NCBI GenBank assembly: GCA_002780895.1
Contig: PEUB01000045.1
Location: forward strand, 1 to 32,610
DNA length: 32,610 nucleotides
Direction of reading: 5' to 3'
Source: Nitrospirae bacterium CG02_land_8_20_14_3_00_41_53
Lineage (GTDB): Bacteria > Nitrospirota > Thermodesulfovibrionia > Thermodesulfovibrionales > SM23-35
A program made the translations under genes and the position numbers. Shown here piece after piece: positions 1-32,610 of this stretch; position 1 is the stretch's first letter, and every line of letters begins with the position of its first letter. The notes beneath the pieces are model-generated. The model saw nothing but the letters and a program-made list of their open reading frames with translations, made no database searches and was not told the DNA's origin.

Positions 1-23
1 AAGGAGATTATAGTCTTTCTAAG

Positions 24-63
24 GGGGTCAATTTTATTTGCAGAAAAGGGGTCAATTGTATTT
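24..63. repeat. short direct repeat, GGGGTCAATT x2
   Basis: The 10-mer GGGGTCAATT occurs at 24-33 and again at 48-57, both followed by T-rich sequence (ttattt / gtatttt). I see no gene in 1-300: the 61-codon plus-strand ORF has no ribosome binding site and an unremarkable composition. Repeats of this GGGGTCAA type are often left near IS200/RAYT-like elements in related genomes, but no transposase is present here, so the origin is inference. Confidence 0.35.
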
Positions 64-221
64 TACGATCTACATTTTTCTTAGCTTTGTGCTTTCTGCT
101 GTGTACAGGGATATTTCTTTTATAGCATCACCTTTGCAGGGAATCCTGATACTACTCCAAATAATGTCTTTGACACATTCAATAGCACATCTTATCATAA
201 CCAATATGATGTGTTCAGAAT

Positions 222-257
222 GAGAGAGACACTCCACTGCCGTGGTATGTTTCTCTC
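222..257. other. imperfect hairpin downstream of lgt
   Basis: GAGAGA-g-ACA-ct-CCAC pairs with GTGG-ta-TGT-t-TCTCTC around a 4-nt loop (tgcc). It lies about 45 nt beyond the lgt stop on the minus strand. It has no T-run in that direction, so it may be a 3'-end structure for the lgt transcript, but it is not a classical intrinsic terminator. Confidence 0.3.
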
Positions 258-300
258 TTCTGTTTTTACAAATTCTATGGGTTCAAATGCTATTTTCAAT

Positions 301-1113
301 TTATAAAACTTCCTCTAACTTTTTCTTTTGTACATCCTTTTCATTTCTTATCCGTAAATAAAAAACTCCAACCCCGATACATACCATAATGGAACTCAAT
401 AATTGGCCCATTGTAAACGGCCCGAGAATAAAGCCAAGCTGGGGGTCAGGCTCCCTGAAGAATTCAACGAAAAATCTGAAGATACTATATAGGATTAGAA
501 AAAGGGCAGACAGGATGCCAGGATTCATCTGCCTGTCTTTCAGGTTCCAGAGGATTATAAATAACACAACGCCTTCCAGAAGGAACTCATAAATCTGCGA
601 TGTGTGGCGGAGAAGGGGGCCGCCTGAGGGAAAGACCATAGCCCATGGTACATTGGTAATCCTTCCGTAAAGCTCTCCATTAATGAAATTACCGATTCTC
701 CCCAGCCCAAGTCCAATAGGCGCTGTAACAATCAGAAAATCTGACATTTGCCAGAAAGCAAGCTTGTTTTTCCTGCACGCAAGGATTCCTGCCATGATGC
801 TCCCTAATAAGCCTCCATGAAAAGACATCCCTCCTTGCCAGACTGCAAAGATTTCGAGAGGATGTTGCAGGTAGAGGGGAAAATTGTAGAAAATTACATA
901 TCCCAATCTTGCGCCTGCTACAAGGCCAATTATCAGATATGAGTAAAGGGAAAGCACTATGTCCTTGTTCAGGTTCAGTCCTTTTCTTCTTAACTGATAT
1001 GTTACAAGAAAGTATGATGCGACAAATCCTGCAAGGTACATTAATCCATACCACCTTACAGCGAATGGGCCTATTCTAAAAATTTCAGGGCTTATATCAG
1101 GATATGAGATCAC
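301..1113 (-). CDS. lgt: prolipoprotein diacylglyceryl transferase
   Basis: Lgt is an inner-membrane enzyme that transfers diacylglyceryl from phosphatidylglycerol to the lipobox cysteine of prolipoproteins. The 270-residue length is typical. The family signature GRIGNFINGELYGR is present at about residues 138-151, and GGMSFHGGLLG (about 94-104) carries the conserved His (H99). Several hydrophobic segments span the protein, and RFFVEFFREPDPQLG near the C-terminus holds the conserved Arg region. The start is GTG and overlaps the stop of the upstream cytochrome gene (GTGA), with AAAGG about 9 nt upstream, so the two are probably translationally coupled. The pairing with a cytochrome looks positional rather than functional. 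The identification is secure. Confidence 0.97.
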   Translation of the reverse strand: MISYPDISPEIFRIGPFAVRWYGLMYLAGFVASYFLVTYQLRRKGLNLNKDIVLSLYSYLIIGLVAGARLGYVIFYNFPLYLQHPLEIFAVWQGGMSFHGGLLGSIMAGILACRKNKLAFWQMSDFLIVTAPIGLGLGRIGNFINGELYGRITNVPWAMVFPSGGPLLRHTSQIYEFLLEGVVLFIILWNLKDRQMNPGILSALFLILYSIFRFFVEFFREPDPQLGFILGPFTMGQLLSSIMVCIGVGVFYLRIRNEKDVQKKKLEEVL

Positions 1114-3557
1114 TTTTGGATGCCTTTATCCGAGCCAATTCTTATAATTAATGAAATGATAGAGCTTATGGCCATGAATACAAGGCTGAGATCAAATCCC
1201 GTATAAGCCAACCGGGTTACAATGCTCAGTCCCCCGATCTTCAGCAAAACAAACATACCAGATACGCCGCCTACAATTATAAACAACCACAACAATTTTC
1301 TCATTGCGATCTCTATTCCTGAAGTTTTTTCGTCAACCTTTTGAGAAAGCATAATTGCAATCGAGATTAAGAAAACAATCACTGCTATCCAGAAATGGTT
1401 TGCATCAAGGCTGAACCTGCTTAATGTCATGTATTCCAGAAGTCCGGGAGAAAGTGCTGCTATCAGAAAGAAGACAATAACTCCTGCAAGAACAACCCAT
1501 GCGAGCAGTTTCGCTTTCTGAGGTGAAAGGATACCATTTCTTACTGCCAGTTGCAGTAAGATTGCTACAATGGTGAGAATGATGAGAAAACCGGTAAGGA
1601 TATACAGAAACGGCTTTAACAATGCCTCACGAAATGAACCTAATTTTATCCGGAAATTTGAAATACCTAATATCTCATAGTTCGCCATCCAAACGGGCTT
1701 CCCGTCTTTCGCTGAGAATATCTCCTTCAAAACTTTGCCTTCAAAAAACGGAGAGCCTGAACGGTGGCAGTCAGTGCAGCCGCCTGCCCCAAGAGCCGCT
1801 TTTGCAGGCGCTATGTCATGGGAAAACTTATATACGGATGCATAGGCTGTTGCTTCATACTCTTCACGCGGCAGTTCACGGCTTTCCTTCGATGAATAGT
1901 AAGCCTTGCTGTCTAAGACCCAGACCAGACGCTTTCCGTCAAGCGGGAATCCGGTATTGTTAAGATAATTTTTTACTGATGTTAAGAGTGCATCAATCTC
2001 CTCGGGCCTATTTACTTCGATAATACCGTCATTATTGTCATCCTTTATCAGAGATAGTTCAGGATAATTCTTTGTTGGGTCTGACTGATGCTGCATCCAC
2101 ATCTGAAAGAAGTCCTTCATGAATAATTGGTTCAATCCCTTTTTGCCTTCTTCTTCAAAACCTACCCATGAACTGTGGACACGGTTGCCGGGATATATCT
2201 TCTCTTTGTATCTGATCAAGGTAGGCCGTGTGACATCAGTCGGCTGGTCCATTGCCGTGAAAAGATCAAGTTCGCCGTAATGGTTCCAGAAGTTCATCTC
2301 CTGATCGTAAAAAGTCCATATATGTTTGGGAGGTGGAGTGATACGGGGCGCAGGGTTGAAAACATCACTTGCCTGAACCAATGCGCTCTTCACTGCACGG
2401 AAGGGAATGTGGCATGCCTGACAGGATAGCTTTTCCATATGCAGCAGCGGCAGCCAGGCATGGGATGCCTTCGGCGCATTCCGCCATCCCTTGATATGGC
2501 AGTTCTCACATGTTCTCATGGAATTATCAAGATCGTTCCTTACCCAGCCGGAAGGATCGTCACCTTTTCCAAACTGATGCACTTCTTTTCCGCGAACCCG
2601 CTTATCAACAGCCTTGCTCCCTGCGGCGTGGCAATCAACACATCTGAGACCTGCAGCCATGTGAACATCTGTTCGCGCAGAAAATGCAGCTCCGCGCTTC
2701 TTCCAGTCAGGCTTCTTGTGGCACTGAAGGCATGTCTCATTTCGCGGCTCGGGGGCTATGTGAACGATCACCTTGCCTTCTTCATCAAACTTACTCTTAT
2801 CATAAGTTATTTTCACAGGCTTACTGTCTTTAATACTTCCGTCAACATTCCCGAAACTGCTTCCTGCTGTAGCAGCCCATTTGAAATTCAGATTTGCAAG
2901 CTGTTTGTTCCTCTCTTTGAAATTGTATTCAGGCATATGACAGAGAAGGCAGTCGGCCTCGATTACTCCGGTATCGATCCAGCGTGCCTTGAAATAATCG
3001 CCGTCCATACCATTCTCTTCACCGGATTTCATCCCCTGCTTTTTCATATACTCATCGTATCTGTTCCCCTCACGGTCGTACTCAAGAGGACCGCCGCCGG
3101 GATGACAGTTGCCGCAGGTGGCGGTCACAAAATCAAAAGAGGTCATGTCGATCATCCGTGCATTTGCATTCTTCTTGGGAGCAAGCTGCCGGTACAAAGG
3201 AGCGGGAGAACACCACGTCCCGCCATAGTTGCCCGGTGAACTGACCCAGTTATACCGCTGTGTAAACAGTTCAGGGACCTTTTCCCCCTTGCCCTGCTGG
3301 GAATGAAAGCCTTCCGTAATCTTCTTGTAATCATGGCAGCCTTTCGTACCGCAGGTCTGCTTTGGAGAATAGGGCTTGTCTGTATTGATATTGTGCACAG
3401 GGTCGATAATGTTCCCTGCCTCATCTTTCAGATAAAAAGGCGGGCAGACTCCTGATGCTACAGGCTTTTTCTCCGGTTCTTTTTGATTTTCTGCCTGTAG
3501 TATGAAGGCGCCCAGACAAAAGGCGATAACCATCACAAAAACAATTAGTCGCTTCAT
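1110..3557 (-). CDS. membrane-anchored octahaem c-type cytochrome
   Basis: The protein has an N-terminal signal peptide (residues 1 to about 22, ending FILQA). It is followed by a large extracytoplasmic domain with eight haem-binding motifs: one CX4CH (CGTKGCH) and seven CXXCH (CGNCH, CLLCH, CLQCH, CVDCH, CENCH, CQACH, CTDCH). The last ~170 residues form about five transmembrane helices, which lack obvious paired haem-b histidines. This suggests a periplasmic electron-transfer module tethered to the inner membrane. The eight haems and the unusual CX4CH motif recall the octahaem tetrathionate-reductase/HAO-like group, but I cannot assign a substrate. AGGAGG lies 7 nt before the ATG. It is upstream of and overlaps lgt, and a porin gene precedes it. 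A role in respiratory or extracellular electron transfer is inference. Confidence 0.85.
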   Translation of the reverse strand: MKRLIVFVMVIAFCLGAFILQAENQKEPEKKPVASGVCPPFYLKDEAGNIIDPVHNINTDKPYSPKQTCGTKGCHDYKKITEGFHSQQGKGEKVPELFTQRYNWVSSPGNYGGTWCSPAPLYRQLAPKKNANARMIDMTSFDFVTATCGNCHPGGGPLEYDREGNRYDEYMKKQGMKSGEENGMDGDYFKARWIDTGVIEADCLLCHMPEYNFKERNKQLANLNFKWAATAGSSFGNVDGSIKDSKPVKITYDKSKFDEEGKVIVHIAPEPRNETCLQCHKKPDWKKRGAAFSARTDVHMAAGLRCVDCHAAGSKAVDKRVRGKEVHQFGKGDDPSGWVRNDLDNSMRTCENCHIKGWRNAPKASHAWLPLLHMEKLSCQACHIPFRAVKSALVQASDVFNPAPRITPPPKHIWTFYDQEMNFWNHYGELDLFTAMDQPTDVTRPTLIRYKEKIYPGNRVHSSWVGFEEEGKKGLNQLFMKDFFQMWMQHQSDPTKNYPELSLIKDDNNDGIIEVNRPEEIDALLTSVKNYLNNTGFPLDGKRLVWVLDSKAYYSSKESRELPREEYEATAYASVYKFSHDIAPAKAALGAGGCTDCHRSGSPFFEGKVLKEIFSAKDGKPVWMANYEILGISNFRIKLGSFREALLKPFLYILTGFLIILTIVAILLQLAVRNGILSPQKAKLLAWVVLAGVIVFFLIAALSPGLLEYMTLSRFSLDANHFWIAVIVFLISIAIMLSQKVDEKTSGIEIAMRKLLWLFIIVGGVSGMFVLLKIGGLSIVTRLAYTGFDLSLVFMAISSIISLIIRIGSDKGIQK

Positions 3558-3744
3558 CTCAAAACCTCCTGTATATTTATTATTAACAGTCTTTTAAATA
3601 ATGACGACATTGCTTTGTAAAATCCCTCCTAACCTCCCTTTTCCAAAGGGAGGAATAATGCCCCTCTTTGGCAAAGAGGGGAGAGGGGAGATTTTTTCAT
3701 TAACGTCTATTCAATTATGAGACCCTTATTATGGTTCATCTTTC
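3558..3744. repeat. intergenic palindromic repeat (CCTCCCTTT...AAAGGGAGG)
   Basis: The 187-nt gap between porin and cytochrome holds a compound inverted repeat at about 3620-3693. One hairpin is CCTCCCTTTtcCAAAGGGAGG and a second is CCCCTCTTTggCAAAGAGGGG. They are enclosed by outer arms AAATCCCTCC and GGGGaGATTT. A sequence of the same design (AATCCCCC...CCCCCCTTT/AAAGGGGGG) sits inside glmU at 29458-29501, so this is a dispersed repeat family. It could act as a partial transcription barrier between the porin and the cytochrome genes. No ORF is seen in this gap. Confidence 0.75.
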
Positions 3745-5061
3745 TCAGAAGAAAACCGTTGTTTGCAAAAAGTACCATTGTGCTGTTGGGCTTGGACCTG
3801 TATTTTTCACAAACTCACCCGGTATAAAAAAGGAGTAACCACCTAATATTTCCAGGTATTCAGAGATCTTCTTTTTCACGACCAAGTCCACTTCATGACC
3901 GAGCTCCCGTCCCGAAGAACCTGTTTTATCCCTGCGCTGTGCATTGCCCGGGAAATACCATGCATCTTTGGCTTGATCGAGCATGAAATAATGATACTCT
4001 CCACGTAAAGTGATGGTTTCGCCGGGAGTAAGGACAAGGTCCAATCTATGTTCCCTGAGATTCTGAAAGAAGAATAGGTTCATCCATCCATAAAGTACCG
4101 TGTCTGCCCCGCCGAATACCCCGTCGAATGTGCCGTGTTTACCGTCGTTCGGGTCTTTATCTCCCGACCCAATCACATATTGCAGGATGAGATGAGGTTT
4201 CCACTTTGTGTCGAAGGTATATCCAAGCGTAAATACCACTCCGTAAGCATCTATCGTATCCGTAGCCCATTTTCCGAATTCCTTGACTATTGTTGTGTCG
4301 TAGTTCCACTGTCCGCTCTTTCCATCAATCCTGAAACCGGCATAATGCGAAGAGAGATCGCCGTTGGCTTTTTCACCTTTGGTGATTCCCCTGTCATCAT
4401 ATTTCAGGACATAAAACAGATCTAACTGAAACGGAAGATTCTTGATGGTATTGTATGTCGCAAGTGCGGTTACACCGTTAATCTGTTCATTCGGCCAGAT
4501 ATCAGGATCATGAATTATGTAACGGCCAGTGATCAAGTTACTGTCAATGCTGTCGCTTTTGTACAGGACACGGACGGCATCCCACGCGTAGCGGCCGGTG
4601 TTGCCCCAGTCGCCCGGACCGAAAATCCTCCGGTCGCCAAAGGAGATCGCCTGTCTGCCTGCCTTAATGCCAAATTGTTCAACCGGCCAGTATTCAATAT
4701 ACAACTGATTGATATCGAAGGGATCATGGAAAGGGTTGTTGCTCCCTGAAAAGTCTTTGTCAGAAAGACGCGATCCTAAAACCTCTGCGTCCTGTATCTG
4801 GGTATGTATTTTCAAGTTTTTAGTTACCTTCAGATCGATTTCGAATCTCAGCCTTGAAAGGAGAAAGTCGTCCTGAGTGCCGGTACCGTATTTCTTTACG
4901 TTGAACTCGTCATCTATTTCACCGCGCAAACGATACGTCCCTCCGATGCTTATGACATCGTTTTCTATGATATGACTATATTTCGTTTCATCAGCCATAG
5001 TGCCGTATCCCGAAGCCGGACAAAAGAGCAAAGCCATTAAGATAATTACAAATAGTTTCAT
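3745..5061 (-). CDS. outer-membrane beta-barrel porin (alginate-export-like)
   Basis: A 438-residue protein with a signal peptide (MKLFVIILMALLFCPASGYG) and alternating beta-strand sequence throughout. It ends in a terminal aromatic (TTVFF), as is typical of outer-membrane barrels inserted by BAM. The segment GRQAISFGDRRIFGPGDWGN (about 145-165) matches the alginate_exp/AlgE-like porin family as I know it. It starts 6 nt after the ZIP transporter stop, so it probably shares the CDF-ZIP transcript. The substrate is unknown. The context suggests passage of metal ions or anions, or partnership with the downstream periplasmic cytochrome. Both are inference. Confidence 0.82.
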   Translation of the reverse strand: MKLFVIILMALLFCPASGYGTMADETKYSHIIENDVISIGGTYRLRGEIDDEFNVKKYGTGTQDDFLLSRLRFEIDLKVTKNLKIHTQIQDAEVLGSRLSDKDFSGSNNPFHDPFDINQLYIEYWPVEQFGIKAGRQAISFGDRRIFGPGDWGNTGRYAWDAVRVLYKSDSIDSNLITGRYIIHDPDIWPNEQINGVTALATYNTIKNLPFQLDLFYVLKYDDRGITKGEKANGDLSSHYAGFRIDGKSGQWNYDTTIVKEFGKWATDTIDAYGVVFTLGYTFDTKWKPHLILQYVIGSGDKDPNDGKHGTFDGVFGGADTVLYGWMNLFFFQNLREHRLDLVLTPGETITLRGEYHYFMLDQAKDAWYFPGNAQRRDKTGSSGRELGHEVDLVVKKKISEYLEILGGYSFFIPGEFVKNTGPSPTAQWYFLQTTVFF

Positions 5062-5067
5062 TTATAT

Positions 5068-5805
5068 TCACTCTGCAAAATAAATCTTAAGCAGCCACAT
5101 TAATAAAAGGCCTCCGATCATGGCTATAAACTGCAAAGCGATATTGCCCTTCCCCGCTTCTTTATGCAGCTCCGGAATCAGGTCGACAAGGGCTATATAG
5201 AGAAACCCACCGGCAGTAAACGGTACCAGAAATCCCTTAAGCCATACGATTTGATTGAATGAAAAATAAGCGATTACTGCTCCTGCCATAGCAGTAAGGG
5301 CTGAAAGAAGATTAAATAACAGGGCTTTGGATTTGCTGAACCCTCCGTACACAAGGATTCCGAAATCGCCGATTTCCTGAGGTATTTCATGGGCGGCAAC
5401 AGCCAATGTGGTGATAACACCGAGCCGCATGTCTGTAACAAAGGAAGCAGCTATAATCATGCCGTCAATAAAATTGTGAATACCGTCTCCTATAAGGTTC
5501 AGATACGTGAACGTGTGAGCATCACATTGTCCCTTATGGCAGTGTCTCCAGTGCAGCAATTTTTCTATCAGGAAAAAGATCATGATTCCCGAAAGGACAT
5601 AGATGAACAGGGAAGGTTCTCCAGACGCCATAGATTCGGGAAGCAGGTGAAAGAATGCACCGCCAAGAAGCCCTCCAACAGCAAAACTGACAAGGTATTT
5701 GATCACCTTTGTCAAAGTATCTTGTTTCATTCCGATAAAAAATATCCCTATCAATGAAATCAGGCTCACCATAAATGTCGCAAGAAGAATAATGAGCATC
5801 AACAT
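5068..5805 (-). CDS. ZIP family divalent metal transporter
   Basis: A 245-residue inner-membrane protein with about eight hydrophobic helices. It carries the two diagnostic ZIP metal-site motifs: HNFIDG (TM4) and HEIPQEIGD (TM5). A Cys/His-rich loop (HWRHCHKGQC) before TM4 may bind metal. ZIP proteins move Zn(II), Fe(II) or related ions into the cytosol. The gene starts 15 nt after the CDF exporter stop and is followed 6 nt later by the porin, so CDF-ZIP-porin look like one operon. Two close ATG codons are possible starts (codons 1 and 3), and neither has a strong Shine-Dalgarno. Confidence 0.93.
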   Translation of the reverse strand: MLMLIILLATFMVSLISLIGIFFIGMKQDTLTKVIKYLVSFAVGGLLGGAFFHLLPESMASGEPSLFIYVLSGIMIFFLIEKLLHWRHCHKGQCDAHTFTYLNLIGDGIHNFIDGMIIAASFVTDMRLGVITTLAVAAHEIPQEIGDFGILVYGGFSKSKALLFNLLSALTAMAGAVIAYFSFNQIVWLKGFLVPFTAGGFLYIALVDLIPELHKEAGKGNIALQFIAMIGGLLLMWLLKIYFAE

Positions 5806-5820
5806 TCAGTGTCTCGGCTT

Positions 5821-6729
5821 TTAGTGGTAATGATCATCGTGTTTGTTCTCTTCCATGTGAATCTGACAATAAAGTCCGTTTGTCTCGCACTCAGCGCATT
5901 CGAACTGAAGCATGATATGGCGGATATCCATTGCTATCAATGCCTCTTCAATTGTTCGCCTGATTTCTGCGACCTCGCTCAATCTCTGGTCGTGCACCCA
6001 TATATGGGCAGAAAATGCCACGCTCCTGTCTGATGGAGACCAGAGATGGACATTGTGGATACCCATCACTTCGGGTATCTCTGCAATCTTTTTTACTATC
6101 TTTTCTGCATCAAACCCCGTGGGTGTCATTTCAAGAAAAATCGTAAGCGCTTCCTTTACTACCCTGATTCCTCCGAATAAGATAATGACCCCGATAAGGA
6201 TGCTTGCCACAGGGTCGGCATACGGCCATCCTGTGTAAAAGATTATGACGCCCGATATGATGACTCCAACAGATGACAGGGTATCTCCAAGCACGTGAAG
6301 CCATGCGCTTTTGATGTTCAGGTCTTTATGGCTGTGACCAAGAATCAAGGCTATGAGGATATTGCCTGTTAATCCAATTCCAGCAATAATAAGCATTGTG
6401 GTGGTATGGATTTGAGGCGGTGAAAGAAACCGATGATATGATTCGTAGAATATGAACAGGGCGATTACGATGAGGCTTACCGCATTGATGACTGCTGATA
6501 GAAGGCCGATTCTCTGATAGCCAAAGGTCGCCTTGCGGTCTGAGGGTTTCGTGCCGATACGCATAGCGATCATACTCAGCCCGAGCGCAAAGACATCGGT
6601 GAACATATGTCCTGCGTCACTTAAAAGCGCAAGGCTTTTGCTGACTATCCCGCCGATAACCTCAGCGAATAAGATCAGAAGCGTGAGTGTAAAACTCAGG
6701 AGCAGGCGTTTTTCCAGCGTCAGTTTCAC
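5821..6729 (-). CDS. cation diffusion facilitator (CzcD/ZnT-like)
   Basis: A 302-residue CDF-family metal/proton antiporter with six predicted helices and a cytoplasmic C-terminal domain. The metal-site motifs are SDAGHMFTD in TM2 and HVLGDTLSS in TM5. The cytoplasmic domain contains GIHNVHLW, typical of CDF proteins, and the C-terminus is His-rich (ENKHDDHYH). Its likely substrates are Zn(II), Cd(II) or Co(II), exported from the cytosol. The start is GTG without a strong Shine-Dalgarno. It is the first gene of the CDF-ZIP-porin group. An exporter and an importer of the same class of ions side by side is slightly odd. Confidence 0.93.
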   Translation of the reverse strand: MKLTLEKRLLLSFTLTLLILFAEVIGGIVSKSLALLSDAGHMFTDVFALGLSMIAMRIGTKPSDRKATFGYQRIGLLSAVINAVSLIVIALFIFYESYHRFLSPPQIHTTTMLIIAGIGLTGNILIALILGHSHKDLNIKSAWLHVLGDTLSSVGVIISGVIIFYTGWPYADPVASILIGVIILFGGIRVVKEALTIFLEMTPTGFDAEKIVKKIAEIPEVMGIHNVHLWSPSDRSVAFSAHIWVHDQRLSEVAEIRRTIEEALIAMDIRHIMLQFECAECETNGLYCQIHMEENKHDDHYH

Positions 6730-6808
6730 TGCAACTCTTTCTCTGGCGTAAGCCCCGAAAGTATTTTGATCGTTGTCGTTTTACCATATCTTTTCAGCCG
6801 TCCAATGC

Positions 6809-7006
6809 TCAGGCCTTTTGCATTGCCATACAATCTTCACGCCAGAGACAATTTGTCTGGCCGCATATATTCACATGTTCTGTCCCGAAACAGTCTGTAT
6901 TTCCTTCTGCCCTCTGGATTGACCTTATAAGTTCTGTCTTGTTTATTCTGCTACTGACTTTAAGACCTCTCTCTTTTGCAATACTCCTGATTTCCTGCAT
7001 CTTCAT
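6809..7006 (-). CDS. small SAP/Rho-N-like protein with Cys cluster
   Basis: A 65-residue protein. The N-terminal half (MKMQEIRSIAKERGLKVSSR...) reads as a Rho-N/SAP helix-extended-loop-helix domain, which usually binds nucleic acid. The C-terminal half has four cysteines (NTDCFG, NICGQTNC, REDC) that could bind a metal. Similar small Rho-N-like proteins with a DCFGT and LWREDC pattern are familiar from anaerobic delta-proteobacteria. The start is supported by GAGGAGG shortly before the ATG. The function is not established; a link to the neighbouring metal transporters is only suggested by position. Confidence 0.8.
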   Translation of the reverse strand: MKMQEIRSIAKERGLKVSSRINKTELIRSIQRAEGNTDCFGTEHVNICGQTNCLWREDCMAMQKA

Positions 7007-7031
7007 ATCATTTACCTCCTCTTTTATAATC

Positions 7032-7094
7032 AGCCCTGCACCGGCTCAAAGCAGGGCTTTCTGTTTGTTGGCGCGGCTAAAGCTGCGGCTACAA
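7032..7094. repeat. hairpin plus GC-rich palindromic repeat
   Basis: Two structures fill the 109-nt gap between the OB-like gene and the SAP gene. The first is a perfect 8-bp hairpin, AGCCCTGC/GCAGGGCT (7032-7058), followed by T-rich sequence on the plus strand. The second is an imperfect palindrome, GCGCGGCTAAAGCTGCGGC (7071-7089). The second resembles a widespread intergenic repeat of the type GCGGCTAAAGCCGCGGCTAC. The hairpin may terminate or stabilise transcripts. Confidence 0.45.
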
Positions 7095-7115
7095 TAACTA
7101 CAATAAATATTGTTT

Positions 7116-7568
7116 TTATCGTCTCCATCCTGCCCATACAGGAATTCCGTTTTCGTCCCTCAGCTTAAGAAATGAGTCACCTTTCTTCACTTCAGCAGCG
7201 ATAATGACAGGCTTTCCCATCATAGTTGTTCTCGATCCTTTGACCTCAACCTTATCACCCTTTTCGATCTTCATATCGAGTCTTTCAATGTACCAGCCCG
7301 GGCCGAGGTGGACGGATACAGTCTCTTTGTCTGTTTTTAATAAGAGATGAATTCCATAGTACATCCCTTTCATGGGTGTGATTTTATCAACAGATTCTAC
7401 CTTGCCTGAAACTGTTTCTACTGTTGCAGGGTTGTACATCCTCTGGTAGGACGTTCCCATTCCCCATCCACCGCTTCCTCTATAGCCCTTCCATGCCGCA
7501 AGAGCTAAAGAAGAAGTAAAAAACATCGACACTACAACAACCAGACCAACTATACTTCTTGTTCTCAT
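7116..7568 (-). CDS. secreted OB-fold-like protein of unknown function
   Basis: A 150-residue protein with a clear signal peptide (about 1-24, ending LALAA). A Gly/Trp/Tyr-rich stretch follows, then a beta-rich domain with VSGKVESVDKI and KIEKGDKVEVKGSR, typical of small periplasmic OB-like domains. The end, LRDENGIPVWAGWRR, matches a pattern I associate with uncharacterised periplasmic proteins of metal-rich anaerobes. CAAGGAGG lies close before the ATG. The 200-nt upstream gap (7569-7769) contains A/T-rich sequence that may hold the promoter, but I cannot fix -35/-10 boxes. No enzyme function is assigned. Confidence 0.8.
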   Translation of the reverse strand: MRTRSIVGLVVVVSMFFTSSLALAAWKGYRGSGGWGMGTSYQRMYNPATVETVSGKVESVDKITPMKGMYYGIHLLLKTDKETVSVHLGPGWYIERLDMKIEKGDKVEVKGSRTTMMGKPVIIAAEVKKGDSFLKLRDENGIPVWAGWRR

Positions 7569-7769
7569 AACTACCTCCTTGAGCGGGTTAATATTTACTT
7601 ATATAATTATTTTCGCAATTGCATCGGAATTATTCAACTGTAACGGTCTTTGTTTCCTCAAAGAATAAAAACTGATTTTTTCCTGGAACACCCTTCATTC
7701 CTGTTGAAAACAATTGTTACTTTTCTTCATTCGGGCATTTATCTCTTTTTTCAGGCCCGATATAAAGTC
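7569..7769. other. intergenic region, no gene seen
   Basis: The 201 nt between the TauE/SafE gene and the secreted OB-like gene has no supported ORF. On the minus strand it shows the strong ribosome binding site AAGGAGG for the OB-like gene and an A/T-rich stretch (aattatataagt) that could be a -10 region. It also has a small inverted repeat, CTTTGaggaaaCAAAG. Nothing else stands out. Confidence 0.4.
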
Positions 7770-8519
7770 TCATTTTATTAAATCCCACACCATCTTCACC
7801 GCAATCAAATAAAGTATTAGGCCTATAGCAATTTTTACCTGTTTTCTGCTTAGTCTCTTTTTCATCAAATATGCTCCCAGCAGCGCACCTGCAACCGATC
7901 CGGTTGCACAGAACAATAACAGTCTTATATCAATATTCCCGAGGGAGGCATGGCCTAAAAATCCTGAGAACGAAGAGAATATCACGATAAAAGCTGTTGT
8001 TGCCGCTGCCTTTTTCGGATTAAATCCCAGCCAGACGAGTACAGGGACAATGAAATTTCCGCCACCCACGCCCAAAAGTCCGCCAAGATACCCCGCAAAG
8101 GAACCTACACCAACCCCATAGCCAATGAGCTTTTTTGTGTCTGTTTCAACTTCCCGTTCTTTCGCCTTATAAAACAACATCATCGAACCGGCAAAAACTA
8201 AGAACCCTACAAACATCCACAACAGAACAGCTTTTGGCAGATGCTCGGCTGTCCTTGCGCCCAGAGGGGAGAGGACTGTCGCAACAATCAAGATCGGTAA
8301 TGCGGTCTTAAAGACAATCAGTTTCTCCCTTGCATAACTTATAGAGGCAAAAACCATCGCAACCGAGTTCAGAAGAAGGGCAGTTGACATGGCAGTTAGA
8401 AGCGGAATCCCCAAAGCTAAAAACACAGGGATCAATATGAACGCCGCACCGACCCCTGCAATGGTAAGGATTGTGGTGAAGAGAAATACGAGTACAGCCG
8501 CAATTGTCAGTGTTATCAT
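7770..8519 (-). CDS. TauE/SafE (TSUP) family membrane permease
   Basis: A 249-residue protein with about eight membrane helices and the internal duplication typical of the TSUP family. The first half has GVGAAFILIPVFLALGI and the second GGLLGVGGGNFIVPVLVWLG, each with the G-rich/P motif that defines the family. Members export or import small sulfur anions (sulfite, sulfoacetate, thiosulfate), but this one's substrate is unknown. It lies 28 nt downstream of the FmdE-like gene and may be the last gene of that operon. No clear Shine-Dalgarno precedes the ATG. Confidence 0.92.
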   Translation of the reverse strand: MITLTIAAVLVFLFTTILTIAGVGAAFILIPVFLALGIPLLTAMSTALLLNSVAMVFASISYAREKLIVFKTALPILIVATVLSPLGARTAEHLPKAVLLWMFVGFLVFAGSMMLFYKAKEREVETDTKKLIGYGVGVGSFAGYLGGLLGVGGGNFIVPVLVWLGFNPKKAAATTAFIVIFSSFSGFLGHASLGNIDIRLLLFCATGSVAGALLGAYLMKKRLSRKQVKIAIGLILYLIAVKMVWDLIK

Positions 8520-8547
8520 TATAGTAAATAAAGATCAGGTTCAGAAT

Positions 8548-9150
8548 TTACACATCGTATCCCGCGCAGTCAATACAGACAGGCTTCCCGTTGACTACCC
8601 GCATGTATGATTCTGCAACCATCTCACCGCAGCCGTCACATATCACCATTCTCATGAGTTCTTCAGTTGGAGCAAGTTCACAGTCGTAAACCTTCCCGAT
8701 GCTCAGCACATCTTCTTCATATGCATCCCAAATAAGATATACGACTTCCCATTGTTCTTCTTCAGGAATCTCTGTGGGCGGCACGGCTGATGCCCGCTTC
8801 TTCATAAATGCACTGTTTCTGATCTTTTCGCGGAGTACAGGCTTGAACGAAATACGCACAGCCTTGTTGTTTTTCTTGTCAATCACTCTTACAGCCAGTT
8901 TACCCTTCGGATCCTTTGAGATGTTGCTCTTTCCAAAGGTGCATCCGGTTGCGTATTGAACGCCGTCGCCAAAACATTCTGCTGCATGGTGATAGCCTGT
9001 TTCAAGAACTGCATGAAGAGATTTCGCGCCGCTCCGCTCCACACCAAGGGCTCTTAATGCAGCCAGTCCGGCACGCAGCCCTGCAGCGCTTGCCCAGCAT
9101 TTGTGGCCGTGAAATTTGAACATATCGATTAAAGTCTGCTTGTCTTCCAT
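8548..9150 (-). CDS. FmdE-family protein with C-terminal zinc ribbon
   Basis: A 200-residue protein. The N-terminal ~140 residues match the FmdE domain: FHGHKCWASAAGLRAG, a conserved TGCTFGKSN and a following Lys/Arg-rich beta region. FmdE was named from formylmethanofuran dehydrogenase clusters, but members occur widely without methanogenesis and their role is unknown; metal binding by the HxHxxC-type motif is likely. The C-terminus is a treble-clef-like zinc ribbon (CDGCGEMV...CIDC). TAGGAGG precedes the ATG and overlaps the ferredoxin stop, so it is cotranscribed with the ferredoxin. Its presence behind arsA is unusual. Confidence 0.88.
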   Translation of the reverse strand: MEDKQTLIDMFKFHGHKCWASAAGLRAGLAALRALGVERSGAKSLHAVLETGYHHAAECFGDGVQYATGCTFGKSNISKDPKGKLAVRVIDKKNNKAVRISFKPVLREKIRNSAFMKKRASAVPPTEIPEEEQWEVVYLIWDAYEEDVLSIGKVYDCELAPTEELMRMVICDGCGEMVAESYMRVVNGKPVCIDCAGYDV

Positions 9151-9159
9151 ATAATCCTC

Positions 9160-9492
9160 CTATTTCTTTCCGTATTTTTCTTTGTTATTATTCAGTTCTT
9201 CCCGTGATTTTTTGATTAGGTCATTTTCCTTGATCATTTTGTGGACATAACTCAGAGGCGGAAAACTGATAGCGCGAGTGGGGCATGCATTCGCACAGGT
9301 AACGCAGGCTACCATACAATTCAGAGGGGTGACAACAACAGGCTTCTTCTTATCGTAGTCAAATTTATAGACCATCTTTCCGCATCCGGTCACACACATG
9401 CCGCAGCCAATGCAAATCTCCTCCTCAATCTGGGGGTTCCATTGTATCAACTCCCTCGGTATCCCTCTCCATGGTTTCGCAAAATCGTTCAT
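9160..9492 (-). CDS. two-cluster 4Fe-4S ferredoxin-type protein
   Basis: The protein has two 4Fe-4S motifs: CIGCGMCVTGC and CMVACVTCANACP. The second has CX3C spacing in place of CX2C at its start. I place the start at ATG 9492 (MNDFAKPWRG), 110 residues, because AAAGGAGG lies 6 nt upstream. The ORF-track start 12 codons earlier has no such site. The C-terminus is a charged helix ending NNNKEKYGKK. It is a soluble electron carrier or a subunit of an iron-sulfur complex, with FmdE directly downstream and an unknown helical protein upstream. The electron partner is not evident from the window. Confidence 0.9.
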   Translation of the reverse strand: MNDFAKPWRGIPRELIQWNPQIEEEICIGCGMCVTGCGKMVYKFDYDKKKPVVVTPLNCMVACVTCANACPTRAISFPPLSYVHKMIKENDLIKKSREELNNNKEKYGKK

Positions 9493-9528
9493 CTTAAACC
9501 TCCTTTCATGAAAATCTTGTGTCTTCAA

Positions 9529-9813
9529 TCATTCCGGTTGTATCTTGCAAATATCCCGGGCAATCGAATCTGTTTCGTATAAAATCTCTCCGGAAAGATA
9601 TCCTTTCTCTTTGCAGTAATTGATTATTTCATTCAGGGAATAGATGAATTCATCCTTGAGTGTGGTAACTTCACCCATGCCGTCACAACCTTTTTGCCTC
9701 TGTTTTGCAATTAAATAAAGTTCCGCATATTCCCGGACCCTTTCGAATAATCGTGCAAGTTGCGCATCGTTTTGTACAAACTTTTGAATAGTTTCAATAA
9801 TGCTCATAAACAT
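9529..9813 (-). CDS. hypothetical helical protein
   Basis: A 94-residue protein that I do not recognise. It is soluble and mostly helical by composition (IIETIQKFVQNDAQLARLFE..., DEFIYSLNEIINYCKEKGY), with three cysteines (KGCDG, NYCKE, DICKI). The gene lies 14 nt after the DUF169 stop and 36 nt before the ferredoxin start, so it is almost certainly part of the same transcript. No good Shine-Dalgarno is seen; ATG at codon 3 is an alternative start. A helper of the ferredoxin is possible but is only inference. Confidence 0.65.
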   Translation of the reverse strand: MFMSIIETIQKFVQNDAQLARLFERVREYAELYLIAKQRQKGCDGMGEVTTLKDEFIYSLNEIINYCKEKGYLSGEILYETDSIARDICKIQPE

Positions 9814-9827
9814 TGGCTGATTAATTT

Positions 9828-10568
9828 CTATTCGCTGCCTTCTGTATGGTAGCCACCGAGGGTCTTCAGCGCTCCTTTTGCCCTGACTCTGGGAATAGCC
9901 TTCTCTGAAAGTCTCTCCAGAGAGGATACTATTTCCTCAAGACGTTTTGCAGGGAACCCGATCAGGGATTCTTCATCCAGAATATCCGTTGCATCCCTGC
10001 AACCATAACATCCCAGTGAAGCATTCAGTTTCCCCGTAAGATAAGGAACAACTGTGGAATCGATACACGCTGTCTGAAAGATGCTGGTCTGGAATGCATG
10101 CCTTCCTCCCGTATTAAAGATGTCTGCCAGACCAATCCACATAAGTTTTTCCGTTTTTTCCTCAAGCACAATCACATCAGGCTCAAAATCAGCCTTTTCA
10201 AGCGGCGTTATCAGAACAGCAGAACATTCCCCCTGTTTTAGTCTTGGCATCAGACCGAGAGTTTTGGCACCTGCCTCCCGATTACCGAATAGTCCCATGG
10301 TATACATAACCTCACCGCCGGCAAGCTTTTCCGGCAAAGGTTTAAACCCGAATGCAGAGGCAGCAGCAGGACAGGTGATGTTTTCAGGTGTCAGCAGTAT
10401 TTTATGTCCATGCTTTGCCATCATTAATGACTGGCAGAAACGCAGCCTTTTGGTATTGTCAAACCCCTCAGGCACAGGATCAACGGCCTTTAACAGTTTT
10501 ACTGCAAGAGGAGGGTGATCCATTTTCAGAATAGAAATCATTCTGCTTGCATAATCTTTATATTGCAT
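9828..10568 (-). CDS. DUF169 family protein
   Basis: A 246-residue protein of the DUF169 family, recognised by LAVKLL near the N-terminus, RFCQSLMMAKHGHKILLTPENITCPAAASAFGF and LGCYGCRDATD. The conserved cysteines suggest metal or cofactor binding, but no activity is established for the family as far as I know. I choose ATG 10568 (MQYKDYASRM) rather than the longer ORF start because AAAGGAGTGATC precedes it. This site overlaps the stop of the 34-codon HypD-like ORF, implying coupling. DUF169 genes are frequent in anaerobes and methanogens. Its position behind arsA suggests a role in this island. Confidence 0.87.
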   Translation of the reverse strand: MQYKDYASRMISILKMDHPPLAVKLLKAVDPVPEGFDNTKRLRFCQSLMMAKHGHKILLTPENITCPAAASAFGFKPLPEKLAGGEVMYTMGLFGNREAGAKTLGLMPRLKQGECSAVLITPLEKADFEPDVIVLEEKTEKLMWIGLADIFNTGGRHAFQTSIFQTACIDSTVVPYLTGKLNASLGCYGCRDATDILDEESLIGFPAKRLEEIVSSLERLSEKAIPRVRAKGALKTLGGYHTEGSE

Positions 10569-10570
10569 GA

Positions 10571-10675
10571 TCACTCCTTTCTTGCCACGGTATGTGTACC
10601 GCATACTTCCATAGGTTTGACTTTTCTGCCGATAGAACCCATTCGCCCCGGTATCTTTTTGATAATATCCGTCAT
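10571..10675 (-). CDS. 34-residue ORF with HypD-like CGTHT motif
   Basis: This ORF is too short for the supplied track. It begins 18 nt after the arsA stop with a good ribosome binding site (GGAGGAAGGATT-ATG). It encodes 34 residues starting MTDIIKKIPGRMGSIG and containing MEVCGTHTVA. MEVCG(T/G)HT is the hallmark of the N-terminal region of HypD, the iron-sulfur scaffold of [NiFe]-hydrogenase Fe(CN)2CO assembly. The stop codon overlaps the ribosome binding site of DUF169. It is either a translated mini-protein keeping the HypD cysteine site, or the N-terminal relic of a hypD-like gene whose remainder was lost. The intact start signal favours translation. Confidence 0.6.
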   Translation of the reverse strand: MTDIIKKIPGRMGSIGRKVKPMEVCGTHTVARKE

Positions 10676-10693
10676 AATCCTTCCTCCAAAGAC

Positions 10694-12496
10694 TTACTTA
10701 AGGTTAATGAGTGCTTGCTTTAATTGCCCAAGACCTTTTATCTCTTCCTGCAGCATCGGAAACTGAAGCATTGGAAGGTTAAACCTGTCCCTGATTTCTT
10801 TCAGATACCGTATCTGCATCTTCCGTCTGTTTATGAAAAAGTCATTCCTGCATGCTTCTTCCGGTAATACCATATTTGCGATTACAAGCTGTGTCTCGAT
10901 GCCCGCTTCTTTCAGATCAAGCATCGCCCTGTGAGATTCAAGGATTGGAGTCGATTCCGGATAAAGCACAAGGCTGAATACGGTATGTTTTTGATCCCGG
11001 AGTGTATTGATAATAGCCCTGAAACGGTTTTCCGCTTCTTCTTTCACGTCGGAAGATTCAGCACAGCCTACCATCATCTCCACCTGTTTCGCATAATCAA
11101 AAGGTAGATCAAGGAGCCTCAGTGTATGTCCTGTTGGAGCCGTGTCAAAAACGACCGCATCATATTCTTTACCCTCGAGGAACTGTATAAACCTGTCAAA
11201 GGCTGCCATCTCCTCTGTGCAAGGGGAATTAAGCTCCTCCTCCATTGCCATCAGCATTTCCTCGGAATATTTACCTCTCGCCTCACTCAATGTCCGTTCT
11301 TTGTATTGTCTGAATGCCTCCTTCTGATCAACCATGACCGCATAAAGATTTTCTGTGATCTTTATGGGTTCGCTTCCTACCTTTATATCAAGTACTTCTC
11401 CGATGTGGGCAGCGGGATCTGTTGTTACAAGAAGTGTTTTGTATCCCTTTTCTGATATATATATAGCTGAGATGCAGGATATGGTAGTTTTTCCGACCCC
11501 GCCTTTGCCCGTAAAGAATATCGCCTTTGTCTCGTTTCGGGGCAGCCAGAGATTATCGATATCCGGTTTTTCTACGGTGAACTCACCTGAAGAAGTTATG
11601 TCTCCGGATGGCGATCGGAGAGAAGAAATTTTTCCATTAAACAATGCCCTTCCCACATCTGTAAGTGCATCTGTACCCTTTACTTCATTATCTCTCAGAA
11701 ACATGTAACGCTTCGGCTTTTTTATAGCCTCTTCTGTCAGCGTTATCACCTTTTGTTGTGCCTCATATTTCTTTCTGAAAAAACCGATATCGCTCACTTC
11801 TTCAGGTATGATGCCGTTTATGATGATTTCCCCTGACCTTATTCCTATGGTCTCAAGTTCTTTTGACGCCCTGAGCGTCTCATAAAGGGAAAGCTCCTCC
11901 GGTCTCATCACAAAGATGAAAGATGTTTTTTCAGAATCTTTCAGTAGTGCGGTTGCCCTGTCGTACTTGTCTTTTGAATCCTGTATTGTCTGCACAGGAC
12001 CGAGACACGTCTGTCCGCTTCCTTTGGCCGATTCCTCAATATGCTTCGACCAGTCGACAGGCAGTTCAAGGAGTCTTATGGTGTGGCCTGTCGGGGCGGT
12101 GTCAAAGACGATTACGTCGTATTCATCCGTTTCCATAAAATCTATGAACCTGTCGAACGACGCCATTTCCGTTGTGCACGGCCCGCTCATCTGCTCATTA
12201 ATAGATGCGAGGACATCCTCGGGCATTATCTCCCTGAAAGGTCCGATTATTTTTTCTTTATATTCTTTTGTAGCTTCGTCAGGGTCTATTTCCATTGCAG
12301 AAAGATTATTGATGCCTCTGATTGGTGTAATCTTATGTCCTATCTCCTGTTCAAAAACATCGGCAAGATTGGAAGCCGGATCAGTCGTCACAATCAATGT
12401 CTTTTTGCCTTCTGTTGCGTGACGGATCGCTGTGGCGCATGCCATAGTCGTTTTGCCGACACCACCTTTGCCTGAGAAAAATAAATATTTCGTCAT
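10694..12496 (-). CDS. arsA: ArsA arsenite-transport ATPase, two fused halves
   Basis: A 600-residue tandem ATPase with two deviant Walker A motifs, SGKGGVGKTT (about 8-17) and TGKGGVGKTT (about 329-338), and two DTAPTGHT signatures (about 132-139 and 451-458). The three metalloid-ligand cysteines of E. coli ArsA (C113, C172, C422) have counterparts: SGPCTTEMA (C107), GQTCLGP (C164) and NSPCTEEMA (C426). It is a cytosolic ATPase that drives As(III)/Sb(III) extrusion through a membrane partner, fed by ArsD. I use ATG 12496 (MTKYLFFSGKGG) because AAAGGAGG lies just upstream. It follows the Cys HesB-like gene by 14 nt. No arsB is present; ACR3 upstream is the likely channel. Confidence 0.95.
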   Translation of the reverse strand: MTKYLFFSGKGGVGKTTMACATAIRHATEGKKTLIVTTDPASNLADVFEQEIGHKITPIRGINNLSAMEIDPDEATKEYKEKIIGPFREIMPEDVLASINEQMSGPCTTEMASFDRFIDFMETDEYDVIVFDTAPTGHTIRLLELPVDWSKHIEESAKGSGQTCLGPVQTIQDSKDKYDRATALLKDSEKTSFIFVMRPEELSLYETLRASKELETIGIRSGEIIINGIIPEEVSDIGFFRKKYEAQQKVITLTEEAIKKPKRYMFLRDNEVKGTDALTDVGRALFNGKISSLRSPSGDITSSGEFTVEKPDIDNLWLPRNETKAIFFTGKGGVGKTTISCISAIYISEKGYKTLLVTTDPAAHIGEVLDIKVGSEPIKITENLYAVMVDQKEAFRQYKERTLSEARGKYSEEMLMAMEEELNSPCTEEMAAFDRFIQFLEGKEYDAVVFDTAPTGHTLRLLDLPFDYAKQVEMMVGCAESSDVKEEAENRFRAIINTLRDQKHTVFSLVLYPESTPILESHRAMLDLKEAGIETQLVIANMVLPEEACRNDFFINRRKMQIRYLKEIRDRFNLPMLQFPMLQEEIKGLGQLKQALINLK

Positions 12497-12510
12497 TATT
12501 ACTCCTCCTT

Positions 12511-12804
12511 TCAGCCGCAGCACGAAGACCGCGGCATTCCGCTAATAATAATTCCCCGTTTATCGGAGAAATCTATAGTCGCTTCTAAAAGCAGCTTATT
12601 CGCCTCTTTTTCCAGAAAAACCTTTACACCGTTTTTCTCAAGGGTCGCATCTCCCTTTTCAGCTCCTTCGACTATATCCATAGCCAGAGACGGGCCGCAA
12701 CAGCCGCCACCTGCCGCGAATATCCTTATCCCGTAATCGTTGCCTTTTTTCTCCCCAAGTATCTCTTTGAATCGCTTTACTGCATTGTCGGTCAAAGTAA
12801 GCAT
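12511..12804 (-). CDS. HesB/IscA-like protein (Cys paralogue)
   Basis: A 97-residue HesB/IscA-domain protein (MLTLTDNAVKRFKEILGEK...). It has cysteines at GGGCCGPSL and at the C-terminus SSCCG, the usual place for Fe-S or metal ligands. AAAGGAG precedes the ATG. It sits between an ArsD relic and the intact arsA. It is a close paralogue of the UGA-containing gene at 14494-14778, in which the second Cys of GGCCGP is replaced by UGA. A HesB-like protein between arsD and arsA could be a metalloid- or cluster-binding chaperone; that role is inference. It is a shorter variant than housekeeping IscA and lacks the usual CGCG C-terminus. Confidence 0.9.
   Translation of the reverse strand: MLTLTDNAVKRFKEILGEKKGNDYGIRIFAAGGGCCGPSLAMDIVEGAEKGDATLEKNGVKVFLEKEANKLLLEATIDFSDKRGIIISGMPRSSCCG
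12670..12685 (-). other. residual SECIS-like hairpin in Cys hesB paralogue
   Basis: GGCTAT-GGAT-ATAGTC lies 11 nt after the Cys codon that aligns with the UGA of the paralogue. It differs from the perfect hairpin at 14653-14668 by one stem change (G-C to G-U) and one loop base. This is what would be expected of a Sec-to-Cys converted copy, but coding constraint alone could also preserve it. Confidence 0.4.
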
Positions 12805-12819
12805 GTATTTCTCCTTTCC

Positions 12820-12924
12820 TTATTGTGCTGACAGCGTCATTGGTTTGTGTTTTAACGGTTCAATACCAAGCGCCTTGCGGAGATCTTCATACGCAGGATA
12901 TTCTCCTGTCCTGAAGACCTCGCC
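12820..12924 (-). pseudogene. ArsD C-terminal relic
   Basis: In one minus-strand frame this reads GEVFRTGEYPAYEDLRKALG, then IEPLKHKP and a stop. It aligns with the C-terminus of the intact ArsD at 14788-15129 (NGEVLLKAEYPSYEKLCEAL, IEPLKENKP). Just upstream, AAAAGGAGAGAAAATC-ATG resembles the arsD ribosome binding site and start (GAAAGGAGATAGAAAAT-ATG), but that ATG is out of frame with the relic. The simplest reading is an internal deletion that joined the arsD start region to its last third. The order relic-hesB-arsA matches arsD-hesB upstream, so this is the debris of a second arsD. Confidence 0.85.
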
Positions 12925-12953
12925 ATGATTTTCTCTCCTTTTGCAGTATTTTC

Positions 12954-13136
12954 TTAACAGCATCCGCCGGAAGCAGTCTCTCTCAAAAGAGGCATCAGAG
13001 TGCTTATAATCTGTTTTACATCAGGACTTCCGCAGCTTTCGCAATAAAGATCAAGCCCCTTTTCCTTCTGGCTTAAGGTTGTCAATATCTCAAACCGATT
13101 GCCGCAGTAATTGCATACAAATTCATAAGTTGGCAT
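12954..13136 (-). CDS. FmdB-family zinc ribbon protein
   Basis: A 60-residue protein starting MPTYEFVCNYCGNRFEIL with a CX2C...CX2C zinc ribbon (CNYC, CESC), characteristic of the FmdB regulatory-protein family. The C-terminus ends SGGCC, echoing the terminal Cys pairs of the HesB-like proteins next door. AGGAGGTGCAATT precedes the ATG and overlaps the stop of the ArsA relic, showing that this gene once followed an arsA. Its function is unknown; metal or metalloid sensing is possible from context. Confidence 0.88.
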   Translation of the reverse strand: MPTYEFVCNYCGNRFEILTTLSQKEKGLDLYCESCGSPDVKQIISTLMPLLRETASGGCC

Positions 13137-13147
13137 AATTGCACCTC

Positions 13148-13216
13148 CTAAAGATTAAGCGCTGCCGTTTTCAGCCGGCTCAGCCCCTTTATTTCTTCCT
13201 GCATCAGGGGGGTCTG
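13148..13216 (-). pseudogene. ArsA C-terminal relic
   Basis: Reading the minus strand from 13216 gives QTPLMQEEIKGLSRLKTAAL, then NL and TAG. It aligns with the last residues of the intact ArsA (QFPMLQEEIKGLGQLKQALI, NLK). It is the last ~22 codons of a second arsA that once ended directly in front of fmdB. The remainder has been replaced by cfa and junction sequence. The ORF-track entry 13155-13373 runs through this piece in the wrong frame. Confidence 0.88.
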
Positions 13217-13248
13217 CATAACAAAAAGTAGTGCATAACAAAAAGTAG
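13215..13248. repeat. 17-bp tandem repeat x2 at relic junction
   Basis: TGCATAACAAAAAGTAG occurs twice back to back (13215-13231, 13232-13248). It lies exactly between the ArsA relic and the end of the Cfa continuation, that is, at the rearrangement junction. Its origin is unclear; slippage or a recombination scar is possible. Confidence 0.8.
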
Positions 13249-13258
13249 AATAAAATCC

Positions 13259-13369
13259 CTATCGAATTGGATGGTATCCTCCCGGGACTCCTGATTTGGA
13301 AAAAATAATTTGCCAGACCTGCATATATCTGGAGCGGAATGCCCCTGCGCCGCTTAAGAGATAGTATTT
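13259..13369 (-). pseudogene. Cfa C-terminal continuation beyond in-frame UGA
   Basis: Directly after the TGA that ends the cfa ORF, the same frame continues with KYYLLSGAGAFRSRYMQVWQ, then IIFSKSG and on to a TAG at 13259-13261 (36 codons). This matches the conserved end of cyclopropane fatty-acid synthases (in E. coli YYLNACAGAFRARDIQLWQ). Including it, the protein would be about 373 residues, close to the usual ~380. The frame is otherwise clean, so only the TGA separates it from cfa. Confidence 0.9.
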
Positions 13370-14380
13370 TCACATACGGTAAAATCTCTCACCATATTTT
13401 TCCTTTAATTTATCCCAGCTTGAATCGAAATTCTTAAACCATGCCATTAAGGTCGCATCATAATCAGCGCCTAAATTGTGCCAGTCTTCTATAACAAATA
13501 GCCGCTCTATGGAGGCGCTGATCTGCTTCATCGATGGAACAAGTGAATTTGGAAAGATATACTTGCCGATCCACGGGTCTGTTGTTACCTCGGATTTACA
13601 GTTCCCGATTGTATGCAACAAAAACAACTCGTCATCTCTCATACATTTATGCACGATATCCATAAAGGTTCTGTAATTTTTATGTCCAACATGCTCAAAC
13701 ATTCCGATAGAGACAATATGATCGAAACTTTCATTTACATCCCTGTAATCCTGCAGTCTGATTTCAACAGGCAATCCTTTGCATAATTCCTTTCCAAACT
13801 TAACTTGCTCCTTAGAAACAGTAATGCCGACCACTTCAACCCCGTACTTTTTCGCAGCATATTTTGCAAAACTTCCCCATCCACACCCGATATCCAGGAT
13901 TCTTATGCCAGGTTGCAGGCCTAACTTTCTGCAGATTAGGTCCAGCTTGGCTTCCTGTGCTTCATCAAGGTTTTTGGCATCTTTCCAGTAAGCGCAGCTA
14001 TAGACCATTCTTTTATCCAGCATGTTCATGTAAAGCTCATTGCCTATGTCATAATGCCTTTCGCCGATCTGAAACGCCCTTGACTTGCTGCCCTTATTAA
14101 GCATCACTGCATTAAGCATGTGAAAAATCAATTTCCAGTTCTTTTTGATTTTATCTTCCGGTCGGGATGGTATGAGCCTGGAGAAAAATTCATCCAGACA
14201 TTTACATTCCCACCATCCATCCATATACGATTCGCCAAGTCCTAAACTTCCTTCTCTCACAGCTCTTTGATAAAATTTATCGTTCTTTACTTTGATGTCC
14301 CATGGATGATCTCCGTTGATTGAGATGCCTGCCGGGGACAAAATTGCCTGTACGGTATTTTTGAATCTACAAGCTTTCAT
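13370..14380 (-). CDS. cfa: cyclopropane-fatty-acyl-phospholipid synthase, UGA-interrupted
   Basis: An SAM-dependent CFA/mycolic-acid synthase family enzyme that adds a methylene bridge to unsaturated phospholipid acyl chains. It has HYDIGNELYMNML and MVYSCAYW in the substrate region, SAM motif I ILDIGCGWGSFAKYAA, then VSIGMFEHVGHKNYR and YIFPNSLVPSMKQI. The ORF ends ERFYRM-TGA where family members continue RMW/RMF-YYLL, so the last ~37 residues are cut off by one codon (Trp TGG to TGA is the simplest change). The gene starts with AAAGGACGAGTGAGGG-ATG. It lies between the UGA-containing hesB and an ArsA relic, replacing the first arsA. The truncated product may be inactive; UGA readthrough is possible. 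Confidence 0.9.
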   Translation of the reverse strand: MKACRFKNTVQAILSPAGISINGDHPWDIKVKNDKFYQRAVREGSLGLGESYMDGWWECKCLDEFFSRLIPSRPEDKIKKNWKLIFHMLNAVMLNKGSKSRAFQIGERHYDIGNELYMNMLDKRMVYSCAYWKDAKNLDEAQEAKLDLICRKLGLQPGIRILDIGCGWGSFAKYAAKKYGVEVVGITVSKEQVKFGKELCKGLPVEIRLQDYRDVNESFDHIVSIGMFEHVGHKNYRTFMDIVHKCMRDDELFLLHTIGNCKSEVTTDPWIGKYIFPNSLVPSMKQISASIERLFVIEDWHNLGADYDATLMAWFKNFDSSWDKLKEKYGERFYRM

Positions 14381-14493
14381 CCCTCACTCGTCCTTTAACA
14401 TCGAGAGCGGTCCATCTTTGTTGCTCTTTTTGAGGGTACTTCTTAAACTGTTTGTCGTTCCTTATCAAGGAATCCTCGCTAATCTCCGCTTTA

Positions 14494-14778
14494 TTAGCCG
14501 CAGCATGAAGTCTGCTGCATGCCACTAATAATAAATCCCCGGTCATCAGAAAAATTCATGGTTGCTTCTGAAAGCAGCTTATTCGCCTCTTTTTCCAGAA
14601 AAACCTTTACGCCGTTTCTCTCAAGGGTCGCGTCTCCCTTTTGTGCCCCGTCGGCTATGTCCATAGCCAGAGAAGGCCCTCAACCGCCAGCCGTTGTAAA
14701 TATCCTGATGCCATGTGTGTTTTTCCCGTTAAGGAATTCCCTGAATTTCTCTATTGCTTTATCAGTGAATGTTACCAT
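14494..14778 (-). CDS. HesB-like protein with in-frame UGA, probable selenoprotein
   Basis: A 94-codon HesB/IscA-domain ORF starting MVTFTDKAIEKFREF and ending TSCCG-TAA. It is uninterrupted except for one TGA (14680-14682, codon 33) within TAGG-TGA-GPSLAM. In the Cys paralogue the same place reads GGCCGPSLAM, so the UGA aligns with a cysteine. The rest is about as well preserved as the paralogue, with no frameshift, which argues against decay. A hairpin suited to a bacterial SECIS follows (next entry). HesB-like selenoproteins are a described bacterial family. It lies behind arsD, with a G8 run plus TC as spacer/ribosome binding site. Automated callers will miss it or call it a pseudogene, which remains the alternative. 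Confidence 0.8.
14653..14668 (-). promoter_or_regulatory. candidate bacterial SECIS hairpin
   Basis: Eleven nt after the TGA, GGCTAT-GGAC-ATAGCC forms a perfect 6-bp stem with a 4-nt loop beginning GG. The loop starts 17 nt after the UGA. As I recall the bacterial SECIS model, it needs a short apical loop with a G in the first two positions, about 16-37 nt from the UGA; this fits. Confidence 0.65.
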
Positions 14779-14787
14779 GACCCCCCC

Positions 14788-15129
14788 CTAAACAGTCATT
14801 ATGCTTATAGGCTTATTTTCTTTTAATGGTTCTATGCCGAGTGCTTCGCACAGCTTTTCATAAGAAGGATATTCTGCTTTCAGTAATACCTCCCCATTTA
14901 CAAACGTTACCGGCAGTATCTTCTTGCCGTTTTTATGGAGCAGGTCGGCAACCTTCCTATTTTCCAGAAATGCCTTCGGCTGCTGTGCGAGATTAAATCT
15001 TTCTACCTCGACCCCCTGCTTTTTCAAGGCCAGCAGAGCATCGTTCATTTTGACCAGTACCGGATCAATTACCGGACCGCAGAGTCCTGTAGAGCAGCAC
15101 ATTGCTGGATCATAAATTTCGACTTTCAT
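14788..15129 (-). CDS. arsD: ArsD arsenite metallochaperone
   Basis: A 113-residue thioredoxin-fold protein with the essential As(III)-binding cysteines in AMCCSTGLCGP (C11, C12, C17; C12, C13, C18 in the E. coli plasmid protein). The conserved core LPVTFVNGEV and the end LGIEPL follow. ArsD binds As(III)/Sb(III) from cytosolic thiols and hands it to ArsA, and it is also a weak repressor. The start is supported by GAAAGGAGATAGAAAAT-ATG. It lies 32 nt after the ArsG-like gene and directly before the UGA-containing hesB. The partner arsA now lies 2.3 kb downstream because of the rearrangement. It lacks the vicinal Cys pairs found at the C-terminus of some ArsD proteins. Confidence 0.95.
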   Translation of the reverse strand: MKVEIYDPAMCCSTGLCGPVIDPVLVKMNDALLALKKQGVEVERFNLAQQPKAFLENRKVADLLHKNGKKILPVTFVNGEVLLKAEYPSYEKLCEALGIEPLKENKPISIMTV

Positions 15130-15161
15130 ATTTTCTATCTCCTTTCATCATTTTCAAGTAT

Positions 15162-15845
15162 TTAAATAACTTCAAAAATATAAGCTAAGGCATAGTAAAT
15201 GCCGACCAGAATAAAAATAATGCCCGTTATCTTTTTTGTATAAAACTCAATTCTTGTAATCCTGTGATAGAGGTTGTTGATATACCCCGAGCCTGCTGCT
15301 GCGAGGAAAGCAAAGAGCAGGACCGGAAGGCCGGTTCCGATACCGTAAATCAGGGGCAGCCCGATCCCCGATTTTGCTTTTACTGCTATAGGGATTAGAC
15401 CTCCGAAGAACAGGGCTGCCGAGACAGGACAGAATGCCAGTGCAAACAGGATACCCAGAGGCAATGAACTAAAGGTTCCTTTTTCAGCCAGTTTTTTTGC
15501 GACGTTTTCGGATACCGATGGAATAGTCAGAGGTATTCGCAAGAGGTCAAGCAGTACCATCCCGACGAGAATCAGTACGATGCCCAGGATTTTGTTGACA
15601 TATCTCTGGAGGAAATCCGACAGGATAGGGACATCTACCAGCGTTTTTACGATAAGGACACCGAGGACAATATACGTGAGACTCCTTCCAAGGGTATAGA
15701 GGATACCGGATAAAAATACGGTGTTCCTTTGCGTAATCCGCCGCGAAATAAAGGATACAGCAGCGATATTCGTAGCCAATGGACACGGACTGACAGAAGT
15801 CAATATGCCGAGCCAAATCGCCGTAAACAAAAAGATTGCTTCCAT
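15162..15845 (-). CDS. CcdA/DsbD-like membrane protein, ArsG-like permease
   Basis: A 227-residue, six-helix protein of the CcdA/DsbD transmembrane family with SVSPCPLATNIA in helix 1 and AFCPVSAALFFGG in the second repeat. These are the paired Cys-Pro motifs of this fold. Together with the ArsF-like gene, whose stop is immediately followed by its ATG (TAAATG), it matches the ArsF-ArsG pair described for handling aromatic arsenicals, where ArsG is the efflux permease. An alternative role is to carry reducing equivalents across the membrane to the ArsF-like thioredoxin domain. AAGGAAG upstream overlaps the ArsF-like end. Confidence 0.85.
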   Translation of the reverse strand: MEAIFLFTAIWLGILTSVSPCPLATNIAAVSFISRRITQRNTVFLSGILYTLGRSLTYIVLGVLIVKTLVDVPILSDFLQRYVNKILGIVLILVGMVLLDLLRIPLTIPSVSENVAKKLAEKGTFSSLPLGILFALAFCPVSAALFFGGLIPIAVKAKSGIGLPLIYGIGTGLPVLLFAFLAAAGSGYINNLYHRITRIEFYTKKITGIIFILVGIYYALAYIFEVI

Positions 15846-16433
15846 TTATTGAGCTTCCTTCAAGAATATCTCTACCTCATCTTTTACATATTGAAAGAAT
15901 CTCTCTTTGTCTCTCACATGCGTCCATACTTCTTTCAGATTTGTCCATTTTGTCTCTTTCCCGTCTTGATTGAGAGAAAGGACGAGCGACCGTGTAAACA
16001 ACCGATAGTCCTGAATGAAATGACGGTTTTCCGCATCTTCAACATTGAGAGGCTTGAACTCAAGTGTTCCATTCTTCAGTTCGTTTGCGAAGTAGTGTTC
16101 AATAGCTCCCTTTGAATACTTTTCGATAGTGCGGCAGGTAGTGCATCTGAAGGTGCCGTGGAAATAGTATGCAATTACCTTTGCTGTCTGAGTTTTCTTT
16201 GCAGTTTGCATTGAGGAGCCTCTATCCAATTGCCGGCCTGTGGCTTCTCTCGCAGTCAGACTCTCCTGAACTGGCATAGATTCATCGGATACGGATATTT
16301 TATTTCCCCGCGTGTCTGTAACGTTAATGGCATTGCTCTCACTTTTGGGAGAAAATTCCCTGTAGACAAGCAAAGCAAAACTGAAAACCACAAAAATTAA
16401 GAGTAGAGTCTTTATCAACTTTCTGTTATTCAA
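15846..16433 (-). CDS. ArsF-like membrane-anchored thioredoxin-fold protein
   Basis: A 195-residue protein with an N-terminal membrane anchor (KTLLLIFVVFSFALLVY), a ~50-residue low-complexity linker and a thioredoxin-like domain starting VIAYYFHGTFRCTTCRTIEK. The redox pair is CTTC; PLNVEDAENRHFIQDYRL follows. This matches ArsF-family proteins as I know them, named as a subunit of a nitrophenyl-arsenical reductase system with ArsG. The start is TTG with AAGGAGG 6 nt upstream; the nearby ATG leads to an immediate stop. It follows the P-type ATPase by 11 nt. It probably acts at the periplasmic face with the CcdA-like protein. Confidence 0.82.
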   Translation of the reverse strand: MNNRKLIKTLLLIFVVFSFALLVYREFSPKSESNAINVTDTRGNKISVSDESMPVQESLTAREATGRQLDRGSSMQTAKKTQTAKVIAYYFHGTFRCTTCRTIEKYSKGAIEHYFANELKNGTLEFKPLNVEDAENRHFIQDYRLFTRSLVLSLNQDGKETKWTNLKEVWTHVRDKERFFQYVKDEVEIFLKEAQ

Positions 16434-16444
16434 CCATAACCTCC

Positions 16445-18364
16445 TTAATGGTCACTGTAAAAAAGGAGTAAAGATGAGTTAATGACGACGGAAATGCAGC
16501 CTGCCTCCTGAAGGATTGCTGCAAGAATAGGTGTAAGATAGCCCAGGGACGCTAGGCTCAGTCCAATTACATTCCAGATAATGGCAAAGACAATGTTTGC
16601 CCTCATTTTTTGAAATGCCTTGCGGCTTAAACTTATCGTATACCTTACCTTTGAAAGCTCGTCCCCAAGCAGGGCTACATCTGCAGTCTCAATTGCCACG
16701 TCAGTGCCGGCGGTTCCCATTGCCATCCCGATATCAGCACAAGCCAATGCCGGGGCGTCATTAACACCGTCGCCAACCATAACCACCACATGGCCTTCTT
16801 TTTTTAATCGGTCTACATATGACACCTTCTCTTCCGGAAGCAGGCCGGATGCAAACTCTTTAATCCCCAAAGAATTGGCAACCGCCTCTGACACAATGCG
16901 ATTATCCCCTGACAGCATCGCTATTCTTTTCATCCCCAGTGATCTAAGGTTTGCAATTTCTTCAGACAGCCCATCTTTAACAACGTCTCTCACCGCAATC
17001 AGGCCGATTAACTTACTGTCACTTGCAACCAGTAAGACAGTTGCGCCCTTATTCTCAAGGCTCTTAATAGTCGTCAGGTGTTTACCCGAAACCGCAATCT
17101 CTTTCTCTTCCATCAACTCAACAGTTCCAATCAGGATTGTTTGCCCCCCGTGTTGAGCAATAACGCCTTTTCCTACAGTTGCCTCAAATCTGTCAGGGTC
17201 AGGTGATTCTATGCCTGATTCCTTTGCTTTAACCATGATTGCTCTTGCAAGGGGATGCTCTGAAAATTTCTCGGCGATTGCTGCTGTCTCTAAAACATCT
17301 TCAAGCTTACTGTTATTACAAGGTATAATGTCGGTGACTTTAGGTTTTCCGTAAGTAAGTGTTCCTGTTTTATCAAACACAACTGTATCAACGTTTTGCA
17401 GGCGTTCTACAAAGGTTCCGCCTTTGATGAGAATTCCCCTCCTGCCTGCATTTCCAATCGCACCAACAACAGCAATAGGCACAGCCAGAGCCAGGGCACA
17501 CGGACAGGCTACAAGGAGGATGGTTACAGCCCTTACAAGCGAGCCGCTGAAGATATAAACAGCGCCCGATAGGATTAGTATGGCAGGCAGAAAATAGGTG
17601 GTAAAATGGTCAGCTATATTTTGTATCGGAGCCTTTTTCTCTTGAGCCTCCTCCACCAGATGAATCATGTGGGCAAGGGTAGTGTCGTCTGCCACTTTAT
17701 CTGTTTTTATCTTAAGGGCACCGCTCTGGTTTAAAGTACCTGCAAACACCGCGTTTCCCGGAACCTTGTCAACCGGCATTGATTCACCGGTAATAGAAGA
17801 CTGATCGACGGCGCTGTATCCAGACACGACCTTGCCGTCAACAGGTATCTTCTCCCCTGGTTTTACAAGCACAATATCGCCAATTCCTACCTGCTTTACA
17901 TCAACCACTAACTCCCCGCCTTCTTTCAGGACGCGTGCCGTCAGGGGCATCATCTCAATGAGTTTTTTGATAGCGCCCCGTGTTCTATCAATGATAAAAT
18001 CCTCAAGATACGACCCTGCCAGGATGATAAATACGACTGTCCCTGCTGCCAGATACTCGCCGATTGCAACAGAAGCAATTTCGGCTATCGTCACAAAAAG
18101 CGGCACACCGATCTTGCCCTTTATAAGTGACGTTGCTGCTTTTATATAGATGGGATATCCCAAAAAAACGGCCAGGAGCGAAAGGGCGTCCACAAGACGA
18201 AGCGGCAAAATGGACATTTTTCCAAAGAGCCAGCTAATTAAAAGAAGCAGACCAACCACGCTTAGATGAATTACATTTTTGGTGTTCTGACTCATTTTGA
18301 TTTTTTGTTTGGTGCCTACCATGCAGACATCGTTCTGGCAGATACCTTCCTTGCTTTTTTTCAT
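16445..18364 (-). CDS. P1B-type heavy-metal translocating ATPase
   Basis: A 639-residue P1B ATPase with TGES (192-195), the membrane CPC site (287-289), DKTGT with phosphorylated Asp331, SEHPL (about 378-382) and GDGVNDAPAL. The last helix has LQEAGCISVVINSSLLLF, closest to the Zn/Cd/Pb (P1B-2) pattern. No HMA domain is present; only a short N-terminal Cys pair (CQNDVC). I choose ATG 18364 (MKKSKEGICQ) with AGAGGA upstream, 4 nt after the UspA stop, rather than the longer ORF that runs into uspA. It exports a soft metal cation from the cytosol. Its place inside the arsenic island suggests co-selection by mixed metals. Confidence 0.95.
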   Translation of the reverse strand: MKKSKEGICQNDVCMVGTKQKIKMSQNTKNVIHLSVVGLLLLISWLFGKMSILPLRLVDALSLLAVFLGYPIYIKAATSLIKGKIGVPLFVTIAEIASVAIGEYLAAGTVVFIILAGSYLEDFIIDRTRGAIKKLIEMMPLTARVLKEGGELVVDVKQVGIGDIVLVKPGEKIPVDGKVVSGYSAVDQSSITGESMPVDKVPGNAVFAGTLNQSGALKIKTDKVADDTTLAHMIHLVEEAQEKKAPIQNIADHFTTYFLPAILILSGAVYIFSGSLVRAVTILLVACPCALALAVPIAVVGAIGNAGRRGILIKGGTFVERLQNVDTVVFDKTGTLTYGKPKVTDIIPCNNSKLEDVLETAAIAEKFSEHPLARAIMVKAKESGIESPDPDRFEATVGKGVIAQHGGQTILIGTVELMEEKEIAVSGKHLTTIKSLENKGATVLLVASDSKLIGLIAVRDVVKDGLSEEIANLRSLGMKRIAMLSGDNRIVSEAVANSLGIKEFASGLLPEEKVSYVDRLKKEGHVVVMVGDGVNDAPALACADIGMAMGTAGTDVAIETADVALLGDELSKVRYTISLSRKAFQKMRANIVFAIIWNVIGLSLASLGYLTPILAAILQEAGCISVVINSSLLLFYSDH

Positions 18365-18368
18365 CAGC

Positions 18369-19289
18369 TTATCCTCTTGCTTTCTCTTCAGCCAATGCAG
18401 GTAATGTAATGAGTAATACCGCTCTGTCGCTGTATTCAACCGCATTCCTTGATACAGACCCCCAGAGAATCTCCTTCACATAACCTTTGCCGTGAGAGCC
18501 CATAACAATAAGCGATACATCCTCCTCCCTTGCAATCCTGATTAAATCTGGACCTGCCTTGCCTACATGAAGATGTGTCTTTGCCTTAAAACCTGCCATT
18601 TCAAGTTCCTGTTTGACTGCCTCAAGTTTTTCTTTATCTGCCCTCTCAAATTCCTTGAACTTTTCAGGCGATTGCATACTCATCGCCTTTTCATCCATCA
18701 CATGGGCAACAATCACCTCTTCAACCCCTGCATCTTTCAAGCCTTTGAGATACCGCAGTGCCTCTTTTGCGCAATCCGACCAGTCTGTAGGATAAAGCAC
18801 TCTATTAAAAGGCATCTCGCAGAATCTCTTGCATGTCTCTGTATCCGCTCCGAAGCAAGCAGGATATTTTGGAACGTATACAGGGATATTACCGTAACGA
18901 ATAATTTTATCAGTATTTGAGCCGATAAATATCTCACCGATGACTCCCTTTTTCTGTCTGCCGGAAACTATAAGGGATACTTTTTCATAATCAGCAACTT
19001 TTAATATCTCCCGGTAAGGAACTCCAACCTCTATTCGTTTCTTTCCTTTCATTCCTGCATTTTCTATTGTCATGACTGCCTCGGACATTTTTGCATCGGC
19101 AATTGCTGTAAATTTCTCAATTTCCTTGGTACTAAAGCCTTCATATTTATCCATTGGAATTTTTGCAACATCTATTACATGAAGCAAAACTATTTCTTCC
19201 GTACCTGCTTTCTTAAAATTCAAAATGCAGGAAAGCACATCGAGGGAAAACTCCTCGAACTTAATCGGATAAAGTATCTTTTTATACAT
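18369..19289 (-). CDS. tandem UspA universal stress protein
   Basis: A 306-residue protein made of two Usp domains. The first starts MYKKILYPIKFEEFS and ends with a degenerate nucleotide loop (SGRQKKGVIGEIFIGS). The second starts FNRVLYPTDWSDCA and keeps the ATP-type loop GSHGKGYVKEILWGSVS. Double-domain Usp proteins are cytosolic and often sit beside membrane transporters in metal islands; here one lies between ACR3 and the P1B ATPase. AAGGGGAGGG upstream lies in the ACR3 end, with stop and start 2 nt apart, so it is cotranscribed. The precise role is unknown. Confidence 0.94.
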   Translation of the reverse strand: MYKKILYPIKFEEFSLDVLSCILNFKKAGTEEIVLLHVIDVAKIPMDKYEGFSTKEIEKFTAIADAKMSEAVMTIENAGMKGKKRIEVGVPYREILKVADYEKVSLIVSGRQKKGVIGEIFIGSNTDKIIRYGNIPVYVPKYPACFGADTETCKRFCEMPFNRVLYPTDWSDCAKEALRYLKGLKDAGVEEVIVAHVMDEKAMSMQSPEKFKEFERADKEKLEAVKQELEMAGFKAKTHLHVGKAGPDLIRIAREEDVSLIVMGSHGKGYVKEILWGSVSRNAVEYSDRAVLLITLPALAEEKARG

Positions 19290-19291
19290 GG

Positions 19292-20344
19292 TTATTCCCT
19301 CCCCTTAAAGAGTTTAAATTCGGTCCTCTTTGCAAACCATACAAGGGCAAGCATGACAGGCACTTCTATCAAAGGCCCTATGACAGTTGCCAGGGCGACC
19401 GTTGGATTGAACGCGGTAATCGCGATGGCGATGGCAATCTCGAAGTCCCTTCCCGTGGCATTGAACCCCACCGCTACGGCATCTTTGTAATTCAATCCCA
19501 GCTTCCATCCTGTAAGATAGACGACAACAAACATGATCCAGAAGAAGAGCGTCATGGGTATTGCAAGATGAACAATTAACATGGGCTTTTCAAGGATCAG
19601 GTCGCCTTTTAAGGCAAACATCACAACAAGTGTAAAGAGGAGTCCGATAATAGACATGGTATCCAGATAAAACTTCAGTTTATGGAACCACTCTTCCCCG
19701 CGTTTTTTTACTCCCCAGAATCTTGTGAGCATACCTGCTATGAGCGGCAGTCCAAGATAAAGGACAACGCTTTCCCCGACTACCCAAACATCAAAATTGA
19801 CTTCTCCCAAAAGCAGTTTTGCATAGACGGGGATTAGAATCATTTGTATTATCGAGTTGATAGCCACCAGGATTATGGCCAGCGGACCATTCCCTGCGGA
19901 AAGATAAGTAAAGACAATGACCATTGCGATACATGGTGCAAGCCCATAAAGAACAAGCCCTGTGTAAAGGTCTGGCTCGCCGCGCAGGAATATCTTTGCG
20001 AGCAGGAGCATAAAAAACGGGGCAATAGCATAGTTGAAAAACGCCACGATGAGAAGCTGTCTGGGCGATTTCGCAGCCTTGCCAAGGTCTTCAAATTTTA
20101 TATTCGCCATTGCCGGATACATCATCATGAAAAGGCCTATAACGACTCCAAGCACAATAATGTTCGGCACGCTGAATTCATAGGTCCCGTGAAAGATGGA
20201 TTTGATTGCATCAATGGGCGGAGTGAGTGCAAAATTTGAAATTCCATACCACTTGCCGATGACAATGCCGATAATCATACTGACAATAACAAATACAGGT
20301 AATAACCTGAAGTTGTGAAGCTTTTCAAAAAATTTTCTGAGCAT
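19292..20344 (-). CDS. acr3: ACR3-family arsenite efflux permease
   Basis: A 350-residue BART-superfamily membrane protein with about ten helices. FNYAIAPFFM and GLAPCIAMV (the conserved Cys, here C138) and GFNATGRDFEIAIAIA (with the conserved Glu of ACR3, here E302) identify the family. It exports As(III) (and perhaps Sb(III)) using the proton-motive force and may couple to ArsA. GAGGAGG precedes the ATG. It follows arsR by 46 nt in a standard arsR-acr3 arrangement. The GFNATGRDFE stretch differs from the more common FTAASNNFE and is a variant. Confidence 0.95.
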   Translation of the reverse strand: MLRKFFEKLHNFRLLPVFVIVSMIIGIVIGKWYGISNFALTPPIDAIKSIFHGTYEFSVPNIIVLGVVIGLFMMMYPAMANIKFEDLGKAAKSPRQLLIVAFFNYAIAPFFMLLLAKIFLRGEPDLYTGLVLYGLAPCIAMVIVFTYLSAGNGPLAIILVAINSIIQMILIPVYAKLLLGEVNFDVWVVGESVVLYLGLPLIAGMLTRFWGVKKRGEEWFHKLKFYLDTMSIIGLLFTLVVMFALKGDLILEKPMLIVHLAIPMTLFFWIMFVVVYLTGWKLGLNYKDAVAVGFNATGRDFEIAIAIAITAFNPTVALATVIGPLIEVPVMLALVWFAKRTEFKLFKGRE

Positions 20345-20390
20345 CCCTTACCTCCTCAATGAATTTGACTATTAGCATATCTCACCCCGT

Positions 20391-20759
20391 TTATGTTCTT
20401 TTGCCTATGTTGCAAAGGATCTTTATGTCCTTTTTGATCACTTCTCTTAATCTTTCTTCATCCTTCAGGATGAGGGAATCATCATTTAAAATAGAAGATA
20501 AGAATTTTAAGAGTTTACGATTATATGTATTCATTCCTTCTTTTGAGAGCTTATAGAAAGACCATGTCCAGTCTTTTCTCACTTCAATAAGCCCTGCATT
20601 CTTGAGAATTCCAAGGTGCTTTGAGACTGTTGACTGGCCCATTTCCAGTATGAACATTAACTGGCATACGCACAATTCCTGGTTCTCAAGGAGTTTCAAT
20701 ATCCTCACCCTTGTCTCATCCGATATCGCCTTTGATAACTTAATAAAATCTCTCAGCAT
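20391..20759 (-). CDS. ArsR-family repressor (acr3-proximal)
   Basis: A 122-residue winged-helix repressor with ELCVCQL in helix 3, the As(III)-binding ELCVC motif, and the recognition helix QSTVSKHLGILKNAGLI. A Cys near the C-terminus (KILCNIG) could add a ligand. AAAGGG about 8 nt upstream supports the ATG. A 99-nt gap with an inverted repeat separates it from the second arsR, so it probably has its own promoter. It would repress the acr3-downstream operon and be released by arsenite. Confidence 0.95.
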   Translation of the reverse strand: MLRDFIKLSKAISDETRVRILKLLENQELCVCQLMFILEMGQSTVSKHLGILKNAGLIEVRKDWTWSFYKLSKEGMNTYNRKLLKFLSSILNDDSLILKDEERLREVIKKDIKILCNIGKRT

Positions 20760-20772
20760 ATTTATATCCCTT

Positions 20773-20790
20773 TATCACGATATAGTGATA
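20773..20790. promoter_or_regulatory. candidate ArsR operator
   Basis: The inverted repeat TATCAC-gatata-GTGATA lies 13 nt before the start of the acr3-proximal arsR, in the only sizeable gap of the arsR2-arsR1-acr3 run. Arms of 6 bp with a 6-bp centre suit a dimeric winged-helix repressor. I could not fix -35/-10 boxes. Confidence 0.5.
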
Positions 20791-20858
20791 TAACAATAAA
20801 CCAAATACCCATCCTTTGTCAAACCTTTGTCAAATCTTGCACTAAGATTAAGCGGCTT

Positions 20859-21221
20859 TCATGTTTTTGTGAGCTTATAGCCCTTGAATGCTATGTCCGT
20901 TTTGCTTCTTAAGAATCTTTTAAGCCTTTCTTGATCCTCTGTTACATTATCTTCTGGAATCTTTTCCATTACCGAAAGGATTAAAAACCTTCTGAACATA
21001 TCCGCATCATCAATGCTGTAATGAACCCATTTGCCCTGTTTCCTGTCTTTAATGAGACCGGCTTCTTTCAGGACAGCAAGATGAAAGGATACCTTTGGCT
21101 GAATAGTATCAAGGGCTGCGACAATATCGCACACGCAGAGTTCTCCATGTTCAAGAAGTTTGATAATTCTCAACCTCGTCTCCTCAGACAGTGCTTTAAA
21201 GATAGTAAGAACATTTTCCAT
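20859..21221 (-). CDS. second ArsR-family repressor
   Basis: A 120-residue winged-helix repressor with ELCVCDI (helix 3, arsenite site) and the recognition helix QPKVSFHLAVLKEAGLI. It differs clearly from the other ArsR (QSTVSKHL) and may bind a different operator. It starts 4 nt after the thioredoxin stop, with AAAGGA lying inside the thioredoxin end, so it is the last gene of the permease-DUF2703-thioredoxin-arsR operon. Autoregulation through the palindrome at 22941-22966 is plausible. Confidence 0.95.
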   Translation of the reverse strand: MENVLTIFKALSEETRLRIIKLLEHGELCVCDIVAALDTIQPKVSFHLAVLKEAGLIKDRKQGKWVHYSIDDADMFRRFLILSVMEKIPEDNVTEDQERLKRFLRSKTDIAFKGYKLTKT

Positions 21222-21225
21222 AGCT

Positions 21226-21474
21226 TTATCCTTTTATGTTTTCTTGCTGTATCAGTTCTTTTACCTTCTCAAGACTTGGTAAAGGTTTTCCTGAATGTTT
21301 GAGTTTCCCGTTGATAACAAGACCCGGTGTTGACATGGTATATTTCATAATCTCAATGATGTTTGTAACCTTCTCGACCTTTGCATCAATGCCGAGTTCT
21401 ATAATCGCTTTCTTGACGATCTCTTCCAGCATGCGGCAGTTCGGACACCCGGGGCCTAACACTTTTATTTCCAT
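21226..21474 (-). CDS. small thioredoxin-like protein (CPNC)
   Basis: An 82-residue redox-active-disulfide protein of the small thioredoxin type, starting MEIKVLGPGCPNCRMLEEIV. It has the CPNC pair and the cis-Pro region TPGLVINGKLKHSG. Such proteins are common in arsenic islands beside permeases and ArsR. It may reduce arsenicals or keep thiols reduced, and is one candidate for the ArsE partner of the ArsF/ArsG-like pair. GAGGAGG precedes the ATG. Confidence 0.93.
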   Translation of the reverse strand: MEIKVLGPGCPNCRMLEEIVKKAIIELGIDAKVEKVTNIIEIMKYTMSTPGLVINGKLKHSGKPLPSLEKVKELIQQENIKG

Positions 21475-21502
21475 AATCGAATCCTCCTCTTGAAATTTAC
21501 CC

Positions 21503-21952
21503 TCAACACTTTTTGGCTAATAGCTTAAGTGCTGATTTTCGCTGATTCACTTGAGGCAGTTTCACATTAAAGACTTGAGATGCGGCAAGAAGCCCTGCCT
21601 TGACGATCAAATCAGCCGGGATTGTCTCATGGGTCTGATCAGCATATTCAATAGTTCTGCATTTTGCATCGCCACAAACCTCACAGCAAGGACTTTGCCC
21701 AGTTCGTGCACCCAGCCACTCTTCAAGGGTTTTTCCGGCAATCAGGATTTTATTCGACTGCAAAACATCTTTTTTGAACCTCACGGGATTAATTGCCTTT
21801 TTCACCAGACTGACATCAATCCCCGTCGAATTGAGGACCTGTTTCAGACTCTGCACTGCCTTTTCAACCTCCTGCTCCGTTGAACCACACCTCGGGCACG
21901 TCTTATTACGTTTATCAAGTAATCGCTGCCATTCGATGATAAGTGTTTTCAA
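21503..21952 (-). CDS. DUF2703 family protein
   Basis: A 149-residue protein starting with KTLIIEWQRL and containing TCPRCG and GQSPCCEVCGDAKCRTI, which identify DUF2703. It is Cys-rich, so metal or metalloid binding is likely; no activity is established to my knowledge. DUF2703 genes recur beside arsR and permeases. The start is TTG with AGGAGG 7 nt upstream, overlapping the permease stop region. Confidence 0.9.
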   Translation of the reverse strand: MKTLIIEWQRLLDKRNKTCPRCGSTEQEVEKAVQSLKQVLNSTGIDVSLVKKAINPVRFKKDVLQSNKILIAGKTLEEWLGARTGQSPCCEVCGDAKCRTIEYADQTHETIPADLIVKAGLLAASQVFNVKLPQVNQRKSALKLLAKKC

Positions 21953-21963
21953 AGATGCACCTC

Positions 21964-22923
21964 CTATAAAATCGCATTAAACAGATAACCAACGGCTATA
22001 ATGGTCACGGTCATTATCCCGACAAATACGCCGAGAAGTGGAATCTTCAAGACCTTCCTCAGGATTATCATTTCGGGAAGCGACAACGCTGTGACAGCCA
22101 TCATGAAGGCAAGCACAGTACCCACGCTTAAGCCCTTTTCCATCAATGCATAGACTATGGGGATAACCCCGGCGGCATTTGAATACAATGGTACCCCTAT
22201 CAATACCGCTATCGGCACTGCAAAAACATTTCCTCTCCCTGCATACCGCACGAGAAAGTCCTGAGGTACATACCCGTGTATGAATCCGCCGATACCGATA
22301 GCTATGAGAATGAATAACCATACCCTTTTCAAAATATCTTTGGTATTTTCTTTTGCATAGAGAAGCCTTTCTTTGGAAGTTTGCCTGACTATTTCATACT
22401 CCTGACCGTTGTGAAATTTATAAACATATTCCTCAACCCATTTTTCAAGTTTGAGTTTTCCAATAATAAGACCCCCAAATATAGCAACGAGGAGACCTGT
22501 TCCTATATAAATCGCTGTTACTTTCCAGCCGAAAAGCCCGAAAAGTAAAACAACAGCTATCTCGTTTACCATGGGAGAAGAAATGAGAAACGAAAAAGTC
22601 ACGCCGAGAGGTATTCCTGCTTCTACAAATCCGATAAACAGTGGGACTGCAGAACATGAGCAGAAAGGGGTTACAATTCCAAGCAGCGCTGCAAGGATAT
22701 TACCTATAAATTCTTTTTTATGTGATAAAATCTGCTTTGTCTTTTCTGGTGGGAAATAACTTCTTATTACAGATATAACAAATATTATTAATGTCAGAAG
22801 AAAAAATATCTTTATTGTGTCATAGATAAAGAAATCAAGGACATCCGCAGGGCGAGAACCATATTCTAAATTTATGATATTATAGGTTACGTATCCCGCA
22901 AATTCTTTTAACATTGCCGCCAT
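21964..22923 (-). CDS. permease of ArsP/DUF318 family
   Basis: A 319-residue membrane protein with two blocks of about four helices and a cytosolic loop. It carries TPFCSCSAVPLFIGF and later GVPLYSNAAGVIPI, the paired motifs of this permease family. ArsP members export trivalent organoarsenicals such as methylarsenite. Related proteins are linked to other metals, so the substrate is not certain. It is the first gene of the upper arsenic operon, with a palindrome-overlapped promoter upstream. The Shine-Dalgarno is weak; ATG at codon 4 (MLKEFAGY) is an alternative start. Confidence 0.9.
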   Translation of the reverse strand: MAAMLKEFAGYVTYNIINLEYGSRPADVLDFFIYDTIKIFFLLTLIIFVISVIRSYFPPEKTKQILSHKKEFIGNILAALLGIVTPFCSCSAVPLFIGFVEAGIPLGVTFSFLISSPMVNEIAVVLLFGLFGWKVTAIYIGTGLLVAIFGGLIIGKLKLEKWVEEYVYKFHNGQEYEIVRQTSKERLLYAKENTKDILKRVWLFILIAIGIGGFIHGYVPQDFLVRYAGRGNVFAVPIAVLIGVPLYSNAAGVIPIVYALMEKGLSVGTVLAFMMAVTALSLPEMIILRKVLKIPLLGVFVGIMTVTIIAVGYLFNAIL

Positions 22924-22940
22924 CCAAAAACTGCTTCTAT

Positions 22941-22972
22941 ATTATATAAACAAATATTTATATAATTGTCAA
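22941..22972 (-). promoter_or_regulatory. promoter with perfect palindromic operator for ArsP-like operon
   Basis: On the minus strand TTGACA (22967-22972) is directly followed by ATTATATAAA-tatttg-TTTATATAAT (22941-22966), a perfect 10-bp inverted repeat covering the spacer and -10 region (TATATA at 18 nt, or TATAAT at 20 nt). The placement suits repression by one of the ArsR proteins. Confidence 0.7.
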
Positions 22973-23164
22973 GGCATATAAGTTCCCTGCAACATTGCAA
23001 TTAGTTAAATTTTCTACTAAAGAAAAAATCTGACGATCTGAGAAACCTGAAACAAGTCAGAAGGATGTTAAATTAAAACGGTAGTTCAAAATTTGAGAAC
23101 AACTGTTCACAATATAGGATCGTTTACAAAAATGCATTATATGTTCTTAAATGTAATTTTTTTG
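22973..23164. other. intergenic region between divergent operons
   Basis: There is no gene between the ArsP-like permease and the HTH-nucleotidyltransferase gene (about 290 nt in all). Besides the two promoters it holds GAAC-aact-GTTC (23097-23108), a short perfect-arm palindrome of the GAACN4GTTC type. It is preceded by a weaker GTTC...GAAC repeat. These may be regulator sites; which protein binds them is unknown. Confidence 0.4.
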
Positions 23165-23193
23165 TTGACAAATAAGATTTATTGTTGTATAAA
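23165..23193 (+). promoter_or_regulatory. sigma-70 promoter of HTH-nucleotidyltransferase gene
   Basis: TTGACA (23165-23170), a 17-nt spacer and TATAAA (23188-23193) form a near-consensus promoter. The -10 lies in the 12-bp palindrome TATAAATTTATA (23188-23199), which could be a self-repression site. The ATG follows about 17 nt after the -10, so the 5' leader is very short. Confidence 0.7.
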
Positions 23194-23210
23194 TTTATAC
23201 AGGTGAGTAA

Positions 23211-23756
23211 ATGTTAAAAAGTTTGTTTTCATCATCAATAAGGGCTGATGTTCTCTCACTGCTTCTGAACAGCCCCGATGAACAGTTCTACATTAGGGAG
23301 ATAGCTAAGCTCCTCAGAAAAAATCCATCTGGTGTGAAGAGGGAGCTCGACAACCTTGAGAAGATGGGTATACTGACCAGCGAAAAGATTGTCAACCTCA
23401 AATATTTTCAGGCAAATAAGGATTCACCTCTGTTCTCTGAACTAAAAAATCTTATAACAAAGTCTCTTGGCCTGCCAGGTGCACTTAAAGCAGTCTTAAG
23501 GGCTTCTGGTGCAAAGGCTGCTTTTATTTATGGGTCTTATGCAGAAGGGAATGATGTAGATAGCGTAGACCTTTTTGTTGTTGGTGCATTACCATCACTT
23601 GCAAAAGAACTTAAGGATCTTGAAAGAAGGTTTGATCAAAAGATTGACTGTATTATGATGGATGAAGATGAATACAGACTCAAGAAGAAAAAACGCGATT
23701 CTAATCTGAAAAAAATTTTATCAGGCAAAAGGATTACCCTGATAGGCAGACTTTGA
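23211..23756 (+). CDS. winged-helix regulator with nucleotidyltransferase-like domain
   Basis: A 181-residue protein. The N-terminal ~75 residues form a winged helix (FYIREIAKLLRKNPSGVKREL, with the turn LEKMGILTSEKIVNLKYFQ). The rest is a MNT/pol-beta-like nucleotidyltransferase fold with FIYGSYAEGNDVDSVDLFVV. The usual GSxxxGxxxxxSDxD triad reads SVDLF, so the second acidic residue of the DxD is replaced by Leu. Catalysis is doubtful and the domain may serve as a ligand sensor. Such fused proteins are usually annotated as transcriptional regulators. AGGTGAG precedes the ATG. It probably controls its own promoter and the small Lys-rich ORF downstream. Confidence 0.85.
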   Translation: MLKSLFSSSIRADVLSLLLNSPDEQFYIREIAKLLRKNPSGVKRELDNLEKMGILTSEKIVNLKYFQANKDSPLFSELKNLITKSLGLPGALKAVLRASGAKAAFIYGSYAEGNDVDSVDLFVVGALPSLAKELKDLERRFDQKIDCIMMDEDEYRLKKKKRDSNLKKILSGKRITLIGRL

Positions 23757-23768
23757 GCACAGAGAGTT

Positions 23769-23795
23769 CCGCACTTCCATAGTAGGAAAGTGCGG
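23769..23795 (+). other. hairpin between regulator and Lys-rich ORF
   Basis: CCGCACTTcc-atagta-ggaAAGTGCGG forms a stem of at least 8 bp (longer with one bulge) 12 nt after the regulator stop and 22 nt before the next ATG. There is no T-run, so it is more likely an RNA processing, stability or attenuation element than a terminator. Confidence 0.5.
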
Positions 23796-23817
23796 CTTGA
23801 AAGGGGGTGAATATTTA

Positions 23818-23880
23818 ATGGCAAAGGCAGCTAAGAAAGCAGCTAAAAAGGCAACAAAGAAGACCGCAAAGAAGAAATAA
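23818..23880 (+). CDS. 20-residue Lys/Ala-rich histone-H1-like peptide
   Basis: This ORF is missed by the track for length. AAAGGGGGTG lies 7 nt upstream of the ATG, and the 20 codons read MAKAAKKAAKKATKKTAKKK before TAA. It consists only of Met, Ala, Lys and Thr, like the AKKA repeats of bacterial histone-H1-like proteins. It is highly basic, probably helical and likely to bind nucleic acid or acidic surfaces. A strong terminator follows 30 nt later, so it is the last gene of the short operon. The clean ribosome binding site argues that it is translated. Confidence 0.65.
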   Translation: MAKAAKKAAKKATKKTAKKK

Positions 23881-23910
23881 GTTTCCTCCACACGCTCACA
23901 CATCTTTTTG

Positions 23911-23943
23911 GGCTGGAGAAGAAATTCTCCAGCCTCCCCTTTT
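23911..23943 (+). terminator. intrinsic terminator
   Basis: GGCTGGAGAA-gaaa-TTCTCCAGCC is a perfect 10-bp stem with a GAAA loop, followed by tccccTTTT. It ends the regulator/Lys-rich transcript and could also act on lpxC transcripts coming from the other side. Confidence 0.9.
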
Positions 23944-24021
23944 GCGGTCTTCTACATTATGAAACTAGATTCTGTTGAAAAATTCAAGTAAAATTTGTAA
24001 GTTCTTGATAAATAAGTTTTT

Positions 24022-24900
24022 TTATGTGTAAATCAATGCTGGTTGTTGGTCGACTTCTGAAATTAACTCCCAGTAATCTGGGTGTGAAAGTAGCTTTTTC
24101 AGGAACTTCATGTTTGTAGTATGCCCTGACTTATTCGCTATGATATGACCATAAATCGGGAATCCTGATAAAGATAGGTCGCCGATTAGGTCCAGTATTT
24201 TATGGCGGACAAATTCGTCTTTAAACCTTAAACCTGATGAATTTAATATACCGCTTTCACCAAGTATTATAGCGTTGTCAAAAGAACCGCCCATTGCGAA
24301 CCCATTAGCTTTCAGGTATTCAACATCCTTAAGAAATCCGAAGGTCCGTGCAGGGGCTATCTCCATTGCAAAGTTTTCCTCCGTAAGCTCCAGGCTCAGA
24401 TTTTGCTCTCCAAGTAGATAGTGATTAAAATGGATTCTGTATGTTACATGCAACCCGTTATGGGGAAGGGCTGCAATCTCAGCATGACCATCGGTAAGGA
24501 CTACCGGGTTTGTTATCCTTATATATGGTCTTTTTTTACTCTGTTTTGCAATTCCACCTTTAAGGATTAGGCTTGTTAGTTCCATTGAGCTTCCGTCGAG
24601 GATTGGAATTTCTGGACCGTTTACTTCTACGATCAGATTATCTATCCCGAGGCCAGCAAGGGCAGCAAGGATATGTTCAACAGTCCTGATCTTTATTCCA
24701 TTATATCCGAGAGTAGTCGAAAAGGCGGTATCTGTAACTGAACCAATAGATGCCTTTATTGCTAATTCCTTATCAGTCCTTATAAATATTATACCTGTAT
24801 CCCTCGGTGCCGGCTTAAGGTAGACCTTCGAATACCGCCCTGTATGAAGCCCGATACCTTCAAAACTCACTTCCTGTTTTAATGTTCTTTGTAAACGCAT
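24022..24900 (-). CDS. lpxC: UDP-3-O-acyl-N-acetylglucosamine deacetylase
   Basis: LpxC is a zinc amidase and the committed step of lipid A synthesis; it confirms a Gram-negative outer membrane. The zinc ligands are seen in TVEHILAALAGLGIDN (H76) and EFVRHKILDLIGDL (H233, D237), and the catalytic His in SGHTTN (about H260). The length of 292 residues is close to the usual ~300. It stands alone on the minus strand. No good Shine-Dalgarno is visible before the ATG, but the candidate sigma-54 promoter 43 nt upstream is striking. Confidence 0.97.
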   Translation of the reverse strand: MRLQRTLKQEVSFEGIGLHTGRYSKVYLKPAPRDTGIIFIRTDKELAIKASIGSVTDTAFSTTLGYNGIKIRTVEHILAALAGLGIDNLIVEVNGPEIPILDGSSMELTSLILKGGIAKQSKKRPYIRITNPVVLTDGHAEIAALPHNGLHVTYRIHFNHYLLGEQNLSLELTEENFAMEIAPARTFGFLKDVEYLKANGFAMGGSFDNAIILGESGILNSSGLRFKDEFVRHKILDLIGDLSLSGFPIYGHIIANKSGHTTNMKFLKKLLSHPDYWELISEVDQQPALIYT

Positions 24901-24942
24901 AGTTTGTTCGATTAAAATTTAGTGAAAGTATGATTAAAGAAA

Positions 24943-24957
24943 GCAAATATAGTGCCA
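24943..24957 (-). promoter_or_regulatory. sigma-54 (-24/-12) promoter of lpxC
   Basis: On the minus strand CTGGCAC-tatat-TTGCT matches the RpoN consensus (TGGCAC-N5-TTGC) with exactly 10 nt between GG and GC. Transcription would start about 12 nt downstream, leaving a leader of about 32 nt before the lpxC ATG. An NtrC-type activator is encoded 1 kb away on the other strand. Confidence 0.75.
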
Positions 24958-25203
24958 GCAGAACCACAAAAAGTTTTTGATTTTTATAGAGCTCGGATTA
25001 TGTTCGACATGGGCTTTTAAAGGAGTTCTCGCAAAAAATTAAAGTCCCCTTTGGTTTAATTAAAAAAGTTAGATATATATAGATGTGTTGTCTGTTGTCA
25101 ATAAAGTGTGTAATATTTAACACAGTGCTATACCTTACTCCAGCCTGATATGTTAAAATTTCATCTGATGATTTAGACTATATAAGGAGATTAATATATT
25201 ATA
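24958..25203. other. lpxC-mtnP intergenic region with possible activator site
   Basis: The A/T-rich region between the divergent genes has no ORF. The inverted repeat TGTGT-aatattta-ACACA (25107-25124) lies about 180 bp upstream of the predicted lpxC transcription start, a typical distance for an enhancer bound by an NtrC-type protein. No convincing sigma-70 promoter for mtnP is seen. AAGGAG precedes the mtnP ATG with a rather long (about 14 nt) spacer. Confidence 0.4.
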
Positions 25204-25983
25204 ATGATAGGAGTAATAGGAGGGAGTGGGCTTTATGAGATTGAAGGAGTTGTTATTAATGAGGTTAAAAAGATCTCAACACCCTTTGGAGATCCCTCTG
25301 ATTCTTACAGGATTGCTGAGTTTTCAGGGCAGGCGGTTGCATTTCTCCCAAGACATGGTTCACCACATCATATCCCTCCCCATAAGATAAACTACAGGGC
25401 AAACATATGGGGGTTCAAAAAACTTGGCGTGGAAAGGATTATATCATTGGGCGCTGTCGGGAGTTTAAGTCCTGAAATAGGGCCTGGAACAATTATTGTT
25501 CCTGATCAGATTATAGATATGACAAAAGGCAGGGATTCAACATTTTTTGATGGTAATGGAGTCGCACATATAGACTTTACAGAGCCATATTGCCCTGTGT
25601 TGAGAGCATCTATTTTTGGAGCCGGCAAGAAATCAGGAATAGAATTAAAGAAATCAGGGACATATGTATGTGTGAATGGTCCAAGGCTTGAGACTAAGGC
25701 TGAGATAAAATTTTTTTCCGGCATTGGCGCTGATATTATAGGGATGACAGCAATGCCTGAGGCATCGCTTGTAAGGGAAACAGAACTCTGTTTTGCTGGT
25801 ATTAATGTTGTTACAAACTATGCCGCAGGGATAACAGAAAAAAGACTAACAACAACAGAGGTTATAGAGGTGATGAAAAGAACATCTGTACGACTTAAGG
25901 AACTAGTAAAAGAGGCGTTTAATCTTATCCCGGTTGAAAGAAAATGCGCCTGTAAAGAAGCCCTTAAAGAAGCGAGGATGTGA
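25204..25983 (+). CDS. mtnP: MTA/purine nucleoside phosphorylase family enzyme
   Basis: A 259-residue member of the MTAP/PNP family, which splits a purine nucleoside with phosphate. It has IGVIGGSGLYEIEG, LPRHGSPHHIPPHKINYRAN, NGPRLETKAEI and GMTAMPEASLVRE. The base-contact segment reads VVTNYAAG (N205). In the family Asp here goes with adenine (MTA) and Asn with 6-oxopurines, so methylthioinosine or inosine/guanosine may be the real substrate. The C-terminal tail is Cys/Lys rich (RKCACKEALK). The response-regulator gene follows after 7 nt, so the two are probably cotranscribed. Confidence 0.9.
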   Translation: MIGVIGGSGLYEIEGVVINEVKKISTPFGDPSDSYRIAEFSGQAVAFLPRHGSPHHIPPHKINYRANIWGFKKLGVERIISLGAVGSLSPEIGPGTIIVPDQIIDMTKGRDSTFFDGNGVAHIDFTEPYCPVLRASIFGAGKKSGIELKKSGTYVCVNGPRLETKAEIKFFSGIGADIIGMTAMPEASLVRETELCFAGINVVTNYAAGITEKRLTTTEVIEVMKRTSVRLKELVKEAFNLIPVERKCACKEALKEARM

Positions 25984-25990
25984 ATATTAT

Positions 25991-27361
25991 ATGGAGACTA
26001 TTCTTGTAGTAGAAGATAAAGAATCAATGGCAGATATGCTCAGGGAGACCCTTGAATCTGAAGGCTACAAGGTCATCTCTGCCAGAGATGGTATGGAAGG
26101 TATAAGACATCTGGAAGAGGACAAAATAGACCTTGTACTGACAGACCTTAAACTTCCCAAAAAAGACGGTATAGATATCCTTAAGGCATCTAAAGAAGAA
26201 AATCAGCTCATACCTGTTATTGTCATGACAGCTTACGGATCTGTTGAAATAGCTGTAGCAGCCATGAAAGGGGGCGCCTTTGACTTTATTACAAAACCTT
26301 TTGATACAGATCACCTCCTTATGCTGATAAAGAGGGCTCTTGAGACACAGAGACTTTTTACAGAGAACATCCTGTTAAAAGAGGAGTTTGCATCAAAACT
26401 CAGATTTCCAAGGATTATTGGCAGAAGTAAGAAAATTACTGATGTTGCACAAATAGTGCAGAAGGTTGCACCTACAAAGACAACGGTGCTTCTGCTTGGC
26501 GAAAGCGGAACAGGCAAAGAGCTTTTTGCGAGGGCGATACATAACCTGAGTGACAGGCAAAATTATCCATTTGTGCCGATTAATTGTGCTGCGATACCGA
26601 GAGACCTCCTCGAGTCAGAGCTTTTCGGCCATGAAAAAGGTTCTTTTACAGGAGCAGATGCAAAGAAGCTCGGTAAGTTTGAGCTTGCTGATAAAGGTAC
26701 TATATTTCTCGATGAAGTCGGCGATATGGATCTGACAATACAGTCAAAGCTTCTCAGGGCGATTGAAGAAGGGGAGATAGAGAGGGTAGGAGCCCCCAGG
26801 GCTATTAAGGTTGATGTAAGGATCGTTGCAGCAAGCAATAAGGATCTTGAAAAGGCGGTTGAGGATAAAAAATTCAGGGATGACCTTTATTACAGGTTAA
26901 ATGTATTCCCGATAAGGATACCACCCTTGAGGGAGAGGAGAGAAGATATTCCATTGCTTGTCGAATACATAATAAATAAATACTGCCTTGAGATAAAGAC
27001 TCCTGTAAAGAGTATTTCAAAAGAGGCGCTTGATATACTTATGAACTATCACTGGAAGGGGAATGTTAGGGAGCTTGAGAACGCTATAGAAAGAGCGGTT
27101 ATTCTTTGTGATGGAGACGTGATTACCCCTGAGCATTTTGTTCTTAGCAAACAGTCTATTTTCGAGTCAGCTAAAAGATCTCTATCTAAAGAGGGAACCC
27201 TCGAAACTGTAGCAAAGGAGGCATCGAGGATAGCAGAGACCCAGAGGATTGTTAGTGCCCTAAGGGAGACAAGGGGCAATAAAAGTAAGGCAGCCGAAAT
27301 ACTTCAGGTGAGCTACAAGACACTTCTTACAAAGATCAAGGAATACGGCATTGAAGCTTGA
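25991..27361 (+). CDS. NtrC-family sigma-54-dependent response regulator
   Basis: A 456-residue three-domain regulator. The receiver domain spans residues 1-120 with VVEDKE acidic residues, phospho-acceptor D52 (LVLTDLKLPKKDG) and K102 (ITKPFD). The AAA+ sigma-54 interaction domain has Walker A GESGTGKE, the loop KGSFTGA (consensus GAFTGA) and Walker B GTIFLDEVGD. A Fis-type helix-turn-helix (GNKSKAAEILQVSYKTLLTKI) forms the C-terminus. The start at ATG 25991 (METILVVEDK) fits the receiver domain; the longer ORF start lies inside mtnP. No histidine kinase is in the window. The predicted sigma-54 promoter of lpxC is an obvious candidate target. Confidence 0.95.
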   Translation: METILVVEDKESMADMLRETLESEGYKVISARDGMEGIRHLEEDKIDLVLTDLKLPKKDGIDILKASKEENQLIPVIVMTAYGSVEIAVAAMKGGAFDFITKPFDTDHLLMLIKRALETQRLFTENILLKEEFASKLRFPRIIGRSKKITDVAQIVQKVAPTKTTVLLLGESGTGKELFARAIHNLSDRQNYPFVPINCAAIPRDLLESELFGHEKGSFTGADAKKLGKFELADKGTIFLDEVGDMDLTIQSKLLRAIEEGEIERVGAPRAIKVDVRIVAASNKDLEKAVEDKKFRDDLYYRLNVFPIRIPPLRERREDIPLLVEYIINKYCLEIKTPVKSISKEALDILMNYHWKGNVRELENAIERAVILCDGDVITPEHFVLSKQSIFESAKRSLSKEGTLETVAKEASRIAETQRIVSALRETRGNKSKAAEILQVSYKTLLTKIKEYGIEA

Positions 27362-27394
27362 CAGTACATTTCCTGTAGAATTATCATAAAATAA

Positions 27395-27788
27395 TGTTAT
27401 CTGCTCATTGCGGGCATGGAAAGGAGGTGATTAAAAGATGATAGGGATGGATTTTATAAGCTTCTTAATCCTGCTAATCATCGCTGCTGTAGTGGCTGCG
27501 GTTCTGCATTATGGGCTCAAATACTATGTAATTCCGGGATTAGGTTCCTATTTGTCCAAAGTCGTGATTGGCTGGATTGGTGCATGGCTTGGCAGTCCTG
27601 TATTTGGAAACTGGTTTAAAGGAGTTTGTTATGGTGAAGTCTACATTATCCCCGCCGTCCTGGGTTCACTCGCTCTGTTAGCTCTTGTTGTAGATGCTGG
27701 TAAGACCTTTGTTGGCAAGAAAGAGTAAGTAGGGGATAAATCTTCAAAATTCATTTTGATAAGGAAATGCCCGCAACAGCAGATAACA
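27395..27788. repeat. inverted repeats flanking a small membrane-protein gene
   Basis: TGTTATCTGCTcaTTGCGGGCA (27395-27416) and TGCCCGCAAcAGCAGATAACA (27768-27788) are inverted copies matching at 20 of about 22 positions. They bracket one gene (27438-27728). The pair may be terminal repeats of a small mobile cassette, or may fold the whole mRNA into a long stem. No target-site duplication is obvious. Confidence 0.7.
27438..27728 (+). CDS. small membrane protein, GlsB/YeaQ/YmgE-like
   Basis: A 96-residue protein with three hydrophobic segments (FLILLIIAAVVAAVLHYGL; VVIGWIGAWLGSPVFG; YIIPAVLGSLALLALVV). The IGWIGAWLGSP...IIPAVLGS pattern resembles the transglycosylase-associated/GlsB small membrane family, whose function is poorly known. 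AAAGGAGGTGATTAAAAG precedes the ATG, the best ribosome binding site in the area, suggesting high expression. It lies between inverted repeats. Confidence 0.8.
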   Translation: MIGMDFISFLILLIIAAVVAAVLHYGLKYYVIPGLGSYLSKVVIGWIGAWLGSPVFGNWFKGVCYGEVYIIPAVLGSLALLALVVDAGKTFVGKKE

Positions 27789-27845
27789 GCAGGCTAAAAG
27801 AAAAAATATATTATGGCAAATGCTATCGCACTTCTTTTAGCCTGC
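27789..27845 (+). other. 13-bp perfect inverted repeat
   Basis: GCAGGCTAAAAGA (27789-27801) and TCTTTTAGCCTGC (27833-27845) pair perfectly around a 31-nt loop, directly after the right flanking repeat and 40 nt before yebC. There is no T-run after the stem, so it is a structural element or repeat rather than a plain terminator. Confidence 0.75.
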
Positions 27846-27885
27846 GCCCGTTATATATACAAAATAATCTTTCCGGAGGGGTAGA

Positions 27886-28641
27886 GTGTCTGGTCATTCC
27901 AAATGGGCGCAGATTAAACACAAAAAAGCAAGTACCGATGCAAAGAGGGGGAAAGTTTTTACCAAGATCGTCAAGGAGATCTCAATTGCCGCACGACTTG
28001 GCGGCGGAGACCTTACAGGAAATCCGAGGCTGAGGACAGCGGTAGAAAAGGCAAAAGAAGTAAACATGCCGAATGACAATATAAAGAGGGCGATCATGAA
28101 AGGTACAGGCGAGCTCCCGGGAGTGTCTTACGAAGAAGCTATCTATGAAGGGTATGGGCCTGGCGGTGCTGCTATACTTGTTGAGGTGCTTACCGATAAT
28201 AAGAACAGGACAAGCCCGGAGATAAGGCATAGCATGACAAAGCACGGGGGGAATATGGGTGAGGCCGGATGTGTGGCCTGGATGTTTGAAAAGAAAGGCT
28301 ATATCCTGATTGAAAAGACAAAGATTGATGAGGATACGCTTATGTCGGTTGCTCTTGACGCTGGCGCTGAGGACATGAAAAATGATTCAAAAGAGGATAA
28401 CTATGAAATTGTTACAATGCCTGAGCATATGGGTAAGGTAAATGCTGCCATAGAGGCAGCCGGGATACCCGTTTCCCTTGCGGAGATAACCATGCTCCCG
28501 AAAAATTATGCTACCGTTGACGAGAAGCAGGCAGAGCAGATAATGAGGCTTATCGAAGCGCTTGAAGACAACGAAGATGTTCAGAATGTTTATACTAACG
28601 TTGACATCCCTGATGAGGTGATTGCAAAGGTTGGGAAGTGA
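27886..28641 (+). CDS. yebC: YebC/PmpR-family protein
   Basis: A 251-residue protein starting [20 protein letters not shown], the family signature, followed by [26 protein letters not shown] and the acidic GYGPGGAA segment. The length is typical. YebC proteins were called transcriptional regulators and are now also linked to relief of ribosome stalling at polyproline stretches. The start is GTG with GGAGGGG close upstream. It begins a tight run with DUF502 (1 nt gap), glmU and glmS. Confidence 0.96.
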
Positions 28642-28642
28642 T

Positions 28643-29263
28643 ATGCATACTTCTATCCGTGCTACTTTCAAGAGACGATTCCTTGCCGGACTCCTGATAT
28701 CAATCCCTGCCATCATCACCTTTCTTGTAATATGGTGGTTTTTCAAGTTCGTTGACGGCCTGCTTGAACCTTTTTACTATAAGATGCTCGGTTATCATGT
28801 ACCTGGCCTTGGATTCATCTCGACAATAGTCCTTATATTTATTGTAGGTATCATCTCGACAAATGTTTTCGGTAGAAGGATTATCGAATCCTTCGAACAT
28901 ATTATTCTCAAGATACCGGTATTGAAAGGGATATACACAGCGGTTAAACAGCTCGTCGACGCTTTTTCACCCGAAAGTAAGGTGTCTTCGTTCAAACATT
29001 TTGTAATTGTTGAGTACCCGAGACCTAGTGTCTATGCATATGGGTTTCTCACAAAGGAATGCGTAATGAAAACAGAGAGGGACGGCATGGAGACTGGCCT
29101 GAAGGCTGTTTATATTCCCACGAACCTTATCTATTTCGGTGAAATAGCACTTTTCCGTGATGAACATATTTTTTTCACCGATATTTCGATAGAGGACGGT
29201 ATTAAGATTATCCTTTCTGGAGGAATTGCAACTCCGGCGAAGATATCAGAGGTAAAGAAATGA
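28643..29263 (+). CDS. DUF502 family membrane protein
   Basis: A 206-residue protein with two N-terminal transmembrane helices (LAGLLISIPAIITFLVIWWF; FISTIVLIFIVGIISTNVFG), then IPVLKGIYTAVKQLVDAF and a soluble beta-rich domain (VEYPRPSVYAYGFLT), the DUF502 pattern. Function is unknown; family members are usually in the envelope. I choose ATG 28643, 1 nt after the yebC stop, over the TTG used in the ORF track. Its stop overlaps the glmU start (ATGA). Confidence 0.92.
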   Translation: MHTSIRATFKRRFLAGLLISIPAIITFLVIWWFFKFVDGLLEPFYYKMLGYHVPGLGFISTIVLIFIVGIISTNVFGRRIIESFEHIILKIPVLKGIYTAVKQLVDAFSPESKVSSFKHFVIVEYPRPSVYAYGFLTKECVMKTERDGMETGLKAVYIPTNLIYFGEIALFRDEHIFFTDISIEDGIKIILSGGIATPAKISEVKK

Positions 29264-30732
29264 AGGTAGCAGGGGTCATCCTCGCAGCAGGCATTGGGAA
29301 AAGGATGAACTCATATTTGCCAAAAGTTCTCCATAAGCTGAGTGGTAGAATGATGCTCCAGCATGTCCTGAACACCCTCTATAAACTTAAACCACAGAAG
29401 GTTGTTGTTGTGGTAGGAAAATATTTTAAAGAAATAAAGGAATCTATAATCCAAACAAATCCCCCCATCCCCCCTTTGCTAAAGGGGGGTAAAGGGGGAT
29501 TACTCAGAACTCAGAACTCAGGACTAATATTTGCGCAGCAGAAAGAGGCAAAAGGTACAGGAGATGCGCTCTTAAGGGCATTGCCCTATCTCAGGGGATT
29601 TAAAGGGACAGTTGTCGTTGTTAATGGAGATACACCCTTGATTACCCGGGAGACTCTTAAGAAATTCCTGAGATTTCACGAGGAAAAAAATGATGTTATT
29701 TCGGTACTATCATTTATGTCACAGGAGACAGGCTCATATGGCAGGATAATGAGGGGCAAAACAGGTTATATAACATCCATCGTTGAGGAAATGGATGCCA
29801 CATATCTTCAGAAGAATATAAGGGAGGTAAACAGCGGGGTATATGCTATTGACTCTGATGCCTTCCACCTTTTGAAAGAGATAAAGCTTAATGAGTCAAA
29901 AGGTGAATATTATCTGACGGATATAATACGTATTGCGAGGAATAAAGGTCTAAAGACAGGTGCTTACTGCATTGGTTCCGAGGCTGAATTTATTGGGGTA
30001 AATACTCGGGAAGAACTTGAGAAGGCCAGACGGTTAATGAAGGACAGGATAATAAGGAGATGGACAGACAGGGGTGTAAGTTTTGTAGATACCACTTTAG
30101 TATTTATATCTTCTGATGTTAAGATAGGAAGAGATACTATAGTCTATCCAAATGTTCATCTCGAAGGTAATACAAAGGTAGGCAGGGGGTGTACTATCTA
30201 TCCGAATGTTCGGATTCAGAACAGTATTATAGGAGATGGCGCCATTATCAGGGACTCGACACTGATTGAGGATTCTGTTGTGAAAAATAGAGCCTCGGTT
30301 GGACCATTTGCTCATATAAGGCCCGGTTCCGAGATTGGTACAGGAGCAAAGATAGGTAATTTTGTGGAGGTTAAAAAATCAGTCATTGGCTCGGGCACAA
30401 AGGCGTCCCACCTCACTTATCTCGGAGATGCAAAGATAGGGAAGGATGTTAACATAGGTGCAGGTACTATAACCTGTAACTATGATGGCTATAAAAAACA
30501 TATTACTACTATCGGAGACAATGTCTTTATAGGAAGCGATTCACAGCTTATTGCCCCTGTGAGGATAGGCAAAGGCGCCTACATTGGCGCAGGATCAACT
30601 ATAACAAAGAATGTTCCTTCAAAAGCCCTTGCATTGAGTAGGATAGAGCAGAGGCATCTTAAAGGCTGGGCACTTAAAAGAAAGTCAAAAGTTAAAAGTT
30701 CAAAGTTGAAAGCTAAAGGAGCAAAGAGCTAA
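29260..30732 (+). CDS. glmU: GlmU bifunctional uridyltransferase/acetyltransferase
   Basis: A 490-residue enzyme making UDP-GlcNAc from GlcN-1-P in two steps. The N-terminal nucleotidyltransferase has VILAAGIGKRMNSYLPKVLH, VNGDTPLI and NSGVYAI. The C-terminal left-handed beta-helix has the hexapeptide repeats GPFAHIRPGSEIGTGAKIG and KASHLTYLGDA (catalytic His) and NIGAGTITCNYDG. It is longer than the usual ~456 for two reasons. Residues 66-87 (NPPIPPLLKGGKGG and following) are encoded by an inserted genomic repeat, and the tail KVKSSKLKAKGAKS comes from a low-complexity A/G-rich repeat. Both keep the frame. It is followed by glmS, the preceding pathway step. Confidence 0.95.
   Translation: MKVAGVILAAGIGKRMNSYLPKVLHKLSGRMMLQHVLNTLYKLKPQKVVVVVGKYFKEIKESIIQTNPPIPPLLKGGKGGLLRTQNSGLIFAQQKEAKGTGDALLRALPYLRGFKGTVVVVNGDTPLITRETLKKFLRFHEEKNDVISVLSFMSQETGSYGRIMRGKTGYITSIVEEMDATYLQKNIREVNSGVYAIDSDAFHLLKEIKLNESKGEYYLTDIIRIARNKGLKTGAYCIGSEAEFIGVNTREELEKARRLMKDRIIRRWTDRGVSFVDTTLVFISSDVKIGRDTIVYPNVHLEGNTKVGRGCTIYPNVRIQNSIIGDGAIIRDSTLIEDSVVKNRASVGPFAHIRPGSEIGTGAKIGNFVEVKKSVIGSGTKASHLTYLGDAKIGKDVNIGAGTITCNYDGYKKHITTIGDNVFIGSDSQLIAPVRIGKGAYIGAGSTITKNVPSKALALSRIEQRHLKGWALKRKSKVKSSKLKAKGAKS
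29458..29520 (+). repeat. palindromic repeat inserted in frame in glmU
   Basis: AATCCCCCcatCCCCCCTTT-gct-AAAGGGGGGtaaaGGGGGATT (29458-29501) is a strong hairpin. It is followed by the short tandem CTCAGAACTCAGAACTCAG (29503-29521). Together they encode about 22 extra residues. The hairpin is of the same family as the intergenic repeat at 3620-3693. Confidence 0.85.
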
Positions 30733-30777
30733 GAGCTAAGAGTAATACTCTCTGCTCTGCGCTATATGCTCTTAGCT
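30682..30777 (+). repeat. low-complexity tail and inverted repeat between glmU and glmS
   Basis: An A/G-rich stretch (aaagtcaaaagttaaaagtt and onward) forms the last glmU codons. After it, AGCTAAGAGC (30727-30736) and GCTCTTAGCT (30768-30777) form a perfect 10-bp inverted repeat, with AGAGTaatACTCT nested inside. It covers the glmU stop and ends 8 nt before the glmS ATG, so it could limit glmS translation. Confidence 0.65.
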
Positions 30778-30785
30778 GATTTAGT

Positions 30786-32610
30786 ATGTGCGGGATAATC
30801 GGATATATAGGTAAAAAGAATGCGGTATCAGTAGTACTCGAGGGTTTAAATCGCCTTGAATACAGGGGATACGATTCTGCAGGGATTGCTTTTTTCTCTG
30901 ATAAGGGTATTGAGGTAAGAAGATCTACAGGCAAGATAAAAGAGCTAACTGCTCTACTCGAATCTGAAAACCCAACGAGTCATAACACAATAGGACATAC
31001 AAGATGGGCTACGCATGGAAGGCCTTCAGAGGAAAATGCCCATCCGCACAGGTCTAACGGTATTGTTTTGGTGCATAATGGAATAATAGAGAATTATTTA
31101 GAGCTTAAAAAGGAGCTTATCGCTGAAGGATATACCTTCACATCGGAAACCGATACAGAAGTAATATGCCATCTGATAAACAAATATTCAAAACTCAAAA
31201 CTCCTCTTGAGGATGCTGTAAGAAGAGCAATAAAGGAAGTTAAGGGTTCCTATGCCCTTGCAGTTATCAAAGAAGACGAGCCTGATAAGATTATAGGGGT
31301 TAGGAGGGACAGTCCTCTTGTTGTTGGATTAGGCAATGGAGAATTCTTTGTTGCCTCAGATGTATCTGCATTTCTGAATTATTCAAGCGATGTGATATTT
31401 CTTGATGATGGTGAGATGGTGGTAATGACAAAAGATGGTGTCAAGATTACAGGGCTTGATGGTATCCCTATCCAGAAGGGTGTGAAGTCCGTGTCATGGA
31501 GTCCTTCAATGGCAGAGAAGGGCGGTTACAGGCATTTTATGCTAAAAGAGATATACGAACAACCAAGGGCTATTGTTGATACACTTAGGGGAAGATTTAA
31601 TGCCGAAAGTGGTGAGGTGAACCTTGAAGAGTTTGGTATCAAGGAAGAAGATCTGAAGGCTGTTGAAAGGATTTTTATCGTTGCCTGCGGCACTTCCTAC
31701 CATTCAGCCCTTATTGGTAAATATATGATAGAGGGACTTGTCAGGATCCCTGTTGAGGTTGATATCGCATCAGAGTTCCGCTATAGAAGGCCAATTGTAA
31801 AATCTGGAGACCTTATGATCGCGATAACCCAATCTGGAGAGACTGCAGATACGCTTGCTGCCCAGAGAGAGGCAAAAAGGCTCGGCGCAAAGATACTCAG
31901 TATATGTAATGTTGCTGGCAGCACCTCTTCGAGGGAGGCTGATGCTGTGTTTTATACCCATTCAGGCCCCGAGATAGGAGTCGCTTCAACAAAGGCTTTT
32001 ACAACACAGATTGTTGGACTTTACCTTTTTACAATATGTCTTGGAAGGATGAAAGGTACAATCTCCGTGGACATGTCAAAGGAATTTTTAGGAGAACTCC
32101 TGATGCTTCCCGGCAAGGTAGAAAAGGCATTAGCCACAGATGAAGGTATAAGAATGGTAGCAAAGGATTTTTTAAAGGCAAGAGGGTTTCTTTATCTCGG
32201 GAGAGGTATAAATTATCCCATTGCACTTGAGGGTGCTTTAAAGTTGAAAGAGATATCATATATACATGCCGAGGGATATCCAGCCGGTGAGATGAAGCAC
32301 GGCCCGATAGCGCTGATAGATGAAGAACTTCCAGTTGTTGTTCTTGTCCCCAATGATAACCTGCATGAAAAGATAATCTCTAACATCCATGAGGTAAAAA
32401 GCAGAGGAGGAAAGGTCATATCAATCACAAACAATGCCAGCAATGAAGTATGCGGGATTTCAGATAAATGTATTTTTGTGTCTGAAACGAATCCATATCT
32501 AACAACTGTATTAATGGCTATACCTGTGCAATTGCTTGCTTATCATATCGGGGTATTAAGGGGGTGCGACGTAGATCAACCGAGGAATCTCGCGAAGAGC
32601 GTTACTGTTG
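30786..32610 (+). CDS. glmS: glucosamine-6-phosphate synthase (partial at window end)
   Basis: GlmS makes glucosamine-6-P from fructose-6-P and glutamine. The N-terminal glutaminase domain starts MCGIIGYIG (catalytic Cys2) with NRLEYRGYDSAG, GHTRWATHG and VHNGIIENY. The two SIS isomerase domains show ACGTSYHSAL, ITQSGETADTL, GPEIGVASTKAFTTQ and EISYIHAEGYPAGEMKHGP. The visible reading frame of 608 codons ends DQPRNLAKSVTV, where the family ends in -VTVE, so only about one residue and the stop lie beyond the window. It is not in the ORF track because it runs off the end. No clear Shine-Dalgarno is seen; an inverted repeat sits just upstream. Confidence 0.97.
   Translation, partial: MCGIIGYIGKKNAVSVVLEGLNRLEYRGYDSAGIAFFSDKGIEVRRSTGKIKELTALLESENPTSHNTIGHTRWATHGRPSEENAHPHRSNGIVLVHNGIIENYLELKKELIAEGYTFTSETDTEVICHLINKYSKLKTPLEDAVRRAIKEVKGSYALAVIKEDEPDKIIGVRRDSPLVVGLGNGEFFVASDVSAFLNYSSDVIFLDDGEMVVMTKDGVKITGLDGIPIQKGVKSVSWSPSMAEKGGYRHFMLKEIYEQPRAIVDTLRGRFNAESGEVNLEEFGIKEEDLKAVERIFIVACGTSYHSALIGKYMIEGLVRIPVEVDIASEFRYRRPIVKSGDLMIAITQSGETADTLAAQREAKRLGAKILSICNVAGSTSSREADAVFYTHSGPEIGVASTKAFTTQIVGLYLFTICLGRMKGTISVDMSKEFLGELLMLPGKVEKALATDEGIRMVAKDFLKARGFLYLGRGINYPIALEGALKLKEISYIHAEGYPAGEMKHGPIALIDEELPVVVLVPNDNLHEKIISNIHEVKSRGGKVISITNNASNEVCGISDKCIFVSETNPYLTTVLMAIPVQLLAYHIGVLRGCDVDQPRNLAKSVTV

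Follow-up and report, generated by a model that had tools for sequence, protein, structure and literature searches.

The glmU gene of an uncultured Nitrospirota bacterium very probably carries, in a loop of the enzyme's uridyltransferase domain, a copy of an apparently mobile palindromic element that is translated as a disordered peptide and tolerated by the protein. The element is present in many copies, lies in frame in many unrelated core enzymes, and is present in some relatives and absent from others, including two species of a single genus. These are coding palindromes in a group unrelated to Rickettsia, with far more copies inside genes, and each in-gene copy probably adds a short, floppy peptide to its host protein (only GlmU has been modelled). 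The stretch of DNA analysed here, called the window (32,610 nt), is part of contig C143 in the 2.0-Mb genome assembly G000.

The GlmU insert and its host gene

The relevant features, in window coordinates, are the following.

29260-30732, + strand: glmU, the gene that holds the insert; ORF of 490 aa, TIGR01173 match of 536 bits (cut-off 367)
29450-29525, + strand: segment inserted relative to empty-site GlmU genes, from alignment with relatives; ends accurate to +/- ~10 nt
29458-29501, no strand assigned: 44-nt palindromic core of the dispersed repeat, AATCCCCCCATCCCCCCTTTGCTAAAGGGGGGTAAAGGGGGATT, recognised by its folds and genome-wide matches
29502-29525, + strand: heptamer tandem ACTCAGA x3.4 (TRF), encoding LRTQNS
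30681-30717, + strand: second heptamer array, AAAGTTA x5.3 (TRF), forming the GlmU C-terminal tail
30719-30742, + strand: third heptamer array, GAGCTAA x3.4 (TRF), spanning the glmU stop codon

The window GlmU matches GlmU folds in the PDB (TM ~0.84, Foldseek). Read on the gene strand the palindromic core at 29458-29501 is NPPIPPLLKGGKGGL, the peptide encoded by the insert includes NPPIPPLLKGGKGG, and the net gain over relatives is +60 nt (+20 residues), in frame. A preliminary description of the window had claimed a palindromic repeat in frame inside GlmU, and this is borne out by the ORF, the palindrome and the genome-wide copies. It located the insert correctly, but the extent it gave, 29455-29520, falls short at both sides, since the insert begins near 29450 and the tandem ends at 29525; likewise its in-frame gain stands, at a net 20 rather than about 22 residues. 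The strong mRNA hairpin that it expected is also seen, with the core folding at -30.5 kcal/mol as RNA (z -2.5) and at -17.1 as DNA (z -3.4), in both cases more strongly than shuffled sequence. The single Rfam match in the insert region was sub-threshold (RsaJ, 16.8 bits against a gathering score of 100), and we put it down to chance. The ACTCAGA array recurs exactly at a second place in the genome, C69:8955-8974. At the other end of the gene, the C-terminal tail and stop codon (30681-30742) lie within heptamer arrays, and similar K-rich tails are found in several relatives.

Among 30 aligned GlmU genes, that of the window included, the loop is short in 26 (G016 and 25 others) and bears the palindrome insert in three (G000, G004 and G009), which belong to three genera of one family and share the near-identical peptide NPPIPPLLKGGKGGLLRTQNS, with KPP for NPP in G009. 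The remaining gene, in G001 (L035), has an unrelated insert at the same place, derived from ACAAGAT-type heptamers. With 26 of the 30 loops short, an unrelated loop of the same length is not a normal part of GlmU in the clade, which is the finding that would have refuted the preliminary description. A filled and empty pair is formed by G004 and its congener G016, whose glmU genes have 87 and 27 nt, respectively, between the same anchors and are 96% identical apart from the insert. We also note that G015, a congener of G001, does not have the heptamer-derived GlmU insert of G001, and that G006 has part of the adjoining heptamer sequence.

Modelling of the loop, which the preliminary description had proposed alongside the alignment and a genome-wide count, gives a predicted disordered segment: in an AlphaFold model built from a 35-row alignment, insert residues 67-86 have pLDDT below 50 and lie between helix 56-66 and strand 89-93, while the remaining N-terminal domain is mostly above 80 and most of the surrounding uridyltransferase domain is near or above 90. 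The model thus shows a disordered loop in an otherwise normal GlmU. Judging from the order of the structural elements, the loop would lie at the strand end opposite the conserved Q94/G99/T100 segment; the distance was not measured. The alignment with the best PDB match, S. pneumoniae GlmU, has a gap at the insert position.

Copies of the palindrome in this and other genomes

A search of the 2.0-Mb genome with the core motif gives 156 forward matches and none for the reversed control, and in the window itself six are found where 0.15 would be expected by chance (both strands and related hairpins counted). The core is mostly about 44 nt long, and some copies keep the flanks of a longer form of ~90-120 nt, which are asymmetric in some of them. 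Of 95 distinct copies (from the ~156 sites, mostly exact matches with others added from a DNA search), 72 are located in frame within long ORFs, a call that required an ORF of at least 200 aa and at least 25 codons on both sides. Coding copies encode NPPxPPxxKGGxGGF or, in other open frames, IPPxPPLxKGGxGD and KSPxPPFxKGGxGGI; because the element is nearly palindromic, either orientation gives the same type of peptide. The hosts named by NCBIfam are TrpB, LarC, CobB, HemH, DapF, PrmC, BioA, PurL, RtcA, MutL, MurD, FtsW, Ddl, CarA, CarB, MnmA, LpxB, AddA, ValS, UvrA, RNase R, HypF and GlmU, with three copies apiece in MurD and HemH. GlmU is one among dozens of proteins that carry the element. 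MurD, Ddl, FtsW, ValS, DapF and GlmU are normally essential.

Coding copies tend to have a frame-compatible length. Among copies with recognisable ends, the only ones counted, a single length class modulo 3 accounts for 46 of 63 coding but 7 of 19 intergenic copies (Fisher p = 0.006). The length differences measured between orthologs at filled and empty or swapped sites are all multiples of 3: KsgA +93, PdxA +87, GlmU +60, TrpB +57, MurD +45, another gene +18 and AroC 0 nt. The L234/L279 pair is left out of this set, there being no measurement between anchors, and two candidates for frame-breaking sites, L080 and L073, were rejected since both are boundaries between two genes. TrpB has the palindrome in G000 and is without it in eight relatives; KsgA and PdxA are filled in G004 and empty in G016.

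Several other genomes of the order resemble G000, with in-frame coding copies making up 37 of 49 in G004, 11 of 12 in G029, 11 of 11 in G070 and 6 of 6 in G050, or 137 of 173 for the five together. Elsewhere, judged by a similar test, the copies are mostly outside long ORFs, in G036 (1 of 11 coding) and G078 (1 of 5), both in the same order, and in family f21 outside it (17 of 58). The pooled contrast, 137/173 against 19/74 (Fisher p = 3e-15), indicates that the coding classification is not simply due to the element's lack of stop codons. The p value is a guide only: the groups were formed after the results had been seen, with G036 and G078 placed by outcome; copies in one genome are not independent; ORF thresholds differed among runs (200, 150 or 180 aa); and some f21 sites may be coding yet fall below threshold near an ORF start. 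Fragmented assemblies are common among the genomes compared, and those closest to the window that have names derive from metagenomes. From the coding density of the window (0.89) a coding share of 0.73-0.89 is predicted, depending on the survival of in-gene insertions; the observed shares of 0.76 (G000) and 0.79 (pooled) lie within this range, and no preference for genes need be assumed there. Within the order, copy numbers vary patchily, from 0 to 174 per genome, and the element is present elsewhere in the phylum too.

Other repeats were noted in passing. Two related G/C-rich hairpins, CTCCCTTTTCCAAAGGGAG and CCCTCTTTGGCAAAGAGGG, lie at 3634-3691 of the window, between ORFs 1110-3557 and 3745-5061, and a 193-nt direct repeat (12513-12705 and 14496-14688, 85% identity) overlaps a 97-aa ORF at 12511-12804. 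In 252 kb made up of the window and own-genome loci L001-L021 and L066-L104, a non-random sample in that the loci were chosen by the palindrome, period 7 is the commonest among tandem arrays (27 of 56, with no other period represented by more than 4 arrays); the heptamer units differ in sequence and 21 of the 27 arrays are inside ORFs.

Movement of the element and alternative readings

We infer that the insert derives from a dispersed palindrome that seems to be mobile, and that this copy, next to a heptamer tandem array, would have landed in frame in the uridyltransferase-domain loop. The element may move in hairpin form, with copying in trans by a single-strand transposase of the Y1 type, or in the course of replication, as possible routes, and selection would then remove insertions that break the frame or disrupt the protein core, leaving copies in loops, where the peptide is presumed to be translated without doing useful work (translation was not measured). 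No transposase could be tied to the element, so that the mechanism of movement remains an inference. At the seven Y1 matches in the genome, scanned for ~1.5 kb on each side where the contig allows, none is flanked by the palindrome with up to 3 mismatches. Y1 number and copy number are correlated (rho 0.38; 123 of 177 genomes), a relationship likely confounded by lineage, and high-copy genomes without Y1 exist. A Y1/RAYT mobiliser was accordingly set aside, given Y1 genes with no adjacent palindrome and so loose a correlation. The Y1 genes at L216 and L217 have short inverted repeats of their own (L216: GGGACACATCCCATTTTA / TAAAATGGGATGTGTCCC), unrelated to the palindrome. For comparison with a MITE, which shares terminal inverted repeats with an autonomous transposon and has target-site duplications, some copies do show longer flanks, but no element ends or clean target-site duplications could be defined, and no parent transposon was found.

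The descent of the GlmU insert is less straightforward. Across G000, G004 and G009 the insert is 95-98% identical, whereas the whole genes are 71-76% identical, third positions of shared glmU codons only 53-60%, and the best other 66-nt window of glmU 87%; neutral vertical descent does not fit these values, and resolution in the GlmU gene tree is too low to tell whether the three insert-bearing genes form one clade. Lateral exchange, selection on the segment and repeated insertion all remain possible. It is conceivable, though we think it somewhat improbable, that loop alleles spread as well, repeat-bearing loops passing from species to species through short-tract recombination or templated replacement, and that glmU received its loop ready-made. 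The near identity of the insert in divergent genes speaks for this, as does the confinement of a large difference between G004 and G016 to the insert of otherwise closely similar glmU genes. So do the loops, in AroC, MurD and one more gene, where a palindrome in one of these congeners is matched by a heptamer array in the other; in AroC the spacing does not differ (118/118 nt). The tracts exchanged would, however, be unusually short, with little identity in the flanks; other inserts, such as that of TrpB, have no partner in the genomes examined; and the origin of the 156 copies would be left unexplained. More doubtful still is the broader proposition that certain enzyme loops are exchangeable sites, where palindromes and heptamer arrays are swapped, sometimes without change of length, and that repeat-bearing loops travel from one genus to another on very short tracts, the loop sequence evolving separately from the rest of its gene.

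The same conservation across three genera could mean that selection retains the peptide or hairpin for some benefit to the host, for example as a pause or decay signal in the mRNA or as a flexible linker, and the mainly genic location of copies in several genomes of the order, unlike other Nitrospirota, might be read in the same way. We consider this unlikely: the host genes have no function in common, close relatives differ in which copies they have, and the same loops in relatives hold unrelated heptamer-derived peptides, BioA, PrmC, DapF and MutL each having one loop with different palindromes or heptamer-derived peptides according to genus.

The strong hairpin in the coding strand also raises the question of whether the element is translated at all, or is skipped by ribosomes or spliced from the RNA. 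Palindromes in Magnusiomyces mitochondria are bypassed by ribosomes. Skipping requires no frame, and bypass (byp) inserts are free in length, yet the coding copies here are frame-compatible, the ORFs stay open over several hundred codons and the measured ortholog differences keep to multiples of 3, which makes an untranslated element very improbable. That the insert is just an ordinary lineage-specific GlmU loop that resembles the repeat by chance, for which its occurrence in three genera might be cited, is refuted by the ~156 genomic copies against none in the control, by its absence from the congener and most relatives, and by the recurrence of the same peptide type in unrelated enzymes.

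Relation to known palindromic elements

An apparently mobile palindrome, probably translated within its host proteins, invites comparison with the Rickettsia palindromic elements (RPEs) and those of Wolbachia, which are dispersed in frame in unrelated ORFs as solvent-exposed peptides, with orthologs carrying different elements (PMC10969869, PMC3767692). Coding palindromes are termed a unique but recurrent Rickettsia feature in the title of Ogata et al. 2002, as cited in PMC10969869. The Nitrospirota element is likewise a many-copy palindrome in frame in unrelated ORFs. Its core is ~44 nt, however, against 100-150 bp for RPEs; its host belongs to Thermodesulfovibrionales (Nitrospirae), not Rickettsiales; and unlike RPEs it has adjacent heptamer arrays. 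In R. conorii 44 RPE integrations were first reported, and nearly half of RPEs are in ORFs (PMC10969869), as compared with ~156 intact copies here and about three quarters of the copies read in genes. The CGTC end tag of R. conorii RPE-4 and RPE-6 (PMC3733652) is not conserved in the positional consensus of our copies, nor is a GTAG end tag found in it.

Intragenic REPs are known from Opitutus terrae, Thauera and others (PMC3733652), and the element resembles these in being a short, high-copy palindrome with some copies in ORFs. REPs are mostly intergenic, whereas several genomes of the order have the element mostly in coding positions; it is more REP-like in f21, G036 and G078, where it is mainly intergenic, and unlike REPs it has no adjacent RAYT. 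The likeness to Rickettsia drawn in the preliminary description holds for the mode of operation, and by analogy the element would behave like both RPEs and intragenic REPs, but no RPE sequences were compared, and neither an end tag nor a transposase nor phylogeny ties it to either family, so that membership has not been shown. PARCELs, tandem domains of 25 residues that occur in ORFs of unassigned function and are in many cases membrane-targeted (PMC2996958), share with it a dispersed, dyad-symmetric DNA that encodes a recurring peptide; the Nitrospirota copies differ in being mostly single and within conserved enzymes. The inverted repeats gained and lost between species in functional coding genes of Nematomorpha mitochondria (PMC6649704) are long and perfect, while the element is one dispersed, imperfect sequence family. 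No mention of the peptide or core sequence was found in open-licence papers, and an earlier mention elsewhere is possible.

Intragenic REPs elsewhere make up smaller shares, and here a coding palindrome family is seen at higher load, in environmental bacteria. Related lineages in which the same core is mostly intergenic provide a natural comparison for asking how mobile DNA becomes protein and what limits that. Annotation is affected too: this peptide, where it recurs in unrelated proteins, is repeat-derived and should not be taken for a domain. Exact matches to the longer core form were also found in five DNA stretches (L223-L227) from three IMG/VR viral contigs.
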